From IMG/VR virus record IMGVR_UViG_3300044816_000056, positions 1 through 40,084 of that record: a DNA stretch of 40,084 bases; one strand, given 5' to 3'. The position numbers and the translations under genes are program-made. Shown here piece by piece: positions 1 through 40,084 of the stretch. The number at the start of each line of letters is the position of its first letter. Within the stretch, counting starts at the first letter, position 1. Source of the DNA: a virus. The notes below the pieces were generated by a model. That model was given only the letters and a program-made list of their open reading frames with translations, was not told the origin of the DNA and did not search any database.

Positions 1-43
1 TACGGGTTCGGCACGGCCAGTATCGTCTCACAACGCACAAAAG

Positions 44-75
44 CGCCCCCGTCCAGCCGAAGCTGGACGGGGGCG
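44..75 (-). terminator. Intrinsic terminator of the late operon
   Basis: A perfect 14-bp GC-rich stem has a loop that reads TTCG on the minus strand, the very stable UUCG tetraloop. It is followed on the minus strand by CTTTTGTG. It lies about 85 bp past the last late gene, so it should end the long minus-strand late transcript. On the plus strand the tail is poorer in T. Confidence 0.9.
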
Positions 76-158
76 TTCTGCTACCCGCGCACGGGGGTAA
101 CACGGGAGTCTTGTTGGGGCTAGCCCCAGGCGTGAGCGTTCATGGCGGCTCCTCTCGC

Positions 159-566
159 TCAGACTGGAAGTACGGGAGCAGCAGGGAGTTGCGGCACGGC
201 CTCGGTCGCCGGCGGAGCGACGGGCGCGGGTGCCGGGCTCGGCTCGGGCTTGATGGCGTCGACGATCGCCGGGGCGGCGTCGACGATCGCCGGGGCGGCG
301 TCGGGAGCGGCCGGCGCGGGAGTCCGGTCGGTGTGCGGCGCACGGTAACCGCTGAGGAATGTGATGCCGGGGATTGCGATGATGCCGACGATGCCGACGA
401 CCGGCGTGGGGACAGCGGCGACGGCCGCGATGGCGTGGGCAGCATCCGAGGGGACGTGCCAGACGATCACCCCGAGCAGCCACAGGATGAACGGGGACAG
501 GACTACGCCTGCTCCAGCTCCGCCGGTGGAGGCGATTACCTTCGTCTCGATGATCTTGCGCAGCAT
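159..566 (-). CDS. Holin-like small membrane protein
   Basis: A 135-residue protein and the last gene of the late operon. The N-terminal half has two hydrophobic segments (about residues 20-35 and 44-70). The C-terminal half is an Ala/Pro-rich tail containing a short direct repeat (APAIVDA twice, seen at the DNA level near 258-300). I chose the ATG at 566 because an AAAGGAG ribosome binding site precedes it; a longer open frame upstream overlaps the endolysin gene and looks like a shadow. Its position directly after the endolysin suggests a holin that permeabilises the membrane at lysis. This is inferred from topology and context, not from a recognised family motif. Confidence 0.7.
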   Translation of the reverse strand: MLRKIIETKVIASTGGAGAGVVLSPFILWLLGVIVWHVPSDAAHAIAAVAAVPTPVVGIVGIIAIPGITFLSGYRAPHTDRTPAPAAPDAAPAIVDAAPAIVDAIKPEPSPAPAPVAPPATEAVPQLPAAPVLPV

Positions 567-579
567 GGCGGTCTCCTTT

Positions 580-1539
580 TCAGTGGGCGGTGAGGGTGAG
601 GTGCGAGGCGATCGCGGTTGCGAGGGCCACGGCGTCGGGTGTGCCGGCCGGGTGGGCGCTGACGGCCTGTTGGATGACCGGGGTGAGAAGCGCGGCCAGC
701 TTCGCGGTGTCCTGGCCGGGGAGCGCGCCGAGCGCAGTCGCCAACTCGGCGTTGGTGGGCACGCCGCCGACAGCGGCTTCGATGGCGAGGACGTGGCCAC
801 GGATGTTGGTCAGATTGACCATGTGCTGCGGGTCGCTGCCCTCAACGATCTGGGTACGCAGGTCGGCGATCGCGGTGAGGATCGTCTGAACGTCGGACAT
901 GGAAAGGCCTCCTGATGCGTAGGTGCTACCGGCGGGCCACCATGCGTGGAGCGCCTTTGCGTCGGTGATGATGTTTCGATCAGTGCTCGGCACGGGTGAG
1001 CCGACCTCTTGCACGAGGCAGACGTTCGGCGACGCCGGGTTGAAGCCGGGGAACGATGACGAGCCGGATAGCCAGCCCTTGCCCTGGGTGAGGCCTTTGG
1101 CGTGGAGGTAGTCGATGAGCCCGCCTTGGCCGTAGCAGGCGATGATGAACCGGCCGTCGTTGACGTCGTTGATGCCCTTGAACGCCTCGCCCACTTCGCC
1201 GTAGCGCGACGGTGGAACGCTGACGTCGACCGAGAACGGGAACCAGATGGTTCCGTTTGCTGGGAAGCCGCAGCGGATCGCGTCACCGATACCCTGACGG
1301 GCCGCGCCTTGGCCCGCCGAGCGGTTGGAGACGAGCTCCCACAGACCTACCTCGTAGTTCGGCCACGGGCCGATCCCGCCCGCCCGTAAGCGCGCTACGT
1401 GCGCGGGGGTCTGCGCGAACTTCCCGGACACGTAGACGTTGGCAGCGATCCCGCCAGCGGCCTTGTAGACGCTCGCGGCGACGTCGTTGCCGTACTTGTC
1501 CTTCGGCGGGTCGGCGGCGTCGAATGCGTACAGGGTCAT
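580..1539 (-). CDS. Endolysin with Rv2525c-like (DUF1906) glycoside-hydrolase-like domain
   Basis: A 319-residue protein. Residues 1 to about 205 match the DUF1906 / Rv2525c-like glycoside hydrolase-like TIM-barrel pattern: an N-terminal YAFDAADPP strand, an acidic FSVDVSV strand, the ACYGQGGLIDYL strand and a C-terminal TDRNII acidic motif. The remaining 110 residues are alanine-rich, probably helical, and may target or multimerise the enzyme. No signal peptide is visible, so release would depend on the holin-like proteins next to it. The start at 1539 forms an ATGA overlap with the HNH gene. The probable role is peptidoglycan cleavage at lysis; the exact bond cut is not readable from sequence. 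Confidence 0.75.
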   Translation of the reverse strand: MTLYAFDAADPPKDKYGNDVAASVYKAAGGIAANVYVSGKFAQTPAHVARLRAGGIGPWPNYEVGLWELVSNRSAGQGAARQGIGDAIRCGFPANGTIWFPFSVDVSVPPSRYGEVGEAFKGINDVNDGRFIIACYGQGGLIDYLHAKGLTQGKGWLSGSSSFPGFNPASPNVCLVQEVGSPVPSTDRNIITDAKALHAWWPAGSTYASGGLSMSDVQTILTAIADLRTQIVEGSDPQHMVNLTNIRGHVLAIEAAVGGVPTNAELATALGALPGQDTAKLAALLTPVIQQAVSAHPAGTPDAVALATAIASHLTLTAH

Positions 1540-2006
1540 GAGAACAGGTCCCTCATGTACTGGCCCGCTTCCCAATCGGCGTGGCTAACGGTGTGCGCCC
1601 CGGCGTGGCCGCGATGATGGAAAGCGCATAGCCAGCGGAAGTTCGCTTCCGACTCGATCCACGAGCCGACCTCTTCGGGGTTGGAGATCCCCGGGTAGTC
1701 GACTTCGAGCGCCTCGAGGTCGACGCCGTTCTGCAGGCTGAACTCGATGTGCGCGTGGTGCAGTTCGAGCGGGCCGTCGGAGCATTGGTCTTTCCCGACC
1801 CGGTCACCGACGTAGCATGTCGCGGTGGCTTTGTGCTTGCGGTGGTAGGCGTTGAAGTCGGCGTAGTGCGGATCGTCTTTGCGCGCGGGGTGGGCCGGGA
1901 AGTGCATCACGTACTTGTGGCCCTGGGCCGTGGTGTGGGCCGCGACTTCCTGCGCCGGTGTCGGGACAGCGACCTGGTCGACGTGGACCTCGGACTCTTT
2001 GCTCAT
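1536..2006 (-). CDS. HNH endonuclease-like protein in lysis cassette
   Basis: A 156-residue protein. It has two cysteines at about 65 and 75, then LELHHAHIEF, then a C-terminal RWLCAFHHRGHAGAH segment. This is the His-Asn/His arrangement of HNH nucleases with structural zinc ligands. It overlaps its neighbours by ATGA on both sides (start 2006, stop 1536). HNH proteins often sit beside the terminase and support packaging, but this one is between a membrane coiled-coil protein and the endolysin, so it may instead be a homing-type or cargo nuclease. The family assignment is fairly secure; the role is not. Confidence 0.65.
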   Translation of the reverse strand: MSKESEVHVDQVAVPTPAQEVAAHTTAQGHKYVMHFPAHPARKDDPHYADFNAYHRKHKATATCYVGDRVGKDQCSDGPLELHHAHIEFSLQNGVDLEALEVDYPGISNPEEVGSWIESEANFRWLCAFHHRGHAGAHTVSHADWEAGQYMRDLFS

Positions 2007-2404
2007 CCCTCGTCTCCTTTCGGCGCCGGGACGCTCGGGATCCGCAGCTGGGCCCGGGTAACGTCGAGCTCGGTGCGCAGCTTCTCGACCAGGCCGCGCA
2101 GCTCGCCGAGCTCGGCGGCGTGCCGGCGGTTGTCTTCCGCCCGGCCGGCCCGCTCGGTTTCCAGGTCCTGGCGGACGGATTCCAGCTCGCGGTGTAGGCC
2201 GTTCACGACGTCCTGATTGATCTTTTGGGCCTGGGCGTACGCCTCACCAGCGACACGGCGACCCTCCAACTCGAGCTTTCCGGAGTCGATGACGGACTGG
2301 CGGGTCTCGGTTCGTTTGGCCCTGCGGTTCGTCACGAGGGAGGCCGCGAAGCCGAACACACTGGCGAAAAAGGCGAGTATCAGATCCGTGGCTACCTGGT
2401 TCAC
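2003..2404 (-). CDS. Membrane-anchored coiled-coil protein (lysis-associated)
   Basis: A 133-residue protein. A single hydrophobic segment at residues about 5-22 is followed by a basic NRRAKR stop-transfer patch and a long, charged coiled coil (about 40-120). The GTG at 2404 is preferred because it makes a GTGA overlap with the upstream gene; the longer open frame to 2647 has shadow-like Arg/His-rich composition. The one-membrane-helix-plus-coiled-coil layout fits a spanin-like or holin-partner protein, which is an inference from topology and lysis-cassette position. Confidence 0.7.
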   Translation of the reverse strand: MNQVATDLILAFFASVFGFAASLVTNRRAKRTETRQSVIDSGKLELEGRRVAGEAYAQAQKINQDVVNGLHRELESVRQDLETERAGRAEDNRRHAAELGELRGLVEKLRTELDVTRAQLRIPSVPAPKGDEG

Positions 2405-2823
2405 CGGTCCTCTCCGAGCGGCCGCGCGATCGGCGTCGGGTCGACCAGGCCGGAGACGCAGTACACGGCGCCGGCAAGCGCCCAGAAGATGCACGCCGTC
2501 ACCCAGCCCCGGCCGGTGTCGCCATTGACCCAGCCGATCATGTAGACCGCGCCCCACACCGTGGGCATGAGGACGGCGGCGGTGAATCCGCCGATGTGGC
2601 GGGCGGAAAGCCCAGCGACGACGCAGTAGACGCCCGAAGCGATCCACGCGGCCGCGTAGGCTTTTAGCGGCAGGATCAGGGTCGCGGTGTAGAGCGCCGT
2701 GTGGACGTTCTTGGGGATGTGGGCAACCCCGTAGGCGTAGCCCAGCAGCAGCGACAGCGCGCCGATCAGCATCAGAAACGCGTCGCGTAGATCAGGGCGT
2801 TGGAAGAAACCGGGGCTTCTCAT
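2401..2823 (-). CDS. Four-helix membrane protein, putative holin
   Basis: A 140-residue protein with about four transmembrane segments (approximate residues 14-34, 43-68, 75-98 and 108-126), separated by short loops, and a charged C-terminus. It sits at the tail-fibre to lysis boundary and is coupled by TAATG to the upstream tail gene and by GTGA to the downstream coiled-coil gene. With the membrane protein at 159-566 it is one of two holin candidates; actinophages often carry two such proteins flanking the endolysin. Confidence 0.65.
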   Translation of the reverse strand: MRSPGFFQRPDLRDAFLMLIGALSLLLGYAYGVAHIPKNVHTALYTATLILPLKAYAAAWIASGVYCVVAGLSARHIGGFTAAVLMPTVWGAVYMIGWVNGDTGRGWVTACIFWALAGAVYCVSGLVDPTPIARPLGEDR

Positions 2824-3395
2824 TACTGCTCCGCAATGAACTGGACGCCGTTGAGGGAAACAAAGGCGTTGCTGCCGCCTGTCGCGTACCCGGTTACTTG
2901 GATGTCACCGTTTGCGAACACGCTGAACTGAGCCGTGAAGGCGTTCGAGACTGCGGCGAATTGAATCTTCTTCAGGGGGCGGTACCCGGCGGGCAGCGTG
3001 AAAGCAGCGGCGGAGATGGTGCCCGATTTCATTGCGCCCTTGAGCCAGACGACGCCGCCCCGCAGTCGGTACTGGGGGATGTCGAATACCGCGCCCGCGT
3101 CGAACGACACCCACGAGTTGCCGAGGGTGGGCGTGATCCAGCCGGTGTCGCCGTCATTCATCGGGATCCACGCCGAGCCGGTATACCGCTCGTAGAACAG
3201 GCCGAACGACGCGTCAGCGCGGTAGGTGACGTCGCCGGCGTTGGGGGCGGTGATCGCGGCGGCCCTGGCTGCGGCGGTGGCGAATGAGCCGATGACCTTG
3301 TGGTCCAAGGACACCGCCAGATCCTGTATGTTGGCGGCGCCGTTGGGCGCTGCTGAGGGCAGCGGGTACGCGAGGCCGTTCGGTGTGGTTGCCAC
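2823..3395 (-). CDS. Tail fibre / receptor-binding-type minor tail protein
   Basis: A 190-residue protein. The N-terminus (TTPNGLAYPLPSAAPNGAANIQDLA) is the short collar commonly found on actinophage tail-tip proteins. A region with a GDVTYRAD..F..Y.GSAWIPM strand pattern and a beta-rich C-terminal domain follow. It starts with GTG at 3395; AGGAG of the ribosome site overlaps the TAG stop of the upstream gene. It probably contributes to host recognition at the tail tip. Confidence 0.65.
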   Translation of the reverse strand: MATTPNGLAYPLPSAAPNGAANIQDLAVSLDHKVIGSFATAAARAAAITAPNAGDVTYRADASFGLFYERYTGSAWIPMNDGDTGWITPTLGNSWVSFDAGAVFDIPQYRLRGGVVWLKGAMKSGTISAAAFTLPAGYRPLKKIQFAAVSNAFTAQFSVFANGDIQVTGYATGGSNAFVSLNGVQFIAEQ

Positions 3396-3402
3396 GGTTC
3401 TC

Positions 3403-3678
3403 CTAGATGTTCGGGAGGCCCACGACGCGGCCCAGGATGGTTGGTGAGTTGTTGACGATCAGCACGCGGACCTTCTGTCCGGCGGCCGGTGAGGTGAGCG
3501 AGTCGAGGTACGCCGCTTGGACGACGTCGGCACCGATCTGCAGGAAGACGCCAGCCACTCCGTCTGTCGTGGTCGCTGCTACGCCGATGTGGTCGATGAC
3601 GTAGTTCTGGACGGATAGCTGCTGGTCGCTCGCGGTGAGGCCCGTGAGGGCGTCGGCGAGGCTGGTGGTGTTGGGCAT
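3403..3678 (-). CDS. Small tail-tip protein
   Basis: A 91-residue protein. The ATG at 3678 is chosen because CTAGGAGCGTC gives a good ribosome site; the longer frame to 3741 lies inside the preceding gene. The fold looks beta-rich (QNYVIDHIGVAATTTDGVAGVFLQIGADVVQ). It lies between the DUF5047 tail protein and the receptor-binding-type protein, so it is probably a small structural tail-tip component. I do not recognise a named family. Confidence 0.6.
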   Translation of the reverse strand: MPNTTSLADALTGLTASDQQLSVQNYVIDHIGVAATTTDGVAGVFLQIGADVVQAAYLDSLTSPAAGQKVRVLIVNNSPTILGRVVGLPNI

Positions 3679-3685
3679 GACGCTC

Positions 3686-4846
3686 CTAGACGGTGTCGTC
3701 GGCGGTGGTGCGGGTGGCGCGGAAGCCGATCGACTGATCACCGCTGGGCATCAGCGGCACGGTGACCGAGTCGAGGATGTGGCGCTCGGAGGGTCGGACG
3801 GTGCCGAAGTCGCCGAGGGGGAAGTAGATGTCGGCGACGTCGTAGGCGTCGAGCGCCGGGTTCGGTGTGGATGTCGCGGTGAGCTGCTGCTGCACGGTTA
3901 GCTGCTTGTTGAGCAGCGTCTTGCCGGCGGCGTCCATCTGGGCTGCGTTGCGGAGCAGTGGTGAGGCGTAGTTGAACACCACGCGACCGAGCGGGCCGAG
4001 GGAGGACAGCGGGTCCGTGGCGGGCGATCGGGTGTTGGCGACCTCGCGCCCGGCGATGATGATGTCCGACGCGGAGGAGGTGATGGCGATGACGTTGTGG
4101 ACGGTGGTCAGGTCCCGGGTGCGGTTGGCGTCTTTCAGGATGCCGGTGGTGCCGGGTTTGATCGTCCACACCGGGACGCTGCCCGTCGTCAAGGTCGGGA
4201 TCGGTCGGAGGACCGCGAGGCCGTTGACGTCGAAGTAGCAGTCCAGGTTGTTGGCCTTCAGGATCGCCATGATGGCGTTCTCGCGGCTGCCGTCGTCCCA
4301 GACGAGCGAGCCGACCTTGGTGGTGGCCGACTGGTCGGGGTTGGTGACGCCGGTCGATGCCCAGCCGGGGAACGGGTAGGCGACGTTCGGCCACGCGGCT
4401 TCGACCAGGCGCTTGACCTCTTGCCAGCCGGCGTTGCTCGCCACCGATGAGCGGGAGACGCCGAACTCGTTGGACTGGATCCGCCACCAGCGGTCCGGGC
4501 ATTTCAGCGTGATCGAGCCGTCCGGGCGGTACCCCATGGATTGGGTGTTGACGCAGAAGATCCCGAGAGGGACGGTCTCGGTGGTGGTGTCGATGAACCG
4601 GTACGTCAGGCTCACCGTCAGCTCGCCGCCCGGAACTGAGAGCAGGTCGAACGTGGATTGCAGCGGCGCGAGGGTCAGGTCGAGTACGCGGCGGACGTTG
4701 GAGTTGACATCCACCGAGACCGTGCCGTCCACGATTGGGATCGTGGTTACCGCGGCGGTGAACGGGTTGCGGTGGGTGACGACCGGGTAGCGGGTCTGGC
4801 TGCTCGAGGTGAGGACCTGCTGCAACTGCGCGCTGATCGGGTACAC
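3686..4846 (-). CDS. Minor tail protein, DUF5047-like
   Basis: A 386-residue protein. The N-terminal strand pattern (YPVVTHRNPF...VDGTVSVDVNSNVRRVLDLTL) and the central KCPDRWWRIQ and FDVNGLAVLRPIP segments match actinophage DUF5047-type tail proteins, which form part of the tail-tip hub downstream of the distal tail protein. It starts with GTG at 4846, one base after the upstream stop region. Gene order (tape measure, distal tail, this, fibres) supports the role. Confidence 0.75.
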   Translation of the reverse strand: MYPISAQLQQVLTSSSQTRYPVVTHRNPFTAAVTTIPIVDGTVSVDVNSNVRRVLDLTLAPLQSTFDLLSVPGGELTVSLTYRFIDTTTETVPLGIFCVNTQSMGYRPDGSITLKCPDRWWRIQSNEFGVSRSSVASNAGWQEVKRLVEAAWPNVAYPFPGWASTGVTNPDQSATTKVGSLVWDDGSRENAIMAILKANNLDCYFDVNGLAVLRPIPTLTTGSVPVWTIKPGTTGILKDANRTRDLTTVHNVIAITSSASDIIIAGREVANTRSPATDPLSSLGPLGRVVFNYASPLLRNAAQMDAAGKTLLNKQLTVQQQLTATSTPNPALDAYDVADIYFPLGDFGTVRPSERHILDSVTVPLMPSGDQSIGFRATRTTADDTV

Positions 4847-4847
4847 G

Positions 4848-6185
4848 TCAGGTCCCGGCGATACCGGTAAGCACCCCGGTCCAGGTGGCGTACTTCGCCG
4901 ACAACGCGGAATAACTGGCCACCTCGACCGCTACGTCTGCCCAGGTGCGTTGCGCCGCGAGACCCCCGATGGGGCGGTCAATCTCGGTGATGGGCAGCGT
5001 CCAGACGTGTTTCGGGTCGCCGAACACCATGGTCACGGGCGTGTCGTTGACCACGCCAACCTTGATGTAGGCCCATTTTGTGGCGGTGGTGAACGGGAAC
5101 GCCATCTGCAGCAGCAACGGTGCGCTGCCTGATAGGAGCGCCTCGAGGTTGTTGTTCTCGGTGGATGTCTGGGTGCGGATCGTCAGTTGGGATTTCGCCG
5201 ACTTCCGCGCACCGTCGTTGACGACCTGGGCGAACTTCCGGCCGAGGATGACGTGCTCGGCCGATCCGTCGTCCATGTCGCGGCCGGTGAGCAGGGTGCC
5301 GTTGATGGGCATGGACAGGCCCGGCACGCCGGGATGCACCAGCCAGGACTGCGTGATCGGCAACGGTGCCGCCGCGACCGATGCCGGGGTGCTGAGATCG
5401 AGTGGGGTGACGGTGTACGTGACGGCGGTGCCGTAGGGCACTTCGTAGTCATAGCCCACCCATGTGCCGGAGGTGAGCGTGGCGGGGTCGCCCAGGCGGA
5501 CGGGCCGGATGTTGCCGTCGGCGTCGGTGCGGGTGATCTGCGCCTGTGTGCCGCTGACCCCGTTGACGTAGAGCAAGTTGCGGGGCGGGCTGTTGAACGG
5601 ATCGGCGTTGACCGTGATCGTCCCAGGCGGGGCGGTGAAGACCGACGTGGACAGGCCCGCGGTGCCGGTCCAGGAGCAGGACGCGAACGACCCGTCGAAG
5701 TAGGTGCCGGCGGCGGGGGTTTCGGTCAGGACCGAGTCGACCCAGGCTGACAGCGGGTAGGAGCCGGACAGGGGCGAGGGTAGGGACCGGTAGACCGATT
5801 TGACGCTGGCGACCGTGGTGGTGGCCGATGCCGTGAACGTGACCGAGATCCGCTGCGGTGACGACGCGGTGCCGGACACCTGGGCGCTGGTCTGACCCGC
5901 TGCGGTGAGGACGATCGGTGATCCGCCGTTGGCGAGATCTTGTTTGATCATCGCGGTAAAGGTGTACTGGGTGCCGACGACGGTGGTGAACGAGATCTGC
6001 GCACCGCACGGGACGTAGAAGCTGGACGCGACGTTCTGAGCCGGCGCCTGCGCCAGCAGCGACTTGGTCCCCACATCGGCCCAGGTCGCGTCCTGCGCGA
6101 TCGTCGCCGACGGCCCGAACGCTGACCAGCCCGCGGTGCTGACCTCGAACGACGGGTTGGTGCACAGGTTGGTCCTGTTGGCCAT
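4848..6185 (-). CDS. Minor tail protein with N-terminal carbohydrate-binding-like domain
   Basis: A 445-residue protein. Residues 1-165 (RTNLCTNPSFEVSTAGW start, beta-rich, Ser/Thr/Gly) look like the carbohydrate-binding-module-like jelly roll found on actinophage tail proteins. The C-terminal half (from about 215) has the distal-tail style beta domain including LTGRDMDDGSAEHVILGRKF. It follows the tape measure immediately, which is the usual place of the distal tail protein. It probably links the tail tube to the tip and contacts cell-surface glycans; the two-domain reading is inferred. Confidence 0.75.
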   Translation of the reverse strand: MANRTNLCTNPSFEVSTAGWSAFGPSATIAQDATWADVGTKSLLAQAPAQNVASSFYVPCGAQISFTTVVGTQYTFTAMIKQDLANGGSPIVLTAAGQTSAQVSGTASSPQRISVTFTASATTTVASVKSVYRSLPSPLSGSYPLSAWVDSVLTETPAAGTYFDGSFASCSWTGTAGLSTSVFTAPPGTITVNADPFNSPPRNLLYVNGVSGTQAQITRTDADGNIRPVRLGDPATLTSGTWVGYDYEVPYGTAVTYTVTPLDLSTPASVAAAPLPITQSWLVHPGVPGLSMPINGTLLTGRDMDDGSAEHVILGRKFAQVVNDGARKSAKSQLTIRTQTSTENNNLEALLSGSAPLLLQMAFPFTTATKWAYIKVGVVNDTPVTMVFGDPKHVWTLPITEIDRPIGGLAAQRTWADVAVEVASYSALSAKYATWTGVLTGIAGT

Positions 6186-6187
6186 GG

Positions 6188-9100
6188 TCAGTGCCGCCCG
6201 AAGAGCAGTTGGTGGGTCAGGTTGTCGAGGACGCCCTGGAATTCATTCGAGGCGATCACGACGTGGCCGATTTCCTTGCCGTCAGCTACCAACTTCGCGG
6301 GGCGGTTGGTGATCTTCCCGACGATGGCGAGGGTGGCTAGCGCGACGTTTTCGAGCTTCGCGGCCCGGGCCTCCTGCTGCGCGTTCTGCTTCGTCAATGC
6401 CGCAACGCGCGCCTGGTCGGCCTTGATCTGCGAGCCGAACGCATCGGTGGACGCGATAACTCCGCCTTTGCCGGCCGAGCTCTGGTATTCCAGGAACTGC
6501 TTGTTGGCCAAGGCGATGTCACCCTTGCTGGCGCCCGCCAGGGTGTCGAGGCCCGCACTGTTGCCGGCGGCCGCGAGTTGCGCGAGCAGGCTCTTGTTGG
6601 CGCCCTTCGCGCTGGCTGCGTGCTCAGAAGCGGCGAAATGCTGGTTGTTCGCGGTCCCGGTGGAGTAGGCGCTGATCAGATCGCCGATGCTGGTGTACTT
6701 CGTCGGGTCGACCGTGCCGGCCAGCGTGCTCGTCACACCACTGCGGAGGGAGTTGCTGGCCGTCTGCAGGTTCGCAAGTGCTGTCTTGGTGTTGGCCAGC
6801 TGGGACTGGGTGACCTTGATCTGGTCCTGGACGCCATCCAGCTTGAAAGCGTCGTTGACGGCGGCCGATAGGTACTTCATCGCCTGCGCAGCCTGGCCGG
6901 TTTGGCTCTCGATGACCCCGGCGATGCCGTAGACCGCGCCACCGTCGGCAGTGGCCGAGATGGAGCCGTTGACGACCTTCGGGGCCTTCTTGACCGTGCC
7001 GCCGGTGGCCATGCCGGGGACCTTGTCAGCGGCGATCGCCTTGAGCAGCCCGCGGTGCTTTTCTGCTTGTGCAGCGGGGGTTACTTCCTCGCCGTCGGAC
7101 AGGGCGTAGAGGCCGGCGGTGTCGGAGGTCCCACTTCCGGGCCCGCGGATCGTGCCCCCGGTTGCCTTCTTGGGCGGCTTCTTGGCCGGGCCGTAGGAGA
7201 TGGCACCGACCGGTTGCGCCGCTGCCTGCGCCGCATTGGCCTCGGAAATGAAGGACTGCAGGGCGGCCATCGCCGCGGAGGTGTCGGCCGTGATGACGAC
7301 GGTCCTGGCCCTGGTGGCGCCGTAGACCTTGACCTTGAGAGCGTCGAGTTTGTCGTTCGCTGCCTTGGTCTGCGCATCCGCAACGGACGTGACCTTTTTC
7401 GGCACGCCGTACAGCGAATGGGTGTAGATGGCGATCGCAGAGTTGGCGCCGTAGGTGCTGTCGATGTTCGCGAGGAACTGGGTGCGCTGGTCGGTCAGCA
7501 TCTTCGTCGCGGCAACGCCGGACTTGGTCTTCTTGGACTCCGCCTCGGCGTACTGCTGGTTGGTCCGAACAGCGGACTCTGCGGCCTGACGGTTCGCCAC
7601 ACCGGCGGCGGTGGCGAGGTTGGTGGTGTTGCCGTTCGCCTTGACCGCGGCGTTCAGGCTGATCACCGAGGACGCGGCAGTGGTCTGTGCTGCGGAGACG
7701 TCCAGCGTGACGCCGTTCAGGACGTTCAGGCTCTGGGTCAGCAGACCAGCGGCGTCGTTGGAGAACCGCATGGCCTCGGTCTGTGCGTCCAGCGCAGCCT
7801 TGTTCTTGGCTGCGGCAGCAACACCGGCCGCGTAGGTGCCGACCTGTATACCCATCGCCGCAGCGTTCGCCTTGGTGGCCGCCTCAGACTCACCAGCGGC
7901 CTGCGTGACGCCATTGATCGCAGCAACCTGACCCTTGGCGGCCATGCTCGCGGTGTCGAACGCCTTGGCCTGCGGGTCGAGGATCGCCAGCAGATCCTTC
8001 GCTGCGGCGGAGTTGTCCAGTTGCGCCTGCTGGGACTCGGTCAGCTTGCCGCTGAAGTTGTTGTTGCTGCCCGCCACGGTGCCGTACTGCGAAGCGAGAG
8101 CGCGCAGCCGCGGGATCAGCGTGTCGGTTGCCGTTCCCTGCCCCGTGATCAGGTCGATGACTTGGCCCTGAGATATGCCGAGTTGTGCGGCGTCTAGAGA
8201 TGCCTGTGTGTCGGCGAGCTTTTTGGCCGCTGCTGAACGGACGCTGGCGTCGACCGCGAGGTTGGACGCGACCAGGGCTTGCGTGTAGTCGTCCGTGGCC
8301 TGCTTGGCATCGATCTGCGCCTGCTTCTGCTTGTTCAGTTGCGCGACCAGGAGGCCGATGATCGGACCGGCGGCGAGGCCGACCACGCCGAGCGCCTTCA
8401 GCGCCGACGATGCGCCGCCGACAATGCCGGACAGCCCGCCTACTGCGTTCTCGACGCCGCTGAGCTTCGACGCCAGGTTGCCGAGGCTCTCTGACGCCCC
8501 GCTGAGCATGGAGAATCCCTTGAACGCCAGAACCGTGGTGGCCACCACGGGTGCGAGGGTCGCGAGGACGTTGATCGGTATCGCGTTGATCAGGGTCGAC
8601 AAGGCGCCGAGTGTCGTGAGGACTGTCCCACCGAGGGGCGCGAAGGCCATGCCGAGATGGGCAACGGTGGTGATCAGCGCGCCGAGGGTGCGCTCGACGG
8701 TGGGCAGCACGTTCTCGACATAGGCAACGAACTTGCCGATGGAGTCGGACGAGGCCGCCCAGTGCTGGAATTTGGTCGCGCCATCAACGAGGGTCGCGCC
8801 GAACGTCGCGAACAGCGGGCCGAGCGAGTGGAGGATCGACACCAACGCGGGGGCAGTGTGCCCCACGACCTGACCGAGTTGTGAGGACATGAGGGCGACG
8901 TCCCGAGTCACGGCCGGCATCTGGTTGTGCAGGGCCGCGATCGCGCCGTTGAAGGACTTGAGCACACCCGCCGCGGCTACAGTTTCCAAGTGGCCGATGT
9001 CGGTCTTGATGGTCTGAAGGGATCCCGAATACTGCTTGTTGACCCCGGTCCCGGAGGTGAGTTCCTTCTGGATTCCCTTGATGGCGAGTAGGGCCACACC

Positions 9101-9448
9101 GCCAGTAGCGGCCAGCCCGGCGAAAGCAGCGACGCCAACACCGGCCAGCGGAATCAGCGCCGGGCCGAGGCCGATGATGGAGGTGGCGAGCAGGCCCATG
9201 CCTGACGATGCCTGCTTGGATGACGCGCCGATCTTCTTGTTGCCCTCGTCGACCCGGTCCTCAGCAGCACGAACAGCAGACAGAGCCGCGATCGCGCTGG
9301 CCGAGTTGACTTCGATGCGGATGCGGGGACTCTTGCCGCTCAGCTCGTCGGCTTTGCCCTTCGCGGCATCGATGGTTCGGCGCCAGTCGGAGTCGTCCAT
9401 GCGGAGGTAGCCGATGATGGCACCAACTGACGTTGCTTCACCCGTCAT
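6188..9448 (-). CDS. Tape measure protein
   Basis: A 1086-residue protein, the longest late gene, rich in Ala, Lys, Gln and Leu, with long predicted helices and two central hydrophobic stretches (about residues 95-130 and 270-300, with another at 350-370). It sets tail length and is ejected with the DNA. It starts at 9448, overlapping the end of the frameshifted tail chaperone by 11 bases. Using about 1.5 angstrom per residue, the tail would be near 160 nm, consistent with a siphovirus. No lysozyme or peptidase motif was obvious within it. Confidence 0.92.
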   Translation of the reverse strand: MTGEATSVGAIIGYLRMDDSDWRRTIDAAKGKADELSGKSPRIRIEVNSASAIAALSAVRAAEDRVDEGNKKIGASSKQASSGMGLLATSIIGLGPALIPLAGVGVAAFAGLAATGGVALLAIKGIQKELTSGTGVNKQYSGSLQTIKTDIGHLETVAAAGVLKSFNGAIAALHNQMPAVTRDVALMSSQLGQVVGHTAPALVSILHSLGPLFATFGATLVDGATKFQHWAASSDSIGKFVAYVENVLPTVERTLGALITTVAHLGMAFAPLGGTVLTTLGALSTLINAIPINVLATLAPVVATTVLAFKGFSMLSGASESLGNLASKLSGVENAVGGLSGIVGGASSALKALGVVGLAAGPIIGLLVAQLNKQKQAQIDAKQATDDYTQALVASNLAVDASVRSAAAKKLADTQASLDAAQLGISQGQVIDLITGQGTATDTLIPRLRALASQYGTVAGSNNNFSGKLTESQQAQLDNSAAAKDLLAILDPQAKAFDTASMAAKGQVAAINGVTQAAGESEAATKANAAAMGIQVGTYAAGVAAAAKNKAALDAQTEAMRFSNDAAGLLTQSLNVLNGVTLDVSAAQTTAASSVISLNAAVKANGNTTNLATAAGVANRQAAESAVRTNQQYAEAESKKTKSGVAATKMLTDQRTQFLANIDSTYGANSAIAIYTHSLYGVPKKVTSVADAQTKAANDKLDALKVKVYGATRARTVVITADTSAAMAALQSFISEANAAQAAAQPVGAISYGPAKKPPKKATGGTIRGPGSGTSDTAGLYALSDGEEVTPAAQAEKHRGLLKAIAADKVPGMATGGTVKKAPKVVNGSISATADGGAVYGIAGVIESQTGQAAQAMKYLSAAVNDAFKLDGVQDQIKVTQSQLANTKTALANLQTASNSLRSGVTSTLAGTVDPTKYTSIGDLISAYSTGTANNQHFAASEHAASAKGANKSLLAQLAAAGNSAGLDTLAGASKGDIALANKQFLEYQSSAGKGGVIASTDAFGSQIKADQARVAALTKQNAQQEARAAKLENVALATLAIVGKITNRPAKLVADGKEIGHVVIASNEFQGVLDNLTHQLLFGRH

Positions 9449-10123
9449 TGCCGGCCACCTCCCCCGCTGGTTGTCGTCTGAAATGCCGAGCGATGCGCGT
9501 GTCGGCGGTCATGAGCCCTTGCGCCCATATGGCGAAATCACGCCACGGCATCGTGTGCCGTCGTGCCCGAAGGTCGATGCCGTACTCACTGGTGAAGTCG
9601 GCGACGATCAGTTCCCACTGCTCGACGAGCTGCGTCCACGTGACCGGATGGCCTTCTTCGGCACCGCCTTGCGCGGCGTGGCCTTCCGGGATGTCGTACG
9701 CCTCGTAGAGGCCGGTGAGGGGGTCCCGCTCGCCGATTCCGTACTGGGCGATGGCGTCGAGTCCGCTGAGTTGCTCTGTTTGGCCGCCAGGAAGGCGGCC
9801 AGAGCTTCCGGGTTGATGCCGGACTCCCACACTGCCTCGGCGGCGGCTCGGCCTTCTTTGTGGTACGCCAGGGCGGCCATCCCGGCACGCCAGGCTGGGG
9901 TGAGAGGTACGCCGTCGGCGTGCATCTCGTCCCAGGCGTCGCCGAGTACCAGCTTGAACAACACGTTGATCGGCTGGCCGTTGAGGGACTTGTCGGTCCC
10001 GCCGAATACACCGGCGAGACGGAGACCGTCGTCGATGCTCAGTTCGGGCATGGCGTAGTTCTTGCCCCGGATCGGGAACACAAGCGGTTCTTCCGCCCAT
10101 TCCTCATACGCCCTGAGCGACAT
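9438..10123 (-). CDS. Tail assembly chaperone, -1 frameshift (GT-type) product
   Basis: The upstream chaperone frame (from ATG 10123) is continued in the -1 frame by a long open frame ending at 9438. The downstream part contains a conserved-looking TWTQLVEQWELIVADFTSEYGIDL segment and ends with an 11-base overlap with the tape measure. This is the lambda G/GT arrangement, in which a minority of ribosomes slip to make a long chaperone. The best slip site I can find is GGCCAAA at 9785-9779, after residue 115; slipping there yields about 228 residues. It is not a textbook heptamer, so the exact site is uncertain, but the frame relation is clear. Confidence 0.75.
9608..10123 (-). CDS. Tail assembly chaperone, G-type (zero-frame product)
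   Basis: A 171-residue protein starting at ATG 10123 after an AAGGAGAAACC ribosome site. Residues 1-115 form an acidic, helical domain (EEWAEEPLVFPIRGKNYAMPELSID...). The C-terminal 55 residues are a Ser/Thr/Lys/Arg-rich tail that reads like the out-of-frame version of the T part. It lies between the tail tube and the tape measure, where the two chaperones always sit, and it should coat the tape measure during tail assembly. Confidence 0.8.
   Translation of the reverse strand: MSLRAYEEWAEEPLVFPIRGKNYAMPELSIDDGLRLAGVFGGTDKSLNGQPINVLFKLVLGDAWDEMHADGVPLTPAWRAGMAALAYHKEGRAAAEAVWESGINPEALAAFLAAKQSNSADSTPSPSTESASGTPSPASTRRTTSRKATPRKAVPKKAIRSRGRSSSSSGN
9779..9785 (-). promoter_or_regulatory. Candidate -1 ribosomal slippage site
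   Basis: The minus strand reads GGCCAAA, with zero-frame codons GCC AAA followed by CAG. A -1 slip moves into the long frame ending at 9438, giving AAK then TEQLSGLDA. The pairing after slippage is imperfect compared with XXXYYYZ heptamers, so this is a candidate only. Confidence 0.4.
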
Positions 10124-10178
10124 GGTTTCTCCTTGGCTGGTGGGCTGGTGTGGGTGAATCGGCTGGTGGGTATACAAC

Positions 10179-10214
10179 GGCGGGCGCGCCCACCAGCCAG
10201 GTAGCGCGCCCGCC
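10179..10214 (-). terminator. Hairpin between tail tube and chaperone genes
   Basis: An 11-bp perfect stem (GGCGGGCGCGC / GCGCGCCCGCC) with a 14-base loop lies in the 100-base gap between the major tail gene and the chaperones. There is no strong T-run on the minus side (GTTGTATACC), so it may be a partial terminator or mRNA-stability element that keeps tail tube expression above that of downstream genes. Confidence 0.5.
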
Positions 10215-10225
10215 TGCTACGGGGG

Positions 10226-10948
10226 TTACGCGCCGCGGGTGTACGGGAAGGACGCCGAGGCGCCGGCCGCGTTGGTCACGACGATGTTGCCGACGCCGGC
10301 GGAACCGGCCGGCATGATGGCCACGATCGTCGTGTCCGACAGAACCACCCACGACGTGGCGTTGACCGCGTTGAACTTGACGCCGGTCGTGGCCACGGTG
10401 CCGGTGAAGCCCTGGCCGGAGATGACGACCTGCTGGCCGACCGAAGCACCCGACGGCGTGGCCGCCAGGATGACCGGAACCGCGGCCGCGGCGAACGGGT
10501 TGGCGATCGCGATGGCCAGGCCCTTGCCGGTGAACGTGAACTGGTCCTCGTCGAGGTCGGCCACGCCGGTCTTAGACTGGGCCTGCTCGACGATGGCCTG
10601 GCCGTAGAAGGACGGCTCGGGCTTGCCGTCCTTGTCATACCAGCGGACGTAGAGGTAGTTGTTCGGCGCGAACTTGTTGACGCAGCCGGTGAGCAGCAGC
10701 TGGCCCGGGTCCTGGACGCCGGCGTTGGACTGCCGGTTGCATTTCACGGAGCCCGAGAACTCGTTGAGCGTGACGTCGACGTCCTTGCCGCCGTTGCTGT
10801 CGTAGCTGGTGGCGTCCACCTTGGTGGGCGTAATCGGGAAGTTCAGGTCGACGATGCCCTTGAGCTGCGTCCAGGCGCCGTCGAGCCCGGTGGTGGTGGT
10901 CGCGGTGAGATCTACCCGGATCCGGCGTGCGAGGTCGTTGACTGCCAT
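10226..10948 (-). CDS. Major tail (tube) protein with C-terminal IPT/TIG-like domain
   Basis: A 240-residue protein. Residues 1 to about 150 form a tail-tube type domain (LARRIRVDLTA start, LNFPITPTKVDATSYDSNGG loop). Residues about 155-238 resemble an Ig-like IPT/TIG fold (ATPSGASVGQQVVISGQGF, then IVAIMPAGSAG and IVVTNAAG). Such surface Ig domains often decorate tail tubes and bind weakly to cells. The start at 10948 has TTTAGGAGG upstream. It is flanked by hairpins at 10179 and 10978, which could produce a stable separate mRNA for this abundant protein. Confidence 0.85.
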   Translation of the reverse strand: MAVNDLARRIRVDLTATTTTGLDGAWTQLKGIVDLNFPITPTKVDATSYDSNGGKDVDVTLNEFSGSVKCNRQSNAGVQDPGQLLLTGCVNKFAPNNYLYVRWYDKDGKPEPSFYGQAIVEQAQSKTGVADLDEDQFTFTGKGLAIAIANPFAAAAVPVILAATPSGASVGQQVVISGQGFTGTVATTGVKFNAVNATSWVVLSDTTIVAIMPAGSAGVGNIVVTNAAGASASFPYTRGA

Positions 10949-10977
10949 GAGCGGTTGCCTCCTAAAGGCATGGGAAA

Positions 10978-11013
10978 CAACCCCTGACCGCGACGCGGAG
11001 GGGCTAGGGGTTG
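10978..11013 (-). terminator. Hairpin upstream of the tail tube gene
   Basis: Outer arms CAACCCCT and AGGGGTTG enclose an inner CCCCT...AGGGG pairing. On the minus strand the second arm is followed by GTTTCCC. It lies between the stop of the 90-residue gene and the tail tube gene. It could act as a weak terminator or a 5' stabilising structure. Confidence 0.45.
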
Positions 11014-11023
11014 GGTGCTGCGG

Positions 11024-11296
11024 TTACTCGGCGGGAGCGGTGGAGCTGTCGAACAGGCTGGTGAACTGCGCCTCGCCGTAGGTGGCGACCGCGCCGTTGC
11101 TGTAGACGACGACGTAGTCGCCGGGCTGGACCAGGGCGCCGTTGACGTGCACGCACGCGGCGTCGCCGGCGGCCTCGAAATCGGGCTGCTCCTCGACGGT
11201 CACGCCGAGGGCTTCCACCTCGGCGATGCTGGCCGGTGTGTACTGCACCGCTTCGACCTGCAGCGGCTGGGTGGGCTTCGAGTGGTAGACGGTCAT
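11024..11296 (-). CDS. Conserved small phage protein
   Basis: A 90-residue protein with an N-terminal VEAVQYTPASIAEVEALG and a central VHVNGALVQPGDYVVVYSNGAVATYGEAQFTSLF. This resembles the small VEAVQ...PGDYVV...F phage proteins of unknown function. It follows the tail terminator with an AGGAGGCGTC ribosome site. Its position between tail terminator and tail tube suggests a virion or assembly role. No catalytic motif is seen. Confidence 0.6.
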   Translation of the reverse strand: MTVYHSKPTQPLQVEAVQYTPASIAEVEALGVTVEEQPDFEAAGDAACVHVNGALVQPGDYVVVYSNGAVATYGEAQFTSLFDSSTAPAE

Positions 11297-11310
11297 GACG
11301 CCTCCTGGCG

Positions 11311-11751
11311 CTACTGGTTCCGGTTTGCGGTGACGGGGGTGTTGATGTCGAGGTAGTAGTTGTCGGCCTGCTCGAACCGGTTGTTGCCGTCCGGGCCTTG
11401 GGGCACGGATGAGACGCGCCGCATCTGGATCACGTGGCAGGTGCCGAAGTCGCGGTTGGTCATTCCCTGGAACAGCTGGAACGCCGCGTCGCGCAGGTTG
11501 GTCATCGACGCCCGGTCATAGGGAAGGCCGCGGAACCAGAACTGCACGCCGATCGTGCCGAGCGCTTGGTTCGGGGAGTCGTTGGCGCTCAGGTAGTCGG
11601 TGATCGACACGGCCTTATCGCAGTCGCGGGGCAGCATGCCGATCCCGGCGCCGGTGTCCGTGCTGGCGTAACCCGCCGTCTGGTACAGCCATAGGCTGGC
11701 GGTGGCGCCCATCTGCGCGAGGCCTTCGAGCAGGTCTTCGGTGTGGCCCAT
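11311..11751 (-). CDS. Tail terminator / minor capsid-type protein
   Basis: A 146-residue protein starting at ATG 11751 in a TGATG overlap with the zinc-ribbon gene; the longer frame to 11871 overlaps that gene and reads as a shadow. DRASMTNLRDAAFQLFQGM and a C-terminal NYYLDINTP strand fit the minor-capsid / tail-terminator group, which caps the tail tube at the head side. Gene order (connectors, this, tail tube) agrees. Confidence 0.7.
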   Translation of the reverse strand: MGHTEDLLEGLAQMGATASLWLYQTAGYASTDTGAGIGMLPRDCDKAVSITDYLSANDSPNQALGTIGVQFWFRGLPYDRASMTNLRDAAFQLFQGMTNRDFGTCHVIQMRRVSSVPQGPDGNNRFEQADNYYLDINTPVTANRNQ

Positions 11752-11927
11752 CAGGATTCTTCCCGGTCGCACCGCAGGCAAGCGCGGTAGGTGCCAACTT
11801 TGCTGACGCCGTGCTCGCCGAGGATCAGCGCGTCGACCTCGATACCGGCTGAGGTCATGCAGCGGTCGCACCAGATGTGCAGCCGCGGCTCACCCGGCGT
11901 GATGTTGGCGATCACGACGCCGGCCAT
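11751..11927 (-). CDS. Four-cysteine zinc-ribbon mini-protein
   Basis: A 58-residue protein. It begins at ATG 11927, the base next to the TAG of the upstream connector gene, and ends TGATG into the tail terminator gene, so it is coupled on both sides. CDRC at residues 20-23 and CLRC at 50-53 make a CxxC...CxxC zinc ribbon. A Cys4 ribbon in the middle of the head-tail connector genes is unusual. The function is unknown; it could be a structural plug or a nucleic-acid-binding assembly factor. Confidence 0.75.
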   Translation of the reverse strand: MAGVVIANITPGEPRLHIWCDRCMTSAGIEVDALILGEHGVSKVGTYRACLRCDREES

Positions 11928-12266
11928 CTAGAGCGCCCGCTTGATGTCGGTGGCGATGATCTCGAAGGCCTTGCCGCCCTCTTCCATCAGTGAGGACTCG
12001 AGGAACTTGGCTTGGCCGGTCTCGTGCCGCAGGTCCAGGCGCTCGTGCTGGTAGCGGGCGTACGGACCGTCGTAGGTGATCGAGCCTTCGCTGCCGTCGA
12101 CGTGCACCGCTGCGGATCCGGCGAGGTTGCCGGTGTCGACGGGGGTGCGTTCGACCGCGACGCCGCGGATGTGTTCGAGGCCCTTGGCGATCGCCTCGGG
12201 AGTGGCGGCCTCTTCGGCGCGGATGAGCCGGTCAAGGTCCAGGTGGAACTCAAACTCGATGCCCAT
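11928..12266 (-). CDS. Head-tail connector, HK97 gp10-like / minor capsid protein
   Basis: A 112-residue protein. GVAVERTPVDTGNLAGSAAV followed by YDGPYARYQHERLDLRHETGQAKFLESSL is the hallmark pattern of the neck / minor-capsid family, in which a TPVDTGxL turn precedes a beta hairpin and a C-terminal helix. It should form a ring between portal adaptor and tail terminator. It is coupled to both neighbours. Confidence 0.8.
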   Translation of the reverse strand: MGIEFEFHLDLDRLIRAEEAATPEAIAKGLEHIRGVAVERTPVDTGNLAGSAAVHVDGSEGSITYDGPYARYQHERLDLRHETGQAKFLESSLMEEGGKAFEIIATDIKRAL

Positions 12267-12583
12267 CAGGTGAGGACGATCTCGGCGTGGTCGACGTCAG
12301 GGTCGCCGATGACATTCCGCTTGGTCTTGAGCACCTTCGCGATGCGGCCGTTGAGCGTCACCTTGGACTCGACGAGGAACTGATCGGCCGTCGCGGGGTC
12401 GCCGTAGAGGGTGGTTTCGGAGATGACTTCCTCACCGGTGGCGTTGCGGACCAGGCGGCGGGAGTCGTCGGCGAACATGGCCACGGTGACCGGGTTGGCG
12501 AACGTCGGGCCTTTCGAGCCGAACCCGGTGTAGGCCGCGAGGGTGACGGTGACCGGGGTGAAGTCGGCAGCCGCGGCGAACAT
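12266..12583 (-). CDS. Head-tail connector (stopper-like) protein
   Basis: A 105-residue, beta-rich protein. It starts at ATG 12583 in a TGATG overlap and ends in another at 12266; the longer open frame to 12814 is a shadow of the preceding gene. The segment SETTLYGDPATADQFLVESKVTLNGRIAKV fits a small beta-barrel stopper. It is called from size and gene order between the adaptor and the gp10-like protein. Confidence 0.65.
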   Translation of the reverse strand: MFAAAADFTPVTVTLAAYTGFGSKGPTFANPVTVAMFADDSRRLVRNATGEEVISETTLYGDPATADQFLVESKVTLNGRIAKVLKTKRNVIGDPDVDHAEIVLT

Positions 12584-13008
12584 CAGCCGTAGCTCCAGAC
12601 CGACGTCGCGAGCAGGCCGGCAAGCCGCAGAATCAGCAGAGACTCCTCGCAGGGCGTCTTCGCGGCGTCCATGCGGGCCTGGGTCTGCGCGGCGGTGGTG
12701 TTGTACGTCAGGGCCGCGGTGCCCACCTTCTTCGAGGACGCCGAGCTGGCGACACCGGCGGGCCCGGCCGCCGGATCGATCTTGAGCGCCGCCCACAGTG
12801 CCGCCTGCGCGCACGTGGCGTCACGCAGGGCGGTCAGTGTGGGGACGTCCGTCGGCAGGCCCGTGCTGACGTTGACTGGATAGAACGCCGAGCTCGTCAC
12901 GTCGGCGATGAGCATCGAAGCCGACCGGAGCAGGTTGACGGCGTTGGCCGGGGCGGTTGCTCCGGTCCAGGTGGCGAGGTCCGTTGGAGTTGCGTAGATC
13001 AGCGTCAT
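12583..13008 (-). CDS. Head-tail adaptor (gp6-like) protein
   Basis: A 141-residue helical protein (IYATPTDLATWTG start, then LLRSASMLIADVTSSAFY and TALRDATCAQAALWAAL). The DL..WTG start followed by helices rich in Ala is typical of HK97 gp6-like adaptors, which dock on the portal. The start is at 13008. Confidence 0.7.
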   Translation of the reverse strand: MTLIYATPTDLATWTGATAPANAVNLLRSASMLIADVTSSAFYPVNVSTGLPTDVPTLTALRDATCAQAALWAALKIDPAAGPAGVASSASSKKVGTAALTYNTTAAQTQARMDAAKTPCEESLLILRLAGLLATSVWSYG

Positions 13009-13156
13009 CGGACCTCCAGAGGGTGTGCGGGGTGGGGCGCAGGACGGTCCATTGCAGGGGCCGAAAGGACCCGGCGTGAAGCCCCCGGGCCGTCCTTAAC
13101 GCGAAATACGATGTGTCTCTTGCCGGGCGCGAGTTTGACGCCCCACCCCGAACGGA
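13009..13156. other. Gap between virion protein and adaptor genes
   Basis: These 148 bases sit in an otherwise gapless operon. On the minus strand an open frame ends at 13005 in an ATGA overlap with the adaptor, but it has no ATG, GTG or TTG start in the gap itself except an ATG 15 codons before its stop. The DNA can fold: AGGACGG at 13041-13047 pairs with CCGTCCT at 13090-13096 and encloses further GC stems. I read it as an mRNA structure or degenerated gene. Confidence 0.4.
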
Positions 13157-13732
13157 TCAGCTGGCGATCGCCAGCGGTACGGCGCGCTGAACCGCCGGCG
13201 TCGCGATGGTCGCCGGTGCGGTGGCGACCAGGGCCGAGCCGGAGCTCTGAGCCAGGTTGGACTCGCCGGTGATGACCGGCTTGGCGGCGAGCGTGCCCAC
13301 CAGGCTCGGCACCGTGGTGGCCTTGACCATGACCGCGGCGTAGTAGATGCCCGACACCAGGATCTTGACCGGGGCCGCGAGAGCCAGGGTCTTGGTGGTG
13401 TCCGCGGCCCACGCCGTGGTGGTCTGGTCCGCGGTCTGTCCGAGCAGCGCCGGGGTGGCGGCGTTGCTGTACAGGGCGAACCAGTAGTTGGTCGGCGTGC
13501 CGGCCGCGGTGGCGCCGGAGATGAACGTCAGGTTGGTGACGGTGTCACCGGCCTGCAGGTAGATCGGCACCGACGTCATGACCTGGGTGGTCAGGGCGTC
13601 GAGCTTGTCGTCCAGGCCGAACCGGGGCAGGTTGCGCCGGTAGTAGGTCTGGAGCGGGTCGACGTCCGGGTAGGCGTTGAGGTGGCCCAACGCGTCACGC
13701 GGTACGCCTTTGAAGAGGCCGAGAGTGGTCAT
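13157..13732 (-). CDS. Putative head decoration / virion protein
   Basis: A 191-residue protein with a short N-terminal segment (LGLFKGVPRDALGHLNAYP), then a beta-rich domain (VPIYLQAGDTVTNLTFISG...TPTNYWFALYSN) resembling a small carbohydrate-binding or fibre-head sandwich. It lies directly after the capsid group, overlapping the 81-residue gene by ATGA. It is probably a capsid decoration or head fibre; the specific family is not recognised. Confidence 0.6.
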   Translation of the reverse strand: MTTLGLFKGVPRDALGHLNAYPDVDPLQTYYRRNLPRFGLDDKLDALTTQVMTSVPIYLQAGDTVTNLTFISGATAAGTPTNYWFALYSNAATPALLGQTADQTTTAWAADTTKTLALAAPVKILVSGIYYAAVMVKATTVPSLVGTLAAKPVITGESNLAQSSGSALVATAPATIATPAVQRAVPLAIAS

Positions 13733-13974
13733 GCGCTTGCTCCGTTCTGGCTCGCGGCGGCGTCATCCGCGGCCGGGTCTGCGGGGTCGGCCGGGTCCTT
13801 GGCCTTGGCGGCCGCCTTCTTGGCGGCGAGCTTCTCGACCGTGTAGCCGGCGGTCTCGAAGTAGGAGAGCGTGCCGTCGGGCACCTCGCCTTCGTAGACG
13901 CCCTTGACGAATTGGCAGGTGCCAACCTCGCCAGTGAAGTCCACGACCGGGGTGGAGACGCGGTAGGTCGTCAC
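13729..13974 (-). CDS. Small capsid-associated protein
   Basis: An 81-residue protein. Residues 1-48 look like a small beta domain (VVDFTGEVGTCQFVKGVYEG). Residues 50-81 are a Lys/Ala/Asp/Pro-rich disordered tail. It overlaps the capsid gene stop by ATGA. Short proteins of this type follow the major capsid gene in many actinophages and may serve in head completion; the role is unproven. Confidence 0.55.
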   Translation of the reverse strand: MTTYRVSTPVVDFTGEVGTCQFVKGVYEGEVPDGTLSYFETAGYTVEKLAAKKAAAKAKDPADPADPAADDAAASQNGASA

Positions 13975-14990
13975 TGGACCTTCACCCCGCGCAGCACCGC
14001 AGCGGCCTTGGTGTTCTTCAACACCGCGGCAACCGGGCCCATCTCGACCTCGCCGGACTTCACGGCACCGGCGACGGTCCAGTCCGGCATCCAGGTCTGG
14101 ACCAGCTGGTGGCCGGCGACCGAGGCGCCGTGGAAGGCGTCCAGGCCGAAGGTCACGGCGAACAGGTCGGTCAGACCGCCCGCGGTGATGGGGATGATCG
14201 GCACGGAGCCGTCTTCCCGGTCACCGAGGTCGACCAGAACCCAGTCGCCGTAGCGCTCGATCTGGCGGCCCAGGTCGTCCTTGGCCGAGGTGTACATCGC
14301 GGCCCACCGTGCGAGCGCCCGGAACCGGGTGATGCTCTTGGTGTTGCCGAGGATGGCCTTGACGCCCGGGGGCAACGCGCCCTGCGCGCCCTGGTCGCCG
14401 CCACCGACGTGGGAGGGGACGACGCGGGACAGCCAGTCGTCGACCTCGTCGAGCCGGTTGTTGGCCAGCACCTGGGTCTGCACGGTGGCAGGGGTCCAGT
14501 CGGCGGAGCCGGAGACGGAGCCCGCGGTCACCTCGGTGGTGGAGCCGGTGAGGGCCTTGGACAGGCCGTCGAAGCCGAGGGCGTTGACGGCGGAGTCGCC
14601 GAGCATGAGTTCCCGCATGAACCGGCCGCGGATCGAGACCAGCAGCTGCTGCATCTGGAACGTCAGCTCGTTGGTCTGCGCGGCGCCCAGGTTGGCCAGC
14701 ACCCGATCCAGGTCGAACGCTCCACCGAGCGGCTTGAGGTCGCTGGTGAATCGCTGCCGGGTGGCCTGCGACGGAGAGTATTCCGTGTTGTAGGCACGGA
14801 AGTCGGTCGCCGCGGCGCTGATCAGCCGGGTGTAGCCGTAGGTGAGCGTGCCTCCGCCGGTGCCCGGGGTGACGGTGTCGTCGAAGACGATCTGGTCCAT
14901 CAACCACGAGTAGCGGCGGAAGTTGTCGATGACGGCATAGTCGACGTCGTTCTGGACGTTGACCTGCGCCTGGGCGAGGGTTACGGGCAT
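13971..14990 (-). CDS. Major capsid protein (HK97 fold)
   Basis: A 339-residue protein in the canonical position after the scaffold gene. It has an N-terminal arm (QAQVNVQNDVDYAVIDNFRRYS), an E-loop-like glycine-rich stretch (TPGTGGGTLTYGYTRL), and a C-terminal region with FGLDAFHGASVAGHQLVQTWMPDW followed by the closing GEVEMGPVAAVLKNTKAAAVLRGV strands. The length and gene order fit HK97-fold coat proteins. A CTAGGAGC ribosome site precedes the start. Confidence 0.88.
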   Translation of the reverse strand: MPVTLAQAQVNVQNDVDYAVIDNFRRYSWLMDQIVFDDTVTPGTGGGTLTYGYTRLISAAATDFRAYNTEYSPSQATRQRFTSDLKPLGGAFDLDRVLANLGAAQTNELTFQMQQLLVSIRGRFMRELMLGDSAVNALGFDGLSKALTGSTTEVTAGSVSGSADWTPATVQTQVLANNRLDEVDDWLSRVVPSHVGGGDQGAQGALPPGVKAILGNTKSITRFRALARWAAMYTSAKDDLGRQIERYGDWVLVDLGDREDGSVPIIPITAGGLTDLFAVTFGLDAFHGASVAGHQLVQTWMPDWTVAGAVKSGEVEMGPVAAVLKNTKAAAVLRGVKVQ

Positions 14991-15011
14991 GTCAGTGCTC
15001 CTAGGTCGGAG

Positions 15012-15776
15012 TTAGCCGGCCGCGGTTTGATGCGCGGCGATTGCGGCGTGGAGTGATGTGGGGCGTTGCTTGCCTTCACCGGTCCCGCCGGTGAATTGGC
15101 CCCCGCTCACGCCAGCCGCCTGGACTGCCTTGAGCTTGGGGTTGCTGGTTACCGCGTCTTTGATCGCGGTCTCGACCTTGGCGGCGAAATCGGCCGCCTT
15201 GTGATCGAGGTCTTTCACCTTCGCCAGGAAGGAATTCGAGTCGAGCAGCGCCGACGGGTCAGCCTGCTGCTTGGATGCGGCCTGGTAGATCGCAAGGTTG
15301 ATCGCGGCGCTCTTCGCTTCGGTCTGGGCGGCCTCGATTTGCTTGGCGAGCTCGGCCGGGTCGGTCGCCGCGTCAGGCTTCAGGCCGAGGGCGACCGCCA
15401 GCTTTTCGGTCAGTTCCTTCTGGGCCTGCTCGGCTGCCGTCTTGCCCTGGACCCGTGCGTCGCCGGCGTCCTTGCGGGCCTCGGTGATGATCTTCTGTGC
15501 CCACTCCGGAAGGTCTTTGACCTCCTGACCCGGGGTGGGTACCGGGGCCGGAGCCGGTGCAGGAGCGGGCGCCGGAGCCGGTGCAGGAGCTGGCGCCGGG
15601 GCCGGAGCAGGGGTAGGCGCTGGCGCTGGGGCGGGCGGTGGATCACCGGCCGGGGCTGAGCCGCCCATGATGGGCCAGATGGGACCACGCTTCGTGTAGC
15701 CGAGGGCCTTCAGCGGCATGCCGGTCAGCGGGTGCCGCAGGTACGGGTGGACGGGCAGCGTGCACTTGGTGCTCAT
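15012..15776 (-). CDS. Scaffolding protein with Pro-Ala repeat
   Basis: A 254-residue protein. The N-terminus (HPYLRHPLTGMPLKALGYTKRGPIWPIMGG) is a short conserved-looking capsid-binding arm. A Pro-Ala dipeptide repeat follows at about residues 47-83, encoded by low-complexity DNA at about 15540-15640. Then comes a long Lys/Glu/Ala-rich coiled coil (about 90-215) and a disordered tail. It should guide procapsid assembly and be lost on maturation. No protease motif is seen in it or nearby. Confidence 0.8.
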   Translation of the reverse strand: MSTKCTLPVHPYLRHPLTGMPLKALGYTKRGPIWPIMGGSAPAGDPPPAPAPAPTPAPAPAPAPAPAPAPAPAPAPAPVPTPGQEVKDLPEWAQKIITEARKDAGDARVQGKTAAEQAQKELTEKLAVALGLKPDAATDPAELAKQIEAAQTEAKSAAINLAIYQAASKQQADPSALLDSNSFLAKVKDLDHKAADFAAKVETAIKDAVTSNPKLKAVQAAGVSGGQFTGGTGEGKQRPTSLHAAIAAHQTAAG

Positions 15777-15892
15777 GGCTGGTTTCCTCGCTTCTCCGGC
15801 GCCAGGCCGGACGATTTCTGTCGTAGCCGCGGTCTACGGTCACGACGTGCCGCCGGCGCCAGGCCGGTGGACGAATGAGGGGATAACTACGA
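15777..15892 (+). promoter_or_regulatory. Leader region with two copies of a 15-bp inverted-repeat element
   Basis: CCGGCGCCAGGCCGG occurs at 15796-15810 and again at 15853-15867. Between them an imperfect dyad CGTAG (15822-15826) / CTACG (15834-15838) is nested in GTCGTAG...CACGAC. The region is bounded by the scaffold start (minus) and a plus-strand mini-gene, so it probably holds the promoter and control sites of the latter. A GAGGGGA ribosome site for the plus gene lies near 15877-15883. Confidence 0.55.
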
Positions 15893-16066
15893 ATGGCGAC
15901 GATGGATGACGTGGACGAGGCTCTATTGGCCGCAGTCCAGGCGATGGCAGAGGAAGTGACCGTGAACAGGAGCACGCCCGCTTCCCAGGTGATTCAGTTG
16001 GCCGCCGCGGCCAAGGACTTCGCGGAGGCTCGCGCGTGGCTGCGGTCGGTGAACCAGCCGCACTGA
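15893..16066 (+). CDS. Plus-strand 57-residue mini-protein (moron-like)
   Basis: It starts at ATG 15893 after GAGGGGATAACTACGA and stops at 16066, two bases before the end of the MuF gene on the other strand. The protein is acidic at its start, then helical (DEALLAAVQAMAEEVTV, then IQLAAAAKDFAEARAWLRSV). It is the only plus-strand gene within the 21-kb late operon and has its own leader with repeat elements, so it is probably expressed independently, perhaps in the lysogen. The function is unknown. Confidence 0.7.
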   Translation: MATMDDVDEALLAAVQAMAEEVTVNRSTPASQVIQLAAAAKDFAEARAWLRSVNQPH

Positions 16067-16067
16067 G

Positions 16068-17225
16068 TCAGTGGTTGCCGAGGTCGAGCCGTTCACGCCG
16101 CGGCTTCCGGACCAGTCCGGAGGCCTCGACGTGCTGTCTGATGCGGGCCTGCCAGGCGCGGACCTTCGCCTCTGCGCGCTGACGCTCCAGCGGGGTCAGC
16201 GCCGCGGCGGTTTCCCGCTTCGCGGCACGGACGTTGCGTTCCATCTCGCGTAGCCGCTGAGTGTCGTCGTAGCGGCGCTGGTCGGCGTCCGTCCACGCCT
16301 GCCCGGTGGTCGTCTTCGTGACGCCGGGCAGGTAGGGCAGCAGGACGTGGCGGCAGTTCGGGTGTTGGAACCCGGCGGCGATCGCGTCGTCGACCGTTGC
16401 TTTGACGGTGAACGTGACCTGCTCGTCACGGTCAGCGGCGAGGGTGCTGACTTCGCCGACGCTGCCGGTGGAGAGGATTTCGCCTTCCCAGGGCAGGCAC
16501 AGCGGGCACGGGTGGCCGTCGTGGCTGACCGTGAAGTATTCGATGCCGACCGTGGCCATCCGGTCCAGGTGGCTGGCGTTGTAGGCGCGCTGCACCGCGG
16601 TGCGGGTGGCCATCTCGGCGTACGTGGACAGGTTCCAGTTGCGGCCGCTGACGTCGGTGAGGCCGGTGACGCCCCGCTCGGTGAGCTTCCGCCACGCGAA
16701 GGACTGCGCGGTGCTCGGTGTGTCGATCGCCAGCACCTGCCGTGTCGCGGCTTCCTGCACCGCTGCTCGGTAGGCGTCGTCGGCGAACCGCAGCACGCGG
16801 GGCACCGTCTGGTCGAGCCGGATGGCGAGGTCGTAGCCGATCTGGTTGGCCGAGGACACCGCGTGCCCGCGGGCCCGGTCGAGGAACACCCGGCGCAGCA
16901 GCGGATCCGACTGCACCAGCCGCCTGAGCATCACCGTCGCGGCCTGCTCACCGTGCACCGCTGCTTCCTGCGCCACCTGCATGGCCAGCGGGTAGGACCG
17001 CAGCCGGAGCATGGTCGCGACCCGCTCGGCCGCACGCAGCATCTGAGCCTGCATCGCAAGTCGCTCCGCGGAGAACGCCGGCGCGATGACACCACCTCGA
17101 GCGGCCTTGGCTATGTCGGCCATCAGCTGCTGCTCGGCCTGGGTGTAGAGAGCGACGATCTGGCCTGCGAGCACGTCCACGACGGACGGCAGGCTGGAGG
17201 GACTGCTACTGGCCGGTGAGGTCAT
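16068..17225 (-). CDS. Phage head morphogenesis protein, MuF-like
   Basis: A 385-residue protein. Residues 1 to about 170 are helical. The MuF C-terminal domain follows, with RTAVQRAYNASHLDRM, then CPLCLPWEGE at 240-249 (C240, C243, W246) and HPNCRH at 288-293, the conserved Cys/His set of the family. MuF proteins bind the portal and are packaged in low copy. It overlaps the portal gene by 20 bases. The C-terminal 60 residues are a basic helix. Confidence 0.88.
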   Translation of the reverse strand: MTSPASSSPSSLPSVVDVLAGQIVALYTQAEQQLMADIAKAARGGVIAPAFSAERLAMQAQMLRAAERVATMLRLRSYPLAMQVAQEAAVHGEQAATVMLRRLVQSDPLLRRVFLDRARGHAVSSANQIGYDLAIRLDQTVPRVLRFADDAYRAAVQEAATRQVLAIDTPSTAQSFAWRKLTERGVTGLTDVSGRNWNLSTYAEMATRTAVQRAYNASHLDRMATVGIEYFTVSHDGHPCPLCLPWEGEILSTGSVGEVSTLAADRDEQVTFTVKATVDDAIAAGFQHPNCRHVLLPYLPGVTKTTTGQAWTDADQRRYDDTQRLREMERNVRAAKRETAAALTPLERQRAEAKVRAWQARIRQHVEASGLVRKPRRERLDLGNH

Positions 17226-18843
17226 TCGGATTCACGGGCTGGCCGTTACCGTCGAGCGGCGGTTGGCCTGAGCCGAATGGGTCGGCCAGCGGCGGCGGCA
17301 CCTTCGCGGCCACCTCGGCGTTGATCTTGACCACTTCGGCCTGCACCTGCTCGTCGTTCCAATCTGGGTGCACCATGGCCACCCGGACCTCGAGCGAGGC
17401 CGACTCGGCCTGAAACAGCGCGAGCGCGGTCTGGGACAGCGCCAGCGGCGTCTCCTGGACACCGTTGGCGAAGTGCACGTCCGGCCGGGCCGGCGTTACC
17501 CCGCTGTTGAAGATCACGGCGTCGACCGCCAGGAGCTTCTCGACGACGTCGGCGATACCCGGCCGCCACAGCCGCAGCTTGCGGTCACGCGTCAGCAGCG
17601 ATCGGCGTTCCCGCTGCTCGACCTCGGTGGCGGTGCGTACATTGCCGGTGTCGCCCTCGCCGAAGGTCTGCGTGGAGTAGCCCGAGGTACGCAGGATGTT
17701 CTCCACCAGCTGCTGAGCGGTGGCCTTGTGCTCGGCGTACCGGATCTTGAACTGAACCGACTCGATGCCGAGGTTCGTCTGTCCGCCGCTGCTGCCGGAA
17801 GCCATGAGTGCGTTGACCGGGGAGTACGCCTCCTGGTCGGCGTTGAAGAACGATCCCTGGCCGGGGCCGAGGTTTTCCAGCAGCGACTTGGCGATCATGA
17901 TCCGGGCCTTACCGAGGCGAATGTCGCGCATCCACGAGGCGTAGGTCTCATCGAGCGCGTCCATCAGCGGCTCGACGCCGTCGAGGTCCGAGCGGCCCAG
18001 GTGGGTGCCGTGCGGGTCGTTGCGCCAGCGACGTTGTGGGCGCTGGTTCGGGATGTAGGTGACGGCCAGCCCAGGCGATTCGGTGCTGATCATCGACTCC
18101 GCGTTGACGTGCTGGGCGAAGATCGCGGTGGCCGGCCTCTCGACCAGCGGAATGACCCGGCCGAGGTTGCTGGGGCTGCCCTCGTACAGGCCGTGCAGGA
18201 TGACGCCGTTGCCGTTGGCGTCCAGCTCGTGCCGCTCCAGGTGGCGCCAGACCCGGTTGTTCTGGTCGTAGTCGACGATTGTCCAGAAGGTGACCGCGCG
18301 CAGGTGGCCCCATTGGAATTCGGGCCACGCGGCGTCTGCGTGGATGGCGGTCAGGAACGGGGCGTTGCGCAGGGCGCGGTCCCACGTGACCCGCAGGTAG
18401 ACACCGCCGAGCGCGGCCGCGACCTCGGCGGCCTCGGCCAGGGTCGAGTACATGCCGTCATCGGCCAGCTCTTCGATGCGGTCCTGGGTGGCCTGGTCAT
18501 CGACCAGCAGCGTGGGCTGGTCGGAGAACAGTAGATCGGCCGAAGCCTGGCAGAGGTCCGAGGCGATCGGCACGTGGATCATGTCGCGCTGCAGGTAGCC
18601 GTCGGTGCCGACCGGCCGCCCCCACCAGAACCGTTGCAGGATGCCCCGGAAGCCACCGTGCTGCTGCTGGCGCTGCAAGGCCAGTTGCGGACCGACGCCG
18701 GCGGTGTTGAAGTTGCCGCGGCCGTAGGCGGTGCGCAGCGCCTCGGGTGTGCCCTCATACCAGGCCGACCACTGGCCGAGCACGGGCGTGACGACTGCCA
18801 GCTCCTGCGGGGGCCACTGGAGGTTGTTCGCTGGTAGCGGCAC
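17206..18843 (-). CDS. Portal protein (SPP1 gp6-like)
   Basis: A 545-residue protein. It starts with GTG at 18843 in a TAGTG overlap with the terminase stop. WSAWYEGTPEALRTAYG near the N-terminus, HVPIASDLCQASADLLFSD at about 100, and the long SLLTRDRKLRLWRPGIADVVEKLLAVDA helix near the C-terminus are typical of actinophage portal proteins. The dodecameric ring it forms is the DNA channel and the docking site for the terminase and adaptor. Confidence 0.9.
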   Translation of the reverse strand: MPLPANNLQWPPQELAVVTPVLGQWSAWYEGTPEALRTAYGRGNFNTAGVGPQLALQRQQQHGGFRGILQRFWWGRPVGTDGYLQRDMIHVPIASDLCQASADLLFSDQPTLLVDDQATQDRIEELADDGMYSTLAEAAEVAAALGGVYLRVTWDRALRNAPFLTAIHADAAWPEFQWGHLRAVTFWTIVDYDQNNRVWRHLERHELDANGNGVILHGLYEGSPSNLGRVIPLVERPATAIFAQHVNAESMISTESPGLAVTYIPNQRPQRRWRNDPHGTHLGRSDLDGVEPLMDALDETYASWMRDIRLGKARIMIAKSLLENLGPGQGSFFNADQEAYSPVNALMASGSSGGQTNLGIESVQFKIRYAEHKATAQQLVENILRTSGYSTQTFGEGDTGNVRTATEVEQRERRSLLTRDRKLRLWRPGIADVVEKLLAVDAVIFNSGVTPARPDVHFANGVQETPLALSQTALALFQAESASLEVRVAMVHPDWNDEQVQAEVVKINAEVAAKVPPPLADPFGSGQPPLDGNGQPVNPNDLTGQ

Positions 18844-20117
18844 TACGCGGCCTCCTTCGCAAAGTCTCGGATGTGACCCCGCCACATGGATTCAGTGGTG
18901 GTGATCGCGTAGCGCTGGGCATCGAGCGAGTGGTCGGCAACCTTCATCGGCACGTCCTTGCCGAGGTCGGTCTGTTTGGAGTCCCACGAATAGCCGGGGA
19001 TCTCCTGGATCAGGCCGAGGCAGCGGTCCGAGACCTTCAGCTGGTCCGCGCCTAGCAGGGAGGCCACCGTGCGGATCCCGTAGGCGACGTCGTTGTCGGC
19101 GTCGGTGAGTCCTTGGACGCCGTCGTTGTACAGCTGGACCTTGAACGACGCGGCCGCCGGGTCGACGGCGATCCACTCGGGCCGCTGATCGTTGACCATC
19201 GGCAGGTGTGCCAGGTCCAGCCAGCCCCGCAGCCCGGCCGACAGCTGGGCGTCGGTGAGCCGGACGTTGGTCTGCGCCGGGTCGTGCCGCCACTCGTCGA
19301 CCATGTACAGCCGGCGGTCCACGCCCAGGCCGAGCATGAGCGCGGCGGTGGCGTTGGTGGTGCCGTAGTCGACGCCCACGGCGATCAGCCGGCTCATCTG
19401 CGGTAGCTCGAGCCAGGGCACGACGTGCTGGCGGTCATCCCACATCGGGTAGATCGCGCCTTCAGCGGCGACCCACTCCCCCAGGATGAACCGGCGGTAC
19501 CACAGGCCGGTGAACTCGCGGCTGATCGAGGTGATGTACTCCGCGGTCAGCGAAGGGTTGTCGGGCAGCGTGAAGTGGAACCGGCGCCAGTCGGGCAGCT
19601 TGGCGATGCGATCCAAGAACCGGCGCTTGAGCCAGTGCGCCGGGTTGTCCGGGTTGGTGGTGCCGAACAGTTGCGCCTTGGGTACGGACATGCGGCCGAG
19701 CAGCTGGGTGAAGAACTGCTCGGGCAGCGTGGTCAGCTCGTCGGCGTAGGCGCCGGCGACGGTCATGCCCCGGATCACCATCTCGGCCTTGGCGTCGGAT
19801 GCGCCGATCACATGCACCGTCCGGCCGAGGATCTTCACAGTCGGCGCGCCTTGATTGCCGATGACGTACTGGCTGACCGATCCGAACAGGGCCGGGTCCA
19901 TGAGCGGGCCGAGCACGTTGCGCCAGAGCGCGTCGCGGGTACGGCCCACCATCACGAGCTCGCCGCCTCGGGGGGCACTGGCGACGTAGATCAACCACCG
20001 CAGTAGCGAGGCGATGGTCTTGCCCGATCGGATGGAGCCTTCCCACACCGACACCCGGGTGATCGAGTCGCGGATGGACTCGGCCTGTCTGGGTGACAGA
20101 GGCAGGTCAGGCGTCAT
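18843..20117 (-). CDS. terL: Terminase large subunit
   Basis: A 424-residue protein. ATPase motifs: Walker A GSIRSGKT at 27-34 and Walker B with D126-E127 in AYADEL, followed by the FGTTNP coupling motif at 151-156. Nuclease domain: VGVDYGTTNA with D250 as first metal ligand, then WIAVDPAA and DADNDVAYGI as later acidic positions. It cuts concatemers and pumps DNA through the portal. It overlaps the small subunit by 11 bases. Confidence 0.93.
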   Translation of the reverse strand: MTPDLPLSPRQAESIRDSITRVSVWEGSIRSGKTIASLLRWLIYVASAPRGGELVMVGRTRDALWRNVLGPLMDPALFGSVSQYVIGNQGAPTVKILGRTVHVIGASDAKAEMVIRGMTVAGAYADELTTLPEQFFTQLLGRMSVPKAQLFGTTNPDNPAHWLKRRFLDRIAKLPDWRRFHFTLPDNPSLTAEYITSISREFTGLWYRRFILGEWVAAEGAIYPMWDDRQHVVPWLELPQMSRLIAVGVDYGTTNATAALMLGLGVDRRLYMVDEWRHDPAQTNVRLTDAQLSAGLRGWLDLAHLPMVNDQRPEWIAVDPAAASFKVQLYNDGVQGLTDADNDVAYGIRTVASLLGADQLKVSDRCLGLIQEIPGYSWDSKQTDLGKDVPMKVADHSLDAQRYAITTTESMWRGHIRDFAKEAA

Positions 20118-20613
20118 CGGCCGGCTTGATGCCGAGCGCCCGGCCCAGGTCGGTCAGCAGGCTCTTGGCGTTGTCCACGCCCTCGGTGGAGTCGACCTTG
20201 TCCAGGTCGATGTGCCGGCCGATCGCGATGTTGAACGACTGCATCAGCTTCAGCCGGGTGTCCTGCGGCGGCTTGTCGAAGCGGTGCTCGGCGTAGGTGT
20301 TGTCGCGGCCGCCGAAGCTGTACGCGACGTGCGGGGCGTGCAGGTCGTCGAGGAAGCCTTTGGCCTCGCGCAGCAGCCGCTCGGTGAGCTCCGCGCGGCG
20401 GGCCTTGTTGTCCACCTGCTTGGCCGAGGTGGCCTTCGCGGTGGCCGTGCGGTCGAAGCCGACGCCGGCGGCCTTGCAGAACTTGCTGACCGAGCTGGGC
20501 GCCACGCCCATCTGCCGGGCGATCTCGTTGCGGGCTAGCCCGGTCTTGGCCAGGTCCACGATCTGCTGCTTGAGCTCGTCGTTGATCGGTTGGCGGCCGC
20601 CGTGTTCAGTCAT
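20107..20613 (-). CDS. terS: Terminase small subunit
   Basis: A 168-residue protein. The N-terminal helix-turn-helix (QQIVDLAKTGLARNEIARQMGVAPSSVSKFCKAAGV, residues about 16-51) would recognise the packaging site. A helical central region and a C-terminal acidic segment for TerL binding follow. It starts at ATG 20613 with GAGGTGATC upstream and sits directly before TerL. Confidence 0.85.
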   Translation of the reverse strand: MTEHGGRQPINDELKQQIVDLAKTGLARNEIARQMGVAPSSVSKFCKAAGVGFDRTATAKATSAKQVDNKARRAELTERLLREAKGFLDDLHAPHVAYSFGGRDNTYAEHRFDKPPQDTRLKLMQSFNIAIGRHIDLDKVDSTEGVDNAKSLLTDLGRALGIKPADDA

Positions 20614-20673
20614 TGACGGATCACCTCGCAGCGGACAGGGCGGTGAGCCGGAACGCCAGGTCGGGGCTCAGAC

Positions 20674-20688
20674 CCGGCGCCAGGCCGG
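20674..20688 (+). repeat. Third copy of the 15-bp inverted-repeat element
   Basis: The sequence is CCGGCGCCAGGCCGG, identical to the copies at 15796 and 15853 and again in non-coding DNA, here 60 bases upstream of the small terminase gene. Flanking bases extend the stem to 6 bp here (C..G) and at 15796 (T..A), as expected for a paired structure. Confidence 0.7.
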
Positions 20689-20710
20689 GGGTGGTGCTAC
20701 TTGGTGGACG

Positions 20711-20773
20711 TCACCACGAGGTGGCGAGACGGGCGAACAGAAACCAGAGCCAGTCGAGCAGGCGGGTCATCAT
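20711..20773 (-). CDS. Possible 20-residue hydrophobic peptide gene
   Basis: The frame MMTRLLDWLWFLFARLATSW starts at 20773 (or 20770), overlapping the stop of the papain-like hydrolase gene, and ends at 20711. It is Trp/Leu/Phe-rich and amphipathic enough for a membrane. Coupling to the upstream stop is suggestive, but at 20 codons chance cannot be excluded. It lies in a gap of about 155 bases that also carries the third copy of the 15-bp element. Confidence 0.35.
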   Translation of the reverse strand: MMTRLLDWLWFLFARLATSW

Positions 20774-21261
20774 GCGATGAGCCGAAGCAGGTCACCCGGG
20801 GTGACTTCACCGGGCAGGCGGTCGTCGTCGAACAGGTGGACGCCTGCCAGCGCGTAGGCCTTGTCCGCGAGCTGGCTGCAGATCAGGCGGTTCATGCGCT
20901 CAATGCGGCGGGCGATGACGCGGAGGATGGCGGTCGCGACCTTGCGGGGCAGGACGGCGCGGAGGATCACGGCCAGGGCGAGGGCGGCGATGTCAGCCCA
21001 GCCGTAGCCGATGCCCTGCTGCGCCTGCGCCCACACCGCGATCTTGGTGCGGGTGGCGTCCGGTAGCGGCATGCTCGACCAGATCGCGGCGGGGTACCTT
21101 GTCGCGTCGGACTCGATCGCGCCGCCCGGTTGGGCTTCGATGATCCGCCCGTTGCCGATGTAGACGAAGGCGTGGTTGACGGTCGAATGAGTGCCGTACC
21201 GGATCACCCAGGCTGCCCAGCCGTTGGTGCGGACGACGCCGAACGCTCCGATTTCGGGCAT
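20770..21261 (-). CDS. Permuted papain-like (YiiX / NlpC-P60-type) hydrolase
   Basis: A 163-residue protein from ATG 21261. The order of catalytic residues is permuted: a His strand first (VNHAFVYIGNGRIIEAQPGG, H30 with E42) and the Cys later (RLICSQLADKAY, C128). This is the layout of YiiX/YebB-like members of the NlpC/P60 superfamily. A hydrophobic stretch at about 88-116 may be a membrane helix. As the first late gene, upstream of the terminases, it may modify the cell envelope or act in the virion; the substrate is unknown. Confidence 0.75.
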   Translation of the reverse strand: MPEIGAFGVVRTNGWAAWVIRYGTHSTVNHAFVYIGNGRIIEAQPGGAIESDATRYPAAIWSSMPLPDATRTKIAVWAQAQQGIGYGWADIAALALAVILRAVLPRKVATAILRVIARRIERMNRLICSQLADKAYALAGVHLFDDDRLPGEVTPGDLLRLIA

Positions 21262-21331
21262 GGTCTTGTCGCCGCCCTTCGAGTGTTGGGGCGGCGAGGG
21301 TCGCGCCGTGCGGGGAGCCTGGGCATACAAA

Positions 21332-21360
21332 AACCCGCCGACGTGAGCGTCTGGCGGGTT
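21332..21360 (-). terminator. Intrinsic terminator ahead of the late genes
   Basis: On the minus strand AACCCGCC-A-GACG, loop CTCA, CGTC-GGCGGGTT is followed by TTTGT (five consecutive T in all). This is a strong rho-independent terminator that would stop minus-strand read-through from the early operon before the late genes. It implies that late transcription either starts in the 70 bases downstream or depends on antitermination. Confidence 0.7.
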
Positions 21361-21582
21361 GTGGGCATAGTCGTCCTAGCCGCGCTCATGATCGCATTCG
21401 GACATCACGGACGCAAGTACCGCGTGAAGTCCGGCGTGGCGCGACCGGACGGTCGTTCGGATAGTCTCGCTATAACCGCCCCCACAGCTTGCGCTATAGC
21501 TGCCGCCAACTGGCGTGATGACTGTCGCAATAACTCTTGCAATAACTCTTGCGTTATATAATGGCGGAGTTATAGTTGCTCT
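21361..21582 (+). promoter_or_regulatory. HigBA promoter/operator region
   Basis: This is noticeably A/T-richer than its surroundings. Two tandem perfect 12-mers GCAATAACTCTT lie at 21527-21550, with the opposite-facing GAGTTATAGTTGC at about 21568-21580, forming dyads around a consensus -10 TATAAT (21557-21562). A further dyad GCTATA...TATAGC is at about 21469-21500. This is the typical layout of an operator bound by the antitoxin. No good 17-bp-spaced -35 box is visible. A weak plus-strand frame from GTG 21343 crosses the region but is not convincing. Confidence 0.65.
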
Positions 21583-21954
21583 GTGACCTGGCGGGTAATC
21601 CTCCTCGAACAGGTCGATGAGTGGTTCCTTTCCCTCGCCGAAACCGACCCCACAACCAGCGACCTCGTAACCGCAGCGATCGAAGCCCTCGAAGCAGATG
21701 GCCCGGCGCTCGGCCGACCGATGGTGGACCGCATCAAAGGCTCTGCCCGACACAACATGAAAGAGCTACGCCCCGGATCAACCGGCACCAGCGAAATCCG
21801 GATCCTGTTCATCTTCGACCCGTCACGCCGCGCAGTACTCCTAGTCGCTGGCGACAAAGCCGGGCAGTGGAAGGACTGGTACAAAGCGAACATCCCGCTC
21901 GCCGAAGATCGTTACGACGACTGGCTCGCAGGCATGCACGACAAGGAGATATGA
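21583..21954 (+). CDS. HigB/RelE-type toxin (phage-derived Gp49-like)
   Basis: A 123-residue protein with GTG start at 21583. The pattern WRVILLEQVDEWFLSL...VTAAIEALEADGPALGRPMVDRIKGSARHNMKELRP, then IRILFIFDPSRRAVLLVAGDK, is that of the Gp49-like branch of the HigB/RelE superfamily: ribosome-dependent mRNA interferases. Toxin-first order and the adjacent XRE antitoxin fit the HigBA arrangement. Codon choice and the A/T-rich promoter differ from the phage genes around it, and it faces against the early operon, so it is probably an acquired cargo module. Confidence 0.88.
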   Translation: MTWRVILLEQVDEWFLSLAETDPTTSDLVTAAIEALEADGPALGRPMVDRIKGSARHNMKELRPGSTGTSEIRILFIFDPSRRAVLLVAGDKAGQWKDWYKANIPLAEDRYDDWLAGMHDKEI

Positions 21955-21956
21955 CG

Positions 21957-22274
21957 ATGGCACGAACCTGGAAAGAAGTCCGCGCCGAAGCCGCCGGCCG
22001 TGGCCTCATCAACGAGGAGCGGGTGACCACTGAGCGGCAGCGGATCCGCGAGGCCGTGCAGGCCCAGCGGCTCGCCGACATCCGAAAGGCTCAAGGCGAG
22101 ACGCAGACGAGCCTCGCGGGCACGATGCACGTGACGCAGCCTCGGGTCAGCAAGATCGAGCGGGGGGACCTGGCGCACACCGAGCTGGGCACACTGGAGA
22201 GCTATGTCGCGGCGTTGGGCGGCAAGCTGGAAATCGTCGCACACTTCGGCGGCCAGACGATCAAGGTCAAGTAG
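21957..22274 (+). CDS. HigA-type XRE antitoxin
   Basis: A 105-residue protein. The helix-turn-helix is in the C-terminal half (LADIRKAQGETQTSLAGTMHVTQPRVSKIERGDLAHTELGTLESYVAALGG). ATG 21957 is preferred over ATG 21951 because AAGGAG lies 8 bases upstream of it; using 21951 would make an ATGA overlap with the toxin. It neutralises HigB and represses the shared promoter. Confidence 0.88.
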   Translation: MARTWKEVRAEAAGRGLINEERVTTERQRIREAVQAQRLADIRKAQGETQTSLAGTMHVTQPRVSKIERGDLAHTELGTLESYVAALGGKLEIVAHFGGQTIKVK

Positions 22275-22275
22275 T

Positions 22276-22298
22276 CGAACACCCGCGGCGGGTGTTCG
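22276..22298 (+). terminator. Perfect 11-bp hairpin after the antitoxin gene
   Basis: CGAACACCCGC and GCGGGTGTTCG are separated by one base, directly after the antitoxin stop. There is no T-run, and the GTG start candidates of the next gene lie within or at the end of it, so it may limit read-through or hide the next ribosome site rather than being a full terminator. Confidence 0.5.
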
Positions 22299-22474
22299 TG
22301 CGCACGTCGGACGGGTGGACGGTCGATGTCGTCGAGCGCGACGGCCGCAAATGGTTCCGGGTCCTGCACCACGGCTTCCTCACCGGCGGCGGCCCGGACA
22401 AGATGCGCGGCCTAGTAGCCACCATCGAAGAGGTCGAGAAGCTGCTCGGCGACTCGTTCAAGTGCCTGAGCTAG
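22292..22474 (+). CDS. Small protein downstream of HigBA
   Basis: A 60-residue protein from GTG 22292 (or GTG 22298): TSDGWTVDVVERDGRKWFRVLHHGFL, then a helix IEEVEKLLGDSF. It looks like a small beta sheet plus helix protein. It could be a third TA-operon member or an independent gene. Its end overlaps the convergent minus-strand gene by 17 bases. Confidence 0.6.
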   Translation: MFVRTSDGWTVDVVERDGRKWFRVLHHGFLTGGGPDKMRGLVATIEEVEKLLGDSFKCLS

Positions 22475-22700
22475 CCACGCCCTCCCACGATCCGGGCGCG
22501 TGGGGCGGGTCGTAGGTGATGTCGCCGCACTCGAGGCAGGTGTGCGTCCGGTGGCCGGCCGTTCCGGCGCACGTGCACGGATGCCACGAGACCAGCACCT
22601 TGCGGCCGGTCAGCGGGTGGCCGTTCGGGCAGTGCGACGGCGCCGGCTCAACCCAGAAGCCCGACTTGGGATCCTGGACCAGGCCGTGCGTCTCGGTCAT
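22458..22700 (-). CDS. Zinc-ribbon protein, last gene of the early operon
   Basis: An 80-residue protein starting at ATG 22700 in an ATGA overlap. C29 (SHCPNGH) is followed by HPCTCAGTAGH and TCLECGDITYDPP, giving five cysteines and several histidines that probably hold one or two zinc ions. The longer frame to 22946 is a shadow of upstream genes. The function is unknown. Confidence 0.65.
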   Translation of the reverse strand: MTETHGLVQDPKSGFWVEPAPSHCPNGHPLTGRKVLVSWHPCTCAGTAGHRTHTCLECGDITYDPPHAPGSWEGVASSGT

Positions 22701-22858
22701 CGCTGGGGCCTGCTCGTCAGGTGCTGACCGCGGCAGTTCGGGCAGAAGTAGATCCGGGTCTCCTCGCGCGTGGACGCCGCTTTGCGGTGCGTGTTGGCCA
22801 GCGCGATCTTCGCGTCGATCCGGGTGCGGTAGCGGACCTTCCCGCTGGGGCAGCTCAT
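22697..22858 (-). CDS. Conserved actinophage mini zinc finger
   Basis: A 53-residue protein: CPSGKVRYRTRIDAKIALAN, then RIYFCPNCRGQHLTS. The C...CPxCxGxHLT layout is a recurring small protein in actinobacterial phages and hosts, with one short zinc ribbon and a basic helix. It is coupled to the next gene by ATGA. A nucleic-acid-binding role is likely; the target is unknown. Confidence 0.75.
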   Translation of the reverse strand: MSCPSGKVRYRTRIDAKIALANTHRKAASTREETRIYFCPNCRGQHLTSRPQR

Positions 22859-22867
22859 GGGCCGAGG

Positions 22868-23173
22868 CTAGATCCGGCCACCGACAGTTTCCACGGGCTG
22901 CCACCACGCGGGCGGCTCGACCGTGAGCAGGTGATCGGTCTCGCAACGTAGAACGCCCGGGGGTTCTGCCCGATCAAGCATGACCAGGCCCGTGTCCGGA
23001 TCGGTGGCGAACCTGCTCACCCTCACCAGCGGGGCGTCAATCGTCAGCAGCTCGACGGCGTACACCTTCTCGCGTGACACGCCCATCGATTCGAGCCAGG
23101 CGAGGATCTCTTGCCGTTGCTCGTAGTTCAGGTCTGTCGGGAAGGGCTTGGGGATCGTAACCACGCTGGTCAT
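22868..23173 (-). CDS. Hypothetical early protein
   Basis: A 101-residue protein from ATG 23173, ATGA-coupled to the zinc-finger/HTH gene. It consists of an N-terminal helix (NYEQRQEILAWLESMGV) and a sheet (VYAVELLTIDAPLVRVSRFATD) with a C-terminal extension. I do not recognise a family. Confidence 0.65.
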   Translation of the reverse strand: MTSVVTIPKPFPTDLNYEQRQEILAWLESMGVSREKVYAVELLTIDAPLVRVSRFATDPDTGLVMLDRAEPPGVLRCETDHLLTVEPPAWWQPVETVGGRI

Positions 23174-24165
23174 GCGGTCATCCTCGATTCCTTGGTCTTC
23201 TCACGGAGCAGGTCGACGACGTCGCCCACCCGGTACAGCGGCTTGCCTTCGCCGTCCTCGCGCCACGCGAACAGCCGGCCGCGCTTGTCCATGCCGCGGA
23301 TCTGGCCGGCGGTGACGTGGTAGCCGGCGTCGGTGAGGGCGTGCGCGATGAACTGAGCCGACTCCAGCAGCTCCTCGGACTGCTCCAGCGCCCAGCGCAT
23401 CCGCTCCGACGCTCGGTATTCCTTTCCGCAGCCGAGCAGCTCGCCGGTCTCGTCGTCGCGAGCGCTGCAGCGGATCACCTTCGCACCGGGCCGGGTGTAG
23501 AGCGGCTGGTTGCACACCTGCGGCTGGTCGACCAGCTCGGGCACGACCACCGCGACCGGGCCGGGGGTGACGTCGACGGCCACCGTGACCAGCTCCGTGC
23601 ACAGCCCGGCGTAGCGCTTGCCGTGGTTGTCGACGGCCTGGTTGAGCGCCCGCTGCAGCTGCACCATCGCCGCGTACATCTCGCCGGCCAGCTCGTCCTG
23701 GCGGATGGCCTCGATGTTGGCGGTCAGCCACACGGCCAGTCCGGCCGTGGTGACGGCCGGCGTCCGCTCGATCCGGAAGTCCCGGCACGACTCGTGCAGG
23801 CACGCCGGGTGCACTGGGCCTATGACGGCGACCCTGGTGGTGACGGCGCGCTCGTGAAGGTTCGGGATCTCGGTGATGCCGCGGCTCTCGCACAGATGCC
23901 GGATCCAGGTGGACAGGCCGTTACGGGCCATGTCGAGCAGGTGGCCAGCACGCAGGTCGATCGGCAGCGGCTGGCTGGCCGCCTTGGTGTGGCTGCCGTT
24001 GTCGCGACGGCCGGCGTTGGCCTGACGGTTGATGGTGGTCTGCAGCTCGTCCAGCTGGGCGGGCAGCTCGGCGAGGATCTTCTCCAGCGTCCGGGTGCAT
24101 TGCTCGCACAGGTAGCCCTCGTGCGCTGGCCGTTCGACGCAGGCCGTGCACAGCGGTTCGGTCAC
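23170..24165 (-). CDS. Zinc-finger and helix-turn-helix DNA-binding protein
   Basis: A 331-residue protein. It starts with GTG 24165 in a GTGA overlap; the frame upstream of this is a shadow of the neighbouring gene. The N-terminal finger is CTACVERPAHEGYLCEQC (residues 5-22). A central CNQPLY...VIRCSARDDETGELLGCGKEY adds a second cysteine cluster. A C-terminal winged-helix-like segment (TDAGYHVTAGQIRGMDKRGRLFAWREDGEGKPLYRVGDVVDLL) follows. It is probably a DNA-binding factor working with the replication protein encoded just upstream. Confidence 0.72.
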   Translation of the reverse strand: MTEPLCTACVERPAHEGYLCEQCTRTLEKILAELPAQLDELQTTINRQANAGRRDNGSHTKAASQPLPIDLRAGHLLDMARNGLSTWIRHLCESRGITEIPNLHERAVTTRVAVIGPVHPACLHESCRDFRIERTPAVTTAGLAVWLTANIEAIRQDELAGEMYAAMVQLQRALNQAVDNHGKRYAGLCTELVTVAVDVTPGPVAVVVPELVDQPQVCNQPLYTRPGAKVIRCSARDDETGELLGCGKEYRASERMRWALEQSEELLESAQFIAHALTDAGYHVTAGQIRGMDKRGRLFAWREDGEGKPLYRVGDVVDLLREKTKESRMTA

Positions 24166-24467
24166 TTGGTTGGCCCGTCGTTGCCCTGCTCGGCGTCTCC
24201 ACGCGCGTGACCGGGCAAACGTCCGGGCGCGTCCGGTTCGCCGTCCACGGTGATCTCGATCGGCTTCTTGCTGATCGCCTCGGCCAGGTCGTGAGCGAGC
24301 ATCCACGTCGGGCTGATCGGGCCGGTGTCTCGCAGCCGCTCGGCGATGAACGCCGCGGCCTGCTCCAGCTGGGCCGGCGTCAAACCGTCGATAGGTTGCT
24401 TGGCCGCCGGGGCGTCGATGGGTTTCGAGGCGGGGATCAGCCAGCCGGCGCTGTCGTATTCGGTCAT
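24162..24467 (-). CDS. Small protein linking replication and HTH genes
   Basis: A 101-residue protein, ATGA-coupled to the polymerase fusion and GTGA-coupled to the next gene. The helix LTPAQLEQAAAFIAERLRDTGPIS is followed by a second helix (WMLAHDLAEAISKK) and a disordered acidic tail. No family is recognised. Its tight linkage suggests co-production with the polymerase. Confidence 0.6.
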   Translation of the reverse strand: MTEYDSAGWLIPASKPIDAPAAKQPIDGLTPAQLEQAAAFIAERLRDTGPISPTWMLAHDLAEAISKKPIEITVDGEPDAPGRLPGHARGDAEQGNDGPTK

Positions 24468-27400
24468 GAGGCGTCCTTCCAGGAGAAGCTAGGTTCGGAC
24501 GCCTCGGCTTTGATCGAGACCCCGAACAGGGTGGTTTCCATGGCCGCCACGAGGGTGGCGGTGGCTTCGGCGGCGTCGGCTTCGGGCACGAACACCAGCA
24601 CCTCGTCATGCACCGGCATCAGCACGGCGTTGCCCCAGCGGGTGTCGCGCCAGCGCATCAGCGTGTCCACCAGCAGCTCGCGGGCGGTGCCCTGCACGCA
24701 GTAGTTGAGGGCCTTGTGCGGCAGCTTCTGGTCCAGGTGGATGACCCGGCCGGAGTAGCTCTCGTACTTCGTCATGCCACCCTGCACGGCCCTCTTGAGC
24801 CCGGCCGTCCAGCTGGCCAGCTGCGGCGTCATCGCATCCAGTGAGGCCACGATGGCGTCGGCTTCGATCTCGGAGATGCCGAGGGTGCGGGTGATGCCGG
24901 GGATGCCGGAGCCGTACAGCCGGCCGAAGACGGCTCGCTTGGTGTTGTAGCGGTCTTCCTTCGTGGCGTCAGGGCCGTACGCCTGGCGGGCGATCTCCCA
25001 GTGCAGGTCGATGCCGTTGTCGAGCATCGTGATTAGGGTCTGGTCCTGGCTGAGTGCGGCCGCCACCCGGACTTCGACGCTGGCGAAGTCGGCGGACACG
25101 ATCAGCTCACCCGGGTCGGCCGTGACGCAGGCGCGCATGCCGCCTTGGCGCGGCACCTGCTGCAGGTTGGGCCGCACGCAGGACATCCGGCCGGTGTCCG
25201 CGCCGAGCGTGTAGACCGTGGGCCGGGCCCGCCCGTCGCCGCGGTGCACCAGCTGGGCGTAGGGCTCGAGGAACAGGCCCAGCACGGTCTCGTGGTGCTG
25301 GTAGTCCAGGCGGGCGCGGACCAGGTCGCCGACCGGGCCGTCAATCTTGGCGAACGGCTCCAGCACGCCCTTGGCCACACTCGGCCGGCCGGTCTTGGTG
25401 TGCGCCAGCGGTGCGCCCATCTCGATCAGCTTGGCGCCGACCTGCTGGTCAGAGCCGGGGTTGTCGATGCCGAATGCCTGCAGCCTTGCGCCGGCGGCCG
25501 CGAGGGCGTCGCGGTGCTCCGGCAGCTTGGCGTTGACGTGCTCGGCGTCCAGGCGCACGCCGTGGTGAGCCACGCGGGCGGTGAGCCGTTGGGCGGTCCG
25601 CTCGCGCTCCAGGACGTGCGGCGGGACGGCGGGGAGGATCTTGGCCAGCGCGGCGGTGTCGAGAACGTCGGAGGCCGCGTAGCGAACCATCGTCGTGCAG
25701 GCCGGATCCACCTGGGCCCAGCCGGAGCGCTCGAGCGGGGTGGTGGCCTTCGTGTCGGTCAGCCACTTACCCGCCTTGAACAGCGCCGCCCGGGCCCCGT
25801 CGGCCGCCGGCGCGGTGGCGGAGTCGCCGAGCACCGCGGCGGCCAGCTGCTTGAGGCCGGGGTCTGAGCCGGTGGACTGCGGGTCCGCCAGCTTGGCCGG
25901 GATCACCGTGTCGTGCATGCGGTCCCACGCGGCGTCCAGGTCGAACAGCTCGAGCGCGGCGAGCGGCACAAGATCCGCGGTTGCGGAGTGCGCGTGCAGA
26001 ACCTGGGCGTCGTGCAGGATCCGGCTGGCGAGTCCCGCGTGGGCCGGGTCGGCGGCGTCGAACACCAGGGCGGCGTGCTCGTTGCCCAGCTGGATCGTTC
26101 GGAGCGCGTAGTCGGCGTGCCCGATCGGGTAGCCCGTGGTCTCGACGTCCACCGTCAGCTCGGCGAGCATGCCGAAGGCCTCGACCAGTTCGGGCACGTT
26201 GGCGAGGTCGATCGAGCGGACCGAGCCGTCGCGGGTCACCACGGCCGGCAGTGTCACCAGCTCGCCGGCGGCATCGGCGATCGCCGCGGCCAGCGCCTCC
26301 GCCTTGGCGGCCACCTTGGCCGCGGCGCGCTCCGCCGGGTCGACCTTGGTGCGCTTGGGCTTGGCGGCCGTCGCCAGCTGCGCGGCGTCCCGGGCGTGAG
26401 CCTCGGCCTTGGCCGCCAGCAGGGTCGCCACGAGCTGCGCGGCGAACGTCGGGGGCGGGTTCGACGTGTGTGGAGGGTAGGTGGGGGCCTTTTCGGACTG
26501 TTGTGGAGGGTCCGCCGGGGCGCTACCCCCCGTATTTACTGGATTGGTGGGGGGTGTGGAGGGTGTGGGGGGTGGAGTGTCCCTCTCTTGCGTATATGCG
26601 CGTGTGTGTGCGCGTGCGTGATTAATAGGGTTAAGACCCTCCACACCCTCCACACCCTCCACCCGGGGTGCCCCCGCCCCAGCGATTACCGGCGTTTCCT
26701 GGTGTGGAGGGTTTGCCGCCGAACCCTCCACAACCCCTCCACCGGAGAGCCACGAACCGAGGGACCGGACGCGCAGTGCGCGGTAATTTCCGTTGCGCCG
26801 CTTGATCGCCGGGTAGCCGAGCTTGTTGAGCTCGATTCCCCATTTGGGCAAACTGGGCGTCGCTGAGTCCTTCATGCCCATGTCGCGCGCCCATTCCACG
26901 AACGCTCTGCGAAGGTCGTGGGCAGGTGTGCCGGCGTCGAACGGGTCGCACGCGCCCTCCACCCAGGCGTTGACCACGTTCTGCTCGGCCGCGATCTCCT
27001 CGGCGCGGTATCGGTAGCGCTCCGGAGCTGATTCGGTCCGCCCCGTGTTCTCATCAGCCAGCCACCCGGCCGCCTCGCGCATCAAGGCCGCCAGCACGCC
27101 GGGGGCTTCCGCCCGCCATGCCGGCCCGGATGGGCTGCCGATAGCGCGCCGAGCCGCGATGACCTCGACCGGGTCGCCTTCACAAGGGATGAGCCGGACC
27201 CGTCGCCGGACTGCCGGATCGGTCAGCAGCGGCGCCTCGTTGGCGGTGAGCACCAGGGTGTGCGTGGGGGTGAAGGTGATCGGGTTTCGGCCCATGTCGT
27301 TACCGGTGAGCTCGCCGCCCCCAGTGAGCTGCTTGAGCCGCTCCTGACTGGACGCGCTGTCCCGGGGCGCCTCGTCGATGAATGACAGCCGGCGGCCTTT

Positions 27401-29206
27401 CAGGGCCGTGACGATCGAGGCGTGAGAGCGATCGGTGCCACCCAGCAGCCGGGGGTCCGCCGCGTGGGCGTACGAGCCGAGCACCGACATGATGAGCACG
27501 ATCACCTGGGTCTTGCCGCGGTCACCTTCGCCGACCAGGATCGGCAGCACCTTGGCCGCGTCCCCCGTGACGGCGACGGACAGCACCCGCAGCGCCCAGG
27601 CACGCAGCTCGGGATCTGGCCAGACGGCCGCGGTGAAGGCATCCCAGAGCGGCGTCGGCCGCACCAGCGGAGCGACCGCGGCCGCGCGCAGGTGCGGGGT
27701 GGACGGGTCGACGAACGCCTGGGTCGGCTGGTCGATTGACGCGCGCAGATCCCACGCGACTCCGCCGGCCCAAAGCAGCCACGTGTCCCGGTCCAGGTCA
27801 GCAGCAGCGACGGCGCAAGGGTGCGTGCCGCCGGCGAGCAGCGCACGCATCTTCTTAGCGATCGCTCCGGACGGCGCGGCGGACATGAATCGACGGCGAC
27901 GATCGGCCTGAGAGCGCGCGTCGGTGCCTTTGTCCGCGTCGGGATCACCGTGCGGCATGAGCGCCGCGACCTCGGTGATCGCCCACTCGGACAGGTCGGT
28001 GAGGTCCTCCCAGTATTCGGGCCCGCGTCGGAGCCAGCCGTGGGAGTCGTAGGCGTAGCGCATCACCGGGAACATCCGCTCGAGGACCGCCTGGCCGAGG
28101 TGGTGGTCCAGGTGGAACAGCGGGTCGAAAAGGTGCGCGCCGATGGCTTCCCGCACGCTCCACGCCCGCGGCGGCGCGATCGGCTCGGCTGGGTCTCCGC
28201 CGGGCAAACCACCGGGTGACGGGGCCGGGACGAGTGTGAGGCCGATCGACTCGAAGCAAGGGTCGCGGTCAACGGGCGCGGTGCGCCCGACGCGCGTAAC
28301 CGCCTTGCGGGCGGCGGTAACGAACATCCGCAGCCACTCGTCACCGCGGTCCTCGCCGGCGGTGATCCGCTCCCACAGTTCCGTCAGCTCGTCGAAGGCC
28401 GTGCCCAGGCCGGGGTGACCGTCCGCCGCGAGCTGCACGAGGTTCCACGCCCGGTCATCAGCCGCATCGTGACGGGTGCCGGTGGTGGACGCTTCGATCA
28501 GTCGGTGTGCGTCCAGCAGCGCGGTGGCCATCTGGGCGCACGCCGGCCGGTCGTCGTCCGAGATCGCCGACCACATCTGCTCGCCGTCGGACTGCGGCGC
28601 GGCCAGGTCGGTGACGCCGGAAGCGCCCTCACGCAGGCCGGCCACCCACGCCTCGGGCAGTTCGGGCAGCTCGTTCGGCTTGGGCGGCGGTGACGGTAGA
28701 TTCCGCGGGTCGTACCACTGATAGACCGCGCCGGCGCCCACATGGAGCGAGGGCCAGACGACGGCGTAGCGGTGGTGGCGCTGGATGATCTCGACGTCCG
28801 GGCCGAGCACCGTGGCGTAGCGCTCGACCGGCACGCGGAAAAACATGATCTGGCTGGGGCCGGGGCCGGCTTCGCTGCCGCGGGCGGTGCTCGACCAGGT
28901 CGCCGGCAACGGCCCCCAGCGCTGCCAGGCCGCGTTGACGGTATCGGCACCGCGCTTGGTCACCTCGCCTTTGACGTACTCGTCGACGTCGATACCGATG
29001 ACGCCTTCGGGCATCCGGATCGCGATCGAGCTGTCGGCGTGGCTGCCGGCCCAGCGCACCAGCTGCTCGGGGTCGGCGTCCACGCCGCTGGCGCCGGTGA
29101 AGCCCGCCGGCGGCGGCGTCTTGGTCTCAGGCGGCACCGGAACGACCGGCCAACCGGCCTGCGCGTACGCGAGGACCGAGTCGGCGAAGGGGCGGGGCTG
29201 GTTCAT
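24464..29206 (-). CDS. Fused AEP primase / SF3 helicase / DEDDy exonuclease / family A DNA polymerase
   Basis: A single 1580-residue chain. Domains in order: AEP-type primase-polymerase, about 1-195 (metal site GIDVDEY with D73 and D75; HRYAVVWPS near 145-153); D5-like region, about 340-520; SF3 helicase, about 540-690 (Walker A GEGDRGKT 559-566, Walker B LSFIDEA 607-613, sensor LVLTANEAP 651-659) and a winged-helix-like region to about 815; disordered Pro/Gly linker 820-930; 3'-5' exonuclease with intact DEDDy set D1020, E1022, D1078, Y1176, D1180; polymerase with motif A D1373, motif B R1419, K1423, F1427, Y1431 and motif C VHDE with D1534. All catalytic motifs are present, so one protein could prime, unwind, copy and proofread. 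These are normally separate proteins. The frame is open throughout. Confidence 0.93.
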   Translation of the reverse strand: MNQPRPFADSVLAYAQAGWPVVPVPPETKTPPPAGFTGASGVDADPEQLVRWAGSHADSSIAIRMPEGVIGIDVDEYVKGEVTKRGADTVNAAWQRWGPLPATWSSTARGSEAGPGPSQIMFFRVPVERYATVLGPDVEIIQRHHRYAVVWPSLHVGAGAVYQWYDPRNLPSPPPKPNELPELPEAWVAGLREGASGVTDLAAPQSDGEQMWSAISDDDRPACAQMATALLDAHRLIEASTTGTRHDAADDRAWNLVQLAADGHPGLGTAFDELTELWERITAGEDRGDEWLRMFVTAARKAVTRVGRTAPVDRDPCFESIGLTLVPAPSPGGLPGGDPAEPIAPPRAWSVREAIGAHLFDPLFHLDHHLGQAVLERMFPVMRYAYDSHGWLRRGPEYWEDLTDLSEWAITEVAALMPHGDPDADKGTDARSQADRRRRFMSAAPSGAIAKKMRALLAGGTHPCAVAAADLDRDTWLLWAGGVAWDLRASIDQPTQAFVDPSTPHLRAAAVAPLVRPTPLWDAFTAAVWPDPELRAWALRVLSVAVTGDAAKVLPILVGEGDRGKTQVIVLIMSVLGSYAHAADPRLLGGTDRSHASIVTALKGRRLSFIDEAPRDSASSQERLKQLTGGGELTGNDMGRNPITFTPTHTLVLTANEAPLLTDPAVRRRVRLIPCEGDPVEVIAARRAIGSPSGPAWRAEAPGVLAALMREAAGWLADENTGRTESAPERYRYRAEEIAAEQNVVNAWVEGACDPFDAGTPAHDLRRAFVEWARDMGMKDSATPSLPKWGIELNKLGYPAIKRRNGNYRALRVRSLGSWLSGGGVVEGSAANPPHQETPVIAGAGAPRVEGVEGVEGLNPINHARAHTRAYTQERDTPPPTPSTPPTNPVNTGGSAPADPPQQSEKAPTYPPHTSNPPPTFAAQLVATLLAAKAEAHARDAAQLATAAKPKRTKVDPAERAAAKVAAKAEALAAAIADAAGELVTLPAVVTRDGSVRSIDLANVPELVEAFGMLAELTVDVETTGYPIGHADYALRTIQLGNEHAALVFDAADPAHAGLASRILHDAQVLHAHSATADLVPLAALELFDLDAAWDRMHDTVIPAKLADPQSTGSDPGLKQLAAAVLGDSATAPAADGARAALFKAGKWLTDTKATTPLERSGWAQVDPACTTMVRYAASDVLDTAALAKILPAVPPHVLERERTAQRLTARVAHHGVRLDAEHVNAKLPEHRDALAAAGARLQAFGIDNPGSDQQVGAKLIEMGAPLAHTKTGRPSVAKGVLEPFAKIDGPVGDLVRARLDYQHHETVLGLFLEPYAQLVHRGDGRARPTVYTLGADTGRMSCVRPNLQQVPRQGGMRACVTADPGELIVSADFASVEVRVAAALSQDQTLITMLDNGIDLHWEIARQAYGPDATKEDRYNTKRAVFGRLYGSGIPGITRTLGISEIEADAIVASLDAMTPQLASWTAGLKRAVQGGMTKYESYSGRVIHLDQKLPHKALNYCVQGTARELLVDTLMRWRDTRWGNAVLMPVHDEVLVFVPEADAAEATATLVAAMETTLFGVSIKAEASEPSFSWKDAS
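26469..26743. other. Iteron array with Z-DNA tract, putative replication origin inside the polymerase gene
   Basis: Seven exact copies of TGTGGAGGG or its complement start at 26469, 26502, 26555, 26637, 26646, 26703 and 26724, plus one-mismatch copies at 26564, 26655 and 26735. The copies at 26637-26663 are in perfect 9-bp tandem. Left and right groups face each other around 26589-26620, where 32 bases alternate strictly pyrimidine-purine (T-G, C-G, T-A steps), followed by ATTAATAGGGTTAA. The array coincides with linker residues about 822-913. Both orientations are used although they encode unrelated peptides (VEG versus PPH or PPQ), which argues for selection on the DNA. Confidence 0.6.
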
Positions 29207-30144
29207 GCGGTCCTTCCAGTGGGCATCGCTGCCGGGATGCCGTTGCGTTTGCGGAATACGGCCAAGGTGTTCGGTGCGCGGCCGAGGCGCGTCTCGATCG
29301 CGCCGTCGCTCCAGCCGAGGGCCACCAACCGGCGCACGGCCTCGGCGAGCTCGGGGCTGGTGTGGAATTCGGTGTGGCGGAGGGTTCCGGCCATCAACCG
29401 ATCCACGGCGACCTCGTCGAGCTCGGCCGTGGTGGCCGCCTTGCCCTCGAGCACGGGCAGCCTGGTGACGGGCCGCTCCAGCAGGTCGCGGGTGACGTAG
29501 CGCTTGATCGTCCCGATGCGTTGCGCGATCTCGGCTTCGGACAGGCCGCGCTTGGTCATCAACGCCACTCGAACCGGCCGCGGCAGCGTCACGTCATCGA
29601 TGAGCACCGTGCCGCGGTAGGAACGGGTGCCTTCCGGCTGCGCCTGCGGGTCGTCGATGCTGTCGTCGTCCCACCAGATCGGCGGGAGCCAGCCGCGGCG
29701 GCGTGCGGTCTCTCTAGCCCGGCTGGACGGCCCGGGGATGTCGCGCAGGTCCTCGTAGAGCGCCATGACCTGCTGGGCCCACTCGGCCCGCATCAGGGGC
29801 ACCCGGGCGGTCTGTATCTGGGTTACGCCGAGGCGCTTGGCGAGATCGCGCTTGGGGTAGCCGATAGCGACGAGGGCCTCGATCCGCCGGCGAGTTCCAG
29901 CCGCAGGAACCAGGCCGTCGATGGAGACGCCGCGGTTGAGCCGGGTGCGCAGCAGTTTCTCCGCCGTACCTTGACGAATCTGCATTGATGCTGAGCGGCC
30001 GGGATGCTCGCCCAGCATGACCTGGATAGCGGTGCGGTTCACGCCCGACGCGAATTGGATCTGAGACAGGCTCATGCCGCCGGCCAGCAGCGCCTTGACG
30101 TGCTGGCGTGCCGGTTCGGCGTCGACCTGATCGGAATAGGGCAT
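29203..30144 (-). CDS. Multi-helix-turn-helix DNA-binding protein
   Basis: A 313-residue protein starting at ATG 30144 (TGATG overlap). It has at least four HTH-like segments: 17-44 (AGGMSLSQIQFASGVNRTAI), 90-113 (AIGYPKRDLAKRLGVTQIQT), 196-222 (TKRGLSEAEIAQRIGTIKRY) and 271-300 (ALGWSDGAIETRLGRAPNTL). Between the second and third lies GWLPPIWWDDDSIDDP, a motif recurring in actinophage HTH proteins. It is ATGA-coupled to the fused polymerase. Several DNA-reading units in one chain would suit binding to repeated sites such as the 9-mer array; that link is inference. Confidence 0.72.
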   Translation of the reverse strand: MPYSDQVDAEPARQHVKALLAGGMSLSQIQFASGVNRTAIQVMLGEHPGRSASMQIRQGTAEKLLRTRLNRGVSIDGLVPAAGTRRRIEALVAIGYPKRDLAKRLGVTQIQTARVPLMRAEWAQQVMALYEDLRDIPGPSSRARETARRRGWLPPIWWDDDSIDDPQAQPEGTRSYRGTVLIDDVTLPRPVRVALMTKRGLSEAEIAQRIGTIKRYVTRDLLERPVTRLPVLEGKAATTAELDEVAVDRLMAGTLRHTEFHTSPELAEAVRRLVALGWSDGAIETRLGRAPNTLAVFRKRNGIPAAMPTGRTA

Positions 30145-30338
30145 CAGAAGCACTCCCCCGCGTGAACCAGGAAGCAGCGCGGGCAGCTGCGCTCGGTCGG
30201 GGCCAGCTCCAGCTCGGGCGGCGGGCACTCGAGGTGCACCAGGTCGTCGCGGGCGTTGTAGGCGGCTTCCTGCCCGGGCACGATCGGGCCGGTGCATTCC
30301 TCGCAGGTGCCGTGGTACTGCGCGGTGAAGGTGCTCAT
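30144..30338 (-). CDS. Zinc-ribbon protein
   Basis: A 64-residue protein: CEEC at 12-15 (HGTCEECTGPIVPGQ), LECPPPE, and CPRC at 52-55. The TGTCEECxxPIxxGxxA pattern resembles actinobacterial Zn-ribbon proteins that look like LIM/treble-clef knuckles. It is coupled to the multi-HTH gene by TGATG. The function is unknown. Confidence 0.68.
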   Translation of the reverse strand: MSTFTAQYHGTCEECTGPIVPGQEAAYNARDDLVHLECPPPELELAPTERSCPRCFLVHAGECF

Positions 30339-30400
30339 CGATCTGCCGCAGATTCGAGCAATTGCGCGGATGCCTGGACAGCACCGGCAGACTTAGGGGT

Positions 30401-30580
30401 ATGCAACGACAAGTGACGATGTTTGAAGAGGATCTCGACCAGGGGCTGCCCCAGATCCAGCTCGCGGTCAACCAGGTCCTGGCCAACTACACCGATGAAG
30501 ACTGGACGCTCGAGCAGGTGGTTCAGCATCGGACTGACACGTCGATTGAGTTCGCGCTCTACTGGGTGAAGGACGACTGA
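30401..30580 (+). CDS. Plus-strand acidic mini-protein in the early region
   Basis: A 59-residue protein from ATG 30401 (AGGGG immediately upstream; ATG 30419 is an alternative). Helix-rich and acidic: FEEDLDQGLPQIQLAVNQVLANYTDEDWTLEQVVQHRTDTSIEFALYWVKDD. It opposes the early operon, so it interrupts the minus-strand gene string between 30339 and 30582. It is possibly expressed from the lysogen. No family is recognised. Confidence 0.6.
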   Translation: MQRQVTMFEEDLDQGLPQIQLAVNQVLANYTDEDWTLEQVVQHRTDTSIEFALYWVKDD

Positions 30581-30582
30581 TC

Positions 30583-31053
30583 TCATCGCACGGCCACCTT
30601 TGAGCTGAGTGGATCGGCCAGCAGGGACTCGTGAACACCGGCGTAGAGGGCGTGCCTGGCGGCGTCGCGGGCGTGGCCCATGCCTTTGGTGGCGGCCAGG
30701 AGCCCGGCGGCTTCGAGGCGCTTCTCGGTGGCCCAGGTTTTGACGGTGGCGGCGTTGCGGCTGAACGTCTGCACGCCGAGGGTGCCGAGCGCGCCGATCA
30801 GCTCGCGGGTCATGTGCCCGGCCGCGGCGCTACCGGACCGCCCGGCGCGGCCGCTGACCACGAACCGCTCCACCGCGATCAGGCCCGTGTCCCACACGGT
30901 GTCATCGACCAGGGCGCCGACGAGCAGCATGGCGGCCTCGTATCCGTAGGCCTGGTACAGCAACGGCTCGACGGCCATCGCCTGCTCCACGATGTGTAGG
31001 GCGCACACGCCGGTGGTCATCCCCGGGTCGACGCCGATCACCAGGGCCGTCAC
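30583..31053 (-). CDS. RuvC-like Holliday junction resolvase
   Basis: A 156-residue protein from GTG 31053 (GTGA overlap). RNase-H-fold motifs: VIGVDPGMTTG with D9, LIAVERFVV with E62, and GMGHARDAARHALYAG with D130. These match actinophage RuvC-like nucleases, somewhat shorter than cellular RuvC. It should resolve branched replication or recombination intermediates before packaging. Confidence 0.85.
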   Translation of the reverse strand: MTALVIGVDPGMTTGVCALHIVEQAMAVEPLLYQAYGYEAAMLLVGALVDDTVWDTGLIAVERFVVSGRAGRSGSAAAGHMTRELIGALGTLGVQTFSRNAATVKTWATEKRLEAAGLLAATKGMGHARDAARHALYAGVHESLLADPLSSKVAVR

Positions 31054-31256
31054 GCTGGGATCTCCGCTGGTCGGTCGGCGGGAGCGTCGATGACCGTGCG
31101 CACGGCGTTCGCGCAGGTGGGACAGAGCCGTACGTTGCGGATGGGGTGACCAGTGATGGTGATCACGGACCAACCGGAGGGGTCGGCGGGCAGACCGGCG
31201 ACCGAGTCCTGATCTGCCGTTGCAACGCACCGGCTGCAGGTCAGGTAGGTGCTCAT
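31050..31256 (-). CDS. Zinc-ribbon protein
   Basis: A 68-residue protein: CSRC at 7-10 and CPTC at 45-48 around a beta segment (WSVITITGHPIRNVRL). A typical two-knuckle ribbon of unknown role. It starts at ATG 31256, 18 bases from the divergent plus-strand gene, and is GTGA-coupled to the resolvase. Confidence 0.68.
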   Translation of the reverse strand: MSTYLTCSRCVATADQDSVAGLPADPSGWSVITITGHPIRNVRLCPTCANAVRTVIDAPADRPAEIPA

Positions 31257-31274
31257 GAGGCACACTCCGTGGTC

Positions 31275-31811
31275 ATGGGATACCACGAAGCGTTCTGGGT
31301 CACCGCAGGCACGGTTGCCCCCGTCGTCGGTCTGGCGCACGTCGTTGCGATCGCCCGAAACCTGTGGCGGGTGAACACATACCTCGGCACGAGGGAGCCG
31401 TTGATCGACGCCCTGGGCCGGCGCAGCGCCATAGTGGGTGCGCAGATCACCGAGCTCGAGGTAGAGCAAAAGAGTTGGAAGGTGCATTCCGAGGAGGGGC
31501 TGGACGCATTCAAGCAAAAGGTGGCCTCGGTCAAGTCCGAGGCGAAGGCTCTCGATGCCGAACTTACGGCGTTGGAAGGTGAACCCCGCAAGATGATGCG
31601 GGCCAGCCTGTGGGCCATGGTGGGTGATGTGATTACCGCCGCCAGTTGGACAGCGTGTGCGTTCGTACTGACCCTCGCCTTGCAGTCGCTCGCCAACGGC
31701 CGCGACGGCGTATCGCCAAGTATCGCTACGGCATTGCTGACTTTGGCGGCAGCGTCACTGGTCGTCTCGGGGGCGATCGACCTTCTGCTTCGAAACAGGT
31801 TGGACACGTAG
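31275..31811 (+). CDS. Plus-strand membrane protein with coiled coil
   Basis: A 178-residue protein from ATG 31275. An N-terminal hydrophobic segment (about 8-28), a charged coiled coil (about 50-105, including EGLDAFKQKVASVKSEAKALDAELTAL) and two C-terminal transmembrane helices (about 113-135 and 147-170). It is the largest plus-strand gene inside the early region and converges on the helicase gene with a 7-base gap. Opposite orientation and membrane topology suggest an independently expressed lysogenic or exclusion-type protein; this is inference. Confidence 0.65.
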   Translation: MGYHEAFWVTAGTVAPVVGLAHVVAIARNLWRVNTYLGTREPLIDALGRRSAIVGAQITELEVEQKSWKVHSEEGLDAFKQKVASVKSEAKALDAELTALEGEPRKMMRASLWAMVGDVITAASWTACAFVLTLALQSLANGRDGVSPSIATALLTLAAASLVVSGAIDLLLRNRLDT

Positions 31812-31818
31812 CTTGGCA

Positions 31819-33588
31819 TCAAGAGGCCTTCTTTCGGAGTTGATGGATGGACGCGCCACCGAGCAGCTCGGCGACAATGCGGGGATCTTGGACGAGCTCG
31901 GCGAGTTGGCCGGCCCTCTCGCGGAGCACGGAGCGCACGCGGGTGTCGATGGTGTTTGCCGCGACGATGTCGATGATTTCGGTTCCGGGGGCGTTGACGT
32001 CGCCCTCGCCGCGGTCTTCGGCCTGGATGGATTCCACTAGCGACCAGGGCCGCTGAAGGAACACCAGCGTCCCGGCCTGGCTGAGGGTGATGCCTACGCC
32101 GCCGGCGCCGACGGTGGCGCAGATCAGGTCCAGCTCGCCGGCCTGGAACGCCAGCCGGGTCTCTGTGCGTTCCTTCTGGCTCTGACCGCCGATGATGTAG
32201 CCGACCCGCAGCCCCACGGCCGCGGCCGCCTCACCGGCCAGCCGGGTCAACTGGGCGGACACCGCGAAGGAAACGACCTGCTCGCCCGGGCGCTCGGCCA
32301 GCACCTCGAGCAGCGCGTCCACCTTCCAGGACGGCGCGATGAGCTTGACCGAGACGTGCTCGACGTCGGTACCGTCATCGGCCAGCTCGAACGTGGTGGT
32401 GACCTCAGCGGCCGCGCTGGACAGCTGCGAGAGCCGGGTGAGTTGCGCCAGCACCGACATCACCGACAGCTCGCCGCCGTCGGGCATCTCGGCGAGCATG
32501 TCCGACTCCATCGAGTCATAGGCCTTGCGGTACGCGGGCGGGATCTCGACGGTGCGGACGGAATAGACCTTCGGCGGCAGCTGGTCGAGAACGTCGGCGC
32601 GTGCCACCCGGCGCTGCTGGCCGAGTATCGAGAGCCGGAACTCGGGTTCGTTGCCGGGGTTGAGGCCAAGGATCATCTGGCCGTAGTCAGACGGCACGCT
32701 CAGGCAGTAGCGGTTCACCCAGCGATCGCGCGAGGGCCACGCCCCGGGGGCCAAGCACACCAGCGTCGGCCAGAGGTCGGCCGGGTGGTGGGTGATCGGG
32801 GTTCCGGACAGCGCCACGAACGCCTTGACGTTGCGGGCCAATCGCCGCACGGCGTGACTGCGGGCGGCGTTGGGGTTTTTGATCAGGTGGCACTCGTCGG
32901 CGACCAGGGCCCGGGCGTTCAGCGCGATCAGCGGCGACTTGGACGGGTTGGTGTCCCGGGCATCGGTGCGGGCGGTGTCATAGCTGGTTACGTAGACGTC
33001 GGCCGTCCCGGCCAGCTTCCGCCGCCGGTCAGCGGTCCCCCGCCACGCCACGGTGCGCCAGTACGGTGCCCAGCGGCGGAACTCCTCCACCCACGGGTCC
33101 ACGACGCTGGCCGGGCAGACAATCAGGATCGGCAGATTCATGCCGTCAAAGTCCTGGGACCATTCAGCAAGGCCCAGGATCGTGGTGATGGTCTTGCCGG
33201 TGCGGGGCTCGTCGAAGATCAGGGCGTGGCCCGTGCTGGCAATCAGGTTGGCGCCGGCCACCTGGTACGGCCGCGGCGTGAGCCCTTCCGGTACCGGGAC
33301 GGTCAGCGGCTTCTCGACGGCCGCCACCCGCGAGGTGACCTGGTCGGCGACCCATTCCCGAAGCCGCGGCCCGGGTCGCCAGAGGTCGCCGTAGACGGCC
33401 GCCAGCTGCACCACGGCCGGCCAGCTGAGCGGCAGCAGCAGCGCGCCTTTGGGATCGCTCGGCTTGAGCAGCGGGGTGAGCTGCTGCAGCTGCTTGGCAA
33501 CGTGCGCGACGTCGGCGATCAGGCCGCCGGCGATCAGCACGATGCGATCGCCGGCGGCCGTCAACTCGCCGTGGACGGAGGTGCTCAT
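31819..33588 (-). CDS. SNF2-type DNA helicase/translocase
   Basis: A 589-residue protein starting at ATG 33588. Motifs: PRPYQVAGANLI at 105-116, Walker A variant DEPRTGKT at 126-133, DECH at 231-234, SGTPI at 261-265, and the second RecA domain (GEQVVSFAVSAQLTRLA, then ICATVGAGGVGITLSQAGTLVFLQRPWSLVESIQAEDRGEGD). The last segment is the SNF2-like motif V-VI block with QAEDR. About 95 N-terminal residues are specific to it. It probably unwinds or remodels DNA during replication or recombination. Confidence 0.88.
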   Translation of the reverse strand: MSTSVHGELTAAGDRIVLIAGGLIADVAHVAKQLQQLTPLLKPSDPKGALLLPLSWPAVVQLAAVYGDLWRPGPRLREWVADQVTSRVAAVEKPLTVPVPEGLTPRPYQVAGANLIASTGHALIFDEPRTGKTITTILGLAEWSQDFDGMNLPILIVCPASVVDPWVEEFRRWAPYWRTVAWRGTADRRRKLAGTADVYVTSYDTARTDARDTNPSKSPLIALNARALVADECHLIKNPNAARSHAVRRLARNVKAFVALSGTPITHHPADLWPTLVCLAPGAWPSRDRWVNRYCLSVPSDYGQMILGLNPGNEPEFRLSILGQQRRVARADVLDQLPPKVYSVRTVEIPPAYRKAYDSMESDMLAEMPDGGELSVMSVLAQLTRLSQLSSAAAEVTTTFELADDGTDVEHVSVKLIAPSWKVDALLEVLAERPGEQVVSFAVSAQLTRLAGEAAAAVGLRVGYIIGGQSQKERTETRLAFQAGELDLICATVGAGGVGITLSQAGTLVFLQRPWSLVESIQAEDRGEGDVNAPGTEIIDIVAANTIDTRVRSVLRERAGQLAELVQDPRIVAELLGGASIHQLRKKAS

Positions 33589-34112
33589 GCGTACGGGTTC
33601 GTAGCGGTCGGGTCGTTCTCCTGCAGCCACGCCAGGTACTCGGCGCGGCCCTGGTCAGACAGACGGCCGTTGCCGCCGTGGCCGCCGGCGATCGAGGCGA
33701 GCTGCGCATTGACCGTCTGTCGGGCATCGCGCTGGTAGCTCTTGACGGCATCGGTGAACAAGGCGCGGAGCTTTGTCTCATGGCCGAGGCTCCTGCAGTG
33801 GTCGCGCTTGTTGTGACAGTTGCTGTTGTGCTCGGGTTGCTTGATGCACAGCTCTCGCGTCCCGACGTTTGACCCGCTGTGATAGCGCGAGGACCTAACG
33901 CCGACGCGTAGGGGAGAGTCGGGGTTGGTTCGGCAATCGCAACGGGTCACCGTCAAGCGGTAGACGGCGGGAGTTCCCTTGAACGTGCGCGTCTTGTGTA
34001 CGCCGAGGATCTCCCAGCCGTCGGGAGTAGTCGTCAGCACCACCTTGCCGAACTTGCATTCGACGGTCTCTACGTCGATCTCGTCTACGTTGACGGCCGT
34101 AGCTGCAGTCAT
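33585..34112 (-). CDS. Cys/His-rich early protein
   Basis: A 175-residue protein. The N-terminal sheet (VECKFGKVVLTTTPDGWEILGV) is followed by a cluster of cysteines and histidines (TRCDCRTN, then LCIKQPEHNSNCHNKRDHC), probably a zinc site, then a C-terminal helix with SDQGRAEYLAWLQEND. It is ATGA-coupled to the helicase. No named family is recognised. Confidence 0.62.
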   Translation of the reverse strand: MTAATAVNVDEIDVETVECKFGKVVLTTTPDGWEILGVHKTRTFKGTPAVYRLTVTRCDCRTNPDSPLRVGVRSSRYHSGSNVGTRELCIKQPEHNSNCHNKRDHCRSLGHETKLRALFTDAVKSYQRDARQTVNAQLASIAGGHGGNGRLSDQGRAEYLAWLQENDPTATNPYA

Positions 34113-34136
34113 CGGTTTCCGTTCTGAGGTAGGGGT

Positions 34137-34179
34137 GATCGGGCACCCGGCGCTGGGGGCAGACGCCGGGTGCCCGATC
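34137..34179 (-). terminator. Perfect 16-bp GC-rich hairpin
   Basis: GATCGGGCACCCGGCG and its exact complement at 34164-34179 are separated by 11 bases. It lies directly after the SSB-like gene. There is no T-run on the minus side (ACCCCTACC), so it may be a 3'-end stabiliser or attenuating structure lowering expression of the downstream helicase group. Confidence 0.65.
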
Positions 34180-34183
34180 GCAA

Positions 34184-35098
34184 TCAGCCGCCGGTGAGCT
34201 TGGCCAGCAATTGCTGCTGCTCCGGCGAGAGATCTGCCGGGGGCTGCGGCGCTGCTGCCTGTGCCGGGGGCTGAGCCTGTGCCGGCTGCGCGAACTGCGG
34301 GTGTGCCGGTTGCTGGTACTGCTGGGCGAACTGCTGTGCCTGCATCGCCGCCAACTCCGGTTGCGCCTGCTGGGCGTATTGGCTCAGCTGCGGATCCGGA
34401 GCCTGCTGGATCGGGCCGGTCGGCTGGGCGAATTGGCCTTGGGGAAGCTGCTGCACCTGGGCCGGAGCCTGCGGTGCGGCCGCGGCGCCGCTGGGCCGGG
34501 AGTAGATGACCGCCACCTGCTTGGCCGGGTTCATCCCGGCGCCGGCCTGACGCTCGCCGGTGTAGGTGATGTCGATGATCGAACCGGCCTCGGGCGGTCC
34601 CGCCGGAGCTCCGACCTCGGCCATCGCCCGCACCAGCTCGTCGCGGGCCTGGCCCTTGACGTACCAGACAGCCAGGCCGTCCGGGTATTCCGCCGACGGC
34701 TCCATCTGCAACGGCACCTTCATCACGAACTTCGGCCGGCCGTCCTTGAAGAATTGCGGCCGCTGCATGGTGTCGGTCTGCTGCTGGATGTCGCCGGCCC
34801 CGATAGGCCGGGTGACGATCCCGCGGTAGCGGGTCCCGTAAGGCTTCTGGTGGAAGGACAGCGACTTTCCGCCGCCAGCGCTGGGCTGGTTGTAGAAGTC
34901 GTCGATGCTGCCCTGAGCCAGGGCCGGGGCCGGCGGTGCCATCTGCGGCGCCGGGTAGCCCTGGGCCTGGGGGTACTGCTGCGCCGGATACTGCGGCTGG
35001 GCAGGGTATTGCTGCGCCGGGAACTGCTGCGGGTACTGAGGAGCCGCGGCCGGTTGCTGCGGGTATTGCGCCGGCGGATAGCCGAATGGTGCGGTCAT
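34184..35098 (-). CDS. Single-stranded-DNA-binding-like protein with Gln/Pro-rich arms
   Basis: A 304-residue protein. Residues 1-60 and 215-295 are Gln/Pro/Ala low complexity (PQQYP- and QYAQQ-type repeats). The central region, about 62-210, has the actinophage SSB-like pattern: GGGKSLSFHQKPYGTRYRGIV, then QQQTDTMQRPQFFKDGRPKFVMKVPLQ, then GLAVWYVKGQARDELVRAM and IDITYTGE. It is probably an OB-fold ssDNA-binding protein; the long Q-rich arms are unusual and could drive self-association. AAAGGGG precedes the start. Confidence 0.7.
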   Translation of the reverse strand: MTAPFGYPPAQYPQQPAAAPQYPQQFPAQQYPAQPQYPAQQYPQAQGYPAPQMAPPAPALAQGSIDDFYNQPSAGGGKSLSFHQKPYGTRYRGIVTRPIGAGDIQQQTDTMQRPQFFKDGRPKFVMKVPLQMEPSAEYPDGLAVWYVKGQARDELVRAMAEVGAPAGPPEAGSIIDITYTGERQAGAGMNPAKQVAVIYSRPSGAAAAPQAPAQVQQLPQGQFAQPTGPIQQAPDPQLSQYAQQAQPELAAMQAQQFAQQYQQPAHPQFAQPAQAQPPAQAAAPQPPADLSPEQQQLLAKLTGG

Positions 35099-35132
35099 TG
35101 CAGGTGCCCCTTTCGAGAGCGAGTGGTTGGTG

Positions 35133-35957
35133 TTACTGGGCTTTGTTGACGGCGGTCCCGGGACATCCAGGACCGCCGTCTCGTGCTGATTGCGGCCGGT
35201 AGAACGGGCAGAAGTAGCAGGAGTCCGAGTCAGGGGCTGCTGGGATGTCTTTGAGTGACAGCCGGCCGTCGTGCAGTTGCAGTGCCATGTCCTTGCGGAT
35301 GGCGGTTTGTGCGAAGACCTCGGTGATCAGGTCCTCATCAGCGCTGGTGTGCTGCCGTTCCCAGACGTAGAGCCCGTCAAGGCTCGATGCCTGGCGCGGG
35401 TAGGCCGCCAGCGCCACCCGGCGCACGGGCAAGCCCAAGCGCCGGTAACCCTCGCCGTACAGCACCAGCTGCACGACGTACTTCCTCGGCGGGCCGGCCG
35501 AGGCGCGAACCTTGGCCATGCTTGATTCCGCCAAGCATTTGTGGTCGACCACTGCCTGCTCGACCGCGTCGTACAGGTCGGCCGTGCCGGGGTGATCGGG
35601 ATGCGGGGTGACCTTCTGCTCGGCCACCCAGCGGAGAATGTTGTGCCGCTTGTTGTCGGCGGTGAAGGCGTCGGCCAGCCAGGCGTGGATCGCGGTGCCG
35701 ACCACGGAGGGCCACGGGTCCATCACGTGGTTGGTGGCTGGCAGGCCGGCCATCTTTCCCGCCACCTGCCGATCGCACGGCTCCCCCAGCTCGGAAGGGC
35801 CGAGGTGCAGCTGCAGACTCCGCGGTGCCCGGGCGGCGTGCTCGGTCACCACGCGGCGCAGTTCTGAGGCGTAGCGCGATCCCCAGGCCGAGCTGCCGTT
35901 GAGCGGCGCCGGCGCGGTGGACATGAAGTCCGCGGGCGAAATGTTGACGGTGGTCAC
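35133..35957 (-). CDS. Cas4-like PD-(D/E)XK exonuclease with Fe-S cysteines
   Basis: A 274-residue protein from GTG 35957, chosen because it makes a GTGA overlap (ATG 35966 is possible). Nuclease core: H91 in GTAIHAWL, D127 in GTADLYD, D138-H-K140. Four cysteines (C61, C247, C250, C265 in GEPCDRQ, CYFCPFYR and GPGCPG) are placed as in Cas4/AddB-type 4Fe-4S nucleases. With the SSB-like protein next to it, it probably resects DNA ends for phage recombination or replication; there are no other cas genes. Confidence 0.86.
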   Translation of the reverse strand: MTTVNISPADFMSTAPAPLNGSSAWGSRYASELRRVVTEHAARAPRSLQLHLGPSELGEPCDRQVAGKMAGLPATNHVMDPWPSVVGTAIHAWLADAFTADNKRHNILRWVAEQKVTPHPDHPGTADLYDAVEQAVVDHKCLAESSMAKVRASAGPPRKYVVQLVLYGEGYRRLGLPVRRVALAAYPRQASSLDGLYVWERQHTSADEDLITEVFAQTAIRKDMALQLHDGRLSLKDIPAAPDSDSCYFCPFYRPQSARDGGPGCPGTAVNKAQ

Positions 35958-36343
35958 GGCGCACATGCCGAGCAGAGATTGGCCAGGCCCGCATCGCGTC
36001 TCTCGACCCAGCTACACGGCTGCCCGGTCCGCTCGATGCAGTTTGAGCAGTCGTCTTCGGTGCATCCGCACACGCGACACCACGGCTCACCGGACCACCC
36101 GTTAGGGGCGGCCTCGGGATCGGTAAGCTCGTGCTGGACGTTGGCCACCGCGCAGTCGAGGCACACAAACCAGCTCTCGCCGTCCTCGGTCACAGCGATC
36201 CGTACGAGCACGACCGCGACGTTGGCGCAGGCAGTGGATTCGCAGAGGTGGCCGGCGGGCTGGTTCTGCTCCTCAGCAGTGCAGGGTTCGATAGACAACT
36301 GCCAGTCGCTGTCGAGCCAATTCCGCGTCGGTGTGGCGGTCAC
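35954..36343 (-). CDS. Cysteine-rich zinc-binding protein
   Basis: A 129-residue protein from GTG 36343, 4 bases after the preceding stop. Two clusters: CESTAC with a downstream CLDC (residues about 42-80), and WCRVCGCTEDDCSNC ending in CSAC. The CRVCGCTxxDC...CSWVE...LCSAC signature occurs in many small phage and mobile-element proteins. It probably binds two zinc ions; the role is unknown. Confidence 0.68.
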   Translation of the reverse strand: MTATPTRNWLDSDWQLSIEPCTAEEQNQPAGHLCESTACANVAVVLVRIAVTEDGESWFVCLDCAVANVQHELTDPEAAPNGWSGEPWCRVCGCTEDDCSNCIERTGQPCSWVERRDAGLANLCSACAP

Positions 36344-36347
36344 GGGA

Positions 36348-36920
36348 TCAGCCGGCCTTCGGTGCGTGCGGGTCGAAGCCCTCGTGCGTTCGCCGCCGGT
36401 GCATCGCCATGGCCTGTGACGACTCGAAGCTGCGATCGCAGTCGGTGACCGAGCAGGCAACGGCCGGTCGCCCTACTAGTTTCGCCTTGGCGGCCGCCAG
36501 TTGCGCTTCCAACCGTGCGATCTCGGCCTTGGTCTCAGCGGCCCGGGCCTCGCGCAGTCGGGCAGCCTCGGCTGACTCGCGCTCGCCGCGGAGCAGTTCG
36601 AGCAGCTTCGCCAGGTCGGCCTCCACCTTTGCGCCGAGAGCCACGACACTCTTGCTGGACGAGCGCTTCGCCGCGGCGAACAGCACGCGAGGATCGTTCG
36701 CCAGTGCTACCGGCTGAGCGGGGGCAGCGGTGACGATTGGCCGGACCACGGCGGGTGCCGGGAGCTGGGTCTGAGGACGGGCTACCGGCTGGCCGGCGGG
36801 GATAGCGCCAGCGCGGAATTGGTCGCAGCCGCAGGCGTTTACGTCACAGCCGAACGCCTCGGTGTGCAACCGGCTGGGATGACCGCACGCGCACAGCAGC
36901 GGGGTGGTCGCCGCGGTCAT
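36348..36920 (-). CDS. Coiled-coil protein with classical C2H2 zinc finger
   Basis: A 190-residue protein. The N-terminal Cys/His knuckle is CACGHPSRLH...CDVNACGC. A Pro/Ala spacer follows, then a coiled coil at about 95-145, then a C-terminal finger C-x4-C-x12-H-x4-H (ACSVTDCDRSF...AMHRRRTHEG, about 154-177), which is the eukaryotic-style C2H2 spacing with the Phe in place. It is ATGA-coupled to the next upstream gene. Probably a sequence-specific DNA binder; such fingers are rare in bacteria (for example Ros/MucR). Confidence 0.7.
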   Translation of the reverse strand: MTAATTPLLCACGHPSRLHTEAFGCDVNACGCDQFRAGAIPAGQPVARPQTQLPAPAVVRPIVTAAPAQPVALANDPRVLFAAAKRSSSKSVVALGAKVEADLAKLLELLRGERESAEAARLREARAAETKAEIARLEAQLAAAKAKLVGRPAVACSVTDCDRSFESSQAMAMHRRRTHEGFDPHAPKAG

Positions 36921-37237
36921 GCCGACACCGCACGCAAGGTCCAGGCGGTGGACTTCTTGGCGTACCGCACGTAGGTCTCGGGCGCCTCGGCCTTGAGCTT
37001 GGTGGCGTCCACCCGCCAGGACTCCACCGCGACGAGACGCAGCGGCGCGACCAGCTCGTCGCTGACCAGGTCGATCGCGGTCTCCCCCGGCTGCATCAGC
37101 TGGCTCAGTTCGAGCTTGATGGCGTCAGTGATCGCCTTGAGCGACTCCTCGGCCTTGGTCTTCTCGGCCTTGGCCATGTCGTACTGCGCGGCCAGCTGCG
37201 CGAGGCGGCTATCGGTGTTCGGGGTGACAACGGTCAT
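36917..37237 (-). CDS. Small coiled-coil protein
   Basis: A 106-residue protein from ATG 37237; the longer frame to 37444 overlaps a real gene. The coiled coil (LAQLAAQYDMAKAEKTKAEESLKAITDAIKLEL) is followed by a sheet and the motif ETYVRYAKKSTAWTLRAV, a segment seen in phage proteins encoded beside Cas4-like nucleases. It may be a partner or regulator of that nuclease. Confidence 0.6.
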   Translation of the reverse strand: MTVVTPNTDSRLAQLAAQYDMAKAEKTKAEESLKAITDAIKLELSQLMQPGETAIDLVSDELVAPLRLVAVESWRVDATKLKAEAPETYVRYAKKSTAWTLRAVSA

Positions 37238-37263
37238 CGGATTCTGCTTTCGGGACAGGTGGA

Positions 37264-37461
37264 TCAGTGGAGGTTGAGGGCGATCACGAAGAGCGCGATG
37301 GCGAGGACCCAGCCCGCGGCGATGACGCCGTAGAACTTGAGCCAGGCGATCGGCGGGATTTCGCCGACGGTCAGGTCGTCGATGGTGATGTCGTCGGCTC
37401 GTCGGGCGTTGCGGGAGGCGAGGGCCTTGTCGATGCGGCGCCACATGGATTCGTGGATCAT
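37264..37461 (-). CDS. Small single-pass membrane protein
   Basis: A 65-residue protein: a charged N-terminal half (WRRIDKALASRNARRADDITIDDL) and one C-terminal transmembrane helix (FYGVIAAGWVLAIALFVIALNL, about 43-64). The start at 37461 overlaps the stop of the upstream gene (TGATG). A tail-anchored topology is likely. The function is unknown. Confidence 0.62.
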   Translation of the reverse strand: MIHESMWRRIDKALASRNARRADDITIDDLTVGEIPPIAWLKFYGVIAAGWVLAIALFVIALNLH

Positions 37462-37934
37462 CAGTGCCGCCGATCGCTGCGGCCGCCGAGCACCATGACG
37501 ACGCCGACGAGCAGGATCAGGCCGGCGATGACCAGGGCGGGGCCGGGGTTGCTGCCGGTGCTGGCCAGCGGTGTGGCGGTCCCCGTCGAGGTCCGAGTTG
37601 TAGCTGCACTCGACGGGGCCGCGCTCGCGGTTGTGCTGTACGGCGGGCCGAGGCTAGTGACGGGGCTTGTAGTCGCCGGCGCGGACTCGCTGGGTCGGGC
37701 TGAGCTGGCCGTGGACGATCTCGACGGCGCGGGTGCAGGCGTCGTGGTCGACGACGTGCTGCTTGCTGTGGTGGTGCCGTCCGACGGGTGGGATGAAGAG
37801 GACGTTGCGCTCGATGTCGGACTGGTCGACGGGGAGCTGGCGGGGACGGAGGCGCTGGTTGACGCGGCTGGTAACGAGCATGGAGCACTCCGGTGATGGA
37901 TGTGGGTGGACGTAGGGGCGTGGTGGCCGGTCAT
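37461..37934 (-). CDS. Ser/Thr-rich protein with LAxTG-like sorting signal
   Basis: A 157-residue protein. It starts at ATG 37934 in an ATGA overlap and ends TGATG into the next gene, so it is coupled on both sides. Residues about 20-110 are Ser/Thr/Ala/Pro-rich. The C-terminus has LASTG, then a hydrophobic helix (ALVIAGLILLVGVVMVLGG) and RSDRRH, the layout of a class E sortase (LAxTG) wall-sorting signal. No signal peptide is visible, so true surface anchoring is doubtful. A different-frame gene is nested inside its 5' half, where third-position GC of this frame is lower. Confidence 0.6.
   Translation of the reverse strand: MTGHHAPTSTHIHHRSAPCSLPAASTSASVPASSPSTSPTSSATSSSSHPSDGTTTASSTSSTTTPAPAPSRSSTASSARPSESAPATTSPVTSLGPPYSTTASAAPSSAATTRTSTGTATPLASTGSNPGPALVIAGLILLVGVVMVLGGRSDRRH
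37654..37881 (-). CDS. Nested gene in alternative frame
   Basis: A 75-residue protein from ATG 37881 with GGAG 7-8 bases upstream, lying wholly within the LAxTG-like gene in another frame. Third codon positions are over 90 percent G/C, better than the host frame here. The sequence (VNQRLRPRQLPVDQSDIERNVLFIPPVGRHHHSKQHVVDHDACTRAVEIVHG, shown in part) is well mixed and protein-like rather than the low-complexity output of a shadow frame. No family is recognised. Either both frames are used or this one is the principal product. Confidence 0.55.
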   Translation of the reverse strand: MLVTSRVNQRLRPRQLPVDQSDIERNVLFIPPVGRHHHSKQHVVDHDACTRAVEIVHGQLSPTQRVRAGDYKPRH

Positions 37935-38161
37935 CGGGCCACCTCGTTCGGTGTCTGCTCGGCAGCTGGAGCAGGAATGACGCTGGGGTCGTCGCAGTCG
38001 CTGCTGTACGGCAGCCGGTCGATGCGAAGCGCCCACAGACCGTCGGGGCGCTCGTACCACTGACCGACGCGCAGCCCGTGGCCCTTGTCGTCTTCGACCT
38101 CGACGAATCGTCCCGACTCATGTGCCGGCGGGCCGTCGAACACGATGTTGATGGCGGTCAT
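37931..38161 (-). CDS. Hypothetical early protein
   Basis: A 76-residue protein, beta-rich: INIVFDGPPAHESGRFVEVEDDKGHGLRVGQWYERPDGLWALRI, then an acidic/Pro tail. The FVEVED..G.....GxWxxRxDGxWxLRI pattern recurs in small actinophage proteins. It is coupled to its neighbours by ATGA at both ends. Confidence 0.66.
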   Translation of the reverse strand: MTAINIVFDGPPAHESGRFVEVEDDKGHGLRVGQWYERPDGLWALRIDRLPYSSDCDDPSVIPAPAAEQTPNEVAR

Positions 38162-38493
38162 CGGGCCACCGACAGATGCCGGCTGTTGGCGATCGCCAGC
38201 GCGCGGTCGATGGAGGCCGCGGCCTGGTCGCGCAGCAGGTTGCCGACGCGCTGGACTGCGTCGTCGATGTCGAGGGCGACCAGTTCGCGGTAGCCATCCG
38301 TCTCGGCCTGCACCGCGTTGTCGAGGGTGTTGCAGACCTGCTCGAACCGGCTGGCCCGCAAGGTCGGCTCTACGTCGGGCAGGACGATGTTGAGCAGCGC
38401 GTGGATGTCGTGGGTCTCGCGCTCGTGCACTTGCCAGGCGGCATGGAGCAACACGTTGGCCGCGTGATCGTCGAGCTTGGGGATGCTGGGCAT
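38158..38493 (-). CDS. Hypothetical helical early protein
   Basis: A 111-residue protein, mostly helical (DDHAANVLLHAAWQVHERETHDIHALLNIVL and ALDIDDAVQRVGNLLRDQAAASIDRALAIA). AAAGGAAT precedes ATG 38493. No family is recognised. The 64-base gap upstream contains a GAAGCCG/CGGCTTC dyad (about 38517-38550). Confidence 0.62.
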   Translation of the reverse strand: MPSIPKLDDHAANVLLHAAWQVHERETHDIHALLNIVLPDVEPTLRASRFEQVCNTLDNAVQAETDGYRELVALDIDDAVQRVGNLLRDQAAASIDRALAIANSRHLSVAR

Positions 38494-38557
38494 TAGAATT
38501 CCTTTCGTTGGTAGGTGAAGCCGTTGTCTCTGTCCGGGGCGGCGGCTTCGCTGTTTG

Positions 38558-38713
38558 TCAGGCGGATCGCTGGTGCTCTTGGTCTTTCGGTTTGGGCATG
38601 AACCGGAGGGCGAGCTTGAGGGCCTGGTCGTCGCTGAGCGGCGGCAGCTTGGCGACCTGCTGGTCGACCCACGCCTGCTCGTCAGCGGTCAGCTGGTGCG
38701 GGGGGTTGCTCAC
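38558..38713 (-). CDS. 51-residue early protein
   Basis: It starts with GTG 38713 in a GTGA overlap with the excisionase-like gene. Sequence features: LTADEQAWVDQQVAKLPPLSDDQALKLALRFM, then a basic tail. Two short helices; this type of tiny helical protein recurs early in actinophage genomes. The function is unknown. Confidence 0.65.
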   Translation of the reverse strand: MSNPPHQLTADEQAWVDQQVAKLPPLSDDQALKLALRFMPKPKDQEHQRSA

Positions 38714-38910
38714 GACAACCTCGGGCGGTTGACCGTGAGGCTGGAGATCCGGCCGCGGATCCAGGAGTCGAGATCGCGGCGTTCGATGACCTCGGCCTTG
38801 AGCTGGGTTTCACTGCGCAGGTCACCGGCGTCCACGGCGGCCCGGATGGTCTCGGGGCTGACCCGTGCGACCTCCGCGGCTTCGCCGATGGTCAGCCGGT
38901 AACGGTTCAT
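38710..38910 (-). CDS. Excisionase / MerR-like helix-turn-helix protein
   Basis: A 66-residue protein from ATG 38910. RLTIGEAAEVARVSPETIRAAVDAGDLRSET, then ERRDLDSWIRG, is the winged-helix pattern of Xis/AlpA/MerR-type proteins (helix-turn-helix, wing, DLDxW motif). The second gene of the early operon, immediately after the Cro-like regulator. It is paralogous to the protein at 39678-39905. It may direct excision or early gene control. Confidence 0.8.
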   Translation of the reverse strand: MNRYRLTIGEAAEVARVSPETIRAAVDAGDLRSETQLKAEVIERRDLDSWIRGRISSLTVNRPRLS

Positions 38911-39152
38911 GCGACAGCGCGCTTGCGCTCGAGGCCGACGACCGGGCAGTTGTAGACGGACGCCATCTTGAGGAGGAGCGCCGGCCGGGCATTGCGGGTG
39001 CCGCGCTCGATCTCGCTCAGGTAGGACGGTGAGTGTCCGAGGAGTTCCGCGGCCTGCGCCTGGCTCAGCCCTGCCTTCTTGCGGGCGTAGACCACCATCT
39101 CCGGTTCGTGGTCCAGGGCACTCATTCGGTGCCCGCGGGGTGTGGTTGGCAT
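38907..39152 (-). CDS. XRE-family regulator (Cro/repressor-like), leaderless
   Basis: An 81-residue protein. The helix-turn-helix is VVYARKKAGLSQAQAAELLGHSPSYLSEIERGTRNARPALLLKMASVYN (about residues 20-68). I place the start at ATG 39152 because a promoter 7 bases upstream would begin the transcript at that A; ATG 39125 lacks a convincing ribosome site. First gene of the minus-strand early operon and divergent from the other regulator, hence Cro-like, although it could equally be the immunity repressor. Confidence 0.8.
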   Translation of the reverse strand: MPTTPRGHRMSALDHEPEMVVYARKKAGLSQAQAAELLGHSPSYLSEIERGTRNARPALLLKMASVYNCPVVGLERKRAVA

Positions 39153-39320
39153 GGTGCGAACTGTAGTGCGAACTTTTGCGCACGTCAACTAGTGCGCACT
39201 AGTTCTCGCAAAAGTTCCCGGATTACCGGACCTACAAGATAGTTACACCGTTGTCATTGCGAACTATCGCGAGTATGTGCGCAGTTGACTTCGCACAAGT
39301 TCGCACGTCACCCTGTGGGC
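39153..39320. promoter_or_regulatory. Operator array between divergent regulators
   Basis: Half-sites related to GTGCGAACT / AGTTCGCAC lie at 39154-39162, 39166-39174, 39257-39265 (TTGCGAACT), 39277-39285 (GTGCGCAGT), 39288-39296 (ACTTCGCAC) and 39298-39306. A perfect 16-bp palindrome ACTAGTGCGCACTAGT is at 39188-39203. A plus-strand promoter candidate is TTGTCA (39251-39256), 17 bases, TATGTG (39274-39279). This is the layout of a lambda-like bistable switch. Confidence 0.75.
39160..39188 (-). promoter_or_regulatory. Early promoter driving a leaderless transcript
   Basis: The minus strand has TTGACG (39188-39183), a 17-base spacer, TACAGT (39165-39160), then seven bases and ATG 39152. The expected start point falls on the A of the ATG. 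Two GTGCGAACT half-sites (39154-39162 and 39166-39174) overlap the -10 box and the spacer, so a regulator bound there should block it. Confidence 0.72.
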
Positions 39321-39749
39321 ATGAACAACGAGCACCAGCGCCCCGAGGGCGTACTGATCGCGGCGGCCGCAAAGGCCAAGGGCTTGAGCGCCCGGCAGGC
39401 CGCCAAGGAAGCGGGCATGAGTGACGCCCGCTGGCGCCAGATAGTGAACGGGTACGCCTCAGCCGGCGCGGGGCAAGTGGTGGTCGTCGAGGCACCGGAG
39501 GAGACGCTGGCGCGAATGGCGCGCGTCGTTGATGTCACTCCGGAGCAGCTACGGGAAGTGGGCCGGCCTGATGCGGCGGATGCGCTGCTGGTGCTGGGTG
39601 GCATGTACGCGGAAAGCGATTGGCAGAACGTGGGGACTGCGCTTGAGCGTCTTCAGTCGATCAGGGAGCAGCTGGATTCAGTGATTGCTGAGCTTTCGAG
39701 CGGAGGTGTTGACGGTGGAGACACCGCCCCCAAGACGCTCGACTCGTGA
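39321..39749 (+). CDS. Helix-turn-helix regulator, probable immunity repressor
   Basis: A 142-residue protein from ATG 39321. The N-terminal helix-turn-helix is LIAAAAKAKGLSARQAAKEAGMSDARWRQIVNGY (about 12-45), then a segment MARVVDVTPEQLREVGRPDAADALL typical of XRE-type regulators, and a C-terminal helix (SDWQNVGTALERLQSIREQLDSVIAEL) suited to dimerisation. No LexA-like Ser-Lys protease domain is seen, so induction would not be by RecA-stimulated self-cleavage. It diverges from the early operon across the operator array. Confidence 0.8.
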   Translation: MNNEHQRPEGVLIAAAAKAKGLSARQAAKEAGMSDARWRQIVNGYASAGAGQVVVVEAPEETLARMARVVDVTPEQLREVGRPDAADALLVLGGMYAESDWQNVGTALERLQSIREQLDSVIAELSSGGVDGGDTAPKTLDS

Positions 39750-39905
39750 GCTTCGTGCCCACGAGTCGAGATGATCAGTTCGGATGCGTGACGCCGTCTC
39801 GCGAAGGTCCCCGGACCGGACGGCCCCGGCGATCTCGCTGATGCAGACGCGGGCTCGCCGGGCGGCCTCTACCGGGGTTAGGTAGGAATGGCGTGTGATC
39901 GACAT
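39678..39905 (-). CDS. Second excisionase-like helix-turn-helix protein
   Basis: A 75-residue protein from ATG 39905 with AGGAGAAAGG upstream. YLTPVEAARRARVCISEIAGAVRSGDLRETASRIRTDHLDSWARS aligns by eye with the protein at 38710-38910 (EAA...ARV...I..AV..GDLR...DSW). Its last 24 codons overlap the 3' end of the repressor gene on the other strand, so the two converge and could interfere by antisense transcription. Confidence 0.7.
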   Translation of the reverse strand: MSITRHSYLTPVEAARRARVCISEIAGAVRSGDLRETASRIRTDHLDSWARSSRVERLGGGVSTVNTSARKLSNH

Positions 39906-39993
39906 AAGTGGCAAGGTACCTTTCTCCTCGGACACTTTAAGTAACGACTAGCTCACAGCGCTGGCTACTGGTTGGTAGGAATCAGACGGCCAT

Positions 39994-40016
39994 TTCATGT
40001 TTGCTTGTCACATGAA
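39994..40016. promoter_or_regulatory. Inverted repeat upstream of the right-edge gene
   Basis: TTCATGT, nine bases (TTGCTTGTC), ACATGAA: a perfect 7-bp dyad about 27 bases before the start of the plus-strand gene. It does not match the 39.2-kb operator sequence, so it may be bound by another regulator. The surrounding 39906-40042 shows no gene. Confidence 0.55.
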
Positions 40017-40042
40017 TCCCACTGGCATCAAGGACCCCACCC

Positions 40043-40084
40043 ATGACCGCTCCCCCGCCCAACCCCGCTGGCTGGTATCCCGCA
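40043..40084 (+). CDS. Start of a DUF2510-like protein (partial)
   Basis: Only 14 codons lie in the window: MTAPPPNPAGWYPA. The Pro-rich start followed by PAGWYP is the opening of the DUF2510 motif (GWYxDP...WWDGxxW), common at the N-terminus of actinobacterial membrane proteins, including prophage-encoded ones. AAGGA lies upstream. The gene continues beyond the right edge. Confidence 0.55.
   Translation, partial: MTAPPPNPAGWYPA

Follow-up and report, generated by a model that had tools for sequence, protein, structure and literature searches.

The window, i.e., the whole stretch of DNA that we analysed (a virus record of 40,084 bases), comes from a phage of soil actinobacteria. It codes for a terminase large subunit (18843-20117) matching those of Streptomyces phage Piccadilly and Gordonia phage Cafasso at 55%, as well as for a portal, a major head protein, an SNF2-type helicase and an exonuclease. 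A long PAPAPA repeat protein, possibly a scaffold, is encoded at 15012-15776 adjoining the major head protein gene; the product of 30583-31263 resembles a RuvC-like resolvase by eye and belongs to phrog_1981 (function unknown); and near the right end, at 39155-39305, AGTTCGCA occurs four times, possibly as an operator array.

The gene under study is read on the minus strand from an ATG at 29206 to a stop at 24464, and the reading frame of an upstream neighbour overlaps its start codon. The claim of an earlier note on this DNA, that one uninterrupted frame of 1580 codons occurs here, proved exact in its coordinates, and the number of internal stops is zero. The single chain comprises, in this order, a Prim-Pol domain, a D5/SF3 helicase, a winged helix (WH), a linker, a DEDDy exonuclease and a family A polymerase. 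The features of the gene are listed in Table 1.

Table 1. Features of the fused replicase gene in the window (aa, residues of the encoded protein)
Feature	Position	Strand	Details
Fused replicase gene P0001	24464..29206	-	1580 aa; homologues L002, L003, L042, L043, L044
Prim-Pol (AEP-type) domain, aa 12-179	28670..29173	-	Pfam PF09250, E=1.5e-21; DxD = D73/D75
D5_N and SF3-type helicase, aa 382-665	27212..28063	-	PF19263, E=6e-8; TIGR01613, E=4e-30; Walker A GEGDRGKT 559-566; Walker B LSFIDEA 607-613
Winged-helix-like C-terminal domain (predicted to bind the origin), aa 736-818	26753..27001	-	AlphaFold model: helices and beta wing, pLDDT mostly 70-90
Pro/Ala-rich linker, aa 819-1005	26192..26752	-	no Pfam domain; most divergent part, 26-56% identity between homologues
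Iteron array in linker-coding DNA, candidate replication origin	26469..26743	.	CCCTCCAC x9, both orientations; 7 exact TGTGGAGGGT
Spacer separating two iteron clusters that face inward, candidate unwinding element	26574..26635	.	TTAACCCTATTAAT; tract of alternating CA/CG
DEDDy 3'-5' exonuclease, aa 1006-1191	25634..26191	-	PF01612 (DNA_pol_A_exo1), E=3e-7
Family A DNA polymerase, aa 1249-1569	24500..25462	-	PF00476 (DNA_pol_A), E=8e-46

Domains and recurrence of the fused replicase

The same full-length fusion occurs at five further loci: two IMG/VR contigs (L002 and L003), two Micromonospora assemblies (Micromonospora sp. MW-13 and a 320-kb contig of Micromonospora zingiberis) and a Jatrophihabitans metagenome-assembled genome (MAG). 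Because it recurs in independent assemblies, the fusion is not an artefact of assembly or sequencing; nor is it limited to the window phage, there being six loci of the window type and a second family, described below. A first genome scan for the fusion with two query sequences gave no match, and no phage or plasmid record had one place covering at least 80% of the query. The M. zingiberis contig (L043) carries an integrase-like frame and a terminase near the fused gene, and we take the locus to be a prophage.

The residues and motifs that the earlier note had cited (D73/D75, GEGDRGKT, LSFIDEA, D1020/E1022/D1078/Y1176/D1180, D1373, R1419/K1423 and VHDE) are located where it placed them. All are unchanged in L002, a full-length homologue of 76% identity, and L003 (full-length, about 56-58% identical) retains them except for GERDRGKT and LSFIDEG.

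The Prim-Pol domain scores 78 bits against a Pfam cut-off of 22.8, and D73, D75, H144 and H145 are invariant across the six homologues. The catalytic site of AEP-type primases comprises DxD, motif II (usually expected as SxH) and a third acidic motif; none of the six homologues has the histidine of motif II, the window having GPSQIMFF and its relatives PSGIRFYR at that place. An intact primase is thus shown for the DxD pair only, and primase activity is uncertain because this histidine is missing. A profile of the Prim-Pol part compared with solved structures yielded no credible relative, and the quality of its predicted model did not suffice for matching folds.

In the helicase part, DUF5906 (the SF3-type core; residues 557-665, E=6e-8) scores above the Pfam cut-off, the D5_N match (residues 382-529) is weak and below it, and the TIGR01613 match reaches 104.6 bits versus a cut-off of 108.7. 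A primase domain followed by D5_N and an SF3-type core is the arrangement of P4-type primase-helicases and also that of the window protein; phrog_1156, a primase family in PHROGs, spans residues 3-805 (E=3e-98). The AlphaFold model of the helicase-WH part has a mean pLDDT of 64. Its best structural match is the SaPI5 primase-helicase (Z 17.0), followed by vaccinia D5 (Z 16.6) and relatives; the alignment with the SaPI5 protein (7om0) spans model residues 19-486, the WH included. The window protein thus has the build of an SF3-type initiator of the SaPI/SCCmec kind with a C-terminal, putatively DNA-binding domain, for which the model shows WH-like elements.

The exonuclease-polymerase half possesses polymerase motifs A, B and C and Exo I-III, and the catalytic residues, D1020, E1022, D1078, Y1176 and D1180 among them, are invariant in three homologues. 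phrog_17, a polymerase family, spans residues 992-1578; the best PDB match of the polymerase is Taq Pol I, and the polymerase of the apicoplast protein PREX (plastid replication-repair enzyme complex of apicomplexans) was matched too.

Iterons in the linker-coding DNA

The linker is translated: over 1162 codons in six homologues there is no in-frame stop, versus 23 and 27 stops in the other two frames. The earlier note had seen the linker only as a join; the DNA that codes for it forms an array of iterons and resembles an origin.

None of 1000 protein-preserving codon shuffles attains the nine copies found in the window. The spacer between the iteron clusters is flanked by inverted arms (26546-26573 and 26636-26663) that are 93% complementary. 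Arrays of 8-11 copies in both orientations are present at the same place in all six window-type linkers; null means range from 2.3 to 3.4 and null maxima from 4 to 7, and in each of the six genes the observed count was attained in 0/1000 codon shuffles. Chance or codon bias as the cause of the repeats is ruled out by these protein-preserving shuffles. The iteron itself differs between phages (ACCCTCCAC, CCCTGCAC, ACCCGTCA): ACCCTCCAC belongs to the window and L044, CCCTGCAC to L002, ACCCGTCAG to L003 and ACCCGTCAC to L042 and L043. A single iteron is read in different frames, that of the window as VEG, PST or NPPH and that of L003 as DGL or TGS, so that it is the DNA and not the peptide that is conserved in the linker. 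The iterons are under selection at the DNA level.

A DNA pattern scan found no near-identical iteron arrays in viral contigs. GC skew has no turning point at the array and is uninformative. A spacer motif, GCTCTCCCTATACGC, was considered as common to all candidate origins and is unsupported outside part of the second family.

A second fusion family and unfused relatives

A second architecture, consisting of DUF3854 (which we take to be TOPRIM-like), D5/SF3, exonuclease and PolA, was found in 14 IMG/VR contigs and in one complete Streptomyces plasmid, pS1D4-14.2, where the fusion is annotated as “phage/plasmid primase, P4 family”; one of the 14 contigs appears to be the same element as this plasmid. 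In the IMG/VR contig L035, the open reading frame at 201-5765 specifies a fused replicase of 1854 residues with an intein-like insertion in the helicase part (LMDTDG and a LAGLIDADG-like motif).

The two fusion families arose separately. On the trees of both halves, placing all fusions in one clade is rejected by the AU test (PolA, p=1e-98; helicase, p=0.003), so the families do not go back to one shared fusion event. In the PolA tree, the second family is sister to the Streptomyces phages BabyGotBac and Xkcd426, and the window family lies with the phiC31/BabyDaisy group; in the helicase tree, L020 and L021, which are small Streptomyces plasmids, form the sister of the second family. Since some branches of the trees are long, we are more certain that the clades are separate than which sisters they have.

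The second-family linker also contains tandem iterons, arranged as inverted pairs with arms mostly of 17-30 nt and a spacer of roughly 30-50 nt, and these pairs outscore every shuffle in 10 of 13 cases.

The earlier note held that the two halves are usually separate genes. This is true of the annotated actinophages examined (phiC31, BabyDaisy, SuMoo, Samy, BabyGotBac and others), in which the modules are often neighbours. In five Streptomyces plasmids from the helicase group adjacent to the second family, inverted iterons occur 41-173 nt after the helicase stop codon, in unannotated DNA, with scores of 20-28 versus null maxima of 10-12; two of the five entered the helicase tree, both as sisters of the second family, whose closest unfused relatives thus carry the iterons beyond the stop. 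A sixth, more distant plasmid has an inverted iteron 126-210 nt after it. Iterons adjoin the 3' end of the helicase part in fused genes and unfused plasmids alike, which is the SaPI/SCCmec-type position. An inverted repeat after the helicase stop of one Streptomyces plasmid (L024:3440-3530) has a core, AACCCGTCAC, that is shared with the linker iterons of L003, L042 and L043.

Among actinophages with a separate primase, Labelle, Zany and LittleFella have repeats after the primase gene beyond those of shuffles; the phiC31, BabyDaisy, BabyGotBac and Commandaria groups have no array behind that gene. The comparison of the states before and after fusion rests on the helicase side, because the phages with the nearest PolA show no array. 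No close unfused sister of the window family was found. Three Streptomyces plasmids whose helicase is of the same type (L014, L016 and L017) have iteron arrays (GGGACTGA, CGACTGAA; at about 3030-3670) upstream of the Prim-Pol gene and not downstream of the helicase.

A candidate origin inside the replicase gene

PREX is the product of a nuclear gene, targeted to an organelle. It has a TOPRIM primase and a DnaB/Twinkle-type helicase, neither of which is homologous to AEP and SF3; its primase domain is reportedly matured by proteolysis, and we know of no origin in its linker. The window replicase, with its Prim-Pol and D5/SF3 modules, is not a member of that family and resembles it in architecture only: both are single polypeptides in which a primase is followed by a helicase, a 3'-5' exonuclease and a family A polymerase (PMC8113025, PMC6523293). 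The initiator helicases of SaPI and SCCmec bind, via their C-terminal domain, iterons directly downstream of their own gene (PMC7581432). SaPI Rep and SCCmec Cch2 are like the window protein in having a D5/SF3-type helicase with a C-terminal domain, but they have no fused polymerase and their origin lies outside the gene, whereas the candidate origin of the window lies inside. An origin within an initiator gene is known from lambda, where gene O includes ori-lambda, with four 18-bp iterons and a 38-bp AT-rich part (PMC3349717). Iterons and an AT-rich stretch within the initiator gene are common to both; lambda O, however, is neither primase, helicase nor polymerase, and its origin joins no two enzymes.

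A D5-like helicase also shares a chain with a polymerase related to family A in the TV-Pol-D5 fusions (Sputnik V13 among them), but TV-Pol, a predicted prim-pol, is located N-terminal of the helicase and never occurs with a nuclease domain (PMC2579912), so that the order differs from that of the window. phiC31 gp9a/gp11 and BabyDaisy 41/42 have the modules of the window in the same order, with gene ends that sometimes overlap, but as separate proteins, and their junction is devoid of an iteron array. Many helicase fusions are described in a survey of AEP families (PMC5862659); those that we found in it include none with exo-PolA. Our literature search, which covered few subscription papers, returned no description of an AEP-SF3-exo-PolA fusion or of an origin serving as interdomain linker. 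The earlier note knew of no description of this exact fusion, and we found none in the literature searched; the architecture is, however, not unique, having six members and a second family, and PREX has the same order.

We consider it probable that the gene specifies a replisome in a single chain and that the DNA coding for its linker is the replication origin of the phage, and we infer the origin function of the array from its sequence and position. Iterons of both orientations would be bound by the winged helix with which the SF3 helicase ends. If SaPI-type initiators are a guide, two rings of the helicase could then form opposite each other and open the AT/CA-rich spacer. Priming would be the task of the Prim-Pol domain; the attached exonuclease-PolA, which the linker would hold to the moving helicase, would extend and proofread the new strand. 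With this anatomy, unwinding, priming, synthesis and proofreading would be physically coupled, as the earlier note suggested.

As to how the fusion came about, comparison of fused and unfused relatives suggests that the gene of an SF3 initiator, with an iteron origin just after its stop codon, came to lie before a polA gene, and that loss of the stop between them caused the origin to be translated as a linker. With somewhat less assurance, we lean towards the view that initiator and polymerase were joined on two or more occasions by read-through of an origin, the linker DNA being the origin and the linker peptide a by-product of a cis-acting DNA element. If the peptide is such a by-product, the iterons can change between phages while the frame stays open; and if an origin was read through into a linker, the gene would itself hold the site at which its product, the replicase, binds and initiates replication.

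Iterons can also serve autoregulation and partition, and the arrays upstream of the Prim-Pol gene in plasmids L014, L016 and L017 are compatible with such roles. That the fusion is real and the repeats constitute an operator, a partition site or another site for a different protein is nevertheless unlikely, although to be reckoned with: the array lies mid-gene, far from any gene start, and whether the genes are fused or not, it stays just behind SF3-WH, where SaPI and SCCmec have their origins (PMC7581432). We deem it distinctly unlikely that two proteins come from one gene, either as the full chain together with a polymerase started in the linker or by cutting of the chain as reported for the PREX primase. 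The window iteron does feature GGAGG ahead of in-frame GTG codons (4 nt upstream in the case of the GTG at residue 826), but GGAGG is absent from the iterons of L003, L042 and L043, and the six genes share no start that has a Shine-Dalgarno-like site.

The arms of 17-30 nt, near-perfect in most second-family members, would also suit a hairpin in RNA or single-stranded DNA, acting for instance in a translation pause between the halves or in strand-specific initiation. Such a function is very unlikely to explain the repeats, as tandem same-strand copies with a period of 9-10 nt are unnecessary for a hairpin, and L003 and L044 are rich in iterons but have no long inverted repeat above the null. 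Finally, the peptide is repetitive (GVEGVEGVEG, TPSTPPT), as a mere low-complexity Pro/Thr/Gly linker with codons repeating by chance would be; this is scarcely credible given the outcome of the protein-preserving shuffles in each of the six genes and the occurrence of copies on both strands and in different frames.

If the linker is indeed the origin, it exemplifies a route by which neighbouring replication genes can fuse, the intervening origin losing its stop codons, and selection would act on both its DNA sequence and its reading frame. An initiator that starts replication within its own transcribed gene, and a helicase ring carrying up to six polymerases, would then become testable propositions. 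The single-chain replication machine is a compact test object for the coupling of helicase, primase and polymerase, and the fused replicase is a candidate enzyme for primer-free isothermal amplification.

Across the six sequences, one residue of the wing agrees with the type of iteron (His in L003, L042 and L043; Lys or Arg in the window, L002 and L044), an agreement that we regard as only a lead. The correspondence of WH domain and iteron is not straightforward, because L044 pairs a window-like iteron with a helicase-WH part that groups with those of L003 and L043; few residues, or a different protein, may determine which iteron is recognized. The replicase of L044 appears to be a mosaic, in which exo-PolA and linker are closest to the window and the primase-helicase is closer to L003 and L043, and this suggests recombination at or near the linker.

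Follow-up and report, generated by a model that had tools for sequence, protein, structure and literature searches.

The window analysed here is an entire IMG/VR virus record of 40,084 bases. Its minus strand contains a long open reading frame that codes for a fusion replicase. The gene, its domains and its two flanking neighbours are as follows.

24464..29206, minus strand: ORF of the fusion replicase (1580 aa), in the order PrimPol, SF3 helicase, winged helix, array-bearing linker, 3'-5' exonuclease and family A DNA polymerase
28670..29173, minus strand: Prim-Pol domain, PF09250, residues 12-179 (Pfam, E 1.5e-21)
27212..27538, minus strand: SF3 helicase core, PF19263 DUF5906, residues 557-665 (Pfam, E 6.3e-08)
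26762..26977, minus strand: C-terminal winged helix, about residues 744-815, predicted origin-binding domain (AlphaFold2 models)
26786..26803, minus strand: codons 802 (K) to 807 (N) of the wing; residues 802 and 807 covary with bases 3 and 4 of the motif, respectively
25634..26191, minus strand: 3'-5' exonuclease domain, PF01612 (DNA_pol_A_exo1; Pfam)
24500..25462, minus strand: family A DNA polymerase domain, PF00476 (DNA_pol_A; Pfam, E 8.2e-46)
29203-30486: HTH-type gene, phrog_1590 type, flanking the fusion
23170-24609: HTH-type gene, phrog_908 type, flanking the fusion downstream

The PHROG matches of the fusion are to DNA primase and DNA polymerase families, and the fold of the helicase core matches helicases of the PrimPol/D5 type. 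No O-type initiator family is present among the Pfam or PHROG matches, and a megablast search of the fusion gene against named phages gives no match. In the mechanical ORF list, the phrog_908 type gene and the 3' end of the fusion ORF have 146 bp in common.

The iteron array in the coding linker

Between the C-terminal winged helix of the helicase and the exonuclease/polymerase half, in the same open frame, lies an array of short repeats. An earlier reading of the letters alone (the sequence-only reading) had counted there seven exact and three one-mismatch copies of the 9-mer TGTGGAGGG, in both orientations, at 26469-26743; our recount gives the same numbers. The array is made of the following elements.

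26469..26477, plus strand: opposite-arm iteron, exact TGTGGAGGG
26502..26510, plus strand: opposite-arm iteron, exact TGTGGAGGG
26555..26572, plus strand: tandem iterons of the opposite arm, exact at 26555, one mismatch at 26564
26589..26620, no strand: central alternating purine-pyrimidine run, 32 bp, uninterrupted, the longest of the record; candidate unwinding element
26637..26663, minus strand: tandem iterons of the gene-sense arm, exact TGTGGAGGG at 26637 and 26646, GGTGGAGGG once at 26655; period 9 bp
26703..26711, plus strand: inverted iteron, exact; with the copy at 26724 it makes the conserved + to - pair of 18 bp
26724..26743, minus strand: outer gene-sense iterons, exact at 26724-26732, one mismatch at 26735-26743

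An extra one-mismatch copy is found outside this interval, at 26955 (-). The 450 bp past the helicase domain contain 9 copies of the best 8-mer, occurring in both orientations and without overlap, compared to a maximum of 3 in 100 dinucleotide shuffles and of 4 in the rest of the record (173 other windows); a second iteron cluster was not found elsewhere in the 40-kb record. Counting the 9-mer over the whole phage, which had been proposed as a check, gives a total that is just mildly high: with at most one mismatch there are 20 copies in the window for 13.45 expected, and 20 is reached in 5 of 100 shuffles. The signal of the array is therefore the cluster itself.

The melting-prone segment that had been described between the two arms is also found. 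The 55 bp that separate the arms have a G+C content of 53%, against 68% for the record, and the 32-bp alternating run at 26589-26620 compares with a second-longest run of 15 bp. Alternating purine-pyrimidine tracts are prone to adopt the Z-DNA conformation, and we infer that this one may serve as an unwinding element.

On the contrary, the skew switch that had been put forward as a sign of the origin is absent anywhere in the window: GC skew is weakly positive through nearly all of it, and lends the origin reading no support. A sigma-70 promoter scan of the region returns no promoter-like site. A terminator scan returns one terminator-like match within the array, at 26516-26532 (+), for a regional total of 4 where 2.5 are expected. 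Elsewhere in the window, we note a local dip in G+C (0.63) at 21000-22500, where the positive GC skew is lost and which is possibly a regulatory stretch; it includes a 12-bp tandem repeat, GCAATAACTCTT, at 21527-21552. Tandem repeats of 24 bp, of the GCCGGAGCCGGTGCAGGAG type, occur at 15542-15641, probably in a repetitive coding linker.

The peptides encoded by the two orientations differ (VEGVEG and TPPPTPSTPP), as the sequence-only reading had pointed out, and in the relatives described below the iteron copies fall in several reading frames, so that repetition at the protein level does not explain the copies. In the frame that would create a stop codon, there are none of the 113 gene-sense copies of the TGA type; for comparison, this frame is used by 4 of 63 copies of other motifs, and by 12 of 78 and 12 of 44 inverted copies. 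The array is thus under coding constraint, yet it is not the product of codon repetition. It could be argued that the copies only reflect the repetition or the composition of a low-complexity linker, which is indeed rich in Pro, Gly and Ala and repetitive in protein; however, this explanation is refuted by the two orientations, the several frames, the spacings of 8, 11, 18 and 48-51 bp, and the presence of the same kind of arrays in the non-coding DNA of unfused relatives.

Recurrence and concerted change of the array in relatives

Searching IMG/VR for exact matches to the 18-mer TGTGGAGGGTGTGGAGGG retrieves 12 stretches. In nine of them (seven distinct ones, L008/L016 and L012/L013 being near copies), copies in both orientations are accompanied by a relative of the helicase of the fusion or of its polymerase half. 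The array is again within a fusion ORF in L007, L010 and L011; in L006, L008 and L009, the helicase gene is unfused and the array adjoins its 3' end; in L012/L013, a two-orientation array lies about 3 kb from the helicase gene and does not adjoin it. The stretches L005, L014 and L015 contain the 18-mer alone, with neither helicase nor array, and look like chance matches. The intergenic region of L009 (8900-9165), by a Staphylococcus-phage-like helicase, mixes two kinds of iterons, TGTGGAACTT and TGTGGAGGGT, which perhaps correspond to two specificities or to a transition between them.

The closest relative, L017 (on the same contig as L021), has a fusion that is 76% identical to that of the window. 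Loss of the repeats in close relatives that keep the gene had been named as an observation that would count against an origin, and L017/L021 are literally devoid of TGTGGAGGG; however, the repeats are not lost but replaced, the array being written as TGTGCAGGG/GGTGCAGGG in both orientations. The peptides shift with the motif, from VEG to VQG in one arm and from PS/PP to PC in the other.

We compared 54 loci, which are the window and 53 loci from helicase searches (L021-L056; L057-L065, from Nocardioides, Micromonospora and other actinobacteria; L066-L073). Genomes of Nocardioides and Micromonospora, such as those of Nocardioides sp. Root190 and Micromonospora sp. MW-13, contain prophages of this kind. 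Most of the related loci share the fusion, and the open tail past the helicase is 725-1058 aa long in most. A dense array in both orientations (a score of at least 5, in copies of both orientations, over the 450 bp past the helicase end) is present in 39 of the 54 loci, while the maximum over 100 shuffles of each of the 54 loci is 4; L038, L040 and L053 have a score of 4, which exceeds that of their own shuffles. Twelve loci do not stand out in this 450-bp test. L045, L046 and L052 are weak candidates, no better than shuffles, and L056, L062-L065, L070, L071 and L073 have no array of note in the 450 bp past the helicase end. In L042 (7573-7850), the array is further away, 577-848 bp past the end of the helicase, but it remains within the frame of the fusion. 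The relatives L070, L071 and L073, which are 48-50% identical and in which no array was detected after the helicase, may have moved or replaced their origin.

The motif is specific to the lineage (TGGAGGGT, TGACGGGT, TGAAGGGT, TGCAGGGT, TGTCGGGT, TGACGGAT, TGGCGGAT, TGACGCAT, TGACCAGT, and GGACAGTT in L068), and all copies, in both orientations, are altered together. The geometry is shared: one spacing signature is common to 25 of 41 non-redundant loci, whereas random placement of the same copy numbers produces it in 0.005 loci on average and in 1 at most (200 draws). Read in the sense of the gene, a forward copy is followed after 17-19 bp (18 bp in 21 of the 25 loci) by an inverted copy, then, 47-52 bp further, by a forward tandem pair with a period of 8-9 bp and, 63-102 bp past this pair, by the first inverted copy; 24 of the 25 loci have an additional copy about 11 bp ahead of the first. 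In 24 of the 41 loci, no alternating purine-pyrimidine run of the locus is longer than the one in the array (12-47 bp), and many other loci have a markedly AT-rich centre instead (e.g., L035, L044, L048 and L050).

The element might also be a cruciform or a stem-loop, whose stem arms, and not protein sites, would be the repeats. The origin of pRN1 is described in this way, as a 100-nt stem-loop located 3' of a PrimPol/SF3/winged-helix gene, in passages of PMC4234260 whose authors extend the description to a phage, and the inverted tandem arms of the window could pair over a loop of about 60-100 nt. We consider this very unlikely. The tandem spacing is unequal between the arms in at least nine loci (L022, L024, L031, L034, L035, L036, L042, L048 and L050), so that a continuous stem is apparently not maintained; the two orientations alternate along the array (+ + - + + - -); and the letters of the motif covary with residues of the wing, for which a stem alone has no need.

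Covariation of the iteron with the wing of the winged helix

The motifs were assigned from the DNA first, and every column of the aligned fusions was then scanned (43 loci), except those of the linker, since the linker itself encodes the repeats. L053, L064, L066 and L068 had been set aside before the covariation count because they are distant or of uncertain register; by eye, L066 has the expected K at residue 807, and L053 has T and L068 has V instead of the K or N that would be expected. Mutual information with base 4 of the motif peaks at residue 807, and mutual information with base 3 peaks at residue 802 if artefacts due to singletons, such as 1313, are disregarded. Residue 807 is N in 13 of the 16 loci with A at base 4 and in none of the 27 loci with C; residue 802 is H in 22 of the 27 loci with A at base 3 and in none of the 16 others. 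Independent pairs were counted on a tree built without the winged helix and the linker (1501 columns, 2877 column-residue tests). The association of 807=N with A at base 4 is found in 6.3 of 7 pairs and that of 802=H with A at base 3 in 6.8 of 8, with no pair in the opposite direction in either case, and each ranks first of the 1501 columns.

The same change is seen between close relatives: L031 has GKRR with TGACGGGT and L034 has GNRR with TGGAGGGT; L026/L027 have GKRR with TGACGGGT and L028 has GNRR with TGAAGGGT. The exceptions at 807 are R in L035 (A at base 4), H and V in the TGCA loci L021 and L067, and, among the loci with C at base 4, W in L044, L058 and L052, V in L047 and G in L072.

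In the AlphaFold2 model (pLDDT 89), residues 802 and 807 are on the two strands of the wing (801-803 and 806-813). When the winged helix is modelled in isolation (AlphaFold2, pLDDT 87), its best structural match is 1ka8, the origin-binding domain of P4 (Z 8.6, rmsd 2.2 Å, 75 aligned), and it also matches RFX5 (Z 8.5) and RFX1 (Z 7.5); we treated Z values within 1 of each other as tied. RFX1 contacts the major groove through its wing and strands, according to the part of PMC8998557 that deals with it, and a contact of this kind by the wing is what the covariation suggests in the fusion.

Considering that the best columns, 807 and 802, are in the wing, the likely binder of the array is the C-terminal winged helix of the fusion itself, and not the neighbouring multi-HTH protein that the sequence-only reading had supposed. 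HTH-type genes (of the phrog_1590 type at 29203-30486 and of the phrog_908 type at 23170-24609) do flank the fusion, and the product of either could bind the array; but it is the SF3 helicase that is the shared neighbour of such arrays in distant contigs and named phages, and the covariation, in a scan that covered the fusion protein, peaks in the wing of the helicase. Binding by a neighbouring HTH protein is therefore extremely unlikely in our opinion.

Outside the fusion family, the code is partly retained. Among distant unfused helicases found from the DNA first, the position equivalent to 807 is N in all four that are next to TGTGGAGGG (TGGA) arrays (L006, L008, L009 and L013) and in L131 (TGAA), but not in L134 and L140; next to the TGTGACGGG arrays of TGAC loci, it is N in none of six, R in five (two of which are near copies) and W in one. 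L111 and L120, which are near copies, are both counted in this tally; L104, whose array is 2 kb off on the other side, was dropped, and the tally does not include L075, L096, L097, L105 and L119, which belong to the fusion family. By eye, this position is N in Listeria PSA (TGGATAGTT array), R in Lactobacillus CL2 (TGACGGAT), V, followed by N, in Staphylococcus IME1365_01 (TGAATACC) and I in P4 (GGTGAACA). In sum, N occurs with A at base 4 in 6 of 10 cases and with C in 0 of 7. The rule for 802=H fails in the distant TGAC loci (0 of 6), although P4 and L131 do have H. Judging from these alignments, the wing code appears strong within the fusion family and partial outside. If it is true, exchange of residues 802 and 807 for those of the TGAC class would switch the preference of the protein between TGTGGAGGGT and TGTGACGGGT.

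The position of the array is more widely conserved than the code. Among 67 DNA-first stretches, 15 held a helicase by profile; the neighbours of 14 more were looked at, and adjacent proteins were searched for 10. Ten more two-orientation arrays were found in this way, and in 10 of 10 a DUF5906 helicase gene ends 0-88 bp before the start of the array, which suggests that the rule of position is wider than the 802/807 code. Seven of these ten genes have a Toprim or DnaG-type primase domain; the ten helicases were kept off the wing columns, as their C-terminal ends are unlike the winged helix studied here. The loci in question (L133, L123, L086, L084, L126, L136, L122, L080, L107 and L113) have TGAAGGG or TGACGGG arrays within 88 bp of the helicase stop codon. 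In phiC31, Didgeridoo and Samy, relatives with unfused primase and polymerase, no array adjoins the primase, so that the rule of position is not universal among primase/PolA actinophages. In phiC31 (L018), we observed repeated palindromes of the CTACTCACGTGAGTAG type around gp9a and gp11 (3950-3980, 5950-5980 and 6150-6170), which are not an iteron array.

Known systems and the function of the array

In phage lambda, the iterons of the origin are within the coding sequence of the initiator O. The parallel with lambda that the sequence-only reading had drawn is correct as regards the position inside a gene, but not as regards the kind of initiator: O is not an SF3 helicase, and lambda has one iteron set beside an AT-rich stretch, whereas the window has an SF3-helicase system.

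Closer parallels exist. Like the alpha protein of P4, the fusion is an SF3 helicase-primase with a C-terminal winged helix, and P4 crr also consists of short iterons in both orientations, with a 9-bp tandem and an 18-bp pair, directly 3' of the gene. By eye, the residue equivalent to 802 is H in alpha, with a TGA motif, but P4 departs from the 807 rule. Unlike the array of the window, crr is outside the alpha gene, its motif is GGTGAACA and there is no fused polymerase; the primase of P4 is of the Toprim type, as stated in the primase section of PMC4234260, a domain that the fusion lacks and in place of which it has Prim-Pol PF09250.

The origins of PICI satellites are located immediately 3' of rep and always have two iteron sets that flank an AT-rich region, a lay-out that is said in a passage of PMC6092414 to be 'shared by ... 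no other known bacterial replicon'; the phage arrays described here, at the level of their sequences, speak against its being restricted to PICI. Compared to this type and to P4 crr, the window has the SF3 helicase with its C-terminal winged helix, the two iteron sets on both sides of a melting-prone centre, and the position of the iterons immediately 3' of the helicase part, but in the same reading frame; PICI origins are non-coding, in satellites rather than in a 40-kb phage, and without polymerase fusion. The C-terminal domain recognises the origin in SaPI Rep, and that of the SCCmec helicase Cch2 binds in vitro iterons of a putative origin downstream of its gene (both from passages of PMC7581432). 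In the fusion, the signs of a possible iteron binding by the C-terminal domain are the covariation and the match of the predicted fold. Cch2 differs from the fusion by its three 5-nt AAGTG iterons, outside the coding part, and by its separate primase-polymerase. Streptococcus phage Sfi21 has an annotated 302-bp origin and phage-inhibitory sequence directly 3' of the primase gene, in which an 8-bp tandem pair of TTAGTTAC is followed by an AT-rich centre of about 80 bp and an inverted 8-bp tandem pair; unlike the array of the window, it is non-coding, with the motif TTAGTTAC and no fusion. ORF904 of pRN1 combines PrimPol, SF3 and winged-helix domains, with an essential cis element 3' of the gene, but in the account that PMC4234260 gives of it this origin is a stem-loop without iterons, outside the gene. 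In lactococcal phage 1706, GP55 unites helicase, AEP primase, polymerase and exonuclease in a single protein, but the polymerase is of family B and the text of PMC12205980, as far as available, does not mention iterons. In the literature, in which few subscription papers were covered, so that this is a weak negative, we found no account of an iteron origin within a PrimPol/PolA fusion, nor of a wing code.

The proposal that the linker doubles as an origin-type element thus gains from the same place, geometry and concerted change of motif in dozens of relatives, and further from the covariation of the wing and from the position and lay-out of P4 crr, PICI and Sfi21. We estimate at about 85% the probability that the array is the replication origin of the phage, or at least an initiator-binding cis element, of the P4-crr/PICI/Sfi21 type. 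From these comparisons, it is very likely an origin-type iteron array bound by the phage's own protein, and likely the actual start of replication. What sets it apart from the known kin is the in-frame fusion of the downstream polymerase gene across the element, through which the candidate origin is translated as a linker.

It may be that the winged helix binds the array but that the latter is merely regulatory, serving in autoregulation or as an accessory site like crr, and that replication starts at another place. In P4, the same repeats occur in an ori and in a crr distinct from it, which means that an array of this kind is not necessarily where replication starts, and the array of the window is located within the initiator's own gene. 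However, the 40-kb record contains no second cluster, in Sfi21 and PICI arrays laid out in the same way have been annotated as the origin itself or tested as such, and a conserved melting-prone centre suits an origin better than an operator. We therefore consider a purely regulatory function unlikely, and favour the array as an origin.

In the mechanism that we propose, the wing of the winged helix would read the variable dinucleotide of the iteron (TG-NN-GGGT). An A at base 4 would be read by N at residue 807 and a C by K; an A at base 3 would be read by H at residue 802 and a G mostly by K or R. Helicase rings would assemble on the two arms, then the centre would melt, the PrimPol domain would prime and the polymerase domain would extend. 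A single gene would hold initiator, helicase, primase, polymerase and origin.

A broader reading has, in our view, an even chance of being correct: a clade of actinobacterial phages would keep its origin in the frame that encodes its own initiator-replicase, and one gene would thereby be a complete replicon; the wing would read the iteron by a simple code (802/807 for bases 3/4) that is in part general to SF3-helicase phages; and a Z-DNA-prone tract would replace the AT-rich melting element in GC-rich genomes. If so, the origins of thousands of phages would be predictable from sequence. For dozens of phages, the candidate origin is placed in the coding linker of a multi-domain replicase, a case in which protein and DNA sites appear to stay matched while both change. 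A two-residue recognition code is offered for a widespread and little-studied class of phage initiators, whose helicase domain Pfam still names DUF5906, a family of unknown function, and the alternating purine-pyrimidine tract is proposed as an unwinding element in GC-rich genomes. The position of the array may provide a rule, based on sequence only, for locating the origins of SF3-helicase phages, satellites and prophages.
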